A stretch of DNA of 64,000 nt from Sulfurimonas sp. HSL-3221 (lineage in GTDB: Bacteria > Campylobacterota > Campylobacteria > Campylobacterales > Sulfurimonadaceae). The position numbers were made by a program, and so were the translations under genes. Positions 1 through 64,000 of this stretch are shown one piece after another. Positions within the stretch are counted from its first letter, which is position 1; the number at the start of each line of letters is the position of its first letter. The stretch is from positions 1,178,001 to 1,242,000 of the forward strand of contig NZ_CP087998.1 in the NCBI RefSeq assembly GCF_021044585.1, in the 5' to 3' direction. Below the pieces are notes generated by a model. That model did no database searches. It was given only the letters and a program-made list of their open reading frames with translations, and was not told where the DNA came from.

Positions 1-72
1 ACGGCTGTCTATTTGGCATAGGGCAATGCAATGAGTGTCTAAATTATAGCGCTGTTTTTGCAAAAAAAGGAG

Positions 73-78
73 TATAAT
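73..78 (+). promoter_or_regulatory. candidate -10 box for the 180 gene
   Basis: A perfect TATAAT lies about 100 bases before the first gene, preceded by a T-rich then A-rich stretch as is common in Campylobacterota sigma70 promoters, which often lack a clear -35. The leader between it and position 180 is GC-rich and could fold, but no known riboswitch was recognised there. Confidence 0.5.
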
Positions 79-179
79 TTCTGGTTTGCACTTATTTTTG
101 TTTTGGCCGCTGCGCGCGGTCATAGTCGGGTAGCAGCCCGTGTTCGGCGCCCCTTGGCGCTTTACTATTTGAGGTCGAA

Positions 180-428
180 ATGACGATTTCTGATATCGAA
201 ATGGAAATGAAGTTGAACGGTGTGGAGGAAGCGGATGCCGCTTCGATCCTTGCGGTTTGCAAAACGAAGGGGTACGCCCCCGAAACCCTTGACGAAGAGC
301 TGGAAAAACGGGGATACGAGCGCATCTTTACGTATGATTTTGAGAACGATGAAACCTGGGAGGACGACGAGGACGATTTCGCGCCGGTTGAACGCTTCCC
401 CCACAAACACCGTTTCGATGATGAGTGA
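180..428 (+). CDS. small acidic conserved-type hypothetical protein
   Basis: This 82-residue protein has no signal peptide or membrane segment. The N-terminal half (ISDIEMEMKLNGVEEADAASILAVCKTKGY...ETLDEELEKRGY) looks like a short helical domain, and residues 50-66 are almost all Asp/Glu (ENDETWEDDEDD). GAGG lies 6 bases before the ATG. It ends where the next reading frame begins, so the two are likely co-transcribed. I do not recognise a family with confidence; it resembles small uncharacterised Campylobacterota proteins. The function is unknown. Confidence 0.7.
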   Translation: MTISDIEMEMKLNGVEEADAASILAVCKTKGYAPETLDEELEKRGYERIFTYDFENDETWEDDEDDFAPVERFPHKHRFDDE

Positions 429-435
429 GCGCGTG

Positions 436-828
436 ATGGAACCGCGGCAGTTGCTCGAACACTATTATGCGATGTGGAATGATAAGGATTTCTCCCAGGC
501 TGATGTGCTGTTGGACCCCGATGTCCGTTTCAGGGGATCGCTGGGAATCGAAGCGAACGGCCTGGCGGGCTTCAAAGACTATGCTGAGATGGTGACACGG
601 GCGTTTCCGGCCCTTTACCACGCCGTCGAGATCACCGTCGTCGAAAATGAGAGGGCTGCTGCATACGTCTCCTATACGGGCAAGCATGAAGGTGCGCTTT
701 TCGGGCATCCGGCTTCGGGCAACAGGGTCAGCTTCTCCGGCGCCTCTTTTTTCCATTTCCGTAACGGCAGGATCGCATCGATCAACGTGCTCGGCGACCT
801 CAATACGCTGCTGTCACAGTTGTCATAG
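436..828 (+). CDS. SnoaL-like / NTF2-fold protein (putative ester-cyclase family)
   Basis: The 130-residue product begins MEPRQLLEHYYAMWNDKDF and has the typical SnoaL pattern: an N-terminal helix, then 'GLAGFKDYAEMVTRAFPALYHAVEITVVENERAAAYVSYTGKHEG', and the terminal strand 'GASFFHFRNGRIASINVLGDLNTLLSQL'. This small alpha+beta barrel binds or isomerises small molecules; the substrate cannot be told from sequence. In-frame ATGs at 418 and 421 overlap the previous gene, and no site has a strong ribosome-binding sequence, so the start is uncertain. The fold is likely, the activity unknown. Confidence 0.72.
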   Translation: MEPRQLLEHYYAMWNDKDFSQADVLLDPDVRFRGSLGIEANGLAGFKDYAEMVTRAFPALYHAVEITVVENERAAAYVSYTGKHEGALFGHPASGNRVSFSGASFFHFRNGRIASINVLGDLNTLLSQLS

Positions 829-842
829 TCACCTTTCTCTGT

Positions 843-848
843 TACAAT
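843..848 (+). promoter_or_regulatory. candidate -10 box before the retropepsin-like gene
   Basis: TACAAT sits 46 bases before the TTG start at 894, in the only gap between the SnoaL gene and the protease/ligase triad. No convincing -35 is visible. Confidence 0.35.
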
Positions 849-893
849 CTAAACCAAAAATGCCTTTTTGGCTACGAAAGTGAGCGGCGTATT

Positions 894-1451
894 TTGAAGA
901 AACGGACCTTCCTGGCGATCTTATGTTTAGTGGCGTTCAGTGCGCTGGCGGCTGTGGAGACGGCCGCGCAGCAGCCCCCTGTCGTCGAAACACCGGCCGA
1001 AGTGAGCTGGAGCGACGAAGAGGCGGACGCGGGCGAGATCGGCACGAAACAGGTGATCGGGAAGGTGGAGAAGGTGTTTGTCGAACCGGGTGGCTTTGTC
1101 CTCGACGGCAGGATCGACACCGGTGCCAATACGACCTCCATCGGCGCAGAAGAGCTCCAGATCATCAATGAAGACGGCCAGGACTGGGCCCTGTTCAACG
1201 TGAACGGAAAACCGATCCGTGCCAAGGTCGTCCGTTTTGTCAAAATCAAGCAGCACGGCGCCCCCTCGCAGCGCCGGGCGGTTGTAATGCTCAAACTCAC
1301 CCTCAGTGACGTGACCCAGGCGGTCGAGGTGACCCTGACCGACCGGAGCAACTTCAAATACAAGATCCTCATCGGGGTCAATTTCCTGCATGATCACTTC
1401 ATCGTCGATGTCAGCCGAAAATATATCAAAGAGCTGGTGGAAACACCGTGA
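894..1451 (+). CDS. secreted retropepsin-like aspartic protease (RimB/COG4067, 'ATP-dependent zinc protease' family)
   Basis: The protein has 185 residues with a cleavable signal peptide (about residues 1-25, MKKRTFLAILCLVAFSALAAV...). The core contains the aspartic-protease motif DTGANTTSI with catalytic Asp near residue 75, followed by a beta-rich domain ending KYKILIGVNFLHDHFIVDVSRKY, as in the COG4067 family. Despite the database name, the fold resembles a monomeric retropepsin. The TTG start is the only one that gives a complete signal peptide. The stop overlaps the GTG of the next gene by four bases. With the two following genes it forms a conserved triad of unknown biochemical output. 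It is a paralogue of the cytoplasmic copy at 7812-8252. Confidence 0.85.
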   Translation: MKKRTFLAILCLVAFSALAAVETAAQQPPVVETPAEVSWSDEEADAGEIGTKQVIGKVEKVFVEPGGFVLDGRIDTGANTTSIGAEELQIINEDGQDWALFNVNGKPIRAKVVRFVKIKQHGAPSQRRAVVMLKLTLSDVTQAVEVTLTDRSNFKYKILIGVNFLHDHFIVDVSRKYIKELVETP

Positions 1452-2986
1452 TATCGTCACGTTTTCAGGTATTGATGATCGCCATGCTGCTGGCGATGGC
1501 GGGGCTCTTCGTCTCCTGGTACAAGGTGGTGTACCTGGGTGTTCCTGTTACGCCCCATGACAAGCGATCCGTCTTTACGGTCACGGCGGAGGTGGACCTG
1601 GAAGGTACCGGCAGTGCCGCGTCGGTCTCGCTGCGCCTCCCGTCGCAGCAGCCGGGCATGAAGATCCTTGAGCGGGAGGGGGAGGCCGGCGAGTTCGGCA
1701 TGACGACCGCCTCCATGCAGGACGGAGAACTGCTGCACTGGACGAAACGGCAGTTTGACGACAAGAGCAAGCTTTTTTATAAGGTAAGGGTCACGCCCGA
1801 GCCGCTCTACGAGCCCCAGGAACGCAAGGATATGTGGGACACGACCCCCGCATACGACGACACGCAGTTCTGGGATGCATCGGAACAAGCCGCGGCGGCG
1901 GGGATCCTCAACTTCGCCCGGGAGCATTCGGCCGATGGGATCTCCCTGGCGGCACAGCTAATCGATATGTTCAACACCGAAATGCCGACCGATGCGGTCA
2001 AAGAGCTCCTGGCGAAGAAGAACGAGACGACAGCTTCTCTGGTCATGGCACTGCTGGCACGGGAAAAGGTTCCCTTCCGCAAGGTGCGCGGCATTATGCT
2101 CGAGGACGGGCAGAAAAAACGGCGGGCCGTGACCCTGCTGGAGGTCAAAGGGACGGACGAGACGGGCTATTTCAGCTTCAAGTCGGGGCAGATCACGCTG
2201 CCGGAGAACTTCTTCGTCTGGTCGCTCGGCAACCGGGCAATGATGACGACCAAGGGGATTGCCAAAGCGCGGCTGCGCTTCTCGGTCAGCGAGGCGAAAG
2301 TGGCGGCCTCGATGCTCAGCAAGCGCGAAATGCTGCGGCAGGGGAACGATTTTCTGAACTTCTCGCTCTACACCCTGCCGAGCTCACAGCAAAACGCCTT
2401 CAAGCAGTTGCTGCTGATCCCGATCGGCGCGCTGGTGGTCGTCATCTTCCGTATCCTGATCGGGATCCGCACCATGGGGACCTTCATGCCCGTCCTGTTT
2501 GCCCTCGCCTTCATCCAGACGACGCTGCTCAGCGGCCTGGCGATGTTCTTCGTCATCGTCGCGAGCGGCCTGATCGTACGCAGCTACCTCTCCCGGCTCC
2601 AGCTGCTGCTGGTGGCGAGGATATCCGCCGTCATCATCGTCGTGATCAGCATCATGTCGATCATGAGTATCATCAGTTTCAAACTCGGTATCGACGAAGT
2701 GCTCAAGATCACCTTCTTCCCGATGATCATCCTCTCCTGGACGATCGAGCGGATGTCGATCCTCTGGGAGGAGAGCGGGGCGCGGGAAGCGCTGACCCAG
2801 GTCGGCGGTTCACTGATCGTAGCGATCGCCGCCTCTTTTGCGATGGATAACGACTTTGTGCGCCACCTGACATTCACCTTCCCCGAACTGCAGCTGCTCG
2901 TCCTGGCCATGGTCATCCTGATCGGCCGCTACACCGGCTACCGTCTTTCCGAACTGGTGCGTTTCGCACCGATGGCCGGGCGATGA
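1448..2986 (+). CDS. inactive-transglutaminase / 7TM domain membrane protein
   Basis: The protein has 512 residues. An N-terminal membrane anchor (about residues 7-27) is followed by a periplasmic region with a transglutaminase-like fold (about 40-310). At least six closely spaced hydrophobic segments follow (about 325-510), starting at QLLLIPIGALVVVIFRILIGIRTMGTFMPVLFALAF. This matches the 'inactive transglutaminase fused to 7 TM helices' family that travels with a COG4067 protease and a RimK-like ligase. GTG start; four-base overlaps on both sides argue for translational coupling. It probably presents or senses a periplasmic peptide, but this is inference. Confidence 0.85.
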   Translation: MISSRFQVLMIAMLLAMAGLFVSWYKVVYLGVPVTPHDKRSVFTVTAEVDLEGTGSAASVSLRLPSQQPGMKILEREGEAGEFGMTTASMQDGELLHWTKRQFDDKSKLFYKVRVTPEPLYEPQERKDMWDTTPAYDDTQFWDASEQAAAAGILNFAREHSADGISLAAQLIDMFNTEMPTDAVKELLAKKNETTASLVMALLAREKVPFRKVRGIMLEDGQKKRRAVTLLEVKGTDETGYFSFKSGQITLPENFFVWSLGNRAMMTTKGIAKARLRFSVSEAKVAASMLSKREMLRQGNDFLNFSLYTLPSSQQNAFKQLLLIPIGALVVVIFRILIGIRTMGTFMPVLFALAFIQTTLLSGLAMFFVIVASGLIVRSYLSRLQLLLVARISAVIIVVISIMSIMSIISFKLGIDEVLKITFFPMIILSWTIERMSILWEESGAREALTQVGGSLIVAIAASFAMDNDFVRHLTFTFPELQLLVLAMVILIGRYTGYRLSELVRFAPMAGR

Positions 2987-3921
2987 AACTGGTGACCTTC
3001 GGTGCGCTGCGGCGCAAAGGCATCATCGGGATGAACTACCGCAATATCGAACTGATCGGCCGCTATAATCCCCGCAAACTCTACCCGATGGTCGATAACA
3101 AGCTGATGACAAAAGAGCTGGCCACCGCTTCGGGGGTACCGGTGACGGAACTGTATGCGACCATTGAACGCCAGTCCCAGCTGCGCGACCTTCATAACAT
3201 CCTCGCCCCCTATGAGAGCTTTGTCGTCAAACCCGATTACGGCAGCGGCGGGAAGGGGATCGTCGTCATCACCCACCGCGAAGGCGATACCTTTATCAAA
3301 GCCAGTGGCGATGCGCTCTCACTGTCGGACCTGCGCAAACACTTCTCCAATGTCCTCAGCGGCCTTTACTCGCTGGGCGGCCGGTACGATACGGCGATCA
3401 TCGAAAAAGTCGTCGCCTTCGACCCGATGTTTGCCAATTACAGTTTCGAAGGGGTGCCGGACATCCGCATCATCGTCTACCGGGGCTACCCGGTGATGGC
3501 GATGATGCGCTGTCCGACCAAGGAGAGCGACGGGAAAGCGAACCTGCACCAGGGGGCCGTCGGCGTCGGATTGAGCCTGAAAGACGGTTCGGCGCTTTCG
3601 GCGGTTATCCACGACCGCCCCGTCACGCATCACCCCGATACCCATCACGATTTCGCCCACCTTCAGGTCCCCCAGTGGGAAGCGGTGCTGTCGATGGCGT
3701 CATCGTGCTATGAGATGACGGGCCTGGGCTACCTGGGGGCCGACATCGTTTTTGACAAGAACGACGGTGCGCTGCTGTTGGAACTCAATGCCCGGCCGGG
3801 CCTGGCGATCCAGATCGCCAACGGCATGGGGCTTCGGGGGCGGCTGGAGACGGTGGACCGTCAAAAACAGACGCGGGATGCCCATGAGCGCGTGCTTTAC
3901 AGCATGAACTATCTCGAATAA
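2983..3921 (+). CDS. alpha-L-glutamate ligase-like (RimK-type ATP-grasp) protein
   Basis: The 312 residues show ATP-grasp features: a lysine-bearing strand with glycine-rich loop (ESFVVKPDYGSGGKGIVVI, about 80-98), the acidic/Arg strand PDIRIIVYRGYPVMAMMRCPTKES, and the metal-binding end LGADIVFDKNDGALLLELNARPGLAIQIAN. The family forms amide bonds between a carboxylate and an amino acid at the expense of ATP; the acceptor here is unknown. ATGA overlap with the 7TM gene. It is distinct from true RimK at 6904-7815, which is evidence for two parallel ligase systems in one neighbourhood. Confidence 0.85.
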   Translation: MKLVTFGALRRKGIIGMNYRNIELIGRYNPRKLYPMVDNKLMTKELATASGVPVTELYATIERQSQLRDLHNILAPYESFVVKPDYGSGGKGIVVITHREGDTFIKASGDALSLSDLRKHFSNVLSGLYSLGGRYDTAIIEKVVAFDPMFANYSFEGVPDIRIIVYRGYPVMAMMRCPTKESDGKANLHQGAVGVGLSLKDGSALSAVIHDRPVTHHPDTHHDFAHLQVPQWEAVLSMASSCYEMTGLGYLGADIVFDKNDGALLLELNARPGLAIQIANGMGLRGRLETVDRQKQTRDAHERVLYSMNYLE

Positions 3922-3936
3922 CGTCCGGGGGAGACA

Positions 3937-4752
3937 ATGCAAACGTACGGCCTGACACCGAAGCAGCAGGATGAAGCGCTTCGCATCCACGCGGAGAACC
4001 TGGCGCTCGCACCTTACCAGGCGGAACTGATCAAGCTTCAGCAGCATATCGAACGTAACCGGTTGAAGATGATGGTGCTTTTCGAGGGGCGTGACGCCGC
4101 GGGCAAAGGGACGACAATCGGCAGCGTCAGCCGTTTCATGAATCCGAAGCACTACCGCATCGTCGCCCTGGGTAAACCGACGGAGGAGGAGCGATCGCAG
4201 TGGTATTTCCAGCGCTACATCAAACACTTCCCCCATTTCGGGGAACTGGTCCTCTTTGACCGCAGCTGGTACAACCGGGCGATGGTCGAGCCGGTCTTCG
4301 GGTTCTGCACCCCGCGCGAACATGCGCTTTTCCTCAAGCACGTCGTGCCGTTCGAACAGGCGCTGACGGAGGAGGGGACGCTCCTCGTCAAACTCTATTT
4401 CAGCGTTAGTAAGCAGAAGCAGGCCCTGCGTTTCGAACAGCGCCGGAGTGATCCGCTGCGCCGCTGGAAACTCAGCGAGATCGACATGCAGGCGCAGAGC
4501 ATGTGGGAGCAGTTCACGCAGATGAAGTACCAGATGCTGACCGTGACCGATCACGCGGCGGCTCCCTGGCACGTCATCCGATCCAGCGACAAGCACAAGG
4601 CGCGGCTCGAGACGATGAAGCTCCTGCTGCGGCAGGTCGATTATGAAGGGCGTGACGACAGCCTTATTCTCACACCGGACCCGAAGGTCTGCTTCTCCGG
4701 ACGGCAGGAGTTGAACCTGATGGACCAGCACGGAAAAGGACTGACATCATGA
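3937..4752 (+). CDS. ppk2: polyphosphate kinase 2 family protein
   Basis: The 271-residue single-domain PPK2 transfers phosphate between polyphosphate and nucleotides. The Walker A-like loop FEGRDAAGKG lies near residues 49-58, the lid/Walker B-type motif LFDRSWYNRA near 106-115, and RRSDPLRRWKLSEID near 170-185, all typical. GGGGGAG precedes the ATG. The 3' end overlaps the next ORF by four bases (ATGA). Whether it favours ADP or GDP cannot be read from sequence. It lies in the same transcription direction directly after the ATP-grasp triad. Confidence 0.92.
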   Translation: MQTYGLTPKQQDEALRIHAENLALAPYQAELIKLQQHIERNRLKMMVLFEGRDAAGKGTTIGSVSRFMNPKHYRIVALGKPTEEERSQWYFQRYIKHFPHFGELVLFDRSWYNRAMVEPVFGFCTPREHALFLKHVVPFEQALTEEGTLLVKLYFSVSKQKQALRFEQRRSDPLRRWKLSEIDMQAQSMWEQFTQMKYQMLTVTDHAAAPWHVIRSSDKHKARLETMKLLLRQVDYEGRDDSLILTPDPKVCFSGRQELNLMDQHGKGLTS

Positions 4753-5798
4753 GCGGCACGGCGTTCAGCGAATTCCTCGACACCCTGAAGTACCTTGTCC
4801 GCCGCCCCTCCGTCGTCGGGGCGGAGCACCCCTTCTTTCTGACGCTTAAACGCGAACTCGATGAACTCGGGATTGAAACGACCCTTTATGAAGGGGTGCT
4901 TTTTGCGCAGGGCAAGCGGCCCGAAGCGGGAGCGCTGTCGGCGCACATCGACCGCCACGGTCTGATCTGTACGGGTCCGAACGAGTTCCAGTACGCGGCG
5001 TTCCTGACCCAGAACCGCGCGGACCTGATCGGCAATTCGGTGGCGGAACAGACGATGAATACGATCTCGGAGCGTTTTGCGGGGCAGGCGGTCCAGGCCT
5101 ATCAGCCCTGGTCGGGTACATACATCGGGCTGGGCAATATCGAGAAGGCCTACATCTGCCCGAGGCGTAACAACCTGATCTTTGAGGTCAGGGGGCTGGA
5201 GTACCTGCTGCCGGGGACGCCGGTCGCCTATGTCGATTCGCTCCGGATGAACGACGGCATGCTCTCTGCCCAGCTTGACAACGTTATCAGCGCGGCGCTG
5301 ATCCTGCACCTCTACCGCTGTGGGTACGAAGGTACAGCCTTTTTTACGGCACAGGAGGAGGCGGGCAAAAGCTGGCGTTTCGTGCTGGAGTGGTACCGCC
5401 GTTTCGACGGGGAGACCGACCGGCTCCTGGTCCTGGATACCAGTCCTTTCCCTGACCGCGAAACGGCCGATGCGCAGGACCTTGTGCTGCGCTACCGGGA
5501 TGCGAACGCTTCTTTCAACAAGGCGTTTACGGAGGAGATCGCCGCGCGTTGCGAACGTCTCGGCATCCGCTATGGTTTCAAAGACCGCTATATCGAGGCG
5601 CAAAACGCCAAGCTGATGGCGTCGGGAGGAACGGCGGCGTCGCTGGGGAGTACGGAGATGGGGCGGCTGGCCGCGGAGGGGACGCTCCAGGGGACGACCC
5701 TGCAGCTGCCGACGACCGGGTATCATACCGTCTCGGAGACGGTCCGGACAGAATCCGTCAAGAAGATGCTAGCGCTGCTTACCGACCTCTATTTGTGA
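4749..5798 (+). CDS. M42-like zinc aminopeptidase family protein
   Basis: This 349-residue protein has the order of motifs expected in M42/M20-type metallopeptidases: SAHIDRHG (first metal His/Asp, near 58-65), a QLDNVISAALIL helix (bridging Asp), FFTAQEEAGKSW (catalytic Glu pair), LLVLDTSPF (metal Asp) and LPTTGYHTVSETV (terminal His). It is cytoplasmic, with no signal. The start overlaps ppk2. It probably hydrolyses small peptides; placed after two ligase/protease modules it may recycle amino-acylated products, which is inference. Confidence 0.78.
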   Translation: MSGTAFSEFLDTLKYLVRRPSVVGAEHPFFLTLKRELDELGIETTLYEGVLFAQGKRPEAGALSAHIDRHGLICTGPNEFQYAAFLTQNRADLIGNSVAEQTMNTISERFAGQAVQAYQPWSGTYIGLGNIEKAYICPRRNNLIFEVRGLEYLLPGTPVAYVDSLRMNDGMLSAQLDNVISAALILHLYRCGYEGTAFFTAQEEAGKSWRFVLEWYRRFDGETDRLLVLDTSPFPDRETADAQDLVLRYRDANASFNKAFTEEIAARCERLGIRYGFKDRYIEAQNAKLMASGGTAASLGSTEMGRLAAEGTLQGTTLQLPTTGYHTVSETVRTESVKKMLALLTDLYL

Positions 5799-5846
5799 GC
5801 ATCTAAGAAAGAAAAAGCGTCAAGGGCACCTGCCGCAATGGCCTGG

Positions 5847-6890
5847 CTATATCAGCGGCGGGTCCTGCAACAGGGAAGGCATCGCTTCGCCGACGGCGCT
5901 TTCGTCCAGGGCTTCCAGGGCCTCCAGGTGGGAAATGGAGTGGGCCTTTTCCTTGGTGGCGATATGGAAGATTGCATCCCCTTCGTAGACCAGCGGCGTC
6001 TCCAGCCGTCCGATGATGATCCCGTCAAATTCGGCATACACCTCGATCACCTCCTGCTGCAGCGGCACGTCGATCTGCGCGAGCAGTTCACCCTCTTTGA
6101 CGAAACTTCCCGGACCTTTGAAACTGCGCATCAGCCCGCTTTGGGGCGATCGGAGCCATTTGCTGCTGTTGACGGTGACGGTCGGCAGCTTTTTGGGGGT
6201 ATAGGTGGTTTTCGGCAGCATACCCAGATGGCGCATGACGTGGACGATCCCCTTCAGCCCGGTGCGGATGGAGAGCTCGTCGTAGCGCAGCGCCTCACCC
6301 CCTTCGTAGAGCAGAATAGGCACACCCTTTTCCACGGCTGCTTCACGCAGCGAACCGTCGCGCAGCGCGGAGTGCATCAGGACAGGCGCACGGAACGCCT
6401 CGGCCATTGCCAGCGTCGTCTCATCTTCAAGGTTGGCCCGCACCTGCGGGAAGTTCGAGCGGTGGACGGCGCCGGTATGCAGGTCGATTCCCGCGTCGGA
6501 TTTGTCGACGATCTCGTCCATGAAGATCTTAGCGACCCTGGAGGCGAGACTCCCTTTCTGCATGCCGGGGAAGGAGCGGTTGAGATCGCGTCGGTCGGGG
6601 AGATAGCGCGAATGCTGGATCAGACCGTAGGGGTTGACGACGGGGACGGCCACGATGGTGCCGCGGAGTTTGGCGAGCTGGGGGAGCTGCAGCAGGCGGC
6701 GGATGATCTCGATACCGTTGAGTTCATCCCCGTGCACGGTTGCACTGACAAACAGGGTCGGACCCTTGCGCTTTCCCCGTACGACCTCGACCGGCATATC
6801 GATCCGTTTTTCGGAGTAGAGGGCGGGCAGGGGAATGGGAATGACTTTGCGCTCCCCCCTGGCGACGGTAATACCTGCTATCTCGAACAT
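5847..6890 (-). CDS. succinylglutamate desuccinylase/aspartoacylase family protein
   Basis: The protein has 347 residues, starting MFEIAGITVARGERKV, chosen because AGGGG precedes this ATG and upstream codons lie inside rimK. The zinc-hydrolase motif ATVHGDELNGIE and the substrate loop PVVNPYGLIQHSRYLPDRRDLNRSFPG are clear. The C-terminal third (LRSPQSGLMRSFKGPGSFVKEGELLAQI) looks like a lipoyl/biotinyl-type beta domain. The family cleaves N-acyl amino acids. It is the last gene of the Na/Pi-rimB-rimK operon, 13 bases after rimK. In this context a role in trimming or recycling glutamyl conjugates is plausible but unproven. Confidence 0.85.
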   Translation of the reverse strand: MFEIAGITVARGERKVIPIPLPALYSEKRIDMPVEVVRGKRKGPTLFVSATVHGDELNGIEIIRRLLQLPQLAKLRGTIVAVPVVNPYGLIQHSRYLPDRRDLNRSFPGMQKGSLASRVAKIFMDEIVDKSDAGIDLHTGAVHRSNFPQVRANLEDETTLAMAEAFRAPVLMHSALRDGSLREAAVEKGVPILLYEGGEALRYDELSIRTGLKGIVHVMRHLGMLPKTTYTPKKLPTVTVNSSKWLRSPQSGLMRSFKGPGSFVKEGELLAQIDVPLQQEVIEVYAEFDGIIIGRLETPLVYEGDAIFHIATKEKAHSISHLEALEALDESAVGEAMPSLLQDPPLI

Positions 6891-6903
6891 GGCGTCATCC
6901 CCT

Positions 6904-7815
6904 TTACATTGGTGAAAGCCTCGGCTTTTTGGCGCGGGGCTTGCTGCTGGCCTTTTCAAGGTGCTGGATAATGAGACCGGCGATGTCTTTGCCGGAGGCG
7001 CTTTCGATGCCCTTGAGCCCGGGGGAGGAGTTGACTTCCATGATGAGCGGGCCGCGTTTGGAACGGAGCATATCGACGCCGCAGACCTGCAGCCCCATCG
7101 CTTTGGCGGCGGCAACGGCGGCCGCGCGTTCGTCGGGGGTGATCTTGATCACTTTGGCGCTGCCGCCGCGGTGCAGGTTGGAGCGGAACTCCCCCTCGGG
7201 CCCCTGGCGTTTCATCGCGGCAACGACCCTGTCGCCGATGACAAGGCAGCGGATGTCCGCGCCGCCCGCCTCCTTGATGAACTCCTGGACCATGATGTTG
7301 GCGTTGAGTCCCATGAAGGCCTGGATGACGCTCTCGGCGGCCTTTTTCGTTTCGGCCAGGACGACGCCGATTCCCTGGGTCCCTTCGAGGAGTTTGATCA
7401 CGACCGGCGCACCTCCGACCATATTGAGCACATCTTCGATGTCGTCGGGATTGCGGGCGAAGCCGGTGACGGGCATGCCGACCCCTTTGCGCGCCAGCAG
7501 CTGCATGGAGCGCAGTTTGTCGCGGGCACGGCTGATGGCGATGGAGTCGTTCAGCGGGTGCAGTCCCATCACCTCGAACTGGCGCAGTACCGCCGTCCCG
7601 TAGAAGGTGATCGAGGCGCCGATGCGGGGGATGACGGCGTCAAACCCCAAGAGGTCTTCACCCTTGTAGTGCATCGATGGGCGGTCGGAGGTGATGTTCA
7701 TATAGCAGCGCAGGGTGTCGATGACCTCGACCTCGTGTCCGCGCTCCTGGGCCGCTTCGACAAGACGGCGGGTCGAGTAGAGGTTTCTGTTGCGTGATAG
7801 AATGGCAATTTTCAT
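6904..7815 (-). CDS. rimK: RimK, alpha-L-glutamate ligase (ribosomal protein S6 modification type)
   Basis: The 303-residue ATP-grasp enzyme adds glutamates to a C-terminal carboxylate (S6 in E. coli). Seen: N-terminal [22 protein letters not shown], the pre-grasp signature [35 protein letters not shown], the ATP-binding [16 protein letters not shown], the [15 protein letters not shown] strand, and the metal-binding [23 protein letters not shown]. Length equals classical RimK. The start overlaps the end of rimB by four bases. Confidence 0.93.
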
Positions 7816-8252
7816 TCGGCGGGCTCCCCGGTAAGATAAGAGGCATCGGGATCGACTACGAAACGTTTTTCCATGGCGCGGCGGCCAAGCAGCATTCGGA
7901 ACACCATCGTGTCGCGGTTGGTGAGGGTGATCTCGGCGTCAAAGGTCTCATTTCCGATACGGATCGGCGTCAGGATGACGTAGCGCTCCTCCCGGTGACC
8001 GCCGGAATCGCTGACGGTGCGTACGTCAAAGAGTTCGGCAACGCATTCGACGACCGTCTCCGTATCGTTTTGATTCGGGTGCAGTCCGAACCGCACCATC
8101 CGTTTGCCGTCCGTCTCAAACGCCTCAACGTAAAAGGCATGGAGGGCGGAAGTTTTGGCCCCGGTGTCGATTTTACAGTTGACGGCGTCGACGCCCAGTG
8201 CCGGGAGTCCAACCTGTTCACGCCAGCCGATAACCTGTTTATCCTGCTTCAT
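7812..8252 (-). CDS. rimB: RimB-like retropepsin-type protease (COG4067)
   Basis: The protein has 146 residues from [10 protein letters not shown], with catalytic motif [12 protein letters not shown] (Asp near residue 29) and C-terminal [23 protein letters not shown]. It has no signal peptide, unlike the paralogue at 894, so it is cytoplasmic. In other bacteria RimB processes polyglutamate tails made by RimK, and the four-base overlap with rimK supports this. A longer start at 8288 is possible but would lie inside a perfect TATAAT box, so the internal ATG is preferred. Confidence 0.85.
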
Positions 8253-8286
8253 TTGGTTTGCTCTTGTATCAAAGTTTAATCCTACC

Positions 8287-8292
8287 ATTATA
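8287..8292 (-). promoter_or_regulatory. candidate internal -10 box for rimB-rimK
   Basis: TATAAT on the minus strand, 35 bases before the preferred rimB start and just past the stop of the Na/Pi transporter gene. No good -35 is seen. It could give rimBK expression independent of the transporter. Confidence 0.4.
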
Positions 8293-8294
8293 GG

Positions 8295-9947
8295 TCATGA
8301 TTGATTAAGAAGAGGCCCCTTGGGCAGGGCGTTTCTCAGGGACTTGGTAAAGCTCTTGACCAGGTGCAGGGCATTGACGGTGATCGTCGTCATTTCCGAA
8401 GGGATCGCAGGGTTTTTGGCGATGGCTTCGATCACCTCCATGCTGTTTTTGTAGGAGTTGGCCACCCGCCTGTAGGTCTCCTCCAGCACTTCGCGTTCCG
8501 CTTCGGCGCCCTGGGCGACGGCGTGATAGGCCAGGACGCTTTTGAGGATCTGATAGCGGAGGTCTTTGTAGAAGGACTGCTCCTCGGGCGAAGCGGCATC
8601 GTAGAGGCGTTCAATGTCGTAGAGCATATCTTTGATCGCCTTGGCGGCGGTGGCCAGGTAGGCGATGGTACGCTGCAGTGCCAGGAGCTGCACCTGCTGC
8701 TCCTGTTGGGGGCAGTTCGGGGCGAGCAGGATGATGTAGCGGTAGATCTCCCCCTCATGCCGGCGGATATTCGAGTAGAGCCGGTCAAAAGCGATGTCGA
8801 AGTGCTTGGGCGGGGCTTCCAGAAGCTTGTCGACGGAAAGTCCCGCTTCAAACGCTTTGGGCGGCGAGATGTCGATGGCGAGCAGGGCGAACTCCTCGAC
8901 CCGCTGGGACAGGGTCGCCACTTCGTTTTCCAGGGCGTCTATCGCCATGTCCGGGACCGTGACCGCCACCTTGTGAATCCACTTGGTCACCTGCAGCGGT
9001 TCTTTTTTGAACGTCCGCATCAAGAGACGTTCAAGCAGAGGGATAAAAGGGTACCAGAGCAGGACGCCCAGCAGATTGAACAGCGTGTGGAATAGCGCGA
9101 TCTTGACGACGCCGTCCGCGCCGGCGGCGAAGCGGTCGATCCCCCAGATCAGTGCGCCCATCAGCAGCAGTGCCGCCGCCGCCGTCGAAATATTGAAGAG
9201 GACATGGGCCAGCGCCGTTCTTTTCTTGTCGGATGTGCCGCCGAGGGCGCCGAGAATGGCGGTGACCGTTGTCCCGAGGTTGGCACCGATGACGAAAGCT
9301 GCCGCAGTAGGAAAAGCGATAATGCCGGTATAAAGGGCGCTCTGGGCGATGGCGATGGCGGCGGAGCTGGACTGGATCAGGGCGGTAAGGGCGAAGCCGA
9401 TCAGCACGAACCAGTAGGGGTGCCAGGTCTGAAATGCCGTCAGGTCAAAGGTCTCCGCAAAGCCGCCGAAGCTCCCTTTCATCCCTTCAAGGCCCAGAAA
9501 AAGCAGCCCGAAGCCGACCATGACGCCGAAATGTTTTTTCCAGCGGCTGTCCGAGGAGACGAGCACGCTGCCAAGCCCCCCGATGCCGATCAGCAGGTAC
9601 GAGAGCAGACGGATGTCGAGTTTGAACCCCACCAGGGCCACGATCCATGCCGTGACGGTGGTGCCGAGATTCGCGCCGAAAACGACGGCGATCGCCCCAC
9701 CGAGGCTCATCAGCTGTGCCCCGACGAGCGACAGCGCCATCAGGGTGACGACGGAGGAGCTCTGAAAGATGGCCGTCGCGCCCAGCCCCGTCATCAGGCT
9801 GCGCAGAGGCGTACCGGTCGCGCGCTGGACGATGCTTCTGAAGGCATGGCCGGCGGACTGGCGGATCTGACTCTCCAGGAAGAGCATCCCGAAGAGAAAA
9901 AGCCCGAGTCCGGAGAACGCTTCCACCCAGAGGATGAATGACGGCAT
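8295..9947 (-). CDS. Na+/phosphate cotransporter family protein with PhoU-like C-terminus
   Basis: The 550 residues contain two inverted Na/Pi-cotransporter repeats, each with the QSSS signature: GLGATAIFQSSSVVTLMALSLVGAQ near 55-80 and LTALIQSSSAAIAIAQSALYTG near 190-210, plus paired GANLGTTVTA motifs. About eight to nine membrane helices occupy residues 1-310; the remaining 240 residues are helical and resemble the PhoU-like tail of NptA-type proteins. AAGGAG precedes the ATG. It is the likely first gene of a minus-strand operon with rimB, rimK and the AstE-like gene. Confidence 0.9.
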   Translation of the reverse strand: MPSFILWVEAFSGLGLFLFGMLFLESQIRQSAGHAFRSIVQRATGTPLRSLMTGLGATAIFQSSSVVTLMALSLVGAQLMSLGGAIAVVFGANLGTTVTAWIVALVGFKLDIRLLSYLLIGIGGLGSVLVSSDSRWKKHFGVMVGFGLLFLGLEGMKGSFGGFAETFDLTAFQTWHPYWFVLIGFALTALIQSSSAAIAIAQSALYTGIIAFPTAAAFVIGANLGTTVTAILGALGGTSDKKRTALAHVLFNISTAAAALLLMGALIWGIDRFAAGADGVVKIALFHTLFNLLGVLLWYPFIPLLERLLMRTFKKEPLQVTKWIHKVAVTVPDMAIDALENEVATLSQRVEEFALLAIDISPPKAFEAGLSVDKLLEAPPKHFDIAFDRLYSNIRRHEGEIYRYIILLAPNCPQQEQQVQLLALQRTIAYLATAAKAIKDMLYDIERLYDAASPEEQSFYKDLRYQILKSVLAYHAVAQGAEAEREVLEETYRRVANSYKNSMEVIEAIAKNPAIPSEMTTITVNALHLVKSFTKSLRNALPKGPLLNQS

Positions 9948-9974
9948 GCCGCTCCTTTCTGCACGATTTAAGAC

Positions 9975-9980
9975 AGTATA
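9975..9980 (-). promoter_or_regulatory. extended -10 promoter of the Na/Pi transporter operon
   Basis: Read on the minus strand this is TATACT preceded by TGC, giving the extended -10 form TGnTATACT, 28 bases before the ATG at 9947. It lies in the divergent spacer shared with the gene at 10078. Confidence 0.6.
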
Positions 9981-10077
9981 GCAAGATTACGGTCCGGCGA
10001 CAATCGGCCTGTTTTCGGGGGCTGCTTAAACGGAAATAGGTTACTATTTTAAGTGAATTTATTGACGAGGTAGAAGA

Positions 10078-11262
10078 ATGGCTACTGTATTGATTATCGG
10101 TGCGGGCGGCGTCGGCCGCGTGGTGACGCACAAGTGCGTTATGAACAGCGAAACGTTTACAAAGATTGTCCTGGCGAGCCGCAGACTTGAGAGCTGCAAG
10201 GCGATTGCGGACGAACTCCCGGACGGTGCCGTCGCGATTGAGCAGGTCAATGCGGACAGCGTCGAAGAGACGGCTGCCCTCATCAAAAAGGTCAAGGCCG
10301 ACATCGTCATCAACGTGGCGCTTCCCTATCAGGACCTCTCTATCATGGATGCCTGTACCCTGACGGGCGTCGACTACCTGGATACGGCGAACTACGAGCA
10401 TCCGGACGAAGCGAAGTTCGAGTACAAGGAGCAGTGGGCCCGCGACGCGGCATTCAAACAGGCGGGGATCATGGGTCTGCTGGGCAGCGGCTTCGACCCG
10501 GGTGCGACCAACGTCTTCTGCGCCTACGCCCAGAAACACTACTTCGACGAGATCCACACCATCGACATCCTTGACTGCAATGCCGGCGATCACGGCTACC
10601 CTTTTGCGACGAACTTCAACCCGGAGATCAACCTCCGCGAAGTGAGCGCGAAGGGGCGCTACTGGGAAGAGGGCGAGTGGATCGAGACGGATCCGATGCA
10701 GATCCATATGAGCTGGGACTACCCGGAAATCGGGCCAAAAGAGAGCTATCTGCTCTACCATGAAGAGATGGAGTCGCTTGTCAAGCACATCAAGGGGCTT
10801 AAGCGCATCCGCTTCTTTATGACCTTCGGCGAGAGCTACCTGACCCACATGAAGTGTCTGGAGAACGTCGGGATGCTGGGAATAGAACCGGTGGAGCACC
10901 AGGGGCAGAAGATCGTCCCGATCGAGTTCCTCCGTACCCTGCTGCCCGATCCCGCGTCCCTGGGGCCGCGTACCAAGGGCAAGACGAACATCGGCATCGT
11001 CGCCGAAGGGCTCAAAGACGGCAAGAAACGCAAAGTCTACATCTACCAGGTGAAAGATCACGAGGCGTGCTATGCCGAGGTTAAATCACAGGGCGTTTCC
11101 TATACGACGGGCGTCCCTGCGATGATCGGCGCGAAACTGATGCTGGAGAAAAAGTGGTATGAGAAGGGGGTCTGGAATATGGAACAGTTCGACCCCGACC
11201 CGTTTATGGACGAAATGAACGCGCAGGGCTTACCGTGGAAAGTCCAGGAGCTGGACGCGTAA
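10078..11262 (+). CDS. saccharopine dehydrogenase-family enzyme, likely carboxynorspermidine/carboxyspermidine synthase
   Basis: The 394-residue Rossmann protein opens with the nucleotide motif VLIIGAGGVGRVVTHKC and contains the saccharopine dehydrogenase core (INVALPYQDLSIMDACTLTGVDYLDTANYE; GLLGSGFDPGATNVFCAYA). In Campylobacterota this family reductively condenses aspartate semialdehyde with a diamine to make a carboxylated polyamine. The partner decarboxylase is encoded 950 bases downstream (12213). The last 59 bases overlap the end of the convergent glucosaminidase gene. Assignment to polyamine rather than lysine metabolism rests on that neighbour. Confidence 0.87.
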   Translation: MATVLIIGAGGVGRVVTHKCVMNSETFTKIVLASRRLESCKAIADELPDGAVAIEQVNADSVEETAALIKKVKADIVINVALPYQDLSIMDACTLTGVDYLDTANYEHPDEAKFEYKEQWARDAAFKQAGIMGLLGSGFDPGATNVFCAYAQKHYFDEIHTIDILDCNAGDHGYPFATNFNPEINLREVSAKGRYWEEGEWIETDPMQIHMSWDYPEIGPKESYLLYHEEMESLVKHIKGLKRIRFFMTFGESYLTHMKCLENVGMLGIEPVEHQGQKIVPIEFLRTLLPDPASLGPRTKGKTNIGIVAEGLKDGKKRKVYIYQVKDHEACYAEVKSQGVSYTTGVPAMIGAKLMLEKKWYEKGVWNMEQFDPDPFMDEMNAQGLPWKVQELDA

Positions 11263-12184
11263 GGTTCGTCTCCGGCTCCTCCTCGCAGGGGACCGGTTCC
11301 CTCTCCTCTCCCTCCACTTTGACTTCATTGAGCGCGCACATCTGCTGTTCAGAGGCTTTTTTCTTCTCGGCTTCCTCCATTTTCTGCGCCACATACTCCG
11401 GAACGATATCGACCAGCGCGATCGGCGCGTAGGAGGGCGTATCGTAGGTGTAGAGCTTGTTGGCTTTCATGACGTAATAGAGGCGGGCGACATATTCGTC
11501 GCGCAGCTCCGAGTAGCGGCGCAGGTGGCGCAGCAGCTCGAAGGGGTTGTCGGTTTGGTAGCGTGCGCGCCGGAAGCCGCTGTAGGCGTATCCTTTGCCG
11601 ATCATCTTGAAATAGCCGCGGATCGCGTCGTTGAGGGTGGCGAACTTCTTCACATAGATCGTCTTGGTGCCGCGCTGCTCCGAGGCGGCGATCCTGGGCT
11701 CATGCTTGTTATACGACCAGATCCCGAAAACGTTATTGGCCACCTTGAAGAAACGCGAGCTTCCCCATCCGGTCTCCAGCGCTGCCTGTGCGATAACGAG
11801 GCTGACCGGGTGCGTATGCATACTGCGCAGCAGACAGGGGTATCCGGCAACGTTGTAGCGCTGCATCTGCTCCTGGAGCCACGCCTCTTCCGCAGTCGTG
11901 CGCCCGGGTTTGTTTATCAGCATTTTCGCCCGGGCGTATTCGGCATCGAGTTCGGCTTTGACCGCCTGCACCGCGGGGAGGATCTGGCGGATAAACCGGT
12001 CTTTTCTCTCGCGGGCACTCAGCGTAGGCTCCGGGTACAGCACGGGGTTGGCCGTGACCGTTTCGGTCCCGTTCGGGGCCTCGACAGGTTCATTTTCGGC
12101 GGGGGAAGAGGTTATAATATCGTAGAGTGTATAGAGGGTGAAAGCAAGCGCGATGGCCGCGACACCCAGTATGAATTTTTGCAT
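11204..12184 (-). CDS. Bax-like glucosaminidase domain protein (membrane-anchored)
   Basis: The protein has 326 residues from MQKFILGVAAIALAFTLYTLYDII, a signal anchor. The catalytic region (about 115-260) has the glucosaminidase/lysozyme-like pattern HTHPVSLVIAQAALETGWGSSRFFKVANNVFGIWSY with a putative catalytic Glu in ALETGWG, followed by YVKKFATLNDAIRGYFKMIGKGYAYSGFR. It probably cuts peptidoglycan glycan strands. The C-terminal 60 residues are Glu/Lys/Pro-rich and overlap the end of the polyamine gene on the other strand. A TATAAT on the minus strand at 12192-12197 is only 8 bases from this ATG; the alternative start at 12211 would place it inside the ORF. Confidence 0.8.
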   Translation of the reverse strand: MQKFILGVAAIALAFTLYTLYDIITSSPAENEPVEAPNGTETVTANPVLYPEPTLSARERKDRFIRQILPAVQAVKAELDAEYARAKMLINKPGRTTAEEAWLQEQMQRYNVAGYPCLLRSMHTHPVSLVIAQAALETGWGSSRFFKVANNVFGIWSYNKHEPRIAASEQRGTKTIYVKKFATLNDAIRGYFKMIGKGYAYSGFRRARYQTDNPFELLRHLRRYSELRDEYVARLYYVMKANKLYTYDTPSYAPIALVDIVPEYVAQKMEEAEKKKASEQQMCALNEVKVEGEEREPVPCEEEPETNLTRPAPGLSTVSPARSFRP

Positions 12185-12212
12185 GGACGGGATTATATCG
12201 AAAAGTAACACG

Positions 12213-13349
12213 ATGAAAAAGTATTATGACGTTGAAACACCGGTTTATATTTGTGAAGAGGTGCGTCTCGCAGCGAACCTCGCGCTGCTCGATCGCGTCC
12301 AGCGCGAGAGCGGCGCGAAGATCATCCTGGCGCTCAAAGGCTTTGCGATGTGGTCGACCTTCGACCTTGTCGGACGTTACCTGCAGGGGTGCACCGCCAG
12401 CGGCCTGCACGAAGCAAAGCTGGCGCGGGAGAAGATGAACAAAGAGGTGCATACCTACTCCCCTGCCTATAAAGAGCGGGATATCGATGAGATCGCGGCG
12501 ATCTCCGACCATATCGTCTTCAACTCCCCGGACCAGCTGGCGCGTTTCTATGATCGTGTCAAAAGCGTCAACCCGGGCATTTCCGTCTCCCTGCGCGTCA
12601 ACCCGGAATACTCCTCGTCGCCGGTCGACCTCTACAACCCCTGTGGGCTTTACAGCCGTCTGGGAACGACGGCGGCCAACTTTGACGCGGCACAGCTTCC
12701 AAAACTCGACGGGCTGAATTTCCATGCGTTGTGTGAACAGAACGTCGATGCCCTTGAAGGGGTCCTCGAAGCCTTCGAAGCGAAGTTCGGCACTTATATC
12801 GACGGGCTCGAGTACATCAATTTCGGCGGGGGGCACCACATCACGCGGGCTGATTACGACGTCGAGCGCCTGATCGAGGTGATACGCGCTTTCCGCGAGC
12901 GCCACAACGGGATCACGGTCTACCTGGAACCGGGCGAAGCGGTCGGGTGGCAGACCGGACCGCTGGTCGCGACGGTGCTCGATATCGTGCATAACGGGAT
13001 GGACATCGCCATCCTCGACATCTCCGCCGAGGCGCATATGCCCGACACCCTGGCCATGCCGTACCGCGCCGAGGTGCGCGATGCTGCCGAGACCGGGGAA
13101 AAACCTTATACCTACCGTCTCGGCGGCAATACCTGCCTGGCGGGGGACATCATGGGGGACTACGCCTTCGATGCGCCGCTGCAAGTAGGGGACCAGATCG
13201 TTTTCGAGGATCAGATCCACTACACCTTCGTCAAAAACACGACCTTCAACGGCGTGCAGCTTCCTTCACTGGCCATCCTGCGGCAAAACGGCCAGATGGA
13301 GATCGTCAAGCAGTTCGGCTACGAAACCTACCGCGACCGTCTCTCCTGA
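12213..13349 (+). CDS. nspC: carboxynorspermidine decarboxylase
   Basis: The 378-residue PLP enzyme of the alanine racemase-fold decarboxylases starts at MKKYYDVETPVYICEEV; a longer in-frame start at 12138 would add unrelated residues over the divergent promoter. The PLP lysine is in AKIILALKGFAMWS; other marks are GLEYINFGGGHHITRADYDVE, VYLEPGEAVGW and YTYRLGGNTCLAGDIMGDY. It releases CO2 from carboxy(nor)spermidine to give (nor)spermidine, the route Campylobacterota use instead of SpeE. Confidence 0.92.
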   Translation: MKKYYDVETPVYICEEVRLAANLALLDRVQRESGAKIILALKGFAMWSTFDLVGRYLQGCTASGLHEAKLAREKMNKEVHTYSPAYKERDIDEIAAISDHIVFNSPDQLARFYDRVKSVNPGISVSLRVNPEYSSSPVDLYNPCGLYSRLGTTAANFDAAQLPKLDGLNFHALCEQNVDALEGVLEAFEAKFGTYIDGLEYINFGGGHHITRADYDVERLIEVIRAFRERHNGITVYLEPGEAVGWQTGPLVATVLDIVHNGMDIAILDISAEAHMPDTLAMPYRAEVRDAAETGEKPYTYRLGGNTCLAGDIMGDYAFDAPLQVGDQIVFEDQIHYTFVKNTTFNGVQLPSLAILRQNGQMEIVKQFGYETYRDRLS

Positions 13350-13371
13350 CCAACGTTTTCCCTGAAGGAGA

Positions 13372-14613
13372 TCATAGCCTGTTGATGTAGGGTTCGACCT
13401 CTTTTTGCAGCATCGCTTCGAGTTCCTCCGCATTCCGGTCCAGTGTCTCGCGGTAGATCCCGGGCGCGATGCGTATGAACACTGCGACGATGGCAGGGTC
13501 GAAGTGGGTCCCGGAATGGTTTTTGATGTAGTCGAGGGAGGCCTCGAGCGTCATGGGTGCTTTATAGGGGCGGCGTGAGCTCAGGGCGTCAAAGACGTCG
13601 GCGACGCTGAAGATGCGCGCTTCCAGGGGGATCGCCTCCCCGCGCAGGCCGTGGGGATACCCGCTGCCGTCATACTTCTCATGGTGGCCGGCGATCACGC
13701 TCCCGGCGTTGGAAAGCCAGGTGACATGACTGACGATTTCCAACCCTTTCTCGACATGGCTTTTCATCAGCTCGAACTCATCGGCGGTCAATTTGTCCGG
13801 TTTTAGCAAAATAGCGTCCGGGATGCCGATTTTGCCGATGTCATGGAGATAGGCGCCGAGGATGATATTGGCAATGTGCTTTTGACTGCAACACTGTAGC
13901 GCCTCGGCAAGCCTCAACGTATAGAGCGTGACTCGGAAACTATGGCTTGACGTGCCGCTGTCACGCTGGGCAACGGCGCTGCCGAGCGCGGAAACGGTCC
14001 CGAAATAGCTGCGGATCAACTCACTGTTTTTGAGACGAAGCTGCCGATAGTAGAAGAGGATCATCGGAAAGAGGGCGAGGGCGAAAACCGCACCGGTCGC
14101 GAGCACAAGCCAGAGCGCGTTGGCATAATGTTCACGCATGCGCCGGATGATGCCCTCGTCGACGGGGAGTACGCCGCGGAAAGCCCTGACGACATGCCGC
14201 CCGAAAGGATTCTTGATCTGGGCCGGTCCGGTGGCGAAAACAAGGTAGGGGGAGCGGTCATGATCGATCAACGTGAAATTCTCCTCTTCACCGGCCGGCA
14301 GAGCCGGCAACGGTGTCTTGTCCTTAAGCGAAGCCCAATTGCCGGAGGCGAAGGTGTGCAGCAGACGCCCCTTCCCGTCATAGGCTTCAAGATAGGGGAT
14401 CTGCATGCTCTGCAGCACTTCACGCATCTCTTCACTGACCGGTTCGGATTCATCCATCGCCAGATGTGCACGTACCTGCGTCATAACGTCCGCAAAGCGC
14501 TGACTGACATAATCTTCCATCCGCGAATGGTGCTGTTGGTACACCGTGGCAAACATGATGCCGATGACAATGAGGTAGGCAATAATTATGCGTAGCGTAA
14601 ACGAGAGGAGCAT
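13372..14613 (-). CDS. membrane-bound HD-GYP domain protein (putative cyclic-di-GMP phosphodiesterase)
   Basis: The 413 residues comprise an N-terminal membrane helix (about 5-24), a periplasmic sensor region (about 25-165), a second helix (about 168-188), and a cytoplasmic HD-GYP domain. Metal and signature motifs are intact: HSFRVTLYTLRLA, LHDIGKIGIPD, HVEKGLEI, and GHHEKYDGSGYPHGLRGEAIPLEARI. The intact GYP predicts hydrolysis of c-di-GMP or a related cyclic dinucleotide. The sensor ligand is unknown. It is convergent with nspC. Confidence 0.92.
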   Translation of the reverse strand: MLLSFTLRIIIAYLIVIGIMFATVYQQHHSRMEDYVSQRFADVMTQVRAHLAMDESEPVSEEMREVLQSMQIPYLEAYDGKGRLLHTFASGNWASLKDKTPLPALPAGEEENFTLIDHDRSPYLVFATGPAQIKNPFGRHVVRAFRGVLPVDEGIIRRMREHYANALWLVLATGAVFALALFPMILFYYRQLRLKNSELIRSYFGTVSALGSAVAQRDSGTSSHSFRVTLYTLRLAEALQCCSQKHIANIILGAYLHDIGKIGIPDAILLKPDKLTADEFELMKSHVEKGLEIVSHVTWLSNAGSVIAGHHEKYDGSGYPHGLRGEAIPLEARIFSVADVFDALSSRRPYKAPMTLEASLDYIKNHSGTHFDPAIVAVFIRIAPGIYRETLDRNAEELEAMLQKEVEPYINRL

Positions 14614-14631
14614 GGTGGGCGTCTCCGGTAC

Positions 14632-14637
14632 ATTGTA
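14632..14637 (-). promoter_or_regulatory. candidate -10 box for the HD-GYP gene
   Basis: TACAAT read on the minus strand, 19 bases before the ATG at 14613. A second TACAAT lies at 14647-14652, so two alternative start sites are possible. Confidence 0.4.
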
Positions 14638-14665
14638 TCACCCTCTATTGTAACGCATTAGGGTG

Positions 14666-14692
14666 CCGGATCCCAATGCCCGGGATCACCGG
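14666..14692 (-). terminator. inverted repeat after htrA
   Basis: CCGGATCCC and GGGATC-A-CCGG form a nine-pair stem with one bulged A, just past the htrA stop. There is no U-run, so termination may be inefficient or the stem may only protect the mRNA end. Confidence 0.4.
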
Positions 14693-14700
14693 GGCACGGC

Positions 14701-16092
14701 CTAGGGGAGGGCGACGACGTAGACCTGCCCCTTACGGTAGACGTAGACACGATTGAGCTGCCCTCTGGCGTTTTTGCGCGCTTTGACAAGGGAAGCCATG
14801 TCGGTCACAGGGGTATTCTCCAGCTGGACGATGATGTCTCCGGGCCGGACACCCTGCATCGCCGCATCGCTCTCGGCATCCACTTCGGTGACAAGGACCC
14901 CCTCGACGTCATCGGGTATCCGCAGGCGGTAACGCTGCTGTGCGTCGATGTTCTGCAGACTGACCCCTTTAAAGACGGCGTCGGCGTCGCTCGTGTCGTG
15001 TTCGCCCAGGTCGGTCAGATGGACATAGACGCTGTCGGTGCCCCCGTCGCGTTCATAGGTGATCTTGACGCGGCTTCCGGGACGGTACATTCCGACCCTG
15101 TTCTTCAGGTCGGCGGCATTGCGGATCGGCTGGCCGTCGACGGCGATAATGAGGTCTCCCCGTTTCAGCCCCGCCTTTGCCGCCGGCGAATCGACAACGA
15201 TATCGTTGAGTAGGGCGCCTTGTTCATGTTTGTACAGCGACTGAAGCTCTTTGGTCATGTTGCCGATGCTGACGCCGAGATAGCCCCGCGTAACGCTGCC
15301 GTCCTCGATCAGTTTTTTGGCGATGCTTTTGACCATATCGACCTCGATGGCAAAGCCGATCCCGTTGTTGCCGCCGCTGCGGGTGATGATGGCGGAGTTG
15401 ATACCGATCAGCGCCCCGCGGCTGTCGACGAGGGCACCGCCGGAGTTCCCGGGGTTGATGGAGGCATCGGTCTGGATGAAGTTCTCGTACTCGTTGATCC
15501 CGATGCCGCTTTTATGCTGGGCCGAAACGATCCCCTGCGAGACGCTGAGACCGACGCCGAAGGGGTTGCCGATCGCAAAGACGATATCCCCGATCTGTAG
15601 CTCGGCGGAGCTGCCCATCCGGATCGGCGTCAGCCCCTCCGCGTCGATCCGGATGACGGCGATGTCCGATTTGGGGTCGCTGCCGACAAGCTTGGCACGG
15701 TACTCCTTTTGGGAATCCGGCAGTTTGACCATGATGGTGTCGGCATCTTCGACGACGTGGTTGTTGGTGACGATGTAGCCGTCTGCCGTGACGATGACAC
15801 CGGAACCGAGGCTCTGACGGTGGGGGTTGGGATTGTACCGCCGGCCGAAGAACTGTTCAAAGAAAGGGTGCATCTGTTCCATGTACTTCTGCGAGCGTGT
15901 CTGTTTCGATGAGATGTAGACGATGGAGGCTTTCGCCCGCTCGACGGCAGGACTGAATGAGAGCACCTCATTGGGACCGTTGGGCATCACCCGCTTGGTC
16001 ACCGGGGGCATCTCGTCAAAGGTGACGGCCGCGGCCTGGAGGGTCAGCACGGCGGAAAGAATGGAACTGAGTAGTAGGTATCTTCTGGGCAT
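14701..16092 (-). CDS. htrA: HtrA/DegQ-family periplasmic serine protease
   Basis: The 463-residue Do-type protease has a signal peptide (about 1-22), a trypsin-like domain with catalytic His112 (TNNHVV), Asp143 (KSDIAVIRID) and Ser217 (NPGNSGGA), and two PDZ domains (about 262-350 and 375-460). The GSGVIVTADGYIVTNNHVVEDAD block is diagnostic. It degrades or refolds misfolded envelope proteins. AAGGATG precedes the ATG. Confidence 0.95.
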   Translation of the reverse strand: MPRRYLLLSSILSAVLTLQAAAVTFDEMPPVTKRVMPNGPNEVLSFSPAVERAKASIVYISSKQTRSQKYMEQMHPFFEQFFGRRYNPNPHRQSLGSGVIVTADGYIVTNNHVVEDADTIMVKLPDSQKEYRAKLVGSDPKSDIAVIRIDAEGLTPIRMGSSAELQIGDIVFAIGNPFGVGLSVSQGIVSAQHKSGIGINEYENFIQTDASINPGNSGGALVDSRGALIGINSAIITRSGGNNGIGFAIEVDMVKSIAKKLIEDGSVTRGYLGVSIGNMTKELQSLYKHEQGALLNDIVVDSPAAKAGLKRGDLIIAVDGQPIRNAADLKNRVGMYRPGSRVKITYERDGGTDSVYVHLTDLGEHDTSDADAVFKGVSLQNIDAQQRYRLRIPDDVEGVLVTEVDAESDAAMQGVRPGDIIVQLENTPVTDMASLVKARKNARGQLNRVYVYRKGQVYVVALP

Positions 16093-16121
16093 CGATCATC
16101 CTTTGAAAAGTGGAATAACCC

Positions 16122-16127
16122 AGTATA
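16122..16127 (-). promoter_or_regulatory. candidate -10 box for htrA
   Basis: TATACT on the minus strand, about 30 bases before the htrA ATG, in the gap between the 68-residue gene and htrA. No recognisable heat-shock or sigma54 element was seen. Confidence 0.4.
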
Positions 16128-16159
16128 GAACGCGCTATTTAATCGTGTGTAAACAGTTG

Positions 16160-16366
16160 CTACTCGTAGCGGAACAGGTCGGAGTCGCTGTAGGTGGAGT
16201 CTTCCGAGATATAGGCGTCGGGGTGGGCGTCAAGAATTTTTTTCGCCTCGTCCGTGCTGGTACATTTTCCCAGAAGCTCCTCGTACTCGAAGGGGCCGCT
16301 GGCCAGATTGATGCGCTTACGCTGTTTGATAATGTAGATATGCTGCTTGACTTTTTCCGTTCCCAT
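16160..16366 (-). CDS. small hypothetical protein (68 aa)
   Basis: The product MGTEKVKQHIYIIKQRKRI...FEYEELLGKCTSTDEAKKILDAHPDAYISEDSTYSDSDLFRYE has no signal peptide or membrane segment. It looks like a small alpha/beta domain with a basic N-terminus and an acidic C-terminus. AGGG lies 7 bases before the ATG. It stands alone between htrA and pdxA; the AT-rich upstream 90 bases probably hold its promoter. No family is recognised. Confidence 0.6.
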   Translation of the reverse strand: MGTEKVKQHIYIIKQRKRINLASGPFEYEELLGKCTSTDEAKKILDAHPDAYISEDSTYSDSDLFRYE

Positions 16367-16458
16367 CAGTCAACCCTAAAATAGTTTGGTATAGATAGAT
16401 TCTAGTGTGAAAATGTCAATTTAATATCACAAATAATTATAAAATAAATGAAAGTTTT

Positions 16459-17394
16459 TTAGAGGAGTCTCAGGGCGGTATCGACGGCATTGCGGTAACT
16501 GTTGAGGCGTGCTTTGCCGCGGTAGGCGATATCGAACGCGGTACCGTGGTCGACGGAGGTGCGGACAATGGGAAGGTTCAGCGAGATGTTGACGCTTTCG
16601 TCGAAATAGAGGGCCTTGAGGGGCGCGAGCCCCTGGTCGTGGTACATGGCCACGATATGACGGTGCACGGAGCGGAAAGTCGGGGTAAAGGCGGCATCGG
16701 GAACGACAGGCCCGAAAAAGGGACGTCCGTCGCATTTAAACCCTTTTGTGGCGATCGTGTCATTGGCCAGGGCGATGGCCGCTTCGATCTCCCGCTCCTC
16801 ATCCCCGAGTACGCCGTTGTCCCCGGCATGGGGATTGAGCCCCAGCACGGCCATATCATCGAAGCCGGTGGCCCGGTAGAGGTCGACGAGAAAACGCGCA
16901 AGGGCGTTGCGCTCGATCTTCGCCGGTACCTCTTTGAGCGGAACGTGTTCGGTAAAGAGCGCGACGTAGAGCTGGTTGCACCCCAGCATCATGATCGCTT
17001 CCTGCTCGAAATGATCACGGAGCAGATCGGTATGACCTTTGTAGGTGATGCCCGCCTGCATCCACGCCTCTTTGTGGATCGGAAGGGTGACGATGGCATC
17101 CGTTTCGCCCGCTTCGGTCAGCGCGATCGCCTTGACAAAGGAGGCGTGGCTGTAGCGCCCGGCATCGGCGGTGACGCATCCGGGCTTGATGGCGACGGGG
17201 AGCCCAAGGGGGACCATGTTGAAATCATCGGGCAGCTGCATGCCCAGCAGGGATGCCGCCTCCGCCATGACCTCCGGGTCGACGCAGTAATAGGGGTGGC
17301 AGACGTCGGCGATCTGCGGATGGGTCCGCAGGGCGATCTCCGGGCCGACCCCGTTCGGATCACCGATGCTGACGGCGAGGCGCGGCAGGCTCAT
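16459..17394 (-). CDS. pdxA: 4-hydroxythreonine-4-phosphate dehydrogenase PdxA
   Basis: The 311-residue enzyme of vitamin B6 synthesis oxidises 4-phosphohydroxythreonine. It begins LPRLAVSIGDPNGVGPEIALR and carries the metal-binding histidines in TYKGHTDLLRDHF, GLNPHAGDNGVLGDEE and IVAMYHDQGLAPLKAL, ending in IVRTSVDHGTAFDIAYRGKA. The start overlaps the end of pdxJ by four bases, so the two are translationally coupled. Confidence 0.95.
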   Translation of the reverse strand: MSLPRLAVSIGDPNGVGPEIALRTHPQIADVCHPYYCVDPEVMAEAASLLGMQLPDDFNMVPLGLPVAIKPGCVTADAGRYSHASFVKAIALTEAGETDAIVTLPIHKEAWMQAGITYKGHTDLLRDHFEQEAIMMLGCNQLYVALFTEHVPLKEVPAKIERNALARFLVDLYRATGFDDMAVLGLNPHAGDNGVLGDEEREIEAAIALANDTIATKGFKCDGRPFFGPVVPDAAFTPTFRSVHRHIVAMYHDQGLAPLKALYFDESVNISLNLPIVRTSVDHGTAFDIAYRGKARLNSYRNAVDTALRLL

Positions 17395-18194
17395 CGGACG
17401 AGCAGCGCTTTCATATCGCGCACTGCGGCAGCAAGCCCTGAGAAGACAGAGCGTGCAATAATGCTCTGGCCGATATTGAGCTCCGTGATCTCTGCAATGG
17501 CCCTGATGGCCTGCACGTTGTGGTAGTTCAGCCCATGGCCCGCGGCGACTTCGAGGCCGATGGAGTGGGCGTGTTCCGCGCTCTGGCGCAGGGCGTCGAC
17601 AGCGGCTTCGAGGCGGCGCTGCAGGTCGTCGCGCGGCAGTTCGAGGTCGGGCATGCTGTGGCGGGTATAGGGGAGGGCGGAGTGGAGCATCGCATAGATA
17701 TTCGCGTAGGTTCCCGTGTGGAGTTCCACCATCTCCGCTTCCAGGGCCTTGGACTGCTCCATAATGTGTGCTGAGGGGTCGACGAAGAGCGATACGGGGA
17801 TCCCGGCATCGTGAAGCTGGTCGATCGCGTCGGAGACGGCGGTGCTTTGGCCGATGACGTCAAGCCCGCCTTCGGTGGTCACCTCTTCGCGGTTTTCCGG
17901 TACGAGGGTGGCGCGGTGGGGACGGAGTTCACAGACGATATCGATGATCGACTGGTTGATGGAGCACTCCAGGTTGACCGGCAGCGGCGAGGAGGCGATG
18001 ATCTTCTGGGCGTCTTCGTCGTGGATATGGCGGCGGTCTTCACGGAGGTGGATGGTGATCTGGTCCGCGCCGTTCTGGGCGCAGAGGGCAAGAGCCATCA
18101 GCGGGTCGGGATCATTGATGCGGCGCGCTTCGCGCAATACGGCGATGTGGTCGATATTGACGCCGAGCTGGATGGGACGGTGATCCTGGGGCAT
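17391..18194 (-). CDS. pdxJ: pyridoxine 5'-phosphate synthase PdxJ
   Basis: The 267-residue TIM barrel condenses 1-deoxy-xylulose 5-phosphate with 3-amino-2-oxopropyl phosphate. Key motifs: LGVNIDHIAVLREARR, ADQITIHLREDRRHI (catalytic His), VNLECSI, LVPENREEVTTEGGLDV and AAGHGLNYHNVQAI. GGAG precedes the ATG. First gene of a two-gene operon with pdxA. Confidence 0.95.
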   Translation of the reverse strand: MPQDHRPIQLGVNIDHIAVLREARRINDPDPLMALALCAQNGADQITIHLREDRRHIHDEDAQKIIASSPLPVNLECSINQSIIDIVCELRPHRATLVPENREEVTTEGGLDVIGQSTAVSDAIDQLHDAGIPVSLFVDPSAHIMEQSKALEAEMVELHTGTYANIYAMLHSALPYTRHSMPDLELPRDDLQRRLEAAVDALRQSAEHAHSIGLEVAAGHGLNYHNVQAIRAIAEITELNIGQSIIARSVFSGLAAAVRDMKALLVR

Positions 18195-18229
18195 GAAACT
18201 CCTTCTCTCCTCTAGCGAATGGTCATGAA

Positions 18230-18235
18230 ATTATA
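18230..18235 (-). promoter_or_regulatory. -10 box of the pdxJ-pdxA operon
   Basis: TATAAT on the minus strand, about 36 bases before the pdxJ ATG. It lies in the divergent region opposite the guanidine operon. Confidence 0.5.
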
Positions 18236-18343
18236 TCCATATTAACAGATAAAATCGGTAAAAGGGAGCGGGCCGTTTTCGCGTGCTGGGCACAAAAGTT
18301 GTTACTGTTTTTAATAGTGATTATTTTTTAACCACTAAATTCC

Positions 18344-18371
18344 TTGACCTGTTTGATAAAAATGTTATACT
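18344..18371 (+). promoter_or_regulatory. sigma70-type promoter of the guanidine operon
   Basis: TTGACC (18344-18349) and TATACT (18366-18371) are separated by 16 bases, the best two-box promoter in the window. The predicted start near 18378 leaves a leader of about 185 bases before the first gene, which contains the guanidine-I aptamer. Confidence 0.72.
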
Positions 18372-18392
18372 GACACCCAGAAAGCATGTCAC

Positions 18393-18408
18393 GAGGTTGT
18401 TTAACCTC
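18393..18408 (+). promoter_or_regulatory. leader hairpin with sequence repeated after the aptamer
   Basis: GAGGTT-GTTT-AACCTC is a perfect six-pair hairpin at the 5' end of the leader. The same two arms recur at 18513-18518 (GAGGTT) and 18521-18526 (AACCTC) at the 3' edge of the riboswitch. The upstream and downstream arms could therefore exchange partners, a possible expression switch. Confidence 0.5.
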
Positions 18409-18424
18409 ACCACTGTCCACAATA

Positions 18425-18516
18425 GGCGGCTAGGGTTCCGGCGGGTTACCGTGTCTGGTCCGAGAGCCGTCGACCTCTTGAGTAGGGGTTACACGGAGGG
18501 ATAAAAGCCCGGGAGG
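18425..18516 (+). promoter_or_regulatory. guanidine-I riboswitch (ykkC class)
   Basis: Conserved ykkC aptamer segments occur in order: CTAGGGTTCCG (18430-18440), TCTGGTCCGAGAG (18454-18466), ACACGG (18491-18496) and GGGATAAAAGCCCGGGAG (18498-18515). This RNA class binds free guanidinium and switches on guanidine export or degradation genes. The first gene, an ABC substrate-binding protein, starts 49 bases later with GGAG at 18555-18558. No clear intrinsic terminator with a U-run is seen, so the mode of control is undetermined. Confidence 0.93.
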
Positions 18517-18564
18517 TTACAACCTCTTGGCGTGTTTATTCCATTACCTACTCAGGAGATTTAC

Positions 18565-19635
18565 ATGAAATCTATTTTCAAATCTACCTCAAAACTCTTA
18601 GTTGCCGCTACGATGGTCATGGGCCTTGGTGCCTCTTCTCTGATGGCGGAAGTCAAAGATAAGTTTCAGGTCTCCTGGACGATCTATGTCGGATGGATGC
18701 CCTGGGATTACGCCCAGCAAAAAGGGATCATCGACAAGTGGGCCAAAAAATACGGCATCGAGATCGAGATGGTCCAGGTCAACGACTACATCGAATCAAT
18801 CAACCAATATACTGCAGGAAAATTTGACGGCTGTCTGATGACAAACATGGATGCCCTCACGATTCCGGCTGCCGGCGGCGTCGACTCTACAGCGGTCATC
18901 ATGGGTGACTACTCCAACGGGAACGACGGTATCCTCCTTAAAAACAAGAAAAAGCTTTCCGACATCAAAGGCCAGACGGTCAACCTCGTCGAACTCTCTG
19001 TCTCACACTACCTGCTGGCACGTGCGCTTGAAACGGTCGGCCTGAGCGAGAAAGACGTCAAGGTCCTCAACACCTCCGACGCCGATATGGTCGCGGCATG
19101 GGGTACGAAAGACGTCACGGCGATGACAACATGGAACCCGCAGCTCAGCGAGATCATGGCCAACAACAAAGATGCGAACCTTGTCTTCGACTCCAGCAAG
19201 ACGCCGGGCGAGATTATCGATATGCTCGTCATCAACACGGAAACCCTCAAAGACAACCCGAAACTCGCCAAAGCGCTGACCGGTGCATGGTTTGAGACGA
19301 TGGCACTGATGAAAAAGGGCGACGAAGCGGCACTGACTTTTATGGCGCAGGCTTCCGGTACGGACCTCGCGGGCTACAAGAGCCAGCTTGACTCCACGAT
19401 GATGTTCTACGAGCCCTCTGACCTGCTGACGTTTACAACCAGCGACGCCATTCCGGCGACGATGAAAAAAGTCAGCGAATTCTCCTTTGACCACGGCATC
19501 CTCGGCGAAGGTGCTCCTGACGCCGAGTTCATTGGTATGGCGTTCCCGGGCGGCAAAACGTTCGGTGATCCGAAAAACATCAAGCTCCGCTTCGACGACA
19601 CCTATGTCAAAATGGCTGCCGAAGGGAAACTGTAA
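18565..19635 (+). CDS. ABC transporter substrate-binding protein, guanidine/urea-carboxylase-associated type
   Basis: The protein has 356 residues with an N-terminal signal peptide (MKSIFKSTSKLLVAATMVMGLGASSLMA). The mature part is NitT/TauT-like: FQVSWTIYVGWMPWDYAQQKGIIDKWAKKYGIEIEMVQVNDYIESINQYTAGKFDGC, then ALTIPAAGGVDSTAVIMGDYSNGNDGI. This is the periplasmic binding protein family found beside 'urea' carboxylases. Under a guanidine riboswitch the ligand is most likely guanidine or a derivative. GGAG lies 6 bases before the ATG. First gene of the operon. Confidence 0.9.
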   Translation: MKSIFKSTSKLLVAATMVMGLGASSLMAEVKDKFQVSWTIYVGWMPWDYAQQKGIIDKWAKKYGIEIEMVQVNDYIESINQYTAGKFDGCLMTNMDALTIPAAGGVDSTAVIMGDYSNGNDGILLKNKKKLSDIKGQTVNLVELSVSHYLLARALETVGLSEKDVKVLNTSDADMVAAWGTKDVTAMTTWNPQLSEIMANNKDANLVFDSSKTPGEIIDMLVINTETLKDNPKLAKALTGAWFETMALMKKGDEAALTFMAQASGTDLAGYKSQLDSTMMFYEPSDLLTFTTSDAIPATMKKVSEFSFDHGILGEGAPDAEFIGMAFPGGKTFGDPKNIKLRFDDTYVKMAAEGKL

Positions 19636-19644
19636 GGTCCTCTC

Positions 19645-20469
19645 ATGAAACGTTTAATGAACCTCAGACCGTCGAAACAGTCCCTCTTTTTCCTGGGGCT
19701 GCTGCCGTTTGTGCTGATCGTGCTCCTCTACCTGGGGGCGTCGGAAGTCCGCCTGGCGGAAAATCCGAACGACAAACTGCTGCCCTCCATGAGCAGCTTT
19801 GCCGAAGCGATCGACCGCATGGCGTTTGAACCGAGCAAGCGTACCGGCGAATACCTCTTCGTCGAAGATACGGTCGCCTCGCTCGAGCGCCTCGGCCTCG
19901 GTGTGCTCATCAGCGCAGTGCTCGCACTGCTGATGGGGATCCCGCTGGGGTTCATTCCCTTCGTTCGTGCGGGCCTTTCGCCCTTCGTCGCGGCCTTTTC
20001 CATGGTGCCGCCAATGGCTATTTTGCCCATCTTATTCATCATTTTCGGTATGGGTGAGCTGGCTAAAGTAGCACTGATCGTCATCGGGGTGACCCCGCTG
20101 ATCGTCCGCGACCTGCAGCAGCGGGTCATGGAGATCCCGGCGGAGCAGCTGATCAAGGCGCAGACCCTGGGCGGATCGTCCTGGACGATCGTCCTGCGCG
20201 TCGTGCTGCCGCAGATCTTTCCGCGCCTGCTTGATGCGGTGCGCCTCACCATGGGGACGGCGTGGATCTTCCTGATCTCCGCCGAGGCAATTTCGGCCAC
20301 GGAAGGGCTGGGGTACCGGATCTTCTTGGTACGCCGCTACCTGTCGATGGATGTGATCCTGCCGTATGTTGCCTGGATCACCTTCCTCGCCTTTTTGTTT
20401 GATTACCTGCTCAAGCGGTTCACTTACAAGGTGTTCCCGTGGTATGACGCAGGGAAGGAGCAGTCATGA
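19645..20469 (+). CDS. ABC transporter permease (NitT/TauT type)
   Basis: The 274 residues have about six membrane helices and the BPD_transp_1 EAA-type loop (LQQRVMEIPAEQLIKAQTLGGSSWTIVLRVVLPQIFPRLLDAVRLTMGTAWIFLISAEAI). An unusual periplasmic insertion follows helix 1 (residues 35-75). It starts 9 bases after the binding protein and overlaps the ATPase gene by four bases. Confidence 0.92.
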   Translation: MKRLMNLRPSKQSLFFLGLLPFVLIVLLYLGASEVRLAENPNDKLLPSMSSFAEAIDRMAFEPSKRTGEYLFVEDTVASLERLGLGVLISAVLALLMGIPLGFIPFVRAGLSPFVAAFSMVPPMAILPILFIIFGMGELAKVALIVIGVTPLIVRDLQQRVMEIPAEQLIKAQTLGGSSWTIVLRVVLPQIFPRLLDAVRLTMGTAWIFLISAEAISATEGLGYRIFLVRRYLSMDVILPYVAWITFLAFLFDYLLKRFTYKVFPWYDAGKEQS

Positions 20470-21230
20470 GCCTCGTCACCGTTAAAAACCTCTGGAAAGA
20501 GTACGGCGACAACGTCGTGCTGGAAAACCTGAGCCTGAACATCGAGGCGGGCGAATTCTGTACGCTCGTCGGACCGTCGGGTTGCGGGAAAACAACCTTT
20601 CTGAAGATGCTGCTGGGGCAGGAGAACCCGACCCGCGGCACCTTTTTGCTTGACGGGAAGCCTTTCCCGGAAGAGCCGGGCGTCGACCGTGGGATCGTCT
20701 TCCAGCGCTATTCGGTCTTCTCGCACCTGAGTGTGTTGAAAAACGTCATGCTCGGGATCGAGTTTGAAAAGGCTCCGCTCTCAGGTCGCCTTTTCGGCCA
20801 GGCCCGCAGGGCGGCGGAAGCCGAAGCGATGGCGATGCTCGAAGCCGTCGGCCTCGGCGACGCGGCGCACAAGTACCCCAGCGAGCTCTCCGGGGGGATG
20901 CAGCAGCGTCTCTCTATTGCGCAATCCTTGGTGAAAAAGCCGAAGATCCTGCTGCTGGACGAACCCTTCGGGGCCCTCGACCCTGGGATCCGCGCCGATA
21001 TGCACGCGCTGATCCTTGACCTCTGGGAAAAGAACAACCTCACCGTCGTCATGGTCACCCATGACCTCCACGAGGGGTTCTACCTGGGAACGCGGCTGCT
21101 GGTCTTCGACAAGGTCCGTCACGACCCGCACGCACCCAACGCCTACGGGGCGCGCATCACCTACGACATCCCCGTCGGGGATACGCGCGAATCCGTACTT
21201 GAAGAGATCGATAAAACCATCAAGGTTTGA
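20466..21230 (+). CDS. ABC transporter ATP-binding protein (NitT/TauT type)
   Basis: The 254-residue ATPase has Walker A (VGPSGCGKTTF, near 38-48), Q-loop (GIVFQRYSVFSHLSV), signature LSGGMQQRLSIAQSL and Walker B (ILLLDEPFGALDP). With the two preceding genes it completes a guanidine-type importer. The first guanidine-II element begins within 30 bases of its stop. Confidence 0.93.
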   Translation: MSLVTVKNLWKEYGDNVVLENLSLNIEAGEFCTLVGPSGCGKTTFLKMLLGQENPTRGTFLLDGKPFPEEPGVDRGIVFQRYSVFSHLSVLKNVMLGIEFEKAPLSGRLFGQARRAAEAEAMAMLEAVGLGDAAHKYPSELSGGMQQRLSIAQSLVKKPKILLLDEPFGALDPGIRADMHALILDLWEKNNLTVVMVTHDLHEGFYLGTRLLVFDKVRHDPHAPNAYGARITYDIPVGDTRESVLEEIDKTIKV

Positions 21231-21239
21231 TCCAGACCG

Positions 21240-21302
21240 GGAAGAGCAGATCTTCCAGTGCCGCAGGACGACTTGCGGCATCATGACGCGCGGGACGGCC
21301 CG
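21240..21302 (+). promoter_or_regulatory. guanidine-II (mini-ykkC) riboswitch, copy 1
   Basis: Two hairpins with ACGR tetraloops: stem 21259-21267/21272-21280 with loop ACGA (21268-21271), nine pairs including one G-U; and stem 21291-21294/21299-21302 (CGGG/CCCG) with loop ACGG. This pair is the defining feature of guanidine-II RNAs. An extra hairpin, GGAAGA-N5-TCTTCC (21240-21256), precedes them and is kept in copy 2. GAAGGAG at 21311-21317 and the GTG at 21323 follow directly, so control of translation is the likely mode. Confidence 0.87.
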
Positions 21303-21322
21303 AAAACTTTGAAGGAGAAACA

Positions 21323-22060
21323 GTGATTACTGAACACAAAAACCTGAAACCAGAATCCATCATCCTCGACGAGGTGCTCCCGGGCGGTGCACGCTGGTCG
21401 AAGATCATTAAGCGCGGCGACAAGATCCGCATCACGACCAAGGACGGGCTGGGCACCCTCAGCGCGATGTTCTACAACGCCGACAACACCTCGGAGCGTT
21501 TCAACTCCGCCGACACGGTCAAACTTCAGCATAACGCCTACTTCTGCAAAGGGCGGGTCTTCTATTCCGAGCAGGGCCGCGTACTGCTTTCCATTACGGA
21601 AGATACGACTGACGGTCTCTTCGACGCCATCGGCGGCATCAGCAACCCGCGCATCGTCGCGAAAAACTTCGGCGAGGGCGATTTCGAACATATCCGCAAC
21701 CGTTATTACAAAAGCGACCGGGAGAACTTCCTCGTCGAACTGGGCAAATACGGCATGGGAAAACGTGACATGCTTCAGGCGGTCAACTTCTTCAGACGGG
21801 TCGACGTCAAAGAGGGCAATAAGCTGGCGCTTTCCGACAAGCGGCCGCAGCCGCAGAGCTACATCGAACTGCGCGCGGAGATGAATGTCCTGCTGGTGCT
21901 CTCCAACACGCCGCATGTGATGGAAAAGGGAACGTACAACCCGAGCGACGTCCAGCTGACGCTGTTCAAAGCGGCCCCGGTCACCGAAGATGATTACTGC
22001 ATGAACTTCAGTATCCAGTCCCAACGTGCGTTCAAGAACAACGCACGTTACTTTGCCTGA
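21323..22060 (+). CDS. carboxyguanidine deiminase subunit, larger (UAAP / DUF1989 family)
   Basis: The 245-residue member of the 'urea amidolyase-associated protein' family is one of the two subunits (CgdA/CgdB) that convert carboxyguanidine to allophanate and ammonia. It aligns with the next gene product along its length (GTLSAMFYNADNTSERFNSADTV against QAVDTLFYNANDHEERYSANDTI). It lacks the Cys/His metal ligands of that partner (SITEDTTDGLFDAIGGISN in place of TITDDTCGNHDTLGGHCSA), so it is probably the non-catalytic subunit. GTG start with strong GAAGGAG. I have not assigned A or B. Confidence 0.88.
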   Translation: MITEHKNLKPESIILDEVLPGGARWSKIIKRGDKIRITTKDGLGTLSAMFYNADNTSERFNSADTVKLQHNAYFCKGRVFYSEQGRVLLSITEDTTDGLFDAIGGISNPRIVAKNFGEGDFEHIRNRYYKSDRENFLVELGKYGMGKRDMLQAVNFFRRVDVKEGNKLALSDKRPQPQSYIELRAEMNVLLVLSNTPHVMEKGTYNPSDVQLTLFKAAPVTEDDYCMNFSIQSQRAFKNNARYFA

Positions 22061-22070
22061 GGAGCGCGTG

Positions 22071-22691
22071 ATGAAAAGAGATATCGAAACAGCCGTATAC
22101 AACCACAAACTGCCGGCCGGCGTGCCATGGAGCTATGTCGTGAAAAAAGGCCAGACGCTGCGTATCGTCGACCTTGAAGGGTGCCAGGCCGTCGACACGC
22201 TCTTTTACAATGCCAATGATCACGAAGAGCGCTACTCGGCCAACGATACGATCCGCGAACAGGGGAGTATCTTCGTCACGACGGGCACACAGCTGATCTC
22301 CACCGACGACAACGTCATGATGACGATCACCGACGATACCTGCGGCAACCACGACACCCTGGGCGGGCACTGCAGCGCGGAGAGCAACACCGTACGCTAC
22401 GGCCACGATACAAAGTACATGCACAGCTGCCGCGACAACTATCTGTTCGAGATCGGCGAGCGTGAGATGGACCCGCGGGACCTCACGAACAACATCAACT
22501 TCTTCATGAACGTGCCGATCGAGGAGAACGGTTTCCTGATCATCGTCGACGGTATCTCCAAGCCGGGCGACTATGTCGACATGAAAGCCGAGATGGACAC
22601 GCTGGTGCTGATCTCGAACTGTCCGCAGCTCAACAACCCGTGCAACGCGTTCAACCCGTCGCCGATCCAGCTGGTCATCTGGGACGACTAA
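22071..22691 (+). CDS. carboxyguanidine deiminase subunit, smaller, metal-binding (UAAP / DUF1989 family)
   Basis: The 206-residue product starts at MKRDIETAVYNHKLPAG after GAGGAG; the longer frame from 22026 overlaps the previous gene. Candidate metal ligands are Cys91, His94, His100, Cys101 and Cys120 (DDTCGNHDTLGGHC and HSCRDNY). Known partner enzymes hydrolyse carboxyguanidine to allophanate. With the preceding subunit it forms the deiminase step between carboxylase and allophanate hydrolase. Confidence 0.9.
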   Translation: MKRDIETAVYNHKLPAGVPWSYVVKKGQTLRIVDLEGCQAVDTLFYNANDHEERYSANDTIREQGSIFVTTGTQLISTDDNVMMTITDDTCGNHDTLGGHCSAESNTVRYGHDTKYMHSCRDNYLFEIGEREMDPRDLTNNINFFMNVPIEENGFLIIVDGISKPGDYVDMKAEMDTLVLISNCPQLNNPCNAFNPSPIQLVIWDD

Positions 22692-22695
22692 GACG

Positions 22696-23709
22696 ATGAA
22701 AAAGGCGACACGGCTTCTGCGCTTCGAAGATGCATGGCTGCCGAACCTGGCGGCATGGGCCTATATGCTGGGGGCCTACGTGGGCGGATTCGCCGCCATC
22801 CTGGCCGACGCCTTGTGGCTGAATGCGGCGGGGGTACTCCTGCTGGCACACGGTATGGTCATCGCCGCCTATTTCATCCACGAGTGCGCCCACGATTCGC
22901 TCTTCAGGCTGCCGATCAACAACCACCGTTTCGGAGAGCTTCTGCTCTGGATCTGCGGCGCGTCGTACAGCGATTACGAGGCGATACGGATGAAGCATGT
23001 CCGCCACCACTTGGACCGTGCCGATATCGTTTCGTTCGATTTCCGCACCCGCCTGCCGCACTATCCGAAACTGCTCAAGACGATCCAGGTACTGGAGTGG
23101 TTCTACATTCCCGCCCTCGAGATCATGATGCACGCCCTGGTCGTCATTCTGCCGTTCATGAAGGAGAGCCGCCGCTATCTGCGCCGCCGCGTCGTCACGG
23201 TACTGGTACTGCGCATCGCTTTCTTTGCCGCACTGGCGTCGATTGCGCCGAAGGTGCTGCTGCTTTACCCGCTGGCGTACATGATCTTCCTGACGGTCAT
23301 GCGTTTCATGGATGTGCACCAGCACACCTACGATGTGCATGAAACCCTGGATTTTTCGCGCGAAGCGCAAGTGAAACAGTATGACCGCGCCTTCGAATCG
23401 CGCAATACCTATTCGAACCTGATCTCTGAGAAATACCCGTGGCTGAACCTGCTGGTCCTCAATTTCGCGTACCACAACGTTCACCATGATCAGCAGATCC
23501 AGCCGTGGTACCGGCTGCCGGGACTGCACGCCAAGCTCTACGGCGAAGACAGGACGCAGGTCCTGGTGTTCTCCGACCTGGCGCGCAGTTACCACCGCTA
23601 CCGTGTCGGCCGGGTCCTCAACGGAGACCCGGCCGACCTTGACGTCAAGCGTGACGGGGGCCGCACCTTTATCGGTGTGGACGGCGTCTCGTTCCTGACG
23701 GCGCACTGA
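22696..23709 (+). CDS. membrane di-iron fatty-acid-desaturase-fold enzyme of unknown substrate
   Basis: The 337 residues have two early membrane helices (about 17-58), further hydrophobic segments near 137-155 and 168-203, and the histidine boxes of the desaturase/hydroxylase superfamily: H62-ECA-H66, H101-VR-HH105, H208-Q-H210 and H260-NV-HH264. The fold uses two irons and O2 to desaturate or hydroxylate. It starts 4 bases after the deiminase subunit and is followed after 11 bases by the MBL gene, so it is firmly inside the guanidine operon. The guanidine pathway as known needs no oxygenase. N-dealkylation of an alkylguanidine is one possible role (inference). Confidence 0.88.
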   Translation: MKKATRLLRFEDAWLPNLAAWAYMLGAYVGGFAAILADALWLNAAGVLLLAHGMVIAAYFIHECAHDSLFRLPINNHRFGELLLWICGASYSDYEAIRMKHVRHHLDRADIVSFDFRTRLPHYPKLLKTIQVLEWFYIPALEIMMHALVVILPFMKESRRYLRRRVVTVLVLRIAFFAALASIAPKVLLLYPLAYMIFLTVMRFMDVHQHTYDVHETLDFSREAQVKQYDRAFESRNTYSNLISEKYPWLNLLVLNFAYHNVHHDQQIQPWYRLPGLHAKLYGEDRTQVLVFSDLARSYHRYRVGRVLNGDPADLDVKRDGGRTFIGVDGVSFLTAH

Positions 23710-23720
23710 AGGAGTCCAAC

Positions 23721-24503
23721 ATGACACAGGTAAAGAAGTTCTGGCCCATCCTGACGGGAACCCACCGTTACGAGAAGACGCTCTCAACCCGCAACCACGG
23801 CTCAGGGGTGATCATCGACGCCCCGATCCTCGCCTACCTGATCGAGACGTCCAACGGCCGCATCCTTTACGATGTGGGATGCGACTACACGAAGATCGCC
23901 GACCCGGTTCTACGCAAGCAGTTCTACGAGCATGAAGGCTTCCCCTTCGGTCCGCCGCAGATGACCGAGGAGCAGCGCCTGCCCAACCGCCTGGCGGAGC
24001 TGGGACTGCAGAAAGAGGATATCGACGTCGTCTTCTGCGGGCACTTGCATTTCGATCACGCCGGCGGGGTCTGCGAATTCTGCGGTGCGGAAGTGCACGT
24101 GCATGAAAAAGAGCTTGAGGCGGCGCGTGAACCGGCGGACGAAGCCTACTTCAAAGAGGACTTCGACTGTCCGGTGAACTGGCGCGTTTACAAGGGCGAA
24201 TACGACCTCGTCCCCGGCGTCCGCGCCATCGAGACGCCGGGCCATACGGCCGGCCACATGTCAATGATGATCGAGCTGCCCAAGGGCTCCCCGATCCTCC
24301 TTGCCGGCGACGCGGCGGACCTGCGGGAGAACCTGGAGCGGGAGATCGCGCCGGGGCTCTGCTACCGCGACGACGAAACGCAGGCGCTGGAGAGCATCCG
24401 CAAGCTCAAACGGCTCGCCCTTGAAACGGGCGCGGATCTGTGGCCCAACCACGACATGGCCTTTTTCGAGAGCAAGAACCGCTTTCCGAAATTTTTCGAA
24501 TAA
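23721..24503 (+). CDS. MBL-fold metallohydrolase (AHL-lactonase-like)
   Basis: The 260-residue metallo-beta-lactamase-fold hydrolase has a complete dinuclear zinc set: H108-x-H110-x-D112-H113 (HLHFDHAGG), H175 (TPGHTAGH), D197 (LAGDAAD) and H244 (WPNHDM). The overall arrangement resembles N-acyl-homoserine lactonases, but the substrate is not predictable. AAGGAG precedes the ATG. It is the last gene before the second guanidine-II element and is not part of the known guanidine route. Confidence 0.88.
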
Positions 24504-24508
24504 CGCCG

Positions 24509-24571
24509 GGAAGAGCGTTTCTTCCAGTGCCTCGGGACGGCCTGCGGCATTCAGACGACCGGGACGGCCCG
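24509..24571 (+). promoter_or_regulatory. guanidine-II (mini-ykkC) riboswitch, copy 2
   Basis: The same arrangement as copy 1: accessory hairpin GGAAGA-N5-TCTTCC (24509-24525); stem 24528-24536/24541-24549 with loop ACGG (one mismatch and one G-U pair); and stem 24560-24563/24568-24571 (CGGG/CCCG) with loop ACGG. The linker between the two ACGR hairpins is 10 bases, as in copy 1. AAGGA at 24587-24591 and the carboxylase ATG at 24599 follow. It begins 6 bases after the MBL stop. Confidence 0.85.
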
Positions 24572-24598
24572 AAAAGTACTATTTTTAAGGACCTGAAA

Positions 24599-27500
24599 AT
24601 GTTTAGCAAAGTTTTGATCGCCAACCGCGGAGAGATCGCCTGCCGCGTCATCCGTACGCTCAAGAAGATGGGCATAGGCTCCGTCGCCGTCTATACCGGC
24701 GCCGATACCGACTCCCTGCATGTCAGCCTCGCCGACGAAGCCTACTATATCGGCCACGGTGTGGCTTCCGAAAGCTATCTCGACGCGGCAAAGATCCTTG
24801 ATATTGCAAAACAGAGCGGTGCCGAAGCGGTGCACCCGGGCTACGGCTTCCTGAGCGAAAATGCGGCCTTTGCCAGCGCCTGCGAGGCGGCCGGGATCGC
24901 CTTTATCGGTCCGCGTACGGAGCACATGGAGAAGTTCGGCCTCAAGCACACGGCCCGCGCCCTGGCCGAGGCGAACAACGTTCCCCTCCTGCCGGGCTCC
25001 TCACTGCTGTCCGACCTTGACGAAGCGAAAAGCGAAGCGGCGCGCATCGGCTACCCGGTAATGCTCAAAAGTACCGCCGGCGGCGGCGGGATCGGGATGC
25101 AGCTCTGTTTCGATGAAGCGCAGCTGCTTAGTGCCTACGACTCCGTCAAGCGCCTCAGTGAAAACAACTTCTCTGACGGCGGGATGTTCCTGGAAAAATA
25201 CGTCGCACATGCACGCCACATCGAAGTACAGGTCTTCGGCGACGGCGAGGGCTTTGTGGCAACTTTAGGTGACCGTGACTGTTCCGTACAGCGCCGTAAC
25301 CAGAAGGTGATCGAGGAGACCCCGGCTCCCGGGATTTCCGATGAGACGCGCGAAGCGCTCTACACAGCCGCCAGAGACCTGACGGCCTCCGTCGCCTACC
25401 GCTCCGCCGGGACGGTCGAGTTCGTCTACGATACGGACAGCGGCGCATTCTATTTCCTCGAAGTCAATACCCGCCTGCAGGTCGAACACGGCATTACCGA
25501 AGAGGTGACCGGCGTCGACCTCGTCGAGTGGATGATCCGCACGGCCGCCGGCGAGAACCCGGCGCTGTACGACTACGTCCATGCCCCGCAGGGACACGCC
25601 ATCCAGGTGCGCGTCTATGCCGAAGACCCGATGAAGAACTTCCAGCCCAGCTCAGGGGTCCTGACGAACGTCGCCTTCGCAGAAGGGATCCGCTGCGACA
25701 CCTTCATTGAGACGGGCCTCGAAGTCTCCTCCTTCTACGACCCGATGATCGCCAAGCTTATCGTCAAGGGCAGTGACCGCAGTGATGCGCTTGCCAAGAT
25801 CGGCACGGCCATTGCAGAGACACGCATCGACGGGATCGAGACGAACCTCCGCTACCTCGGCGCCATCGTCGCTTCCGATGTTTTTGAACAGGGCAAACAG
25901 ACGACGAAGTACCTTGACGGCTTCAGCTTTACGCCAAACAGTATCGACGTGCTGCGCCCGGGAACACAGACGACGATCCAGGACTACCCGGGCCGCAGCG
26001 GCTACTGGGATATCGGCGTTCCGCCTTCCGGCCCCTTCGACGGTTTCAGCTTCCGCTACGCCAACCGTCTTGTCGGCAACAGCGAAGCGGCGGCGGGCCT
26101 CGAGATTGCCATCGCCGGGCCGACGCTGCGCTTCAATACCGACAGCGTCGTCGCGCTCTGCGGCGCGCAGATCGACGCCTCTATCGACAACGAGCCGGTG
26201 GGCATGAACGAAGCGCTCACGGTCAAGGCCGGCAGCGTGCTCAAACTGAAAAAAGTCCATAACGAAGGCTTCCGTACCTACCTGGCCGTGCGCGGCGGGT
26301 TCGACGTACCCGAGTACCTCGGCAGCCGCTCGACCTTTACCCTTGGGCAGTTCGGCGGCCACGCGGGGCGCACCCTCGTTCCCGGCGATGTGCTGCACAT
26401 CGACACGATGACGGAGAGCGACGCCGCAACCGCACCGGCTACGCCGCGCCACGGATATGAGAACCGCTGGGAGATCGGCGTGCTCTACGGACCGCATGGC
26501 GCCCCGGATTTCTTCACCGACGACGATATCGAAACCTTCTTTGCGACGGAGTGGGAGATCCACTACAACTCCAACCGCACCGGCGTGCGCCTGATCGGCC
26601 CCAAACCGCAGTGGGCACGTACGGACGGCGGCGAAGCGGGGCTGCACCCCTCCAATATCCACGACAATGCCTACGCCATCGGTGCCGTCGACTTCACCGG
26701 CGACATGCCGGTCATCCTCGGCCCCGACGGTCCGAGCCTCGGCGGTTTCGTCTGCCCGGTGACGATCGTAAGCGCCGAGCTGTGGAAGATGGGCCAGCTT
26801 CGGGCGGGCGACAAGGTGAAGTTCGTCCCGGTGGAACACGACACGGCGATGGAAATGCTGGGAGCGCAGGAGGAGGCGATCGCATCGCTCTCCACCTACG
26901 ATGAGCGCGCTTTCCTTGCACCGAAACCGATCGGATCGCCGATCCTCTTCGCCGACGAGGCGAAGGGCGACCTTCCGGCCATGGTTATCCGCCAGTCCGG
27001 CGACGCGAACCTGCTCGTCGAATACGGGGAGATGCAGCTCGACATCGAACTGCGCTTCCGCGCCCATGTGCTGATGGAGGCGATGAAAGAGGAGTCCTTC
27101 GAGGGCGTCACGGACATCACTCCGGGCATCCGCTCGCTGCAAGTCCATTTCGACCCGAAAGTCTGTGACCGGGCTGCACTGATTGAACGCCTCAAGGAGA
27201 TTGAACTGACCCTGCCGTCCATCGACGACATCGAGGTGCCGGCGCGCGTCGTACACCTGCCGCTCTCCTGGGACGACGAGTCGACCCGCGTCGCCATCGA
27301 CAAGTACATGAAGACGGTCCGCCCCGATGCGCCATGGTGTCCTTCGAATATCGAATTCATCCGCCGCATCAACGGCCTGGACTCTATCGACGAGGTCAAG
27401 AAGATCGTCTTCGGCGCCAACTACCTTGTCATGGGCCTTGGCGACGTCTATCTGGGTGCACCCGTCGCGACGCCGCTCGACCCGCGCCACCGCCTTGTCA

Positions 27501-28201
27501 CGACCAAGTACAACCCGGCGCGTACCTGGACCCCGGAGAACGCTGTCGGTATCGGCGGGGCATACATGTGTGTCTACGGGATGGAAGGTCCCGGCGGCTA
27601 CCAGTTCGTCGGTAGGACGGTGCAGATGTGGAACCGCCACCGCCAGACGGCGGATTTCAAAGAGGGCAAGCCGTGGCTGCTGCGCTTCTTCGACCAGATC
27701 AAGTTCTACGAGGTGAGCGCCGAGGAGCTACACAAAATGCGCGAGGATTTCCCCCGCGGCCGCATGAAGCTCGAAGTCGAAGAGACGACCTTCAGCCTCA
27801 AGGCATATAAAGAATTCCTCTCCGAGAACAAGGAGAGCATCAAAGCCTTTAAAACGACGCAGCAGGCCGCCTTCGATGAAGAACGCGCCATGTGGGAACG
27901 CACGGGGCTGGCGAACTTCACCAGCGAGAGCGGCGAAGTGAAAGCGGAGACGATGGAGGTGATCGAGCTGGGCGAACACGACGAAGCGGTTGAATCCCCG
28001 GTTCAGGGAAGCCTCTGGAAGGTGATGGCGAAACTCGGCGACACGGTCGAGGAGGGCGAAGTGCTCGCCATCGCCGAATCGATGAAGATGGAAGTCGACA
28101 TCGAAGCCCCCGAAGCGGGCAAGATCGTCAAGGTGCTCTGCCACGAGGGTGAGAGCGTGCACGCGGGCAAGATGCTCTTTGTTATCGAACCGCAGGAGTA
28201 G
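24599..28201 (+). CDS. biotin-dependent guanidine carboxylase (urea carboxylase family)
   Basis: The 1200-residue enzyme starts at [18 protein letters not shown] after AAGGA; the frame is open upstream to 24440 but that part overlaps the riboswitch and MBL gene. Domains in order: biotin carboxylase (1-450; ATP-grasp [19 protein letters not shown]...[13 protein letters not shown]), KipA/AHS2-like (about 455-760; [27 protein letters not shown]), KipI/AHS1-like (about 775-1060; ends [27 protein letters not shown]), and biotinyl domain (1120-1200; ESMKMEV, biotinyl Lys near 1163). It carboxylates guanidine or urea with bicarbonate and ATP. Guanidine is preferred here because of the three guanidine riboswitches and both deiminase subunits. 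Confidence 0.93.
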
Positions 28202-28209
28202 GATTGATT

Positions 28210-29061
28210 ATGGAACTGCAGCGATATAAAACCATGTGGGGCTTTGAGGGGGATTTCGAGAGCGCCTGTGCCGAAGCCCTTGCGGCGGGGTTCGACGGGA
28301 TCGAAGGGCCGGCGCCCGAATCTTCCTCCCAGCGTGCCTACTGGAAATCGTGTCTTGAAAAGTACGGCCTTCACTACATCGCCGAGGCGGTGACCGGGGG
28401 CGATTACGTCCCGCGGCGCGATCTCGGTGTCGAAGGGCACCTGGACGACCTCAATGCGATCCTTGCACGCAGTGCGGAACTCTCCCCGCGTTTTGTCACC
28501 TGCATCGGCGGACTGGACGCCTGGAGCGAGGCGGAGAGCCTGCGCTTTTTCAAAGAGGGGATGAAACTGGCGGAGCGCTACGGCCTGCAGATTAGTTTCG
28601 AGACCCACCGCAGCCGAAGCCTCTTTAACCCCTGGGTGACGCGCCGGATCGTCGATGCACTGCCGGAGATCTCGTTGACGGCCGACATCAGCCACTGGTG
28701 CGTCGTCTGCGAACGGCAGATGGACAGTGAACGAGAGACGATCGATGCGATCGCGCCGAACGTGAAACATATCCATGCCCGCGTCGGTTACGACCAGGGG
28801 CCGCAGGTCCCGCACCCGGCGGCACCGGAGTACGCTTATGCCCTGGAGGCGCACCAGGCGGCCTGGGAACGTTTCTGGGAGGCGCAGTACCACCGCGGAT
28901 TCGCGATTTCGACGATGACGCCGGAGTTCGGCCCCGACGGTTATCTGCACACGCTCCCCTTTACCCAGGCCCCGGTGGCCGATCTGTGGGAACTTAACCA
29001 GTGGATGGGCGAAACGGAACGGCTCCATTTTCAGCGCCATATGGCAAAGGCGGCGGCATGA
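28210..29061 (+). CDS. sugar-phosphate isomerase/epimerase-like TIM barrel
   Basis: The protein has 283 residues from MELQRYKTMWGFEGDFESAC; AGGA lies 6 bases before this ATG, which is preferred over the TTG at 28204. It belongs to the xylose-isomerase-like (AP endonuclease 2) barrel superfamily with metal residues intact: ISFETHRSR (Glu), LTADISHWCV (Asp/His), VKHIHARVGYDQG (His) and MTPEFGPDGY (Glu). The reaction is unknown. It begins 8 bases after the carboxylase and overlaps the transporter gene by four bases, so it is an integral operon member with no known guanidine role. Confidence 0.85.
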   Translation: MELQRYKTMWGFEGDFESACAEALAAGFDGIEGPAPESSSQRAYWKSCLEKYGLHYIAEAVTGGDYVPRRDLGVEGHLDDLNAILARSAELSPRFVTCIGGLDAWSEAESLRFFKEGMKLAERYGLQISFETHRSRSLFNPWVTRRIVDALPEISLTADISHWCVVCERQMDSERETIDAIAPNVKHIHARVGYDQGPQVPHPAAPEYAYALEAHQAAWERFWEAQYHRGFAISTMTPEFGPDGYLHTLPFTQAPVADLWELNQWMGETERLHFQRHMAKAAA

Positions 29062-29942
29062 GATCGCACCTTCCCGTCGTCGTACTGCTCGGCGCGTCGG
29101 TCCTTTGGGGGCTTACCTGGCTGCCGCTTAAACAGATCAACGGCATGGGTATTGACGGTATCGCGCTGACGATGGGTGCCTACGGCATCCTCGCCCTCCT
29201 GCTGACCCCGGTGCTCATGGCGCAGTTTTCACAATGGCGCGAACACAAGCGGGCCATGGGCATGATCCTGCTTTTCGGCGGGGGTGCGAATCTTGCGTTT
29301 ACCTATGCCCTGATCAACGGCGAGGTGATCCGTGTGATGGTACTTTTCTACCTGCTGCCCGTCTGGGGCGTGCTCGGCGGGAAGTTCTTCCTGCGCGAAG
29401 GCGTCGACCTCTGGCGCTGGCTCGGTGCCGCCCTGGCGGTCACGGGTGCCTTCGTCATTCTCGGCGGGTTCGACGCCCTCGGCGGCGCACCGTCATGGAT
29501 CGACCTGATCGCGCTGCTCTCGGGCCTGCTCTTTGCGATGAATAACCTTGTCTTCCGCGCGGCGGCAGCGGTCCCGGTCGCTTCGAAGATCACGGTGATG
29601 TTCTACGGCTGCCTGATCCTGGCCGGCGCGCTGCTCGGCCTGGGCGTAGAACAGCTCCCCTATGACCTGGCTCCCGAAGCGTGGCTTGCCCTTGCGGCAT
29701 ACGCGGTGCTGTGGCTGCTGTTGGCCAATATCGGTTCACAGTGGGGCGTGACGCATATGGAAGCGGGGCGCTCCTCCATCATTATTATCATGGAGCTGAT
29801 CACCGCCGTCATCTCCGCAACGCTGATCGCGGGAGAGCGGATGGACGCCATGGAAATGATCGGCGGCGTGCTGATACTCGCGGCGGCGCTGATCGAAGCG
29901 CTGCGTACCAAAGAAGACGATCTCCCCGAGACGACGATATAA
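29058..29942 (+). CDS. EamA/DMT-family transporter
   Basis: The 294 residues have about ten membrane helices in two EamA repeats (LLGASVLWGLTWLPLKQ...; LIALLSGLLFAMNNLVFRAAA...; second repeat ending EAGRSSIIIIMELITAVISATLIAGERMDAMEMIGGVLILAAALI). The ATG overlaps the TIM-barrel stop. The substrate is unknown. Guanidine exporters under ykkC control are usually SMR (Gdx) proteins, of the same superfamily but half the size, so an efflux or metabolite-exchange role is conceivable. Confidence 0.88.
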   Translation: MRSHLPVVVLLGASVLWGLTWLPLKQINGMGIDGIALTMGAYGILALLLTPVLMAQFSQWREHKRAMGMILLFGGGANLAFTYALINGEVIRVMVLFYLLPVWGVLGGKFFLREGVDLWRWLGAALAVTGAFVILGGFDALGGAPSWIDLIALLSGLLFAMNNLVFRAAAAVPVASKITVMFYGCLILAGALLGLGVEQLPYDLAPEAWLALAAYAVLWLLLANIGSQWGVTHMEAGRSSIIIIMELITAVISATLIAGERMDAMEMIGGVLILAAALIEALRTKEDDLPETTI

Positions 29943-29956
29943 AAAGGATATAGATT

Positions 29957-31291
29957 ATGACGATATCACAACTTTTGAACGATTATAAAAACGGGACAAC
30001 AACCCCGCGCGACGTCATGGCGCAGATCCGTGCACGGATCGAGGCGAATGCGGAAAACCCTATCTTTATCCATGCGCTGAACGAGGCGGAGATTGAGCCC
30101 TATCTTGAACGTCTCGAAGGGATGGACCCCGATGCCCTGCCGCTCTACGGCATCCCTTTCGCGATCAAGGACAATATCGACCTCGCCGGCATCCCGACGA
30201 CGGCCGCTTGTCCGGCATTCAGTTACGTCCCGGAAGCCTCGGCCTTCGTCGTCGCTCAGCTGATCGAAGCGGGGGCGATTCCCGTCGGCAAGACGAACCT
30301 CGACCAGTTCGCGACGGGGCTCGTCGGGACGCGTTCGCCCTACGGCGCCTGCCGCAACAGCATCGACCCCGCTTACATCTCCGGCGGTTCCAGTTCGGGG
30401 AGCGCCATCAGCGTCGCTCTGGAGATGGCGGCCTTCTCCCTGGGGACCGACACGGCGGGATCGGGTCGCGTCCCGGCGGCCTTTAACAACCTTGTGGGCG
30501 TCAAGCCCTCCAAGGGGGTGCTGAGCACCTCCGGTGTCGTACCGGCGTGCCGAAGCCTTGACTGCGTTTCCATCTTTGCCGTCAACACCGAGGACGCCAA
30601 AGCGGTCTTTGACATCGCATGCGCCTTTGACGCCGCGGACCCCTATAGCCGCAAGATGCCGCAGTCAGCGGGTGCAGCGGAAAAAACGATGCGCTTTGCC
30701 GTGCCGCTCCCTTCCCAGCTGAAGTTCTTTGGAGACAGCGAGGCGGAGGCGCTCTTCAACGCGGCGGTAGCCCGCTTCGAATCCATGGGGTATACGGCGG
30801 TCGAAACGGATTTCTCGCCGATGCTCGACGCGGCGAACCTGCTCTATTCGGGCCCCTGGGTCGCCGAGCGTTATATCGCGACGAAACAGATTATGGACGA
30901 AACGCCTGAGCAGGTACTGGACGTGACGCGTTCTATCATTGAGCAGGGACGTGACAAGAGCGCGGAGGAGTACTTCAATGCCGAATACCGTCTCAAAGCC
31001 TACAAGCGCCACTCCGAAGAGATACTCGAGGGGACGGATTTCGCCCTGACCCCGACGACGGGGACCATCTACACCATCGAGGCGATCAACGCCGACCCGG
31101 TGCAGCTGAATACGAACCTCGGCTACTACACCAATTTTATGAACCTGCTTGACTTCGCCGCCTACGCGGTACCGGCCGGGTTCCGCCCCAACGGGCTCCC
31201 CTTCGGCGTCACGCTCTTCGGCGACGCCTTTGACGACCGCCGTCTGATGGACGTCGGCGAAGCTTTTGTTGCGGAGGCGCCCCGTGGCTGA
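29957..31291 (+). CDS. atzF: allophanate hydrolase, amidase domain
   Basis: The 444-residue amidase-signature enzyme has catalytic Lys71 (GIPFAIKDNIDLAG), the serine loop ISGGSSSGSA (142-150) and nucleophile Ser169 in TDTAGSGRVPAAF. It hydrolyses allophanate to ammonia and CO2, the last pathway step. It stops short of the usual C-terminal domain of AtzF proteins of about 600 residues; that domain is encoded separately by the next gene, which overlaps it by eight bases in another frame. Confidence 0.92.
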   Translation: MTISQLLNDYKNGTTTPRDVMAQIRARIEANAENPIFIHALNEAEIEPYLERLEGMDPDALPLYGIPFAIKDNIDLAGIPTTAACPAFSYVPEASAFVVAQLIEAGAIPVGKTNLDQFATGLVGTRSPYGACRNSIDPAYISGGSSSGSAISVALEMAAFSLGTDTAGSGRVPAAFNNLVGVKPSKGVLSTSGVVPACRSLDCVSIFAVNTEDAKAVFDIACAFDAADPYSRKMPQSAGAAEKTMRFAVPLPSQLKFFGDSEAEALFNAAVARFESMGYTAVETDFSPMLDAANLLYSGPWVAERYIATKQIMDETPEQVLDVTRSIIEQGRDKSAEEYFNAEYRLKAYKRHSEEILEGTDFALTPTTGTIYTIEAINADPVQLNTNLGYYTNFMNLLDFAAYAVPAGFRPNGLPFGVTLFGDAFDDRRLMDVGEAFVAEAPRG

Positions 31292-31682
31292 GACGATCGA
31301 GATCGCCGTCTGCGGCGCGCACATGCGCGGTCTGCCGCTCAACCACCAGTTGACGGAGCTGGACGCAACCTTTGTGGCGGCGACAAGCACGGCAAAAGGG
31401 TACCGCCTCTTTGATGTGCCGGAGAAAGTACCGCCGCGTCCGGGGATGGTCCGCGACAGTGATGCGCAGAGCAGCGTCACCCTTGAGGTGTGGTCGATGC
31501 CGCTGGAGCATTTCGGCGCGTTTATGGTCCAGATCGCGTCGCCGCTCTGTATCGGCACCGTGCAGCTCGAAGACGGCAGCGCCGTTTACGGCTTCTTGTG
31601 CGAGGCCGATGCGCTCAAGGGTGCCGAAGAGATCACTGCCTTCGGCGGCTGGCGGGAGTACCTCGCCTCAAAGCCGCGCTGA
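31284..31682 (+). CDS. allophanate hydrolase C-terminal domain, stand-alone
   Basis: The 132-residue product (GTG start; GGAGG about 8 bases upstream) matches the C-terminal domain of allophanate hydrolase: IEIAVCGAHMRGLPLNHQLTELDATFVAATSTAKGYRLFDV...KPGM-like...VWSMPLEHFGAFMVQIASPLCIGTVQLEDGSAVYGFLCE. That domain decarboxylates the intermediate N-carboxycarbamate in known enzymes. The split may be natural, since start and ribosome-binding site look real, or a frameshift in a fused gene. It is the last gene of the operon. Confidence 0.88.
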   Translation: MAETIEIAVCGAHMRGLPLNHQLTELDATFVAATSTAKGYRLFDVPEKVPPRPGMVRDSDAQSSVTLEVWSMPLEHFGAFMVQIASPLCIGTVQLEDGSAVYGFLCEADALKGAEEITAFGGWREYLASKPR

Positions 31683-31854
31683 GCGTCTTTTCAGCAGAAA
31701 ATAAAACCAACTTTTTGGAGGTGGAAAATATGCGATGAATAGAATTTGTCCTATATATGATTAAAAAATAAACAATACGGCGGTTTAAAAATGTTAGACC
31801 GTTGGTAAAGTACTAAAGACATAAAGCAAGTCTATCTACCGATAAGGAAACATA

Positions 31855-33069
31855 ATGAAAATGACAAAAATGAGTTTGATGGCGGCACTGCTCCTGGGAA
31901 GCAGCGCTTTTGCATTTGAAAATACAGAAGTCGGCGGTGACGCCCGTTTCTTCTACTCTACATTTGACGGTCACGGTGCCGACCTTTTCGGCAAAGCGAG
32001 CAGCACGGCCGATTTCGGTGCACGCCTGAGCATTACAACGGATATCGATGAGATCCTCTCCGCCGGTGTGACAGGTTACGCTGTCAGTACGCTTGGCCTT
32101 GACAAAGAGATTGCCAATAACGTATGGTCTGGTGCGCATCTTGACACTGCGACAGGTGACTTCTATACGACGACCGGTTGGATCGGCGAGGCATGGCTCT
32201 CCGCAAAACTGGGTAACACCGTTGTCAAAGGTGGCCGTATGGAACTCGACACGCCGCTGCTCTTTACGGAAACGTGGGGCATTACAGCAAACAACTTTGA
32301 AGCGGCGACGGTTACCAATACGGATATCCCGGGTACAACGCTTGTCGGTGCATGGGTTGCAACCGGAAATGGCTACTCCCAGTTCCTGCTGACAGACACG
32401 AAGGGTAACTTCTCTACCATCGGCGACCAGGGTGCGATCGCTGTCGGTGCCATCAACAACTCTTTCGAACCGCTGACGGCACAGGCGTGGTACTATGAAC
32501 TGCCGGATACGGCGACGGCCTACTGGCTCGAAGCAGACCTCGCCATCGCAGGTGTAGTCGCTGGGCTCCAGTACACGGACATCAACCCTAACGAACTCAT
32601 CTCTGCAGCGGACGACTCCACGGCGTTTGCGGCAAAACTGGGTTACGAAGGGATTGAGAACCTTGGTATCTACGCTTCCTACTCCACAACGGATAAGGAC
32701 GGTGATCAGTACATCGGTAATATCGCAACCACACCGGGCGAAGGCTGGGGTATGCAGTCCAAGCTCTACACTGAAGCATGGTGGAACTTCGGTTATGTCG
32801 GCCTGCCGGGTACGGATGCCTACAACGTCACGGCGACCTACAGCATTCCCGAAATGGCTGACCTCGGACTCTTCTACACCAACATCGACACAGATGGTGG
32901 CTTTGGTCCGGCTTATTTCAAAAACACGGTGAGCGAAGTAACCTTTACGGCTGCCAAATCATTCGGCAAGCTTGATGCGCTGTTCGCATACATCTATGCG
33001 GATGACGACGCCATTAACAACGGCGACGCTTACAACACGCTGCAACTCTACCTCGTCTACAACTTCTAA
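31855..33069 (+). CDS. outer-membrane porin-like beta-barrel protein
   Basis: The protein has 404 residues with signal peptide (MKMTKMSLMAALLLGSSAFAF) and a mature chain of alternating amphipathic strands ending in the aromatic outer-membrane signature ...LQLYLVYNF. It resembles the Campylobacterota porins loosely related to OprD. The ribosome-binding site AAGGAA is good. The preceding 170-base gap is AT-rich and holds its promoter, although no clear -10 stands out. Codon use is highly biased as in an abundant protein. It is not necessarily part of the guanidine operon. Confidence 0.8.
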   Translation: MKMTKMSLMAALLLGSSAFAFENTEVGGDARFFYSTFDGHGADLFGKASSTADFGARLSITTDIDEILSAGVTGYAVSTLGLDKEIANNVWSGAHLDTATGDFYTTTGWIGEAWLSAKLGNTVVKGGRMELDTPLLFTETWGITANNFEAATVTNTDIPGTTLVGAWVATGNGYSQFLLTDTKGNFSTIGDQGAIAVGAINNSFEPLTAQAWYYELPDTATAYWLEADLAIAGVVAGLQYTDINPNELISAADDSTAFAAKLGYEGIENLGIYASYSTTDKDGDQYIGNIATTPGEGWGMQSKLYTEAWWNFGYVGLPGTDAYNVTATYSIPEMADLGLFYTNIDTDGGFGPAYFKNTVSEVTFTAAKSFGKLDALFAYIYADDDAINNGDAYNTLQLYLVYNF

Positions 33070-33114
33070 TCGAAGCCGTAGATGCGCGCCGGCGCGCGGC
33101 ACACTACCTTTTGT

Positions 33115-33141
33115 CCGGGAGCCTTCATTCTCCTCTCCCGG
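33115..33141 (+). terminator. terminator-like hairpin after the porin
   Basis: CCGGGAG (33115-33121) pairs with CTCCCGG (33135-33141), followed by CGCC and two short T-runs. A second GC-rich palindrome (GCGCGCCGGCGCGC) lies about 30 bases earlier. Confidence 0.55.
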
Positions 33142-33162
33142 GCGCCTTTTCACACCCCTTTT

Positions 33163-33972
33163 TCAAGACCATAGAAACATCGCCGAAGAGACGCCGAGGA
33201 TCTCCGCCTCGAAAACGCTGTCGCAGGCACGCCCCGTCGCACCGTAGCAGACATGCAGCGGCAGCAGGTGTTCCGCTCTGGGGTGGCAGTACCTGGCGTA
33301 GGGGGCATGCTCCCAGTTGATCAGCCGTTCGCTGCGTTCGCTTTCGATCAATGCTTTGTCCGAACAGGTCTTGATGAGCCAGTGCTTGAAGGCGTCGTTT
33401 TTATCCGTACGCTCTCGGGAGGGTGTAAAGAAGGCTTTCATATTGTGAAAAGAGAAGCCCGAGCCGACCACGAGGATGTTGTCGTGCGACAGCGATGCCA
33501 GCGCCTCGCCCATGCGCAGATGCGCGACCGGGTCCAGGCCCTTGACGAGCGAGAGCTGTATGCAGGGGATGTCCGCATCGGGATACATGATCTTGAGGGG
33601 GACGAACAGCCCGTGGTCGAAGCCGCGGTCGTCGTCCAGGATCGATTCGATCCCGTGTTGTTGGAGGCTCCAGTGCAGCTCATCCGCCAGGGCCGGCATC
33701 CCGAGGGCGGGGTAGGTGATGTCATAGGCTGCGTCGGGGAAGCCGTAGTAGTCGTAGATGAGTTCCGGTGTGCTGCCGTGGGTGATCGTCGGGGTGATCG
33801 TTTCCCAATGGGCGCTGACGACAATGATGGCCGAGGGTTTAGTGATCATCGAGGCGATCCGCTGCAGGGTGATGACCATTTCGTCGTGGCCCCTGTCTCC
33901 CAGCAGCGGCATCGGGCCGCCGCCGTGGGAGAGGTAGAGGACACGCATATGCTTGGAGTCTTTCAGGGCCAT
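33163..33972 (-). CDS. class III extradiol dioxygenase, 4,5-DOPA dioxygenase-like (YgiD family)
   Basis: The 269-residue LigB-superfamily protein has YLSHGGGPMPLLGD near the N-terminus (metal His), IIVVSAHWET, DDDRGFDHGLFVPLKIMYPDADIPCIQLSL and the catalytic VVGSGFSFHNMK segment. Family members open catechol rings with Fe(II) or Zn(II). AAGGAG precedes the ATG at 33972. The true substrate is unknown. Convergent with the porin. Confidence 0.87.
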   Translation of the reverse strand: MALKDSKHMRVLYLSHGGGPMPLLGDRGHDEMVITLQRIASMITKPSAIIVVSAHWETITPTITHGSTPELIYDYYGFPDAAYDITYPALGMPALADELHWSLQQHGIESILDDDRGFDHGLFVPLKIMYPDADIPCIQLSLVKGLDPVAHLRMGEALASLSHDNILVVGSGFSFHNMKAFFTPSRERTDKNDAFKHWLIKTCSDKALIESERSERLINWEHAPYARYCHPRAEHLLPLHVCYGATGRACDSVFEAEILGVSSAMFLWS

Positions 33973-34187
33973 TTTGCGCTCCTTTTCATCCCGTTCGGTG
34001 ATGCTGTTGGTGATTTCATTATAACGCGGAGGAGGGTGCGCCAGTTTAATCGGGCGGACTAGCGCGGAGCGTTCAGTCGCCGTTTAACACCTCAGGCGCA
34101 TAATGAAGCATTATCGTGCAAAAAGGAGAGTGACGCATACACCGTATCGGAATGCGCGGCAGAAACAGGCAGCCGCAAGGAGGCCGC

Positions 34188-35060
34188 ATGAAACGCATTG
34201 TGAATCAGTTCCGGCAGCACCGGCATGCGATCGAAATGTTTTTGCGCAACAGGGTAGAGGATGACCGGTTCAATTTTGAGGACGAAGCCGGGATACGCAC
34301 TGCCTTCAGCCATCTGCCTTTTCTGCAGATGATCTACCTGATCGGACCCGACCTCAAACAGACGAGCCCGAACTACTATCGGCGGGGCAGGGATGTGACA
34401 CGCGTCGGCACGGATAAAAGCCACTACTTTACCAATATCAATCTGGAAAATTTCAGTACCTACATGACCAGCCCCTATATCCACCACATTACCGGTGATT
34501 CCAGCGTGACGCTCGTGACATCGGACGGGGAGGGGGGCTTCGTCGTATTCGACTTCAATCTGCTCAAGCTGCTCGAAGCATTGCGCCTGATCGAGCACAA
34601 CTCCCGGTTCGAACGTTTCAAGCTGATCGTATATGCCCTGGGCGGTTCCACCCTTGTCGCCGTCTCGCTTTTTCTGATCCTCTACGGCGCGTACACGTTC
34701 GCCTACGTCTACTTCCACACCGCCGACGCCATGCTGCACGAGGTCTTCAAGGCGATCATCGCCATCACCCTGGGGATGGCGATTTTCGACCTGGCCAAAA
34801 CGATCCTGGAGAACGAGGTGATGTACAAAAACGCCGGCCGGCAACGGGAGGGGCAGTATGCGCTGCTGGGCAAGTTCCTCGTATCCATCATCATCGCCCT
34901 CTCCATCGAGTCGCTGATGGTCGTCTTCAAGATTACGCTGGGAGACTATACGGGGATGGGGTACGGATTTCTGCTGCTGCTGGGTGTGACGCTGATGATC
35001 GTCGGGCTCGGGTGGTTTGACTACCTGACGACGCGCAGAGTATTGGACGAGGAGAAGTAG
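34188..35060 (+). CDS. PDC/Cache-type sensor membrane protein
   Basis: The protein has 290 residues from MKRIVNQFRQHRHAIEMFLRNRVED after GGAGG. The N-terminal half (15-150) resembles a PDC-like sensor fold, with FLQMIYLIGPDLKQTSPNYYRRG and a TDKSHYFTNINLENFSTYMTSPYIHH segment. Four membrane helices follow (about 158-180, 193-212, 230-250, 255-280). There is no catalytic output domain, so it may signal through partners. A similar integral membrane gene sits by tgt in other Campylobacterota. Convergent with tgt. Confidence 0.72.
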   Translation: MKRIVNQFRQHRHAIEMFLRNRVEDDRFNFEDEAGIRTAFSHLPFLQMIYLIGPDLKQTSPNYYRRGRDVTRVGTDKSHYFTNINLENFSTYMTSPYIHHITGDSSVTLVTSDGEGGFVVFDFNLLKLLEALRLIEHNSRFERFKLIVYALGGSTLVAVSLFLILYGAYTFAYVYFHTADAMLHEVFKAIIAITLGMAIFDLAKTILENEVMYKNAGRQREGQYALLGKFLVSIIIALSIESLMVVFKITLGDYTGMGYGFLLLLGVTLMIVGLGWFDYLTTRRVLDEEK

Positions 35061-35064
35061 AAGC

Positions 35065-36204
<1,140 letters not shown>

Positions 36205-36215
36205 TTAAGTGCGGA

Positions 36216-36221
36216 ATTGTA
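36216..36221 (-). promoter_or_regulatory. candidate -10 box for tgt
   Basis: TACAAT on the minus strand, 30 bases before the tgt ATG, in the divergent region with the 36374 gene. Confidence 0.45.
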
Positions 36222-36247
36222 ACGCAAACCCCCTAAACACGCAGTTA

Positions 36248-36256
36248 TGCTACAAT
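36248..36256 (+). promoter_or_regulatory. extended -10 promoter for the 36374 gene and following operon
   Basis: TGC-TACAAT (TG at 36248-36249, -10 at 36251-36256) is an extended -10 element. It leaves a leader of about 110 bases that contains the palindrome CCCGGCGCCGGG. Confidence 0.5.
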
Positions 36257-36373
36257 GTCTCCCGATAATAGACAGGCCGCGCCACGCTCATCCCGGCGCC
36301 GGGCCTCCACTGCAGACGAAAGAAGGTATTCGCACCGCTGCGGGCACACTTGCCCGTGTCGCGACATTGGACC

Positions 36374-37777
36374 ATGAAAAAAATTCTCATCATCACGGAT
36401 TGCACGATCGGCGAGCATCTCGTCGAGCGTGCCATCGAAGCCTACTCCAAAGACAATCTTTACTACGTCATCCAGATGAAGGAGCGCAGTTACGAGAATG
36501 CCGGTCCGGACCGCTTCAAATTCTTTACCTTCGACCCGACGAGCCGTTACAAGCTCAGCAACGTCCTGAAGATGGATTTCGTGCAGATAATGCTGGTGAT
36601 GAGCAGCCGCGCGGACGCCGTGAATACCCTCGAGAACATCCGGGCTGACAAGCCCTCCGTCCGTGTCATCATGCTGGACCAGTGGGATCTGAAAATCGAC
36701 GACCCGAACACGCTCACCATCGACGTCAACGACCAGCTCTCCGCCCGCCTCATCGACTACCTCCCCAACGTCCCCGTGATCGCCCAGAACGTCGGGCTCG
36801 GCGAAGGGGAGGTGATGGAGGTGCTGGTCCCCTTCGGCAGCGCCTATGTCTACCGCCATGTCGGGGCGATCGAGCAGTCGCAGTGGCGCATTGCCGGCAT
36901 CTACCGGGATCAGCGGCTGATCCTGCCGACGGAACGCACCCTGATCCACCCCAACGACCTGCTGCTCCTTGTCGGCGAACCGGACGTCCTCATCTCCATC
37001 TACCGCTCTTTCAAGCGGGAACTGGGGCATTTCCCCGCTCCCTACGGCAGCTCCATCTACCTCTTTTTCGACATGGATGTGGACCGCGCGGAGGATATCG
37101 TCCCGATGCTGCGCAAAACCCTTTACGTGCAGGAGCGTCTCCGCCGCAAGCTCTATATCCGTATCACAAACCCCGGCGACCTGGACGTGTTGCGCGAAAT
37201 CAAAGCCATGCGTTCTTCGGAAGTCGAGGTGATAATCGACTATGACCGCAGAGGCGAGGCCTACCTGCTCAGCAACGACAAACGCCATGTCCACGCGGGA
37301 TTTATTATCGTTTCGCGGAAGCTTTTCGGGATCGACGCCGTGCGCAAAGTGCTCTATGACCTCAAGGTCCCGGTGCTGAAAATGGCCTCAGGACAGATGC
37401 ACAACGTCAAGCGCGCGGTCATGCTACTCTCCGAGTCCGAGGACGTCGAGAAGATCACCACCACGATGTTTGATATGGCGTCGCAGATGGAGTGGATGAT
37501 CGAGCTGCTGGAGTACCAGCAGGATGACAACACCTTCAAAGAGCAGGTGGAGCAGTACTACCAGAACCTCTCCGCGATCTTCTCACAGTCCGTCACCATC
37601 CGCAAAAGTACGGACAACCCGCTGCGCATGCTCAAAAAAGAGGAGCGTTTCGTGCAGTGCATCCCCTTTTCCGAGACCGTCATGCAGCGGCCTGTCCTGA
37701 CGCTTTTCTCCACGGATCTGCAGGGACTCTCCTTCCACCTGGACCATTTTCACCAGCTTTTCATCCCGGTCCTCTAG
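36374..37777 (+). CDS. TrkA-like (COG3400-type) nucleotide-binding regulatory protein
   Basis: The protein has 467 residues from MKKILIITDCTIGEHLVERAIEAYS. The N-terminal ~120 residues look like a Rossmann/RCK (TrkA-N) domain. Residues ~150-215 resemble a TrkA-C domain (AYVYRHVGAIEQSQWRIAGIYRDQRLILPTERTLIHPNDLLLLVGEP). The rest repeats a similar plan without a membrane part. In Campylobacterota this gene sits between tgt and aroB. It probably senses a nucleotide and acts on an ion channel encoded elsewhere. An upstream TTG (36350) is a weaker start. Confidence 0.7.
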   Translation: MKKILIITDCTIGEHLVERAIEAYSKDNLYYVIQMKERSYENAGPDRFKFFTFDPTSRYKLSNVLKMDFVQIMLVMSSRADAVNTLENIRADKPSVRVIMLDQWDLKIDDPNTLTIDVNDQLSARLIDYLPNVPVIAQNVGLGEGEVMEVLVPFGSAYVYRHVGAIEQSQWRIAGIYRDQRLILPTERTLIHPNDLLLLVGEPDVLISIYRSFKRELGHFPAPYGSSIYLFFDMDVDRAEDIVPMLRKTLYVQERLRRKLYIRITNPGDLDVLREIKAMRSSEVEVIIDYDRRGEAYLLSNDKRHVHAGFIIVSRKLFGIDAVRKVLYDLKVPVLKMASGQMHNVKRAVMLLSESEDVEKITTTMFDMASQMEWMIELLEYQQDDNTFKEQVEQYYQNLSAIFSQSVTIRKSTDNPLRMLKKEERFVQCIPFSETVMQRPVLTLFSTDLQGLSFHLDHFHQLFIPVL

Positions 37778-37817
37778 GAAGCGCGCCTCTGCAAGATGGC
37801 TATAAGTCCCATTTAAG

Positions 37818-37823
37818 TATTAT
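37818..37823 (+). promoter_or_regulatory. candidate -10 box for the aroB operon
   Basis: TATTAT, 28 bases before the aroB ATG, in an AT-rich 74-base gap that separates aroB from the TrkA-like gene. Confidence 0.4.
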
Positions 37824-37851
37824 AAGTCACTAATTTTTTTCCGGATAGAGA

Positions 37852-38907
37852 ATGACCGTAGACATCGATCTCAAAAAGACTGTTGACACCTCGTACAAGA
37901 TCTATATTGACGCGCTCCCGGCGCTGACCTTTGATAAAAAAGTTGCCGTCGTTACGAACCCGACGGTCTCCGGGCTGCACCTGGACTACCTGCTCGAGCG
38001 CCTTGACGCGCCGGCGGTGGAAGTGATTACCCTTCCCGACGGTGAGCAGTACAAGAACTGGGAGAGCATCGAGACGGTGCTCGGCGCGCTTTTCGAGGCG
38101 CGTTTTAACCGCAGTTCGCTCCTCATCGCCTTCGGCGGCGGCGTCATCGGCGACATGACAGGGTTTGCCGCGAGCATCTTCCAGCGCGGGATCGACTTTA
38201 TCCAGATCCCGACGACGCTGCTCTCGCAGGTCGATGCCAGCGTCGGCGGCAAGACCGGGATCAACAACCGCTACGGCAAAAATCTCGTCGGCGCCTTCCA
38301 CCAGCCCATCACCGTTTATGCCGACCCCCACTTCCTCGCAACGCTTCCCCCGCGCGAATTCGCCGCTGGAGTCGCGGAGATCGTCAAGATGGCCGTCACT
38401 TTCGATGCCGATTTCTTCGCATGGCTTGAGACGGCAGACCTCTCAAAACCCGATGTGCTTGCCGAAGCGGTGGCGCGTTCGGTCAAAACCAAAGCGGCCG
38501 TGGTCGCCCAGGACGAGAAGGAGCGTGGGCTGCGCGCGGCGCTGAACTACGGGCACACCTTCGGCCATGTCATCGAGAACGAGACGAACTACACGACCTA
38601 CCTGCACGGGGAGACGGTCGCCATCGGGATGGTGATGGCCAACCGCCTTGCCGTCGCGCTGGGGCTGATGGACGCGGCGGAGGCTGAGCGGGTCGAGCAA
38701 CTGCTACAGCGCTACGGCCTGCCGGTCCGCTACGCCATCGCCGACGTCGATGCCTTCTACGAAGCCTTCTTCCTCGATAAAAAGAGCGGCGACAACTCGA
38801 TCACCTTTATTCTGCCGCATCATCTCGGCGGCGTCGAGATGCGCAGCGATATCCCCCGCGAGGCGGTCATGGACGTGCTGCGCGGTTTCGCGGAGGCTGC
38901 ACAATGA
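37852..38907 (+). CDS. aroB: 3-dehydroquinate synthase
   Basis: The 351-residue enzyme carries out the second shikimate step, converting DAHP to 3-dehydroquinate with NAD+ and a metal. Typical segments: LPDGEQYKNWESIETVLGAL, AFGGGVIGDMTGFAASIFQRGIDFIQIPTTLLSQVDASVGGKTGIN, metal-binding LNYGHTFGHVIE and HGETVAIGMVMAN, and DKKSGDNSITFILPHHLG. Start of an operon of overlapping genes running to mogA. Confidence 0.96.
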   Translation: MTVDIDLKKTVDTSYKIYIDALPALTFDKKVAVVTNPTVSGLHLDYLLERLDAPAVEVITLPDGEQYKNWESIETVLGALFEARFNRSSLLIAFGGGVIGDMTGFAASIFQRGIDFIQIPTTLLSQVDASVGGKTGINNRYGKNLVGAFHQPITVYADPHFLATLPPREFAAGVAEIVKMAVTFDADFFAWLETADLSKPDVLAEAVARSVKTKAAVVAQDEKERGLRAALNYGHTFGHVIENETNYTTYLHGETVAIGMVMANRLAVALGLMDAAEAERVEQLLQRYGLPVRYAIADVDAFYEAFFLDKKSGDNSITFILPHHLGGVEMRSDIPREAVMDVLRGFAEAAQ

Positions 38908-40988
38908 TCGGACGTCTCGCCGGAAGCCTGCTCTGTACGGCGGCGCTGCTCTTTACCGGGCCGCTGGCCGTTACAGCCGCAGGCGCCGAAACGCCCGCAT
39001 CGGCGGGAATCACGTTGCAAAAGCCGCTCTCCTGGAGCAGCGTCGTTGACACCTATGCGCATCGTCATATCCTCCAGGAGCGCCTGGCGCAGATCGAAGT
39101 GGCGCTGCAGAATGCCAAAGCGTCGGGCAAGGCCGATACGGTCCGACGTCTGGAGCGCGACCGTCAGCGGCTGGAGGCGGAACTGGGGCGGATCAACACC
39201 GCCGCCGTCGCTGCCGTCGAGTATTATGTTCACCCGACGGGCGAAGAGCTCTCCATCCGCACCGATATGTACCGCGGTTACGAAGCGAAGGCTGCCGAAC
39301 TCGAACCGCTGAAAAGCGAGCTGCAGCAGAAACAGCAGAGCCTCAACAAACTACTGGGGACGGCACGGGACTCCGCCGAGGTACAGCAGTCACTCAAGGC
39401 GGCGACCTTCGCCCTGGAAACGATTAGCCGGATCCAGCAGCGGATCGTCCACCTTTCCGACGCGCGCCTGACCCGGGTCAACGAGCTGCGTAAGCAGGAG
39501 GCCGATCTCAAAGACGAGCTGGATAAAAGCAATATCTGGCAGAAGAGCTATACGGCCTACCTGACCTACTTGGACGTCAAAAAGGACCTTGCGGCGCTGC
39601 AGGAGCAGATCAACGCGATCGACCGCTCCGACGACTCTGAAGCCAGCATGGAGCAGCGCGACTCCCTGCTGGCGAAGCAGAAGATCATGAGCGACCAGCT
39701 CTCCTTGCTGCAGTCGCACTCTGCTTCTCCCTTTGCGGACCTGCTCAAACCCGAGGAGATTGACAAGGCGCCGGAGATCAGCAACCCCATCGACATCTTC
39801 GCCGGGGTCTCCTACAACAAGAAGGTGCGCGAACAGCTCAGCGAGTATATCAAGCGCGGGGACGAGCTGAAGCGCTACCTGCGGCTGCTGCTGGACGAAC
39901 GCCAGCTCCTGGCCAGCCTGGCGGACGTTGACAGCGAGGATGAGTACGCCAAGAAGATCGCCGAGCTCGACTCCATGACCGACAAGTACCAGACGGCCTA
40001 CACGACGCTGCAGGATACGGCGGACGTCTACGCCAAGCGGGTCGAGGAGATCGAACTCAAGAACAACAAGGCGATCGAGGAGCAGCTCTTCAAACTGGCC
40101 AATATCGGCGGCATCATCCTGTTCCTGCTCATCATCTTCTTCATCATGAAGCAGATCGCGAAGAAGTACATCAGCGATAACGAACGCTTTTATATGGCGA
40201 ACAAGGTCATCACCTTCGCCAACGTCTCGCTGATTCTGCTGGTCCTGCTCTTCAACTACATTGAGAATGTCAGCTACGTCGTCACCGTCCTCGGGTTTGC
40301 CTCCGCCGGTATCGCCATTGCGATGAAGGACTGGTTTATGAGCATGCTCGGCTGGCTCGTCATCGTCTTTGGCGGCTCCATCCACGTCGGTGACAGGGTC
40401 CGTGTCGACAAGGACGGCAAACAGTACGTCGGGGACGTCCTCGACATCTCGCTGCTGCGGATTACGATTCTCGAAGACATCACGTTGACGACCTACATGC
40501 ATAACCGCCGGGCGGGACGGGTCATCTTTATTCCGAACAACTACATCTTCACGGAGATGATCGCCAACTACACCCACGTCTCCCTCAAAACGGTCTGGGA
40601 CGGCATCGACATCACGATCACCTTCGATTCAAACCACAAGAAGGCGCAGCTCATCGCCAAAGAGATCACGCGCAAGTTCGCCAAGGGGTACACGGACATT
40701 ACCCGCAACCAGCTCAACAAGCTGCGCAGCCGCTACAACCTGAAAAACACGAACGTCGAGCCGCGCATCTACGCCTTTGCCGAGGAAAACGGGGTGCGCA
40801 TCAGCGCCTGGTACCTGACCAACGCCTACGCGACTCTGACGCTGCGCAGTACGATCTCCATGGAGATCCTCGATGCCTACGGCCAGGAAGACGACATCAC
40901 CATCGCCTATCCGACCCAGCGTCTGCGTCTGCAGAACGAGCCGCTGCCGCAGCCGCGATCCCTGCCCGAGGAGGGCGAGCCTGTATGA
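38904..40988 (+). CDS. MscS-family mechanosensitive channel, large periplasmic type
   Basis: The protein has 694 residues. A signal peptide (about 1-27) is followed by a long periplasmic coiled-coil region (about 50-390). Three to four membrane helices (about 397-515) include the pore-lining VLGFASAGIAIAMKDWFMSMLGWLVIVFGGSIHVGDRVRV, and the C-terminal beta/alpha-beta MscS body follows (520-690). It relieves turgor during hypo-osmotic shock. ATGA overlap with aroB and four-base overlap with mtaB. Confidence 0.9.
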   Translation: MIGRLAGSLLCTAALLFTGPLAVTAAGAETPASAGITLQKPLSWSSVVDTYAHRHILQERLAQIEVALQNAKASGKADTVRRLERDRQRLEAELGRINTAAVAAVEYYVHPTGEELSIRTDMYRGYEAKAAELEPLKSELQQKQQSLNKLLGTARDSAEVQQSLKAATFALETISRIQQRIVHLSDARLTRVNELRKQEADLKDELDKSNIWQKSYTAYLTYLDVKKDLAALQEQINAIDRSDDSEASMEQRDSLLAKQKIMSDQLSLLQSHSASPFADLLKPEEIDKAPEISNPIDIFAGVSYNKKVREQLSEYIKRGDELKRYLRLLLDERQLLASLADVDSEDEYAKKIAELDSMTDKYQTAYTTLQDTADVYAKRVEEIELKNNKAIEEQLFKLANIGGIILFLLIIFFIMKQIAKKYISDNERFYMANKVITFANVSLILLVLLFNYIENVSYVVTVLGFASAGIAIAMKDWFMSMLGWLVIVFGGSIHVGDRVRVDKDGKQYVGDVLDISLLRITILEDITLTTYMHNRRAGRVIFIPNNYIFTEMIANYTHVSLKTVWDGIDITITFDSNHKKAQLIAKEITRKFAKGYTDITRNQLNKLRSRYNLKNTNVEPRIYAFAEENGVRISAWYLTNAYATLTLRSTISMEILDAYGQEDDITIAYPTQRLRLQNEPLPQPRSLPEEGEPV

Positions 40989-42232
40989 AGCCCAAAGTCT
41001 ACTTCAAGACCTTCGGTTGCCGCACCAACGTCTTCGATACGCAGGTGATGATGGGACGGTTGCAGGATTTTGAAGTCACCGAGGACGAATCGGTCGCGGA
41101 CATCGTCGTCGTCAACTCCTGCACCGTCACCAACGGGGCCGATACGGGGGTCAGAGGCTACATCAACGCCCAGGAGCGCGCGGGCCGGACCGTCATGCTG
41201 ACGGGCTGCGGGGCGCACACCAAAGGCGAAACCCTCTTCGAAAAAGGGAAGGTCCAGGGGGTTTTCGGACAGTCGGAAAAGGCGAAAATCAACGAACTGC
41301 TGCAGCGCAAGACCCGTTTTTACGAACTGGGCGACCTGGAGTTCATCGACGACAACGTCGTCGAGCAGTTCGTCGGCAAGAGCCGTGCCTTCATCAAGAT
41401 CCAGGAGGGGTGCAGCTTCCGCTGCAGCTACTGCATCATCCCCTTTGTGCGCGGCGATGCGCGCAGCGTCGACGAGCAGGTGATCCTGGAGCAGGTGAGC
41501 CGCCTGGCCGCCAACGGGTTCGGGGAGTTCATCCTCACCGGGACGAACATCGGCAGCTACGGGCAGGGGGAGAACCGCTCCATCGCCACGCTGCTGCAAA
41601 AGATGAGCCTGATCCGTGGCGTGCGCCGCATCCGTCTTGGTTCTTTGGAACCGGTGCAGATCACCGATGCGTTTAAGGAGATCCTGGACGAGCCGTGGCT
41701 GGAACGCCACCTTCACATCGCCCTGCAGCATACCTCCAAGGAGATGCTCAAGCTGATGAACCGCCGCAACAAGTTCGATGAGGACCTGAAGCTCTTTTCC
41801 GAGCTGGCCGTGAAGGGCTTCGCGCTGGGCACGGACTTTATCGTCGGGCATCCCGGCGAGACGGAGGCGCGCTGGGAAGAGGCGTGGAAACACCTGCAGC
41901 AGCTGCCGCTGACGCACGTGCACGCCTTTACCTATTCCAAGCGCGACGGCACGCCCTCTGCGACGATGAAGCCCGAGATCAGCGGGGCCGTCGCCAAGGA
42001 GCGGTTGGCGCAGTTGACCGCTCTGGTGGATGCGAACAACTTCGCGTTCCGCCGCGAACATTGCACCGATCTGGACGTGCTCGTCGAGTCCGTCACGGAC
42101 GACGGGCGCTACCAGGGGTACGACCAGTATTACAACAAGATCCTTATCGACAGCGAAGCGGACCTGGAAGGCAACTGGATCCGGATCGAATCCGCCACCG
42201 CAGCAGAGGAGTACAACCATGCAGTCGTCTGA
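40985..42232 (+). CDS. mtaB: tRNA t6A37 methylthiotransferase MtaB
   Basis: The 415-residue radical-SAM methylthiotransferase has an N-terminal UPF0004 domain with three cluster cysteines (FGCRTNVFDTQ, VNSCTVTN, LTGCGAHTKG), the radical-SAM motif CSFRCSYCIIPFVRG, and the ...TGTNIGSYG... core typical of MtaB rather than MiaB. It converts t6A to ms2t6A at tRNA position 37. Overlaps the channel gene and runs 14 bases into the FtsH-like gene. Confidence 0.93.
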   Translation: MKPKVYFKTFGCRTNVFDTQVMMGRLQDFEVTEDESVADIVVVNSCTVTNGADTGVRGYINAQERAGRTVMLTGCGAHTKGETLFEKGKVQGVFGQSEKAKINELLQRKTRFYELGDLEFIDDNVVEQFVGKSRAFIKIQEGCSFRCSYCIIPFVRGDARSVDEQVILEQVSRLAANGFGEFILTGTNIGSYGQGENRSIATLLQKMSLIRGVRRIRLGSLEPVQITDAFKEILDEPWLERHLHIALQHTSKEMLKLMNRRNKFDEDLKLFSELAVKGFALGTDFIVGHPGETEARWEEAWKHLQQLPLTHVHAFTYSKRDGTPSATMKPEISGAVAKERLAQLTALVDANNFAFRREHCTDLDVLVESVTDDGRYQGYDQYYNKILIDSEADLEGNWIRIESATAAEEYNHAVV

Positions 42233-43862
42233 CAAAGCCAAGTGGATCATCGCCGCCTCGGCGGTCCTGCTCATCGCGCTGACGCTTTTTGCGTTCCTGC
42301 GCGATAGCACTAAGCCGATCAGCCGCGACCAGCTCAATACGCTCATCGCCGGGGGAGAGCTGAAACAGGTCGTTGAACGGGAGAGCTCCTACCTGCTGAG
42401 CAGCAGCGAAGGGCGCTTCAGCATCGTCAAATCCCAGGTCCCCGCCGGTACCTTTGACGCCTATGTCGTCAAAACGGAGGAGGGCGGAGCCATTGTCATC
42501 GCCATTTTGAGCCTGATCATTGTCCTGGGAGCGGCGTCGCTGCTGCTGCGCTACTGGATGAAGCACCGCCGCTTCCCGGGCGCACCGGTCAAATCCGCGC
42601 AGGGAGCCGGTGCGCCGGAACAGACCTACCATGTTCAGCCGGTCGTCTCCGACGTCACCTTCAGCGATATCGGCGGCATCAGCGACGTCAAGGAGGAGCT
42701 CGAGGAGATCATTGATTTTCTCAAGAATCCCCAGCGCTACCGGCACTTCGGCGCGCGTCTGCCCAAGGGGGTCCTGCTGGTCGGCCCTCCGGGCGTCGGC
42801 AAGACGATGATCGCCAAGGCCGTCGCCGCTGAGGCGAATGCGCCCTTCTATTATCAGAGCGCCTCCTCCTTCGTCCACATCTACGTCGGGATGGGGGCCA
42901 AGCGCGTCAGCGAGCTCTTCCGCGCTGCGGCGTCCAACGCCCCGGCCATTATCTTTATTGACGAGATCGACGCCGTCGGCAAGGTGCGCGACGGGGGCAG
43001 CAACGAGGAGCGCGAAGCGACCCTGAACCAGCTCCTCACCGAGATGGACGGTTTTACGGATTCCAGCGGCATCATTGTCATCGCCGCGACGAACAAGATC
43101 GAAGTCCTCGACCCGGCCCTGCTGCGCGCGGGCCGCTTCGACCGCCGTATCTTCGTTGACCTGCCGACCCCGCATGAGCGCGAGGCGATCATCGCGAAGT
43201 ACCTGGAGAAGATCCCCCACAGCGTGGACGCGAAAGCGATCGCGGAGATCACCGTCGGCTTCAACGGGGCGGCGCTGGCGGCGCTGGTGAACGAAGCGGC
43301 GCTGCACTCTCTGCGCAACCGACAGATCCATGTCCGTATGGAGGACGTTTTGGCCGTCAAGGACAAGGTCGCCTACGGCAAGAAGCGGCTGCCGATTCTC
43401 AATGACGAGCAGAAAGAGTGCCGTGCGACCTATCTCGCGGGCAAAGCCGTTGCTGCTACCTGGTTCGACCTGGCCTTCGAGAAGGTGATGCTGGGGAGCG
43501 AAAGCATTCGTCCGGCCCTCTCCGACCCGCTGATGCGCCACGAGATAGAGTCGCACATCCGCATGCTGCTCGCCGGTAAGGTCATGTGCGATATCCGCTA
43601 CCGCGAACATGCCTCCAGTGCCAAAGAGGACATTGACGCGGCACTGACCCTTGCCAAAGCGATGCTCTTCGAGTACGGTATGGGCGATTCGCTGCTGCCA
43701 TCGCAGGAGGCGCTGCCGCATCTGCTCGAGCGTATCGAGCAGGAGACCCGCACCCTGCTTGAGGGCAAAACGGCCCTGGTCGACGGGATCGTCGACGTGT
43801 TGTTAGAGCGCGAAAGCATCTCCAAAGAGGAGATCAAAGCCCGGATCGATGCGGTTTTATAG
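42219..43862 (+). CDS. FtsH-like membrane AAA+ ATPase lacking the protease site
   Basis: The protein has 547 residues from MQSSDKAKWIIAASAVLLIALT after GAGGAG. It has two membrane helices (about 8-27 and 91-111) and a AAA+ module with Walker A GPPGVGKT (189-196), Walker B IIFIDEID (244-251) and ATNKIEVLDPALLRAGRFDRR. Where FtsH has zinc-binding HEAGH the sequence reads YLAGK (405-409), so both His and the Glu are lost. It should hydrolyse ATP but not cut peptides by the FtsH mechanism; unfolding or membrane-protein remodelling is likely. Campylobacterota carry such a paralogue at this locus. Confidence 0.9.
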   Translation: MQSSDKAKWIIAASAVLLIALTLFAFLRDSTKPISRDQLNTLIAGGELKQVVERESSYLLSSSEGRFSIVKSQVPAGTFDAYVVKTEEGGAIVIAILSLIIVLGAASLLLRYWMKHRRFPGAPVKSAQGAGAPEQTYHVQPVVSDVTFSDIGGISDVKEELEEIIDFLKNPQRYRHFGARLPKGVLLVGPPGVGKTMIAKAVAAEANAPFYYQSASSFVHIYVGMGAKRVSELFRAAASNAPAIIFIDEIDAVGKVRDGGSNEEREATLNQLLTEMDGFTDSSGIIVIAATNKIEVLDPALLRAGRFDRRIFVDLPTPHEREAIIAKYLEKIPHSVDAKAIAEITVGFNGAALAALVNEAALHSLRNRQIHVRMEDVLAVKDKVAYGKKRLPILNDEQKECRATYLAGKAVAATWFDLAFEKVMLGSESIRPALSDPLMRHEIESHIRMLLAGKVMCDIRYREHASSAKEDIDAALTLAKAMLFEYGMGDSLLPSQEALPHLLERIEQETRTLLEGKTALVDGIVDVLLERESISKEEIKARIDAVL

Positions 43863-44361
43863 CGGTTTCTGCCTGAGGGACGAATCGGCCTTCTTCGCGC
43901 CGTGGCTGAAGCAAAACGACTTTACGGTCGCGGGGTTCAGCTACGGGGCCATCAAAGCCCTTTACGACGTCCTGCAGAATGACAGGCGCATCGATACGCT
44001 GCAGCTCTTCTCGCCCGCTTATTTCTGCAACAAGCCCGACAGTTTCAAACGGCTGCAGATGAAGGGGTACAAACGCGACAGCGCGGCGTACCGTGCGCGT
44101 TTTATCGAGAGCTGTTTCGCGCCTTATCCCGCCCGCGACGTCAGTGTCTACGACGAAGGAGAAGAGGCGCTCGAGGAGCTGCTGGGATACCCGTGGCCTG
44201 AAAAGCTGCTGCGGGAGCTGAACGAACGCGGGGTGCATATCGAGGTCTACCTTGGCGGCAAAGACGCCGTCATCGACGCCGAAGCGGCGCGGGCGTTCTT
44301 CATGCCCTACGCGACTCTATACTATTTTAAAGACGCAAACCACTTTTTGCAAGGAGCATAA
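43849..44361 (+). CDS. bioV: BioV-type pimeloyl-ACP methyl ester esterase
   Basis: This 170-residue small alpha/beta hydrolase starts MRFYSGFCLRDES and has the nucleophile elbow GFSYGA (Ser near residue 29), a candidate acid in YLGGKDAVIDAE and terminal His in KDANHFL. This compact form matches BioV of Helicobacter and relatives, which releases pimeloyl-ACP for biotin synthesis in place of BioH. It overlaps the FtsH-like gene by 14 bases. Biotin supply is relevant because the carboxylase at 24599 is biotin-dependent. Confidence 0.85.
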   Translation: MRFYSGFCLRDESAFFAPWLKQNDFTVAGFSYGAIKALYDVLQNDRRIDTLQLFSPAYFCNKPDSFKRLQMKGYKRDSAAYRARFIESCFAPYPARDVSVYDEGEEALEELLGYPWPEKLLRELNERGVHIEVYLGGKDAVIDAEAARAFFMPYATLYYFKDANHFLQGA

Positions 44362-44362
44362 T

Positions 44363-44896
<534 letters not shown>

Positions 44897-44947
44897 CGGC
44901 GCCCTTGTCAACGCATTCGGGCTAGCTATGTCCTGACTGCTCAGGTC

Positions 44948-46534
44948 TTAGCGGCCACTGCTTTTGAACAGGTTGATGTAGCCGTTGACACCATGGCAGA
45001 CGGCATCTGTCCTGACTTCCTCTTTTGTATAGTTTCGGATAAGGCCGCCAATGGCTTTTTCAGGCGCTTTCAAAAAATAGGTGTTCTCTTCGGAATAGGT
45101 ATTTTGTATCAGCCACCGCATCATCCCCAGCATATGCGCTTTGTACCGCTCGCAACCGCCCCAGTTTTCCCGCCTGCATGACAGATACACTTCCGAGGTG
45201 ACTTCATTGATCCATCCGTTTCCGCTTGTGTTCTGACCGGTACCGATCCTGCCGTAGTTCTGCATATCGTTTGGATCGTTTTTCTGCCGCGTAAAAATCG
45301 TATCAAGACATTTCAACAGGGTCTTTTTATAGAGGTCGTTTTTGCTGATTTTATAAAAATCAAGAAGACTCATCACCGCCCAGCTTGTCGGAACCGCATC
45401 TGTCGGCGTGCGGTAGTCGTCCGTCAAAAAATAGGAATCTTTCGCTGCTCTTTCCCGAAAATTGTCCGCCAGTATCGCAGCGGCATCGTAGTAGCGTTGA
45501 TCCGACGTTACCGCATACATTCTTGACAAGGCGGAGAGCACTTCGCCCGTATAAAGATTGGAGTATCTTTTGTCAAAAACCGGTAGGCCCGATTCGATTT
45601 TAACCTGATTGATGACGGTGCCGTCAGGGTTTCGCATGGTAAGCAGCCAGTCGGCGGCCGATACGGCGGCATCCAAATAGCGTTTCTCTTTTGTCCGTTT
45701 ATAGAGTTCCAACAGGGTGAAGATGGTTTTCGAAGCCGTTCCGACGACGAACCTGTCATCCTTTTTGCCGCTGTCGAGGGAAAGGGAGTAATGAAATGCC
45801 CCCTTGTTGCTTCCTTTTTGAATCTGCATGGACAAGATAAAGTCGGCGATCAGGGGTGTGAGTGCGGTGATGCGTTCATCCTTTTCCAAATCGTTGAGTT
45901 TCAACAGGCTGTAGAGGCTGGATGAGGAGTAGGTGGTGATGACGCGTCTGTCGTAAGCGGCATCGTCGGCGGTATAGAGTTTGTGAAATCCATGGGTCTC
46001 TTTGTCCATGGCGCGCAGAAGGTACGCTTTCGCCTCCATGATCTTTGTATAGATCAGATCGCTGTCCAGATGTCGAATGACCACGACGTCGCCGATCAGC
46101 TCTTTTGCTTCACCCCTGTACTCTATCAGCGCGCAGGCCGGAGCGTTTGACCGGGAGATGGAGATCATCAACCTTGACCTGTCCAACTCCCTTTTGTTCG
46201 GAGACGTATGGCCGTGACCTGCCAGGAGGTCTTGAACCGCATGCTCGACTGCTAGCCGCAGCGTATGACCTTTTCCCGTGCCTGTGCCGACAATCTCCCC
46301 ATGCAGGTAGGACGCGACAGATACGGTCCAGTCACCATGAACAGCTAACGCCTTGTGATCAGGAACCGGGGCAGCTGAGAAATGCGACTGCGCAACGGAG
46401 CGGGCATAGGTTAACACCTCATTTCTGGTATTATGATCGGCAATGGACTCTGAATGGCCGAAACCGATGGTCGAAGCGAATCCTGAGCTGACGAACCAAA
46501 GAACGAGAATGAGGTGTCGAAACAGATTTTTCAT
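44948..46534 (-). CDS. secreted protein with alpha/alpha-toroid (six-hairpin-like) domain
   Basis: The protein has 528 residues with signal peptide (MKNLFRHLILVLWFVSSGFAS). Residues ~25-170 form a separate alpha/beta domain of unknown family (includes LRLAVEHAVQDLLAGHG). Residues ~170-520 consist of repeated helical hairpins (YSSSSLYSLLKL..., TLLELYKRTKEKRYLDAAVSAADWLLTMRNPDGT, VLSALSRMYAVTSDQRYYDAAAILADNF), as in glycoside hydrolase/epimerase or terpene-cyclase toroids. No catalytic pair can be named. GC content and codon use are visibly lower than in the neighbours, and the gene lies between two copies of the mogA end, so transfer is likely. Confidence 0.72.
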   Translation of the reverse strand: MKNLFRHLILVLWFVSSGFASTIGFGHSESIADHNTRNEVLTYARSVAQSHFSAAPVPDHKALAVHGDWTVSVASYLHGEIVGTGTGKGHTLRLAVEHAVQDLLAGHGHTSPNKRELDRSRLMISISRSNAPACALIEYRGEAKELIGDVVVIRHLDSDLIYTKIMEAKAYLLRAMDKETHGFHKLYTADDAAYDRRVITTYSSSSLYSLLKLNDLEKDERITALTPLIADFILSMQIQKGSNKGAFHYSLSLDSGKKDDRFVVGTASKTIFTLLELYKRTKEKRYLDAAVSAADWLLTMRNPDGTVINQVKIESGLPVFDKRYSNLYTGEVLSALSRMYAVTSDQRYYDAAAILADNFRERAAKDSYFLTDDYRTPTDAVPTSWAVMSLLDFYKISKNDLYKKTLLKCLDTIFTRQKNDPNDMQNYGRIGTGQNTSGNGWINEVTSEVYLSCRRENWGGCERYKAHMLGMMRWLIQNTYSEENTYFLKAPEKAIGGLIRNYTKEEVRTDAVCHGVNGYINLFKSSGR

Positions 46535-46730
46535 TTTTTCTTTAACGGACTGCCATCATTCTACACGATAGCAGATTGCGGGGTTGGATTACAGGTATAG
46601 TACACCATTGGCTCTTCTATTTTCCCCGTTTGAGTGTTCCGGGGACCATTAGTGGCAAATGGTAGATGACTTGTGTGATCTGATATTGCGATCATAATAA
46701 AATATACAAATTTTCTGGAATTGCCTCATG

Positions 46731-46775
46731 TCTGACGAGAGCGTTATCAAAGCTTTCCTCCCGAAGTCCGAATAA
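46731..46775 (+). pseudogene. remnant/second copy of the mogA 3' end
   Basis: The 15 codons SDESVIKAFLPKSE-stop correspond to TDESVIKAFRPKAK-stop at the end of mogA (44852-44896). The two stretches match at 36 of 45 bases, with several of the differences in third codon positions. Nothing of mogA precedes it. It looks like the trace of a recombination or integration event that replaced the DNA downstream of mogA with material from a relative. An ATG at 46728 is in frame by chance. Confidence 0.75.
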
Positions 46776-46779
46776 GTCG

Positions 46780-47142
46780 TTAGCACTTGGACAGCGGCGT
46801 CTCCAGTGTCAGATCGACGCAGAGCCGGCGCGGTTTCTGTAAAAGCAGGAAGTAGAAGATGTAGCCGAAAAAGCCGACATAGTAGAGTGTTCCGATCATC
46901 ATCAGGAAGATACCGATATTGAAATGCTTTTTTTCGGCGACTAACGTGTCTTCCCTCTTTTTGGTGATGGTGTAGCCGTTCTCGTAGAACATCGCGTCGA
47001 TGCGCTCCATCTTCTGCGTGTCATCCAGCTCGGAACCTTGCAATTGAACAATGTAGTCGTTAAAGAGTGCAATGCCCTGTACAATATTTTTCCTGTCCCA
47101 GAAGTAGATAATGAGTCCAATGGGAAGAAAGAAAAGCAACAT
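46780..47142 (-). CDS. small membrane protein (120 aa)
   Basis: The product has an N-terminal hydrophobic segment (MLLFFLPIGLIIYFW), a soluble middle (30-70), and a strong helix or pair (IGIFLMMIGTLYYVGFFGYIFYFLLL, 75-100), then a basic tail. No family is recognised. It is the last of four minus-strand genes in the low-GC island; its TAA stop lies within TGCTAAC, reminiscent of a cassette 3' end. No good ribosome-binding site is seen. Confidence 0.6.
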   Translation of the reverse strand: MLLFFLPIGLIIYFWDRKNIVQGIALFNDYIVQLQGSELDDTQKMERIDAMFYENGYTITKKREDTLVAEKKHFNIGIFLMMIGTLYYVGFFGYIFYFLLLQKPRRLCVDLTLETPLSKC

Positions 47143-47165
47143 GCTGGGAGCTTTGATGAAATTTG

Positions 47166-47549
47166 TTATGCATAGTACCTAATCACTACCGTAACCAGCA
47201 TACCTAAAAGGAACGATGAGAAGGTTATGACAAGCCTGAAACCTACTATCGGTGTAAAAAGGTTTTCCGGTTTGAGCATATGTGAAATTGCGGCATCGAC
47301 TTTCCCAACCAGATAACCAGATGCGAACAGTGCAATGACTGATGCGTACTCCGCAAATTCGGCTTTTTGTCCTGCGCTATAAGGGGTGAGAAAAATCCCG
47401 ACCACCCAGCCAATCGCACCGCCGAGAATAACAAGTCCAAGATTGATGGCCACGTCTGATGGTTCTTTCTTGACCCTCGTAGACAACCATGCTAAGAGAG
47501 CATATACGGACAAGATAACAATACCGCTTATTGCCAATTTGACGTTCAT
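47166..47549 (-). CDS. small membrane protein (127 aa)
   Basis: This 127-residue protein has four predicted membrane helices (about 3-20, 32-52, 63-80 and 100-125); no family is recognised. AAAGGAA precedes the ATG. The stop codon is part of CATAACAAATTT, similar to the CTAACAAATCT at the stop of the gene at 48797, suggesting a shared recombination-site origin. GC is low compared with flanking chromosomal genes. Confidence 0.65.
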   Translation of the reverse strand: MNVKLAISGIVILSVYALLAWLSTRVKKEPSDVAINLGLVILGGAIGWVVGIFLTPYSAGQKAEFAEYASVIALFASGYLVGKVDAAISHMLKPENLFTPIVGFRLVITFSSFLLGMLVTVVIRYYA

Positions 47550-47626
47550 ATAGTTCCTTTTGTATAACGTTTAAAATGAGTAATCAAGAATCTGTTTGCG
47601 TGTTTTTGATAATCTCCACGCCATTG

Positions 47627-48679
47627 TCAGTTTTCATGCACTATCAATTGATCAAGAAAGTCAATCATTTCATTCTGAAAAACTTCAATGACATATTCGC
47701 TGTTTCGATGTGACAACAACACATATGTGTCATTGTCTTGTGGATTTTTTATCATCCATGATCTGTCTTTGTCAATCACAGTATTTGTAAAACCCAATTT
47801 GGAATATTGTGACTTTAGCTTCTCTTTTAAGTCTTCAAATGTGACGTCACCTTTATCGTGAATAACGATCTTGTGATTTTTATCATTGCTTATGACTGTA
47901 GTTTCTCGTATTTTTACTTCCTCTTCTTTATTGTCTGGTTCCAAATATTCAAGATGCTCTTCGATTATTATTTTATAGGTCGCTGACAGTGCGCTGACCG
48001 TGATGACGGCGATGACAATGTTTAAAACGGAGAACAAAAAGAAGAGTTCGTAGTGAATGATGGAAGAAATCAGTTTAATAGCCAAACCATACACGAAACC
48101 AAATACGAACGAAAACAATAGGGGAAAAAGAACGACTGAAACAAAGACAAAAAGTTTGTACTGTTTTGTGAAGGTCCATGCATCTGAAAAGGTCATTGCC
48201 TTGTCTACCGAGATTGACGGAAACACTAGTGAAACACGGGATACGATGATGGATAAGACTACACCAATAATCGCAATACTTAGGATAAAGCCTATGCTGT
48301 CAAACGAAGCACTTAACGATAAAACTGAAAACGCGACAAACATCATTAGCAGGCCCAGGAGAAAGCCATTGAACATAAATGACCATTCTCTTTTTGTGAA
48401 TTTGTACAATCCCCATTTGGGAATACTGTCCTCCCCTAAAATAAGGATCCTGTGAGTCGAGATGGCCACCATGATATAGATAATCCAGTTGGCCAAAGCA
48501 GTGATAAACAATAGAAGTCCATTATCTATATCCGCATTACCTTTCACATAAACTATATTATTCAGATTAACATAGTCGATGATGATCATGAAGACCAAAT
48601 AGATTGTAAGCGCGTTAATGAGAGCCATATGCTTTTCAAAAACAGAAGAGAGGGCCATATTTAGCATTCTTTTATACAT
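47627..48679 (-). CDS. polytopic membrane protein with cytoplasmic C-terminus
   Basis: The 350 residues have about six membrane helices in the first 245, in an arrangement like the YciC/glycerophosphodiesterase membrane-domain family. A soluble C-terminal domain (255-350; HKIVIHDKGDVTFEDLKEKLKSQYSKLGFTNT...) follows. The function is unknown. It is strongly AT-rich with codon use unlike the surrounding genome, consistent with transfer. On the minus strand its 3' flank contains TTTAAACGTTA, also present at the 3' edge of the attC-like site. Confidence 0.7.
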   Translation of the reverse strand: MYKRMLNMALSSVFEKHMALINALTIYLVFMIIIDYVNLNNIVYVKGNADIDNGLLLFITALANWIIYIMVAISTHRILILGEDSIPKWGLYKFTKREWSFMFNGFLLGLLMMFVAFSVLSLSASFDSIGFILSIAIIGVVLSIIVSRVSLVFPSISVDKAMTFSDAWTFTKQYKLFVFVSVVLFPLLFSFVFGFVYGLAIKLISSIIHYELFFLFSVLNIVIAVITVSALSATYKIIIEEHLEYLEPDNKEEEVKIRETTVISNDKNHKIVIHDKGDVTFEDLKEKLKSQYSKLGFTNTVIDKDRSWMIKNPQDNDTYVLLSHRNSEYVIEVFQNEMIDFLDQLIVHEN

Positions 48680-48730
48680 TTATACTCCGTATTCAATTTT
48701 CTTTATTATCTCGTGATTCATCGATTTATC

Positions 48731-48802
48731 ATCTAACGTTTAAACTCACCAATATGAACTCCCAGTGCGGAGCTCATATTGGTGTGCAGAGATTTGTTAG
48801 CT
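48731..48802 (-). repeat. attC-like integron recombination site
   Basis: Read on the minus strand: AGCTAAC box (48802-48796), a folded core, then TTTAAAC-GTTAGAT (48744-48731), where GTTAGAT fits the GTTRRRY consensus. The core has an 11-pair stem (48747-48757 with 48774-48784), one unpaired base on each side (48758, 48773), a 4-pair stem and a 6-base loop. The 72-base length, the complementary outer boxes and the stop codon of the preceding gene lying inside the first box all fit attC. It could instead be a terminator, but no U-run follows. Confidence 0.5.
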
Positions 48803-49246
48803 GCTCCAAGGCAGCACCACTATGACTAAAAATAATATAGGTATTGTAAAAAATACAGTCAAAGCAAGTGTTGTGAACCGTTTATAGTTCAGCTTCAGTT
48901 CTTTGACAACTGGGTCAGACAGATCATCATCGGAGTTGACAAAAGACAGAGTACGAAGGCTGTTGTATCCACCTGAGCCAAAGCCTGAAGCATGTGTGAT
49001 GTGTTCCCATGTTTGGTGATGATTTTCTTCAAGATAGTTTCTTAGTCTATATTCTTCTATTATGTTTAGAACCATAATAGCAATCCATGTTGGAATCATG
49101 TAGCAGTTGAATAACGTGAAAGCAAAATCCGTTTCAGTAAGGTGAGGCAAAGAAAAACGAAGGATAAATAGGCAAGCGATAAGCGTAAACCAGATTTTCC
49201 AATATAGCTTGATCTGGAATTTTGGAATAGTGTTACTTGTCATCAC
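48797..49246 (-). CDS. small membrane protein of the type found in integron cassettes (149 aa)
   Basis: The product has membrane helices near 15-33, 42-62 and 128-147, and a cytoplasmic segment RLRNYLEENHHQTWEHITHASGFGSGGYNSLRTLSFVNSDDDLSDPVVKELKLNYK. Short membrane proteins with a 'YL...HP..WE.L....' segment are recurrent in marine gene cassettes and stress-protein-B-like families (recollection, not a search). Its TAA stop falls inside the AGCTAAC box of the attC-like site, the classical cassette arrangement. Low GC. GAGGAAG precedes the ATG. Confidence 0.65.
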   Translation of the reverse strand: MMTSNTIPKFQIKLYWKIWFTLIACLFILRFSLPHLTETDFAFTLFNCYMIPTWIAIMVLNIIEEYRLRNYLEENHHQTWEHITHASGFGSGGYNSLRTLSFVNSDDDLSDPVVKELKLNYKRFTTLALTVFFTIPILFLVIVVLPWSS

Positions 49247-49498
49247 TTCCTCTTCAGTTAACTATTAATTAGATTACATTTGAGTGTACTATAGAACTTT
49301 TTTGGTTAGAAAATTCTGCAAAGATAGTAACAATATGAAATATTTTAAATCTTTCGATGTGCTGTAGAATAAAAATGTATACATGATTATTATCGATATC
49401 CGGGGATGGATTAACATGTTGTGGGTCTATCAGCCGTATTCGATGTTAATCATACATTGGAGTGAAATGGCTCTTCTTTTCGGAGGATATTGGGTAGT

Positions 49499-49981
49499 TT
49501 AGAGTTTCTTCTCCCAAAACTGCGCGCTGCCCGCCTCGGGGTCCAGTTCGTAGGCGGCGAAGCCGAACTTCTTGTAAGCACCCTGTGCGACCACGTTATT
49601 GCCAAGAACCTCGAGGGTGATTTTGCAGCACTCTTTGGATGAGGCAATCTCTTCGACTTTTTCCAGCAGTTTCTGGCTGATGCCAAGCCCTCTGTATTTG
49701 GGAAGGACGGTGATGTCGTGGATATTGACGAGGGGCTTGCAGGCGAAGGTGGAAAACCCCTCAAAACAGTTGGCTAGTCCCGCCGGCTCTCCGTTGGCGT
49801 AGGCGATGACGGAGAAGGCGTAAGGTCGTTTGGAAAGTTCTGTGACCAGGTTGTGTTTTACCACATCATCCAGAGGCTTTCCGCCGCCCATGGGGTCACG
49901 CGCATAGGCGTCGAGCATCATGGGGATTTCTGCTTTGTGCTTTTCACTGGAATAATCTGCTTTGACGACTTGTATGTTCAT
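49499..49981 (-). CDS. GNAT-family N-acetyltransferase
   Basis: The 160-residue acetyltransferase has the acetyl-CoA-binding loop ITVLPKYRGLGISQKLLEKVEEIA (Q/RxxGxG/A type) and the C-terminal ITLEVLGNNVVAQGAYKKFGFAAYELDPEAGSAQFWEKKL. The substrate is unknown. AAGGTAAAAA precedes the ATG. The 250 bases between its end and the gene at 48797 are AT-rich and hold no recognisable gene. Confidence 0.88.
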   Translation of the reverse strand: MNIQVVKADYSSEKHKAEIPMMLDAYARDPMGGGKPLDDVVKHNLVTELSKRPYAFSVIAYANGEPAGLANCFEGFSTFACKPLVNIHDITVLPKYRGLGISQKLLEKVEEIASSKECCKITLEVLGNNVVAQGAYKKFGFAAYELDPEAGSAQFWEKKL

Positions 49982-50074
49982 TTTTTACCTTGTGATCGGA
50001 GCAATCGATGTTAAATTATGTGCACGCGAATATGTTATGCATATTTTAGTGCAACGAAAGTAAAAAGGAAACTA

Positions 50075-50401
50075 ATGACCTGCAAACTCCACGAGGTAAT
50101 CGATTTTGTCCGTCAGTACCATCTGCTCGATGATCTGAGCGATGAAGACATCGAAGGCTACTTCCACACCTTTCACCATGCCTGTAAATGGGACAAAGAG
50201 ATCCATTCGCACGACATTGACTGCGACGAGATCGGGATCATCGTTGACAAGACGAAGGAAGTGCTCGACGAAGCCTACGAGCACGAATATACCATACCGC
50301 AGATATATGAGGTTGCCAAGGCCTTCTGCGGCGTATTTGACGCGGCAAAAGCCCCCAAAGCGCCTGTGCCGTTCGTCATCGTCCTTTTGACAAGACTGTA
50401 A
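50075..50401 (+). CDS. hypothetical protein (108 aa)
   Basis: The product MTCKLHEVIDFVRQYHLLDDLSDEDIEGYFHTFHHACKWDKEIHSHDIDCDEIGIIVDKTKEVLDEAYEHEYTIPQIYEVAKAFCGVFDAA... is His/Asp/Glu/Cys-rich in the middle (HTFHHACKWDKEIHSHDIDCDE), which might bind a metal. AAGGAA precedes this ATG, so the longer frame from 50018 is not preferred. No family is recognised. It is followed by a clear hairpin terminator. Confidence 0.65.
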   Translation: MTCKLHEVIDFVRQYHLLDDLSDEDIEGYFHTFHHACKWDKEIHSHDIDCDEIGIIVDKTKEVLDEAYEHEYTIPQIYEVAKAFCGVFDAAKAPKAPVPFVIVLLTRL

Positions 50402-50423
50402 CCTACACTTTCATACGAAACAG

Positions 50424-50439
50424 GCCCCCTTTCGGGGGC
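50424..50439. terminator. bidirectional hairpin between the 50075 gene and xth
   Basis: GCCCCC-TTTC-GGGGGC is a perfect six-pair stem with tetraloop placed between two convergent genes. The U-run is poor on either strand. Confidence 0.6.
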
Positions 50440-50482
50440 TGCTCCATAGAATTATTTAGCGGAATATATACCAGCTGAGGCG

Positions 50483-51259
50483 CTAGAGCGCCAGGCGGAT
50501 GCCGACGGGGCAGTGGTCGGAGCCTTCGATGTCCTGGAGGATGAAGGCGTCTTCGAGTACCTCTGTCAGGTCGTCGGAGATGAAGAAGTAGTCGATCCGC
50601 CACCCCACGTTCTTCGTGCGGGCGCTGAAACGGTAGGACCACCAGCTGTACTCCTCCTCAATGTCGCCGTGCACGTAACGGAAACTGTCGATGTAGCCGT
50701 GTTCGATGAGCTTGTCGATCCAGGCGCGCTCCTCGGGGAGGAAGCCGGAGGTCTTGGCATTGGACTTGGGGTTTTTCAGGTCGATCTCCCGGTGGGCCGT
50801 GTTGACGTCCCCGCAGATGACGATGCTTTTCCCTTCGTCGCGCAGCGTGTCGCAGTAGGTGAGGAATTTTTCGTAAAAGGCCATCTTGTACGCGAGGCGC
50901 TCCTCGTCCTTCTGCCCGTTTGGGAAGTAGACGTTGAAGAGGGTGAAGTCGTCGTAGTCATGCTGGATGATACGCCCCTCGTGCTCGCTGTCGATGTCGA
51001 GGCAGAACTCGGAGGAGTCGGGAACGAGGTGCGAGAAGGTCGCCGTGCCTGAATAGCCCTTGCGCTCGCCGCTGTTGATGGTCAGCGTCGCGTAGTTGGT
51101 GTCAAAAAGGTCGTCGGGAAACTGGGACGCGGTGGCTTTGATCTCCTGGAGACAGAGAATATCCGGACGGCGTTCATCGACCCATTTGAGTGCCTGCTTG
51201 TTGGCGACGGCGCGGATACCGTTGACGTTCCATGAAAGTATTTCGATTGTATCGGACAT
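50483..51259 (-). CDS. xth: exodeoxyribonuclease III
   Basis: The 258-residue EEP-fold AP endonuclease/exonuclease has ILSWNVNGIRAV, DILCLQEIKA (metal Glu), LFNVYFPNG, VICGDVNTAH (catalytic Asp/Asn), WSYRFSARTKNVGWRIDYFFIS and the terminal IEGSDHCPVGIRL (catalytic His). It repairs abasic sites. AAGGT precedes the ATG. Confidence 0.95.
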   Translation of the reverse strand: MSDTIEILSWNVNGIRAVANKQALKWVDERRPDILCLQEIKATASQFPDDLFDTNYATLTINSGERKGYSGTATFSHLVPDSSEFCLDIDSEHEGRIIQHDYDDFTLFNVYFPNGQKDEERLAYKMAFYEKFLTYCDTLRDEGKSIVICGDVNTAHREIDLKNPKSNAKTSGFLPEERAWIDKLIEHGYIDSFRYVHGDIEEEYSWWSYRFSARTKNVGWRIDYFFISDDLTEVLEDAFILQDIEGSDHCPVGIRLAL

Positions 51260-51313
51260 TGAATGTACCTTGTGAGAGCAGGGGAGAGGCGCAGGTAGCG
51301 CCCCGTGTAGTCG

Positions 51314-52198
51314 TTAGACGAAGTTGACCTTGGAGACGTGGTGCTTGAGGCCGAGTTCGGACGGGGTACAGCCCAGGGCCAGGCCGACCATCTGCTGCAT
51401 GTGCAGGACCGGCATCTTGACGTCGCGGCCGACGGCGTGGCCGGCGTGCTCGTACTGGGTGTCGAGTTTCAGGTGGCACAGCGGGCAGGGTGTGACCATC
51501 CAGTCCGCGTTGGCATCCATGGCACCCATCAGTGCTTTACCGGTGAGCAGGGCAGCCGTTTTCGGCGCCTGGAGCTCCGCGTGGAATCCGCAGCACTTGT
51601 TCTTCTCTTCGTAGTCGACGTTGACGCCGCCCAGGGTGACAATGAGGTCATCCAGGGAGTTCGGGTTGTACGGGTTCTCCGCTTTGCCGTGCGTTTCGTT
51701 CTGCAGCTCAGAAGGGCGGATGTTGTGACAGCCGTAGAAGGGAGCGATGTTGAACTGAGAGAGCGGCGTGACAACCTTCTCTTTGAGCGTCTCGAGACCG
51801 AAGTCGTCGATGATCGCGTAGAGGAAGTGGGTGATCTCGGAGGTACCTTTGTACTCCAGGCCGACTTCGGCGAGCTTCTCGTTGACGCGGGCTTTGAGCT
51901 CCGGGTCGTTGTCGAGGCGGTGCTTTGTCATCGCCGTGTTGAGCTGGCAGGTATTACAGATGGTGACCATCGTCATCCCGCGGGATTCCGCGTAGCAGAT
52001 GTTGCGCGCGTTGAGGACAAGCGACAGGAAATCGTCATAGTCCTGCAGGTGGGACGCGCCGCAGCAGGTCGCTTCGGAAAGCTCAACGAGTTCGATACCG
52101 AGCTTTTCGGCGACGGCGTACGTCGACATCAGCTGCTCCGGCGTACTCTCCTTGGCGGTACATCCTGTAAAAAGGGCGTATGTGAGTTTCTTTTCCAT
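51314..52198 (-). CDS. sdhE: succinate dehydrogenase third subunit SdhE (CCG-domain, HdrB-like)
   Basis: The 294 residues carry two cysteine-rich CCG domains (CTAKE...ATCCGASH...CNTCQ and FYGCHNI...NKCCGFHAE...TPCPLCH) like the B subunit of heterodisulfide reductase. In non-classical (type E) succinate:quinone oxidoreductases this subunit replaces the haem-bearing membrane anchor. It lies 9 bases after sdhB with AAGGAT upstream. A small stem-loop (GGCGC/GCGCC, 51288-51302) follows the stop. Confidence 0.9.
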   Translation of the reverse strand: MEKKLTYALFTGCTAKESTPEQLMSTYAVAEKLGIELVELSEATCCGASHLQDYDDFLSLVLNARNICYAESRGMTMVTICNTCQLNTAMTKHRLDNDPELKARVNEKLAEVGLEYKGTSEITHFLYAIIDDFGLETLKEKVVTPLSQFNIAPFYGCHNIRPSELQNETHGKAENPYNPNSLDDLIVTLGGVNVDYEEKNKCCGFHAELQAPKTAALLTGKALMGAMDANADWMVTPCPLCHLKLDTQYEHAGHAVGRDVKMPVLHMQQMVGLALGCTPSELGLKHHVSKVNFV

Positions 52199-52207
52199 GA
52201 CTTATCC

Positions 52208-53188
52208 TTAGAATTTGACCGTTGACGACGATTTGATCAGGGCCTTGACCTCGTCGAGTTTGTCCGATTTCGGCATGTTCCACGGCATGACGACTTTGCC
52301 GACCTTGAACATCTTGAATCCGACCTTGCCGTGTTTCATCAGCATCGGGACCGTACCCTCGGAGTAGCGGACGAGTTCCGCTTCATCCAGCAGACCGTGC
52401 TTCTTGATGGAGTGTGCGAAGCCGACGGCGTGGCGCGTCGCGACGTTGTTGATGGCAACGCCGTTCTCGAAGACCTGGTTATGCAGCTTCGTGATCTTTT
52501 CGATCGGGTTGACCTCTTTGGGGCAGACCTCCTGGCACTCGAAACATTTGACACAGTCCCAGACACCCTGGTCCGGCGCATTGACGATGTCAAGACGATC
52601 GAGGGTCGCTTTGTCGCGCACGTCGGCGTTAAAGCGGTAGGCGGCGGCAAACGCGGCAGGCCCGATGTAGGATTCGTTGTTCTCAAGCGACGGACAGGAG
52701 TAGTGGCACAGACCGCACTGGATACAGTAGTCGGCCTCGAGCAACTGCGCTTCCTCTTTCGGTGTTACGAGGTTTTCGCTCTCCGGGTGTTCGTCGATCT
52801 CGTCGATGAGATACGGTTTGACCTGCTCGTGCTTCTTCCAGAAGTCCTCTTTGTCGATGATCATGTCCTTGACCGCGCGCTTGATGCTGAGCGGCTCGAG
52901 GGTCAGCTCGGTGCCGAAGAGCTCGATCAGATCATTCATGCGCTCTTTACAGGCCAGGACGCCTTTGCCGTTGACTTTGATGGCACAGGCGCCGCAGATC
53001 CCGTGGCGGCAGCTGCGGCGGTAGCTGAAGCTGCCGTCGACGTCCCACTTGATGCGGTTGAGGATATCGAGGACGACCTCTTCGGAGGTGACCTCCATCT
53101 CGATCGTCTTGTAGTGGGGAAGGTAGTCCGTTTCGGCGTTGAAGCGGAACACGTTGAATGTAATGGTTTGTGTAGTAATAGTCGTCAT
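52208..53188 (-). CDS. sdhB: succinate dehydrogenase iron-sulfur subunit
   Basis: The 326 residues hold an N-terminal plant-type ferredoxin domain (SYRRSCRHGICGACAIKVNGKGVLACK; 2Fe-2S) and a C-terminal region with two further clusters (YCIQCGLCHYSCP and DCVKCFECQEVCPKEVNP), plus an extension of about 90 residues beyond classical SdhB. The start at 53188 gives a better spacing to AGGGG than the adjacent ATG at 53191. It transfers electrons from SdhA to SdhE. Confidence 0.93.
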   Translation of the reverse strand: MTTITTQTITFNVFRFNAETDYLPHYKTIEMEVTSEEVVLDILNRIKWDVDGSFSYRRSCRHGICGACAIKVNGKGVLACKERMNDLIELFGTELTLEPLSIKRAVKDMIIDKEDFWKKHEQVKPYLIDEIDEHPESENLVTPKEEAQLLEADYCIQCGLCHYSCPSLENNESYIGPAAFAAAYRFNADVRDKATLDRLDIVNAPDQGVWDCVKCFECQEVCPKEVNPIEKITKLHNQVFENGVAINNVATRHAVGFAHSIKKHGLLDEAELVRYSEGTVPMLMKHGKVGFKMFKVGKVVMPWNMPKSDKLDEVKALIKSSSTVKF

Positions 53189-53198
53189 CATCTTCCCC

Positions 53199-54911
53199 TT
53201 AGTATGTACGCTCTTGCGGTTCGAATTTGCCCGGTGTGACCGCCATGTAGTCGAGGCTGATCTCACCGTTTGCATCCATGTACGCCATAGTGTGCTTCAT
53301 GAAGGCTTCGTCGTCGCGTGTCGTGAAGTCCTCGCGGTAGTGCGCGCCGCGGCTCTCTTTGCGCGCCAGGGCGCTTTCAACGATGAAGAGGGCATAGTCA
53401 AGCATGTGGCCCAACTCGATCGCTTCCTGGAGGTCCGTGTTGAAGATCTTGGACTTGTCGTCGATACGGATGTTTTCAAAGCGTTTGCGCAGCTCTTTGA
53501 CGATCTCGACCTGCTTGGAGAGGGTCTCCTCGGTACGGAAGACGCCGGCGTTGTCCGTCATGCTCTGCTGCAGTTCGTTGCGCAGGCCCGGGACCGTCTC
53601 TTTACCGTTATTGGTGAGGATGCGCTCCATTTCTGCGATCATCGTGTCGGCATCGGACTGTTCCGCCTCACGGAGGTAGAGCGTCTCGATATCATTGACC
53701 ATGCTCTGACCGACGTGGCGGCCGAAGAGCAGGGCTTCGAGGACGGAGTTGGCTCCCAGGCGGTTGGCGCCGTGGACGCTGACACAGGCACATTCGCCCG
53801 CCGCATAGAAACCTTCGACGAGTGCGTCGTTGTTCTTGCGGACATGCCCGTCGATATCGACCGGGATACCGCCCATGGAGTAGTGCGCCGTCGCGGAGAT
53901 AAGAATGGGCTCTTTGATCATGTCGAGGCCGAGGAAGGTGATCGCCAGGTCGCGCAGCTCGGGCAGGCGCTCCATGATCTTCTCTTTGCCCAGGTGCGTC
54001 AGGTCGATGTAGACGGCGTCTTTGCGCGGTCCGACCCCGCGCCCTTCGCGGATCTCGTTGATGATGGCGCGGGCGACGACGTCGCGGGAGGCCAGTTCAA
54101 GCTTGTTCGGCGCGTAGCGCTCCATGAAGCGCTCGCCCTCGGAGTTGAGCAGTTTTCCGCCTTCGCCGCGGGCCGCCTCGGAGATGAGGATACCGCTGCC
54201 TGAAAGGCCTGACGGGTGGAACTGGACGAACTCCATGTCCTCCAGCGGGAGGCCGTGGCGTGCAACGATGGAGAGGCCGTCACCGGTATTGGCATGGGCG
54301 TTGGAGCTGATCTTGAACGCGCGGGCATAACCGCCGGTGGCGAACATGACGGCCTTGGCGTTAAAGATCGCCTTTTCCTGGTTACGAATATTGAAGGCGA
54401 CGACACCGCTGACCTTGCCGTCTTCGTAAATAATGTCGGCGGCGTACCACTCGTCGATGAAGTCGACGCCGACGCGCAGCGCCTGCTCGTAGATCGTCTG
54501 AAGTAGGGTCAGACCCGTACGGTCTTTCGCGAAACAGGCGCGCGGGGAGGATTGGCCTCCGAAGGGGCGCTGGGCGATCTTACCGTCGTCGGTACGGCTG
54601 AAGGCCGCTCCCATGCGCTCTGCCCAGCGGATCGTTTCCGGGGCTTTCTGACACATCAGCTCAACCGCGTCCTGGTCGGCGAGGTAGTCCGCACCCTTGA
54701 CGGTGTCGAATTCGTGCAGCTCGATGCTGTCGACATCGCTGAGCGCAGCGTTGATACCGCCCTGTGCCGCACCGGAGTGGGAGCGCAGCGGGTGGAGTTT
54801 GGTAATGACGGCGACGTTCTTGCCGGCTTGTTTCAGCTCTCTGGCAGCCGCAGAACCTGCCAGACCGGAACCGACGATTACCGCATCATAAGTATAAATA
54901 GGAATACTCAT
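53199..54911 (-). CDS. sdhA: succinate dehydrogenase flavoprotein subunit
   Basis: The 570-residue flavoprotein has the FAD motif [30 protein letters not shown], the FAD-linkage segment [14 protein letters not shown], active-site residues in FVQFHPSGL and [10 protein letters not shown], and [13 protein letters not shown]. There is no twin-arginine signal, so unlike the periplasmic MfrA of relatives this complex faces the cytoplasm and should act as a succinate dehydrogenase. AAGGTT precedes the ATG. First gene of sdhABE. Confidence 0.94.
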
Positions 54912-54943
54912 AACCTTCCTTCGTAAACGTAAATATGCGTCAG

Positions 54944-54949
54944 ATTATA
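54944..54949 (-). promoter_or_regulatory. -10 box of the sdhABE operon
   Basis: A perfect TATAAT on the minus strand, 33 bases before the sdhA ATG. No recognisable -35. Confidence 0.5.
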
Positions 54950-55025
54950 GCGATTGAAAGGGTAGGTTTCGGTTAAACGGTTCTGGCTGGAGAGCGGAAG
55001 GGAAAGGTGTTACAAAATGAACCAG

Positions 55026-55048
55026 AAAGGCCCCATTTGTGGGCCTTT
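55026..55048 (-). terminator. terminator of the degenerate GGDEF gene
   Basis: AAAGGCCC (55026-55033) and GGGCCTTT (55041-55048) form an eight-pair stem just past the stop at 55060 on the minus strand, followed by TCTGGTTCATTTTG. Confidence 0.6.
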
Positions 55049-55059
55049 GGGGAGAAAAT

Positions 55060-56262
55060 CTATAATATTTTCGTATTGTTATTCGTATCGGAAACGCAGT
55101 TGCCGCCCTTCTCCTGTGCCATTCTCAGGCGCTCTTTGGCGTTTTTGACGGCATCGTCGAGGGTCTGTGAGGCGGTTTTTGAGGCAAAGCCGCCGCTCAG
55201 CGTGATGGGGAAGGAGTCGTGTGGCATTTTGAAACGGTTCTCCTCGATCATCTGTCGGATATGGTTACACTCCTCCAGCGCTTTATGCTTGTCGCTGCGT
55301 AGCAGCACGGTGATGAACTGGCCGCCGTGGATGCGCCCGATCTGGTCATTTTGCATCTTGTGCAGTTTCATGATGGAGGTGATCTTGATCAGAATCGGGT
55401 CGATGACGCTCTGCGGGAAATGGTTGACAAGCTTGGAGTAGTTGTCGATCTCGAAGATGCAGACGAAGGCGTGCATGTCCTTGGAGGCTTTGGGACGGCG
55501 GTCAAAGCCGATTTTTACCCCTTCGTAGTTGGGGAGCTGCGTCACCTCGTCTTTCTTGCCGCTGGCGGAAGCGGCGTCACCGCTCTCCTGGCGTATTTTC
55601 AGAGCGATGGAGTTGATCTCGGTCGTTTTGAACTTGACCGAGGCGCGGGTGGCCCCTTCCTGGGGCTGGAGCGCATAAATGTCACCCAGGATCGTTTTGG
55701 AAGCGTTGCGGGCGGCGGTCATGACGACGAAGCCCCAAAGCAGGACCAGGATCATCATTGCGCCTACGAGCAGGCTGTACTGGTAAAGGATATTGTTCTG
55801 CAGTTTGGTCAGCGGGTAGAAGAGCGTGGTATAGTTTTCGATGGCTCTGAGCATGTCGTCGTGTCTGGCGGGGGAATCGATGGCGGCGTTGAAATAGGCG
55901 GAGGCCGATGCGTTCAGGACCCTGTCCCGTTCGCGGAGCAGGTTGGTGTATTTGCTGCGGGTTTTCGCCTCCCTGAAGATGAGGCTGTTGGCGATCTCGT
56001 AGACGTTCTCGCTGTCGAGGCCGTCGATCAGGATTGGCAGGCGGCTGAGGACGCCGCTGGCGCGAATGCGGTCGAGGGCGGGGTCCGCACGGTCCATTTT
56101 TGCGAGGGAGAGGACGAGCTGCTCCTGCTCGGCCATATTGTCGATCCGCTTGTACGTGGCGTAGGAGCTGGCGAGGAGCAATCCGCTCAAAAGGGTGAAC
56201 AGTATGAGCAGTGTTGCGTTAAACTGCACCGAACTTAGGAGCTTTTTGATCGACGTTTTCAT
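55060..56262 (-). CDS. membrane protein with degenerate GGDEF domain
   Basis: The 400 residues have membrane helices near 17-36 and 165-187 flanking a periplasmic helical sensor region, and a C-terminal diguanylate-cyclase fold (235-385) beginning DEVTQLPNYEGVKIGFDR. The signature GGDEF position reads HGGQF (in QIGRIHGGQFITVLL), losing the metal/catalytic Asp-Glu pair, so cyclase activity is unlikely. It may act as a c-di-GMP or GTP-binding receptor, or a scaffold. The upstream 110 bases are AT-rich and shared divergently with thiL. Confidence 0.85.
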   Translation of the reverse strand: MKTSIKKLLSSVQFNATLLILFTLLSGLLLASSYATYKRIDNMAEQEQLVLSLAKMDRADPALDRIRASGVLSRLPILIDGLDSENVYEIANSLIFREAKTRSKYTNLLRERDRVLNASASAYFNAAIDSPARHDDMLRAIENYTTLFYPLTKLQNNILYQYSLLVGAMMILVLLWGFVVMTAARNASKTILGDIYALQPQEGATRASVKFKTTEINSIALKIRQESGDAASASGKKDEVTQLPNYEGVKIGFDRRPKASKDMHAFVCIFEIDNYSKLVNHFPQSVIDPILIKITSIMKLHKMQNDQIGRIHGGQFITVLLRSDKHKALEECNHIRQMIEENRFKMPHDSFPITLSGGFASKTASQTLDDAVKNAKERLRMAQEKGGNCVSDTNNNTKIL

Positions 56263-56379
56263 TGATATCCCGTGTGTGGTTTTTTACTAATTTTAATTGG
56301 TGTTTTATTAAGTGACACTTATGACGCTCCCTGCGTAAAGGCGCCGCAAGCGAGAGTGGAGTAAAATTCTCCTCTTATT

Positions 56380-57204
56380 ATGGATCTGGAAAAACGTTTT
56401 ATCGCTTCCGTCTCCGCTGCGTCAAAGCAGATCGGGGATGACGGGGCCGTGATCGGTTCTACTGTCTATTCGAACGATGCTTTCATCGAGGGGACGCATT
56501 TCAAACGCGCATGGATGACGCCGCGCCAGATCGCCTATAAGGCATTCGCGGTCAACATCTCCGATGCCGTGGCGATGAATGCCGTGCCGCGATACGCCCT
56601 GCTTGCAATCGGTATTCCATCTTCGTTCACTGCGGGCGAGGTGGATGCCCTGGCGGCGGGATTCGTCGAGGCCTCGGCCGCTTTTGGGTGCGAACTCGTT
56701 GGCGGGGATACCGTCAAGAGCGACCGGCTGATCATTTCGCTGACCATCGTCTCGGAAACGCGGCGTCCGCTGCGACGCAGCGGGATCAAGAGGGGCGATC
56801 TGCTCGCCTTCACGGGCAGCGTCGGCAAGGCGAAGCGGGAGCTGCAGTATCTGCTGGCGGGACGCAGGGCGCACGCGCAGTCGCACTATGTCCGGCCGCC
56901 GCTGCGCCGGGAGTTCATCGCCGCCGCCGCACCATATCTGCGGGCGGGGATGGACATCTCGGACGGGATCTACACCGACCTGCAGCGCCTGGCCGACCTG
57001 AACCGGACCGGCTTCTCCTTTTTCCGTCCCCTCGGCAAATCAGCGGGGTGCAGCGGGGAGGAGTACGAGATGCTCGTCGCTTTCCCGCCGCGGATGCGCA
57101 AGCGCGTCGAGTACCTGGCGCGCAAACACCGAACGCCATTGACCGTTTTCGCCCGGGCCGCACGGACCCGCTACAAAAACCCGTGCAAATCACACCACTT
57201 TTAA
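56380..57204 (+). CDS. thiL: thiamine-monophosphate kinase
   Basis: The 274-residue enzyme makes thiamine diphosphate from the monophosphate. The metal/ATP motif IGDDGAVIG (near 18-26) and VNISDAVAMNAVPRYALLAIGIP, VGGDTVKSDRLIISLTIV and MDISDGIYTDLQRLADLNRTGF are typical. It is about 40 residues shorter than E. coli ThiL. No ribosome-binding site is visible; TAAAAT at 56362-56367 lies only 12 bases from the ATG, suggesting a very short leader. Confidence 0.92.
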   Translation: MDLEKRFIASVSAASKQIGDDGAVIGSTVYSNDAFIEGTHFKRAWMTPRQIAYKAFAVNISDAVAMNAVPRYALLAIGIPSSFTAGEVDALAAGFVEASAAFGCELVGGDTVKSDRLIISLTIVSETRRPLRRSGIKRGDLLAFTGSVGKAKRELQYLLAGRRAHAQSHYVRPPLRREFIAAAAPYLRAGMDISDGIYTDLQRLADLNRTGFSFFRPLGKSAGCSGEEYEMLVAFPPRMRKRVEYLARKHRTPLTVFARAARTRYKNPCKSHHF

Positions 57205-57212
57205 AGAGTACC

Positions 57213-58301
57213 ATGGACCGTTTTTATTACTTGCAGCATGCACCGATTCCCTTCGTTTTCAAACAGAGCGTACGCGACTTTGTCGTCAACGAAATTCCGC
57301 TTTACCCTTTTACGGGCAACGGCGAACACCTTATCTTGCATGTACGCAAAAAGAACCTCTCCACCTGGGACCTCATCTCCCTGCTGGCGAAGTACCTCGG
57401 CATCAAAGGCAGGGAGATAGGCTACGCCGGCCTCAAAGACAAAAACGCGATGACGACACAGTACATCTCCTTGCCGAAGAAGTTTGAGAAGAAACTGGAG
57501 GGGTTCAGCCACGAGAACGTGAAGATCCTCGAGAAGACCTACCACAAGAACAAGATCCACATGGGGCACCTCAAGGGCAACCGCTTCTTCATCCGCCTCA
57601 AGAAGGTGACGCCGACGGCGGCCAAGAAGATCGACGAGGCGCTGAAACAGATCGCCGTCTACGGCATGCCGAACTTTTTCGGCTACCAGCGTTTCGGCAT
57701 CGGCGGGGAGAACTGGAAGAAGGGAGAGGCCCTGCTGCGCGGGAAGATCAAGGAACGCAACGTCAAGCTCAAACGTCTTTATATTAATGCATATCAAAGC
57801 CACCTCTTTAACCTCTGGCTGAGCCGCCGCATCGAGGTGAGCACGCTGATCGGCAATTTTGACGCCAAAGAGATATCGCCGCTGCTCAACATCCCCGAAG
57901 ATCAGCTCCAAAAGCTGGCGCAGCAGCCGCACCCCTACAAGCTCATCGAGGGGGACGTCATGATGCACTACCCGCACGGCCGCCCTTTCGAATTCGACGG
58001 TGACGCGGAGGATATCGAACGCTTCAACGAGCGTGACATCGTTCCGACGGGCCTACTGGTCGGTAAGCGGGCCAAACGCTCCACGGGCCTCTCCCGGGAC
58101 TTCGAAAAGGCGTATGACGCCGTCCACGAGATCGACGGCCAGCGCCGCTATGCCTGGGTCTTCCCCGAAGAGGTGGAGGGCAAATACCGCGAGGAGGAAG
58201 CGTGGTACGAGCTGCACTTTACGCTCCCCAAAGGCTCCTATGCCACGGTCCTGATCGAAGAGATCGCCAAACGCAAAATTGACAACGACGAGGAAGCATG
58301 A
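57213..58301 (+). CDS. truD: tRNA pseudouridine(13) synthase TruD
   Basis: The 362 residues start MDRFYYLQHAPIPFVFKQSVRDFVVNEIPLYPFTGNGEH; the frame is open far upstream but that part lies inside thiL. The catalytic Asp is in GYAGLKDKNAMTTQYIS (near residue 79). Other marks are NFFGYQRFG and NAYQSHLFNLWLSRR. It lies 8 bases after thiL and overlaps psd by four bases. Confidence 0.94.
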   Translation: MDRFYYLQHAPIPFVFKQSVRDFVVNEIPLYPFTGNGEHLILHVRKKNLSTWDLISLLAKYLGIKGREIGYAGLKDKNAMTTQYISLPKKFEKKLEGFSHENVKILEKTYHKNKIHMGHLKGNRFFIRLKKVTPTAAKKIDEALKQIAVYGMPNFFGYQRFGIGGENWKKGEALLRGKIKERNVKLKRLYINAYQSHLFNLWLSRRIEVSTLIGNFDAKEISPLLNIPEDQLQKLAQQPHPYKLIEGDVMMHYPHGRPFEFDGDAEDIERFNERDIVPTGLLVGKRAKRSTGLSRDFEKAYDAVHEIDGQRRYAWVFPEEVEGKYREEEAWYELHFTLPKGSYATVLIEEIAKRKIDNDEEA

Positions 58302-59113
58302 CACGCCATATCACCAACACCATTTCGCAGCAGTTCGGACGGTTCGCGTCCAAGGAGTTTCCCCGCTGGTTTCAAAAGATCGTCAACCAGGGTTATGTCA
58401 GCATCATGGGGCTGGACATGGGTGAGTTCTACGCGCCTGCCACCTACCGTTCGCTCAATGCGCTCTTCACCCGTAGCCTCAAGGCATCGCGTCACTTCTC
58501 CAACGATGCCGACGACCTTATCTCTCCGTGCGACAGCCTCATCACCGAGTGTGGCGATCTCGATGCGACGCAGGCGCTGCAGATCAAGGGGATGTCCTAC
58601 TGCGTCCGGGAGCTGTTGGGGTCGGAGATCGATGATGCGAACAAGGACCGCATCGAGCACGGGCAGTTCATGAACTTCTACCTTTCGCCCCGCGACTATC
58701 ACCGCTACCACGTTCCGACAAACATGAAAGTGCTCAAGGCGGTGCATATCCCCGGCAAGCTCTACCCGGTCAATATGCCTTCGCTCAACAAGCGGGCCGA
58801 CCTCTTTATCGAGAACGAACGGGTGGTGATGGAGTGCGAGACCCAGCAGGGGAAACTTGTCTACCTCGTCCTTGTGGGTGCGCTCAACGTCGGGAAGATG
58901 CAGGTCAGTTTCGAGCCGCGCATCCAGACGAATGCGGACGCCCAGCAGCCGACGGCGTACAGCTTTGAGAATCTCCACCTTAAAAAGGGGGATGATTTTG
59001 GCTGTTTCGAGATGGGATCGACCATCGTCATGATCACGGAGAAAACGGCGATGGAACTGTCGGTGCAAGCGGGGCAGAAGGTCCGTTTCGGCGATACGAT
59101 CGCAACCCTCTGA
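58298..59113 (+). CDS. psd: phosphatidylserine decarboxylase
   Basis: The 271-residue proenzyme converts phosphatidylserine to phosphatidylethanolamine. Seen: YRSLNALFTRSLK, the catalytic SPCDSLITECGD (Asp) and FMNFYLSPRDYHRYHVPTNMKV (His), and the autocleavage site FEMGSTIVMI (Gly-Ser-Thr), where the Ser becomes the pyruvoyl group. The length matches Campylobacterota Psd. Third gene of thiL-truD-psd. Confidence 0.94.
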   Translation: MTRHITNTISQQFGRFASKEFPRWFQKIVNQGYVSIMGLDMGEFYAPATYRSLNALFTRSLKASRHFSNDADDLISPCDSLITECGDLDATQALQIKGMSYCVRELLGSEIDDANKDRIEHGQFMNFYLSPRDYHRYHVPTNMKVLKAVHIPGKLYPVNMPSLNKRADLFIENERVVMECETQQGKLVYLVLVGALNVGKMQVSFEPRIQTNADAQQPTAYSFENLHLKKGDDFGCFEMGSTIVMITEKTAMELSVQAGQKVRFGDTIATL

Positions 59114-59128
59114 CCCGGCGGCGCCGGG
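59114..59128 (+). terminator. GC-rich hairpin right after psd
   Basis: CCCGGC-GGC-GCCGGG directly follows the psd stop. A U-run is absent, so it may be a weak terminator. Between here and 59264 no gene is seen. Confidence 0.45.
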
Positions 59129-59264
59129 CAAAATCCCCCACTCCTTTCCTAAAATCAATTCCGGTCGTTACGATTGCTATCTGAAGGGCGAAGAAAAGTC
59201 GGTGTGCGTATCGTGATGATCACAGGCAAGCGGCGAAATGATCGCGTTTAGGAAAGAGAGGTTA

Positions 59265-59278
59265 GCCCCGCTTGGGGC
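59265..59278 (-). terminator. hairpin after the TonB-dependent receptor
   Basis: On the minus strand GCCCC-AAGC-GGGGC is a five-pair stem two bases past the stop of the receptor gene, followed by a pyrimidine-rich CCTCTCTTTCC. Confidence 0.5.
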
Positions 59279-59280
59279 CA

Positions 59281-61377
59281 TTAGAAGCGGTAGCGCATAC
59301 CGGCGTAGAACGCGCGGGGAGGGGCAACCCTGACCGTGGCATCCTCTGCCATCGTTGCCAGTGCCGACGAACTGATGTTGACGAACTGGTAGTATTTTCT
59401 GTCCAGCAGGTTGTCAAACCGTGCGAACATTTCAAAAGCGTCTGTGAAGCGGTATTCGCCAATCAGGTTAACGACTTCATAGCCGCTCATTTCGTGCGCA
59501 TTGACCTCATCCGCATAATAGCTGCTTTTTGCCAGCAGCTCCGTGATAAGCGTCGCCTTGGAGTTCGGCTGGTAATAGAGTGTCAGTTTCACGGTGTGTT
59601 TGGGCGTTCTCGGCACCTGGTTTCCGGAAAGGTCAACGCGTTCGAAGTCACCCGTGAGCGGTCCTCTTCCGTCAGGATCCGCCGTGACCTGCTGGGAGAG
59701 CCAATAGCGCGTAAAGACCGCATCGAGGTAGGTGTATGCCAGGTCAAACGCGACCGTTTGGCTCCGGTCACTCTGGACGGAGAGTTCGAAGCCTCTGCTG
59801 CGCATGTCCCCGACGTTATCGTAGTTGCTTTCGTTCTCGTCGTCGGAGGTGATATAGCTCCCGGCGATTCTTCCGATGTAATCTTTCCGGTCGAGCTGGT
59901 AGACCGATGCGTTATAGGTGAACCCGGCAGACTGCCCGCGCAGGCCGATCTCATAGTTATAGGAGGTCTCTATACCGATCTTCGAGGGAATATCCACCGC
60001 CGGGTTCTCCCGCAGGGTTGCCTGGTTGGTGCTCATCTGGCGAACCGTCGGGGTCCTGAAACCGGTGGAGACGCTGGCGTAAAACGCACTGTTTTTGGAA
60101 AGCGCATAGTTGAAACCGGCCCGGTAAGAGGCGACGTCATAGGAGGGCTTGACGTTGTTGGCGCTGTCTTGATGGTCGATGTACCGCTGCTGGATGTTGT
60201 CATAGCGGATATTGAAGGTGGTCGTCAGGTCCTTCACTACTTCAAGTTTCATCTCGCCGTAGAGCGCGTTGATGTCCTCCTCTGTCGCATAATCCGACTG
60301 GAGGCTTCCGTCGGCCGCCAGGTAGGCCCGTTCGTCGGTGGTGTTTCTCTGGAGGTCGAAGCCGGTCATGAGGCCCAGGATGTCGAAGGCCGTCCGGTAT
60401 TCGCCCTTGGCGCCGTTCTGGTTCCAGATCTCATTCTTGTCCGTTTTCGTCCGTGCCGTTTTATAGGTCTTGTCATCGATGTAGGTATGGACGTTGAGCA
60501 TCAGGTTCGAATCTTCACCGAAGGAGTTGGAGTAGGTGACGAACCCTTTGGTCAGGTCGGTCTTGTAGTAGCCGCTGTACGAATACTCGTTTTCGCTCCG
60601 GGGGTCGGTTTTCGCCGCGAGGGTCCCGTGGACGCTGTTGCCGTCACCCGTTTCGCGTTTGGTATAGTCAAGCCCAAGCGTAATGTCGCTCGTGTCATTG
60701 AGGTAGTAGGAGTATTTCCCGTTGATCGATTTGATCGAGACGTAGGACTCATCCCAGTAGCCGTCACTTCCACGGTAGCTTCCCTGCAGCTGTAGCGCGG
60801 AGTTTTCAAAGCTTTGGTTTGTCGATGCCATTAGGCGTTTCGAGTTGAAGCTTCCGGCTTCCGCTTCGGCCTTCGAAGATGAGACGGCTTTGGCTTTCTT
60901 GGTCGTGATGATGACCGCGCCGGCGAGGGCGTCGTTGCCGTAGAGGTAAGACGCGCCCCCCTTGATGACTTTGATCGATTCGATATTGTCCAGGTCGATG
61001 TTGATCTTGCCCGAGGTCTCCTGGACCGGGACGCCGTCGATGACGATGGCGACGCCGGGCTGTTCGCCCATGTACATCTGGTTCTCGATCCCGCGGATAT
61101 GTACTTTGACGCTGTCGGTTCCGACGTTGGAGAGGGTGACGCCCGGTACGCTGTTCAGGATGTCCGTAATGGTGTGCGGGTTGATCTTTTCGACCTCTTC
61201 GCCCGTAATGGTCATGGTGTTTGAAACGCCCGTTTTTGAATCGACGCCGTCGTCGATCGTCGTAGACTCGACGGTCACGGCACCGATTGCGATGCTCTCG
61301 TCAGCATGGATTGCGGCGCTGTTCCCGAGCAGGAAACAGAGCAGGGCTGTACTTTTTGCCAGATGGTTTATGTTCAT
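59281..61377 (-). CDS. TonB-dependent outer-membrane receptor
   Basis: The 698 residues have a signal peptide (about 1-25), a plug domain (about 45-165; GVSNTMTITGEEVEKINPHTITDILNSVPGVTLSNVGTDSVKVHIRGIE...VAIVIDGVPVQE...IESIKVIKGGASYLYGNDALAGAVIITTKK), and a 22-strand-type barrel ending VRVAPPRAFYAGMRYRF with terminal Phe. A TonB box is not obvious. The cargo is unknown; siderophore or metal complexes are typical. An ATTAAAT repeat array lies upstream. Confidence 0.92.
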   Translation of the reverse strand: MNINHLAKSTALLCFLLGNSAAIHADESIAIGAVTVESTTIDDGVDSKTGVSNTMTITGEEVEKINPHTITDILNSVPGVTLSNVGTDSVKVHIRGIENQMYMGEQPGVAIVIDGVPVQETSGKINIDLDNIESIKVIKGGASYLYGNDALAGAVIITTKKAKAVSSSKAEAEAGSFNSKRLMASTNQSFENSALQLQGSYRGSDGYWDESYVSIKSINGKYSYYLNDTSDITLGLDYTKRETGDGNSVHGTLAAKTDPRSENEYSYSGYYKTDLTKGFVTYSNSFGEDSNLMLNVHTYIDDKTYKTARTKTDKNEIWNQNGAKGEYRTAFDILGLMTGFDLQRNTTDERAYLAADGSLQSDYATEEDINALYGEMKLEVVKDLTTTFNIRYDNIQQRYIDHQDSANNVKPSYDVASYRAGFNYALSKNSAFYASVSTGFRTPTVRQMSTNQATLRENPAVDIPSKIGIETSYNYEIGLRGQSAGFTYNASVYQLDRKDYIGRIAGSYITSDDENESNYDNVGDMRSRGFELSVQSDRSQTVAFDLAYTYLDAVFTRYWLSQQVTADPDGRGPLTGDFERVDLSGNQVPRTPKHTVKLTLYYQPNSKATLITELLAKSSYYADEVNAHEMSGYEVVNLIGEYRFTDAFEMFARFDNLLDRKYYQFVNISSSALATMAEDATVRVAPPRAFYAGMRYRF

Positions 61378-61428
61378 AGCTCTCTTTCTAATTTTTGTGT
61401 TAATGCGGATTGTTGCAACAGAGTGTTA

Positions 61429-61464
61429 ATTAAATGTTAAATTAAATATATTGATTAAATATAT
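61429..61464. repeat. AT-rich direct-repeat array upstream of the TonB receptor
   Basis: ATTAAATGTTA (61429-61439), ATTAAATATAT (61441-61451) and ATTAAATATAT (61454-61464) are spaced 12-13 bases apart, about one helical turn, 52-87 bases before the receptor start. The pattern suits a multimeric repressor such as Fur in AT-rich operators, but the classical Fur box is not matched well. Confidence 0.5.
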
Positions 61465-61502
61465 ATGATAAGAATGTGTAGAAACGACCGCTATGCACTG
61501 CG

Positions 61503-64000
61503 TCACGAGGGGACGCGCTGCTTATGAACGTAGCTGTACATGACGGGCAGGTAGAAGAGGTTCAAGACGGTGCCCCACGCCAGACCGAACCCCAGCGAGA
61601 CCGCGAGCGGCTGGAACGTGGCCGCCTGCCCCGAGGCGAAGAAGATCAGGGAGGAGAGCCCGACCAGTGTCGTCAGCGAAGTCAGGATGATCGGCCGGAA
61701 GCGCCTGCCGGCCAAGCGGTGGATCTCGTCGGCGCTACCGGCATGCCGGAGCGTGGACATCATGATGATGCCGTCATTGACGATGACGCCTGCGAGGCCG
61801 AGCGCGCCGATCAGCGACGGCATGGAGAGGTTCAGTCCCATAAGGGTGTGCCCCATCAATACACCCAGGAGGGAGAAGGGGATGACAGAGACAACGATCA
61901 GCGTCTCGCGGATCGAATTGAAGAGGTAGAGGATGGCGATAAAAATCAGGATGACCGACAGGACCGTTGCCAGAACCAGGTCGGTTTCCAGGGCTTTCTT
62001 CTGCTCCGCTTCGCCTTTGAATTTCAAACGGACCCCCTCAGCCCGGAGCGTGCGGAGGGTCGGTTCAAGCTTCTGAAGCGCTTCGGATGCGGTGATGATT
62101 TTCGAATCGACGTTGGCAAAGACGAAGAAGGTGGTCTCCCCGTCATCCTTGACCAGCCGCTCCAGCGCGGTGATGACCTCGAAATCGCAGACATCCTTGA
62201 GGCGGACGATCTGCCCGTTCTTCAGCGGGACGCCGAGGGATTCGAAAAACGCGAAATCGTCCTGGTAGGCGGAGCGGACCTTGATATCAAGCAGGCTCTG
62301 GCCGTCGAAGATCACCCCGATGCGCTTGGAGAGATAGAGGTCCGAGACAAAATTGCCCAGGTAGGCGTCGGTGATGCCGAGCTGTTCGCCGTAGGCGTTG
62401 ACCTTGATCTTGATCTCGTCGATCCCCCGTTTGATATTGTCGCCGGCATATTTGATGCCGTCGATCGCACCGAGCTCCGCTTCGAGCGCTTTGACCGCCC
62501 GGATCGCCTGCTGGTAGTCTTCGCTCATAAGCCCGATACGGATATCCGCTTTGGCGTAGCCCATCCCTTTTTCGACGACCATCAGCTCTTCCAGCCCGAA
62601 CCGCTCCTTGTAGCCCTGGGATACGAGCCATGCCCGCAGTTCTTTGGAGATCGCCTTGGAGGAGCGTTCGCGCACACTGTCGCGCCGGCTTTCGTAGAAA
62701 CTAAGGTAGGGGGTAATGTAGCTGTCCATAAAGTTGTCGGGTTTTTTCTTCTGCAGTTCGACCCCGATGTACCCGACGGAGGGGAACATTTCGGTATCCC
62801 CCGTGGCGCTGCGCCGGTATCCCGCCGTCGACGTGACATTTTCGACGCCGAAACGGCTGCCCTCCTTGAGAAGGTCTTTCTCGATGGCCTGCACGATGGC
62901 CAGGGACTCCTCAAGGGTTGTCGTCGGGGCCGCTTTGAACGTGATGTTCAGGGCGGTGGCATCAAAGGGCTGGAACATCTGGAACTTGGCGTGTTTGAAC
63001 CCGGTATAGATCAGCAGCGGGATGATGATGACAAAGAGCAGCAAAAAGGTTTTCTGATACTGCATCAGCAGACCGAGGGCTGCCGAGTAGCGCCGGTTGA
63101 TCCCCTTCCACGAGAGGGTGCGCGAGGCGGGGCTGAGCAGGTGCACGGCGTGGATCGGCAGGAAGATGAAGGACTCGAGCAGCGACGCAATGACCAGGGC
63201 GCTGAAGGCGATGGGGATCATCTGCACGATCTCGCCGAGACGCCCGCTGATCATCAGCAGCGGAATAAAGGAGAAGAGGGTGGTGGCCGAAGCGATGGTG
63301 ACGGGTTTGGCCATCTCCCGCGTCCCGAGGAAGGCCGCCTTTGCCGGTGCGTACCCTTTTTCGATGTACTGCTGGATATTCTCGCTGACGACGATGGCGT
63401 CGTCGACGATGATACCGATGGCGATGATGACGCCGATCAGCGAATTGATATTGATGCTGTACCCGGTAAAGTAGAAATAGATGCTTCCCAGCACAAAGGA
63501 GGTCGGGATACCCAGGGCGATGATGAAGGCCATACGCGCATTGATCAGGGCAAAGGTCATCAGGGTGATGAGGATGATCCCGAAGAGGATATTCGAGATG
63601 ACGATGTTGAGCCGTTCCTGGATAATCGTCGTCTGGTCCTGCCTGACATCGTAGTCGACGCCGTCGACCTTCATGCTCTCTAGGAGTTTATAGATTTTTT
63701 CCCCGATCGCGATGGCGTCCCCTTTCGGGTTCTGCGAAAGCGAAAGGGTAATGGCGGTTTTGCCGTTCATGCTCGCCAGCGTCGAAGCGTCTTCGTAGCG
63801 CTTGGAGACCGTGGCGATGTCCCTGAGCGCGATCTGGCGGTCGCCGATATTGAGCACGGTCTGCTCAAATGCGTCCACGAACTTCTTCTGGTTTCCGACG
63901 GAGAGGAAATACTGGGCCTTGGCGTCGTCGATCTTGCCGAGGGGGTAGATATAGGAGAGTTCCGAGATGGTTTTGAGTACTTCCGTATGCGAAAGTCCGT
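61503..64000 (-). CDS. RND-family efflux permease (5' end beyond window)
   Basis: At least 832 residues, open to the right edge, so the N-terminus (about 200 residues) is missing. Seen: periplasmic DIATVSKRYEDASTLASMNGKTAITLSLSQNPKGDA; the first membrane bundle with FVLGSIYFYFTGYSININSLIGVIIAIGIIVDDAIVVSENI (RND proton-relay Asp pair); the second porter half; and the second bundle (VLSVILIFIAILYLFNS...PSLIGALGLAGVIVNDGIIMMSTLRHA). It drives proton-coupled export with a membrane-fusion protein probably encoded upstream, outside the window. Confidence 0.93.
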   Translation of the reverse strand, partial: GLSHTEVLKTISELSYIYPLGKIDDAKAQYFLSVGNQKKFVDAFEQTVLNIGDRQIALRDIATVSKRYEDASTLASMNGKTAITLSLSQNPKGDAIAIGEKIYKLLESMKVDGVDYDVRQDQTTIIQERLNIVISNILFGIILITLMTFALINARMAFIIALGIPTSFVLGSIYFYFTGYSININSLIGVIIAIGIIVDDAIVVSENIQQYIEKGYAPAKAAFLGTREMAKPVTIASATTLFSFIPLLMISGRLGEIVQMIPIAFSALVIASLLESFIFLPIHAVHLLSPASRTLSWKGINRRYSAALGLLMQYQKTFLLLFVIIIPLLIYTGFKHAKFQMFQPFDATALNITFKAAPTTTLEESLAIVQAIEKDLLKEGSRFGVENVTSTAGYRRSATGDTEMFPSVGYIGVELQKKKPDNFMDSYITPYLSFYESRRDSVRERSSKAISKELRAWLVSQGYKERFGLEELMVVEKGMGYAKADIRIGLMSEDYQQAIRAVKALEAELGAIDGIKYAGDNIKRGIDEIKIKVNAYGEQLGITDAYLGNFVSDLYLSKRIGVIFDGQSLLDIKVRSAYQDDFAFFESLGVPLKNGQIVRLKDVCDFEVITALERLVKDDGETTFFVFANVDSKIITASEALQKLEPTLRTLRAEGVRLKFKGEAEQKKALETDLVLATVLSVILIFIAILYLFNSIRETLIVVSVIPFSLLGVLMGHTLMGLNLSMPSLIGALGLAGVIVNDGIIMMSTLRHAGSADEIHRLAGRRFRPIILTSLTTLVGLSSLIFFASGQAATFQPLAVSLGFGLAWGTVLNLFYLPVMYSYVHKQRVPS

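Follow-up and report, generated by a model that had tools for sequence, protein, structure and literature searches.

What are the two small hairpins that lie directly before cgdA in a guanidine operon of this genome, and what do they regulate? We analyzed them within a 64 kb stretch of DNA (the window) and in related genomes. Judged by its sequence, the element at positions 21259-21302 (+ strand) is a guanidine-II (mini-ykkC) riboswitch, an identity supported by the Rfam covariance model, by covariation across relatives and by the gene context. We hold with high confidence the fuller reading, in which this riboswitch would raise the translation of cgdA as the middle one of three guanidine sensors on one transcript. 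Taken as a riboswitch alone, it adds a further example to an already known class.

The guanidine-II element before cgdA

The P1 hairpin (TGCCGCAGG-ACGA-CTTGCGGCA, 21259-21280, + strand) has nine pairs, one of them G-U, and an ACGA loop; a linker of 10 nt (TCATGACGCG, 21281-21290, + strand) leads to the P2 hairpin (CGGG-ACGG-CCCG, 21291-21302, + strand), which has four pairs and an ACGG loop. The Shine-Dalgarno sequence of cgdA, GAAGGAG (21311-21317, + strand), lies 8 nt 3' of P2, close by the element, and is followed by the GTG start codon at 21323. All these parts had been described in the initial annotation, from the nine-pair P1 with its ACGA loop, the 10-base linker and the CGGG/CCCG stem of P2 with its ACGG loop to the GAAGGAG and GTG behind them, and they were found in the sequence base for base. 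Its span of 21240-21302 was right for 21259-21302; the letters from 21240 to 21256 form a separate hairpin outside the known motif.

Comparison with the mini-ykkC covariance model, which had been proposed as a check, was carried out using cmscan and gave a match to RF01068 at 21260-21302; its 35.4 bits exceed the gathering score of 32, and E is 0.0022 when all families and the full 64 kb are taken into account. The window element thus scores over the cut-off of the family, with which it shares two ACGR-loop hairpins closed by G-C pairs, a short linker and a position adjoining the ribosome binding site of guanidine genes. It differs in a linker at the short end, 10 nt compared with the usual 13 nt of most class II members (PMC5486947), which is nevertheless within the published range of 7-40 nt (PMC7544219), and in an additional hairpin that is located 3 nt 5' of P1 in the lineage of the window. 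Moreover, folding of the + strand at this place was better than that of shuffled sequences (z -2.6).

To study covariation, we aligned 19 class II copies taken from two groups of relatives. The known structure fitted them with 95% of cells paired, and 10 of the 13 pairs had changed on both sides (8/9 in P1, 2/4 in P2), a result that none of 500 shuffles approached in any respect measured; with the partner shifted by one to three columns, pairing fell to 33-48%. A lack of covariation in related genomes, which the initial annotation had named as evidence that would count against it, was thus not observed. The ACGR loops (ACGA and ACGG in the window copy) and the closing G-C pair of both hairpins were invariant in the 19 relatives. 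A lineage covariance model (R1) built from these aligned copies gave 38-51 bits for copies unseen in its building, among which the cgdA copy of G025 and those of G177, G183 and L095-L102 reached 43-51 bits. Weak matches of the model 5' of a desaturase gene in loci L059 and L060 (12 bits) lie at the end of cgdB and were treated as chance.

That the element represents chance hairpins or a CRISPR-type repeat is extremely improbable. An Rfam match to CRISPR-DR23 does overlap it, but at 25 bits this is far below the cut-off of 45 for that family, and the two-hairpin pattern of the class (GGACGRCY, 5-30 nt, GGGACGRCCC), which occurs twice in the window, was found in 0 of 100 dinucleotide shuffles. 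This shuffle test and the covariation refute both identities, covariation and gene context being decisive.

The additional hairpin, which we call P0, has the stem GGAAGA/TCTTCC at 21240-21256 (+ strand), just 5' of P1 and outside the Rfam motif; the same stem is present at 24509-24525 (+ strand), before a second class II copy described below. Among 17 leaders of the phylum, 14 have a hairpin of at least five pairs within 2-4 nt 5' of P1, with 4.7 expected from shuffles, and the stem sequences vary (GGAAGA/TCTTCC, TGGGGT/ACCCCA, GAGAA/TTCTC). P0 was not seen in gammaproteobacterial class II copies.

Three guanidine sensors in an operon of eleven genes

The operon consists of 11 genes on the + strand and holds three guanidine sensors, one of class I and two of class II. 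It begins with the binding protein (18565-19635), permease (19645-20469) and ATPase (20466-21230) of an ABC importer, which are followed by the carboxyguanidine deiminase subunit genes cgdA (21323-22060, GTG start; TIGR03425, DUF1989) and cgdB (22071-22691; TIGR03424, DUF1989), a desaturase-like membrane di-iron protein with three histidine boxes (22696-23709; PF00487) and an MBL-fold hydrolase related to AHL lactonases and 4-pyridoxolactonase (23721-24503; PF00753). Further downstream are guanidine carboxylase, annotated as urea carboxylase (24599-28201; TIGR02712), a xylose-isomerase-like TIM barrel protein (28210-29061; PF01261), a DMT-type permease named from its sequence character, with homologues in the same place in relatives (29058-29942), and allophanate hydrolase (29957-31291; TIGR02713). 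This content amounts to the full guanidine carboxylase route, and the proposal that carboxyguanidine deiminase genes follow the element is borne out by the TIGR families of cgdA and cgdB; together with the Rfam match and the covariation, this context also upholds the class originally assigned to it.

A genome search located exactly two guanidine-II places in the genome of the window. The second copy (24527-24573, + strand), before the guanidine carboxylase gene, has a P1 at 24528-24549 with one T-C mismatch and a P2 at 24560-24571; owing to this mismatch its Rfam match (24529-24571) reaches 29 bits, below the cut-off of 32, and the lineage model R1 gives it 53.5 bits. The Rfam match ends 28 nt 5' of the carboxylase ATG. 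At the head of the operon lies a guanidine-I (ykkC) riboswitch (18419-18517, + strand; RF00442, 89.3 bits, gathering score 63), the sole copy in the genome. The initial annotation, which pictured one element, was therefore correct for copy 1 and incomplete, having missed the second class II copy and, in its entry on this element, leaving the class I riboswitch unmentioned.

Intergenic distances range from -4 to 14 nt, except for those that precede cgdA (92 nt) and the carboxylase gene (95 nt); the two gaps of more than 15 nt in the operon are exactly the two class II leaders. The natural reading is that of three blocks: class I alone would govern the importer, copy 1 the genes cgdA-cgdB-desaturase-MBL, and copy 2 the genes from carboxylase to allophanate hydrolase. 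A promoter-like site resembling the consensus (TTGACC, 16 nt, TATACT, with an extended -10; 18344-18371, + strand) is present 5' of guanidine-I, having 10/12 matches and being the best of 4 in the region, with 3.6 expected by chance. A terminator-like hairpin with a nine-pair stem followed by CGTGTTTATT (18509-18530, + strand) overlaps the 3' end of the guanidine-I aptamer, one of 13 such sites found where 11.6 are expected. Since both scans give about chance numbers, these two sites are only hints. The promoter-consensus scan revealed no promoter-like site near either class II copy.

Published class II riboswitches bind guanidinium at both loops, P1 and P2 kiss, and translation goes up (PMC5486947, PMC7544219, PMC12186494). 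The motif, covariation, positions and conserved layout of copy 1 are observed in the sequences compared here; by analogy with the published members it would also share their ligand, their kissing loops, their ON direction and their translational level. Guanidinium at both ACGR loops would then lock P1 and P2 as a kissing-loop pair, which would allow more translation of cgdA from the Shine-Dalgarno sequence downstream, and the cgdB, desaturase-like and MBL genes, whose gaps are 4-11 nt, would probably rise with cgdA via coupled translation. Guanidine-I at the head would gate transcription of the operon, copy 1 would gate cgdA-cgdB-desaturase-MBL and copy 2 carboxylase-TIM-DMT-allophanate hydrolase; we infer both the coupling within blocks and the single transcript.

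Masking of the Shine-Dalgarno sequence in the ligand-free state is the weakest step of this mechanism. Thermodynamic folding of 17 leaders revealed no conserved partner that would mask it, and its mean unpaired probability was 0.74 in copy 1 and from 0.17 to 0.90 across the 17. The 3' arm of P0 was considered as such a partner and rejected: some pairs can form in copies 1 and 2, and it would not work with a P0 of the GGGGT type (G025, G010).

In a separate comparison, a block at 23788-24690 comprising the MBL gene and the copy 2 leader showed 56-83% identity between genomes G000/G027 and G010/G036, with flanks near 90%, and copy 2 of G000/G027 is similar to copy 1. This suggests a replacement, or a conversion between the two class II leaders.

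Distribution of copy 1 and the accessory genes

A carboxylase at least 77% identical to that of the window was found in 16 of 200 genomes of the same family, and a class II copy lies directly 5' of it in 16/16. None was detected before the carboxylase in two operons checked from a more distant 60% clade, and in the one operon of that clade that was searched with the Rfam models class I comes first, as it does in every operon searched in this way. According to the lineage model, class II occurs in 24/397 genomes of the phylum, which may be Campylobacterota to judge from gene content and a PdxJ match. A guanidine-II element at L104 8223-8269 (G496) stands apart, the nearest 20 kb being free of the genes of the window operon. 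Class I at the head with class II before the carboxylase is thus the rule, and the carboxylase copy is the ordinary one.

The unusual copy is that before cgdA, present in 6 of 25 operons examined: those of four genomes of the same genus as the window, of G025 (another genus) and of G545 (another family), the carboxylase of the latter being 92% identical to that of the window and closer than those of other genera of the window's own family. All six operons also have the desaturase-like gene, together with an MBL-fold hydrolase gene; the copy is present in 6/7 operons with that gene, G177 being the only exception, and in 0/18 without it. Fisher's test on these 25 related operons gave p 4e-5, a value that overstates the support because the operons are related by descent and probably also by transfer.

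One might regard copy 1 as a decaying or neutral duplicate of the carboxylase copy that no longer regulates cgdA, as its lack in most operons of the phylum could suggest. This is very unlikely, as copy 1 has a higher Rfam score than copy 2 (35.4 vs 29 bits), its loops and adjacent pairs are intact in 6/6 genomes from three genera and two families, and its position before the start codon has been kept. In a second alternative, the main ligand of copy 1 would be a substituted guanidine, for example methylguanidine, on which the desaturase-MBL pair would act. In Vreelandella, class II binds guanidine (93 uM) and methylguanidine (83 uM) equally well, its class I does not bind methylguanidine (PMC12508155), and the restriction of copy 1 to operons with the desaturase gene would fit as well. 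However, its loops and pocket-forming bases are ordinary, equal to those of copy 2 and of operons without the pair, so no altered specificity is visible; furthermore, the association reflects few independent events, since the operons share ancestry and some have passed from one lineage to another. We consider this alternative unlikely.

Relatives of the desaturase-like protein with 54-67% identity were found in sulfur-oxidising Gammaproteobacteria, where the MBL, TIM barrel and DMT permease genes come after its gene in nearly all cases, a set often located beside a guanidine carboxylase operon. In four gammaproteobacterial loci (L021, L022, L023 and L034) a guanidine-II element over the Rfam cut-off lies directly 5' of the desaturase gene; the gene set would thus constitute an independent unit under guanidine control. 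All 12 relatives compared retain the di-iron histidine boxes (H62/H66, H101/H104/H105, H260/H263/H264) unchanged, and all nine compared for the MBL protein retain its metal motif HxHxDH; the closest proteins to the MBL protein are AHL lactonases and 4-pyridoxolactonase. A search of solved structures by sequence returned no match for the desaturase-like and TIM-barrel proteins.

By analogy with the mgdH/mgdL genes of methylguanidine breakdown, we infer that the set may free guanidine from a substituted or cyclic guanidine. As a tentative proposal, which we find plausible while rating it somewhat below an even chance, copy 1 would mark an undescribed guanidine-yielding module consisting of a desaturase-type membrane di-iron oxygenase and an MBL hydrolase, often with the TIM barrel protein and the DMT permease, that would release guanidine from a cyclic or N-substituted precursor and so supply the carboxylase route. 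Such a module would be a non-homologous counterpart of mgdH/mgdL, having gained class II control in two ways, by a second copy before cgdA here and, in Thiomicrorhabdus and its relatives, by a copy immediately 5' of the desaturase gene. A search of the open-access literature found no published link between such a desaturase and a guanidine riboswitch, and the accessory pair is a concrete enzyme candidate for the poorly known source of bacterial guanidine.

Comparison with published guanidine operons

For Klebsiella, Raoultella and Vreelandella, a layout has been published in which class I stands first and class II precedes the carboxylase (PMC12186494, PMC12508155). In Klebsiella michiganensis, Raoultella terrigena and Erwinia rhapontici (PMC12186494), as in the window, class I precedes the importer and carboxyguanidine deiminase genes and class II precedes carboxylase and allophanate hydrolase; what the window operon has in addition is four accessory genes and a second class II element, in front of cgdA. 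The mgdH/mgdL methylguanidine operon of Vreelandella boliviensis (PMC12508155) likewise starts with class I and carries class II in front of the carboxylase gene, and it too includes a pair of accessory genes, which encode an oxygenase-type enzyme and a partner. In that operon, however, a 2-oxoglutarate/Fe(II) dioxygenase and a lyase are encoded between gca and atzF, whereas in the window the two genes that separate cgdB from gca encode an unrelated desaturase-type membrane di-iron protein and an MBL-fold hydrolase, and a second class II copy is present. The accessory pair, being PF00487 and PF00753 proteins, falls outside the mgdH/mgdL type of module, although it may work in a like manner.

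The presence of class I and class II in one operon is thus already published; what deserves further attention is the arrangement of three sensors, along with the gene set under class II control. The open-access literature yielded no operon described as having two class II copies, a supplementary mention elsewhere being possible. A survey of tandem riboswitches has no tandem guanidine arrangements (PMC9481103), and its scoring would not have covered the window case, in which the copies would belong to different leaders of a single transcript. If the layout works as drawn, the same small ligand would be read three times, by two unrelated RNA folds and at two levels, which would offer a natural setting in which to study the benefit of repeated sensing; double control has been named an open subject by the authors of the Vreelandella study (PMC12508155). 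As regards the number of sensors, a second guanidine-I was observed near the operon in two relatives, at L062 16175-16273 (G016) and at L073 17089-17181 (G062).

Follow-up and report, generated by a model that had tools for sequence, protein, structure and literature searches.

A predicted 5' pseudoknot attached to an internal guanidine-II riboswitch in the guanidine operon of Sulfurimonas sp. HSL-3221

Background

Guanidine-II riboswitches (mini-ykkC, RF01068) are usually described as little beyond two hairpins, P1 and P2, which carry ACGR loops and lie near the Shine-Dalgarno (SD) sequence, before genes of guanidine metabolism. According to excerpts of PMC9094411 and PMC5486947, they are taken to raise translation through P1 and P2 loops joined by guanidinium, with an anti-SD in the P1-P2 linker in E. 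coli. Methylguanidine is accepted by guanidine-II and not by guanidine-I (excerpt of PMC12508155).

Operons with a guanidine-I leader and a guanidine-II riboswitch before the carboxylase have been published for Raoultella, Erwinia, Klebsiella and Vreelandella, and UAAP1/UAAP2 is known in the same literature as the carboxyguanidine deiminase CgdAB (excerpts of PMC12186494 and PMC12508155). The operon of Sulfurimonas sp. HSL-3221 resembles those of Vreelandella boliviensis and Raoultella/Klebsiella in having guanidine-I at its start and guanidine-II before the carboxylase. It differs from them, as far as those excerpts describe them, in an extra guanidine-II element before UAAP1/cgdA, in desaturase and MBL genes, and in a pseudoknot. 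A single guanidine-II element before a carboxylase is therefore already known; what appears to be new here is the 5' pseudoknot and the second guanidine-II element. Excerpts of a review of tandem riboswitches (PMC9481103) record no guanidine-II in tandem with other classes. The two guanidine-II copies described below, about 3.2 kb apart and each before its own gene, fall outside the definition of a tandem riboswitch. Full-text literature searches, whose coverage stopped short of the original guanidine-II paper, found neither a pseudoknot before guanidine-II nor two guanidine-II elements in one carboxylase operon, which is no proof of absence.

The intercistronic pseudoknots of plasmid IncI/IncB repZ-repY are tied to leader-peptide termination and lie near the upstream stop codon, as does the pseudoknot of the pre-carboxylase copy (copy 2). 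The plasmid pseudoknot adjoins the SD of the next gene, whereas that of copy 2 adjoins the aptamer, some 75-95 nt before the start codon. The guanidine-III riboswitch (RF01763) has no match in the window, and its covariance model gave none up to E 5 in 18200-34000. Guanidine-III, as described in excerpts of PMC5696562, likewise places an H-type pseudoknot in a guanidine-related leader. The copy 2 pseudoknot differs in its 3+6 bp, its very short loops and its lack of a visible binding pocket.

Results

The window, i.e. the whole stretch of 64,000 nt analysed here, contains a guanidine operon at 18419-31291 on the + strand of a 2.5 Mb single-contig genome. The operon carries three guanidine switches of two classes. 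Its leader is a guanidine-I riboswitch (18419-18517; RF00442, 89.3 bits against a cut-off of 63), followed by an ABC importer consisting of a substrate-binding protein (TIGR03427), permease and ATPase (18532-21230, by NCBIfam). Guanidine-II copy 1 (21258-21302; RF01068 match at 21260-21302), with P1 loop ACGA at 21268-21271 and P2 loop ACGG at 21295-21298, precedes UAAP1 and UAAP2 (21323-22691; profile matches to TIGR03425/TIGR03424). Next come an FA_desaturase-type protein (22696-23709; PF00487) and a lactonase-like MBL protein (23721-24503; PF00753) whose stop codon is at 24501-24503. Copy 2 lies between this stop codon and the carboxylase (24599-28201; TIGR02712, 1932.7 bits), whose SD, AAGGA, is at 24587-24591. 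A xylose-isomerase-like TIM barrel and an EamA transporter (28204-29942) separate the carboxylase from the allophanate hydrolase (29957-31291; PRK08186/TIGR02713, above cut-off); the presence of these two genes in that gap is a feature of this clade. Judging from gene spacing, the whole operon is probably a single transcript.

The genes downstream of copy 2, carboxylase and allophanate hydrolase, are guanidine-related. Asp698 of the carboxylase aligns with Asn737 of the yeast urea enzyme 3va7, which corresponds by alignment offset to 1330 in 5i8i, and we take this place to be the position that decides between guanidine and urea. Asp marks guanidine carboxylases and Asn urea carboxylases (excerpt of PMC12186494); by this rule Asp698 agrees with a guanidine enzyme and not with a urea enzyme. 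In one relative (G257; L195 12974-16572) the carboxylase is split into two overlapping ORFs, as if by a frameshift or sequencing error.

Copy 2 has the anatomy of a guanidine-II riboswitch, comprising P1 (24526-24551, loop ACGG at 24537-24540, with a mismatch U24532-C24545), a linker (24552-24559) and P2 (24560-24571, loop ACGG at 24564-24567); the RF01068 match covers 24529-24571. A first-pass annotation of the sequence had described copy 2 at 24509-24571 with two ACGG loops and one mismatch in the first stem, all of which holds; its start, 24509, is the first base of a GGAAGA stem upstream of the riboswitch proper. P1 of copy 2 is about 11 bp, against 8 in the RF01068 model, and the model is without a 5' pseudoknot. 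Copy 2 scores 29.0 bits, below the Rfam gathering score of 32, which is a curation threshold and not an anatomical feature; copy 1 passes it with 35.4. The E-value of copy 2 is 0.019 in one scan and 7.1e-4 across the genome, where it ranks second among RF01068 matches. The third-best match (21.5 bits) is inside a long open frame and was rejected. A match to the CRISPR repeat RF01336 over copy 1 (25 bits, cut-off 45) was taken as chance. Orthologues of copy 2 in L040, L041, L042 and L181 exceed the RF01068 cut-off; at this site G301 scores 36.1 bits, and G191 and G377 score 35.3 each.

The space between the MBL stop codon and P1 is filled by 24504-24525, for which covariation and template tests support an H-type pseudoknot. 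Its helices are ordered S1a (CGC, 24504-24506), S2a (GGAAGA, 24509-24514), S1b (GCG, 24515-24517) and S2b (TCTTCC, 24520-24525), with L1 at 24507-24508 and L3 at 24518-24519, so that S1 has 3 bp and S2 has 6 bp. S1 arises where bases upstream of the S2 stem pair with the S2 loop, as CGC...GCG in the window and elsewhere as GGC...GCC (L043), GGU...ACC (L044, L215, L216) or AGC...GCU (L057, L214). Among 18 non-redundant sites that match a lax template, L1 is mostly 2 (14 sites), with 1 or 3 at the remaining four, and L2 is 0 at 16. Both copies have GGAAGA-N5-UCUUCC directly 5' of P1; copy 1 carries the P0 hairpin (GGAAGA-GCAGA-TCTTCC, 21240-21256) without an S1 partner by the template, and the pre-carboxylase copy of G301 has the S2 hairpin only.

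Covariation was measured in a plain MAFFT alignment (A2) of 35 of 43 sites, including sites that do not fit the template; eight near-copies were omitted (L039 both sites, L041 UAAP1, L051, L053, L058, L209, L211), of which L053 retains P0 with changed sequence. Two-sided changes are present in each of the three S1 and six S2 pairs. The covariation of S1 is 0.396, compared with 0.199 in shuffles (0 of 500 reach 0.396) and at most 0.123 when slid; that of S2 is 0.590, compared with 0.282 and at most 0.285. Paired cells make up 69% of S1 and 85% of S2. RNAalifold, uninformed of S2, predicts 5 bp of it. By these comparisons 24504-24525 appears to be a conserved 5' structural extension of guanidine-II that is frequent in related bacteria.

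Two-helix templates, designed after the first sites had been seen, were either lax (at most one G-U) or strict (all Watson-Crick). The lax template fits 25 of 37 pre-carboxylase sites and the strict one 19 of 37. Among the 28 non-redundant sites, which are related rather than independent lineages, the lax template fits 18 against 2.16 expected and the strict one 13 against 0.28 expected from dinucleotide shuffles; since shuffle P values ignore relatedness, they overstate independence. After collapse at 50% identity the strict template still fits 7 of 17 (0.15 expected). The pseudoknot idea was formed before L208-L217 were fetched, and the strict template fits five of the six later-fetched non-redundant sites, the exception being L213. 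The strict template was found in none of 12 exporter-linked sites, 11 proteobacterial sites, six pre-UAAP1 sites or 278 further gene ends in the same set of loci. The pseudoknot is missing, by the lax template too, in 12 of the 37 pre-carboxylase sites, including G301, and the S1 of the lax fit in L186 (UUA/UAA) is likely chance.

The exporter-linked control comprises 12 of the 14 f9 sites, L152 and L153 being omitted as near-copies of L151; here the lax template fits 5 of 10 non-redundant sites against 2.16 expected, which counts against the lax template in AT-rich sequence. In this family (L141-L167) guanidine-II stands before SMR-type exporter genes, named by eye from the frame start, and right after a TATAAT-like box. 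As the box closely precedes guanidine-II, the f9 RNA may begin near P1.

A flank-swap test scored 14 of 22, compared with a mean of 5.35 (P 5e-5); L048, L049, L216 and L217 were scored as misses because the S2 hairpin was mis-picked there. A plain hairpin test on P0 was weak (18 of 24 against 9.9 expected; L040, L041, L181 and L214 were missed by the stem rule), so the case rests on covariation and the two-helix template.

Placement relative to the upstream stop codon is generally tight. Where S1 could be fitted (24 sites), it begins 0 (10 sites), 1 (5 sites), 9-14 (7 sites) or 82-88 nt (2 sites) after the stop, and in the window S1 starts at the base directly after the MBL stop codon. The two distant cases, L041 and L181, have a longer, inverted-repeat-like spacer between the MBL stop and S1, pieces resembling which are found before the carboxylase in L054 and L191. 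The P1 loop lies only 19-26 nt past the stop in L047, L050-L053, L055, L185 and L186, leaving scant room for a pseudoknot, and the strict template fits none of these. At 16 of 20 measured sites no base separates S2 from P1 (with overlaps of up to 3 nt), and at the other four S2 is 2-3 nt off. S1, S2 and P1 would then form a stacked rod, since S2 abuts P1.

Forty-seven loci were examined (the window, L039-L058, L077, L181-L195 and L208-L217; L077 and L211 are probably the same genome). Guanidine-II is present before the carboxylase in 37 and absent there in ten (L054, L187-L193, L210, L212). Before UAAP1/cgdA it is present in six of the 47, all of one clade (G000, G269, G191, G377, G426 and G301), the first four being of one genus. 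Among 398 genomes of the order, a draw outside which G426 falls, 31 have an RF01068 match at E <=0.002, and five of these have two (G000, G269, G191, G377, G301). Of 20 named loci (L059-L078), 12 have a guanidine-II-like motif nearby: ten before the carboxylase (including L077, Aliarcobacter), L064 before UAAP1 and L078 before a desaturase. Rfam adds a pre-carboxylase guanidine-II in L078. With 37 and 6 occurrences among the 47 loci, respectively, sequence comparison points to an old pre-carboxylase site and to copy 1 as the newcomer.

Copies 1 and 2 align locally with 54 identities over 66 nt. Their score of 42 compares with a best of 19 among 5000 shuffles and of 15 for the rest of the window, sampled at every 7th 68-mer. 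The likeness begins upstream of the riboswitch, in GGAAGA...UCUUCC (24509-24514/24520-24525, and 21240-21245/21251-21256 in copy 1), an additional hairpin outside the Rfam model. Within the clade (G000, G269, G301) the sites are 74-84% alike; the next nearest pre-carboxylase elements, from other genera, are at 60-67%. A common origin of the two copies is thereby supported. The first-pass annotation had read a resemblance over about 65 bases, now confirmed by this alignment, as an intra-operon duplication under structural selection. The guanidine-II anatomy and the common origin stand; the direction is reversed, the pre-carboxylase site being old. Relatives without the element at one of the two sites, which that annotation had counted against its reading, do exist, 41 of the 47 loci having no pre-UAAP1 element; they date copy 1 and leave copy 2 intact. 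Evidence for structural selection is thin between the copies alone and strong across relatives, where covariation is seen. Three P1 pairs differ between the copies: two still pair through a one-sided change (A-U to G-U, G-U to G-C), and the third is broken (G-C to U-C).

Window copy 1 resembles the first copies of G301 and G426 at 84-86% and window copy 2 at 81%; window copy 2 and copy 2 of G301 are 74% alike. Rather than copy 2 having simply been duplicated into copy 1, copy 1 sequence may have overwritten that of window copy 2. Block recombination also seems to have acted: G191, G377 and G426 carry another allele of copy 2, at 63-67% to window copy 2, and with it a different MBL gene. The MBL gene before copy 2 in G191 and G377 is 77% to that of the window and closer to that of G426 (82%); the other operon genes of G191 and G377 are mostly 90-95% to those of the window, with the TIM barrel at 83-85%. 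This suggests that the MBL gene and the riboswitch moved together as a single block. In G301 (L042), which belongs to another family, the operon carboxylase is 92% identical to that of the window, above most family-mates, and a transfer is likely.

Discussion

We favour, with moderate confidence, reading 24504-24571 as a guanidine-II riboswitch internal to the carboxylase operon and built of a pseudoknot, P1 and P2. This reading draws on P1 and P2 with their ACGR loops, on covariation in S1 and S2, on how narrowly the pseudoknot is distributed and on the site being the older of the two. As for other guanidine-II RNAs, guanidinium would join the P1 and P2 loops, and this contact would raise translation of the carboxylase. 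S1, S2 and P1 would stack as one rod, which would most likely prevent P1 from pairing with the preceding coding RNA and keep it in register. With P1 kept apart from coding RNA, the switch could fold in isolation within a long mRNA; the pseudoknot would thus isolate and anchor the switch inside the operon. Copy 1, which would have lost S1 or never had it, would be a later duplicate that puts CgdAB, the desaturase and the MBL protein under the same control. Guanidine-II accepts methylguanidine, so copy 1 could widen the response of these genes.

The position of S1, 0-1 nt from the upstream stop in 15 of 24 fitted sites, also suggests a ribosome-gated composite riboswitch, in which a terminating ribosome melts the pseudoknot, its refolding times or resets P1, and the carboxylase requires both guanidine and a state of upstream translation. 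We consider this unlikely, if worth keeping in view; were it true, one of the smallest known riboswitches would have a third input domain. Somewhat less probable still is that the UCUUCC-like S2b acts as an anti-SD, pairing the SD without ligand and S2a with ligand, P0 then being the expression platform. At most sites S2a is indeed purine-rich and SD-like and S2b pyrimidine-rich, the top SD partner in L041 is the 3' arm of P0, and the P1-P2 linkers at these sites show no evident anti-SD, in contrast to the scheme for E. coli given in excerpts of PMC9094411. Yet SD partners are scattered in partition functions, and no partner common to the sites emerged from the free-energy ensembles of 42 of 43 sites (L047 has no SD by the rule used). 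The P0 stems of L052 (GCGC/GCGC) and L053 (GUGC/GCAC) are without SD complementarity, S2b of L181 (ACCCCA) mismatches its SD, unlike that of L040, and a local 6-bp helix should beat a long-range one of 4-5 bp. Covariation alone cannot separate a pseudoknot from a bistable switch in which S1 and S2 are mutually exclusive hairpins, and when isolated segments are folded to minimum free energy, three of them (L043, L056, L215) take the S1 hairpin and the remaining eight the S2 hairpin. The shortness of S1, at 3 bp, also weighs against the pseudoknot. S1 and S2 share no bases, however, so nothing forces mutual exclusion, and the prevailing loop lengths (L2 of 0 in 16 and L1 of 2 in 14 of 18) suit coaxial stacking; this bistable arrangement is, if anything, a shade harder to credit than the anti-SD.

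That copy 2 is a plain guanidine-II riboswitch, its 5' hairpin a neutral spacer and S1 chance, would suit the 12 of 37 sites without a pseudoknot and copy 1 with its hairpin only. It is very improbable given the excess of strict fits over expectation (13 of 28 against 0.28), the five of six later sites, the empty 278 control gene ends, and two-sided changes in every S1 and S2 pair. Least probable of all is that copy 2 is decaying after copy 1 assumed its role, as its P1 mismatch and its RF01068 score below cut-off might hint. The copies precede different genes, the site is kept in 37 of 47 loci, the loops, P2 and pseudoknot are intact, and the core in G269 is 100% identical.

The presence, within a single bacterial order, of a covarying pseudoknot abutting P1 suggests that a minimal aptamer can gain parts inside an operon, near translating ribosomes. 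Copy 2 could serve as a test case for the shielding of internal riboswitches from preceding genes, and the operon offers an apparent within-operon riboswitch duplication whose parent and daughter sites are both datable.

The desaturase, which has His boxes, and the MBL protein both lie inside the guanidine operon. By analogy with the methylguanidine hydroxylase described in excerpts of PMC12508155, they may oxidise N-alkylguanidines. The desaturase is present in all six loci that have guanidine-II before UAAP1, and occurs without a pre-UAAP1 riboswitch in G701, G697 and G468. In Oxalobacteraceae CAVE-383 (L078 16699-17774) a desaturase homologue, at 39%, has a guanidine-II element of its own (39.5 bits).
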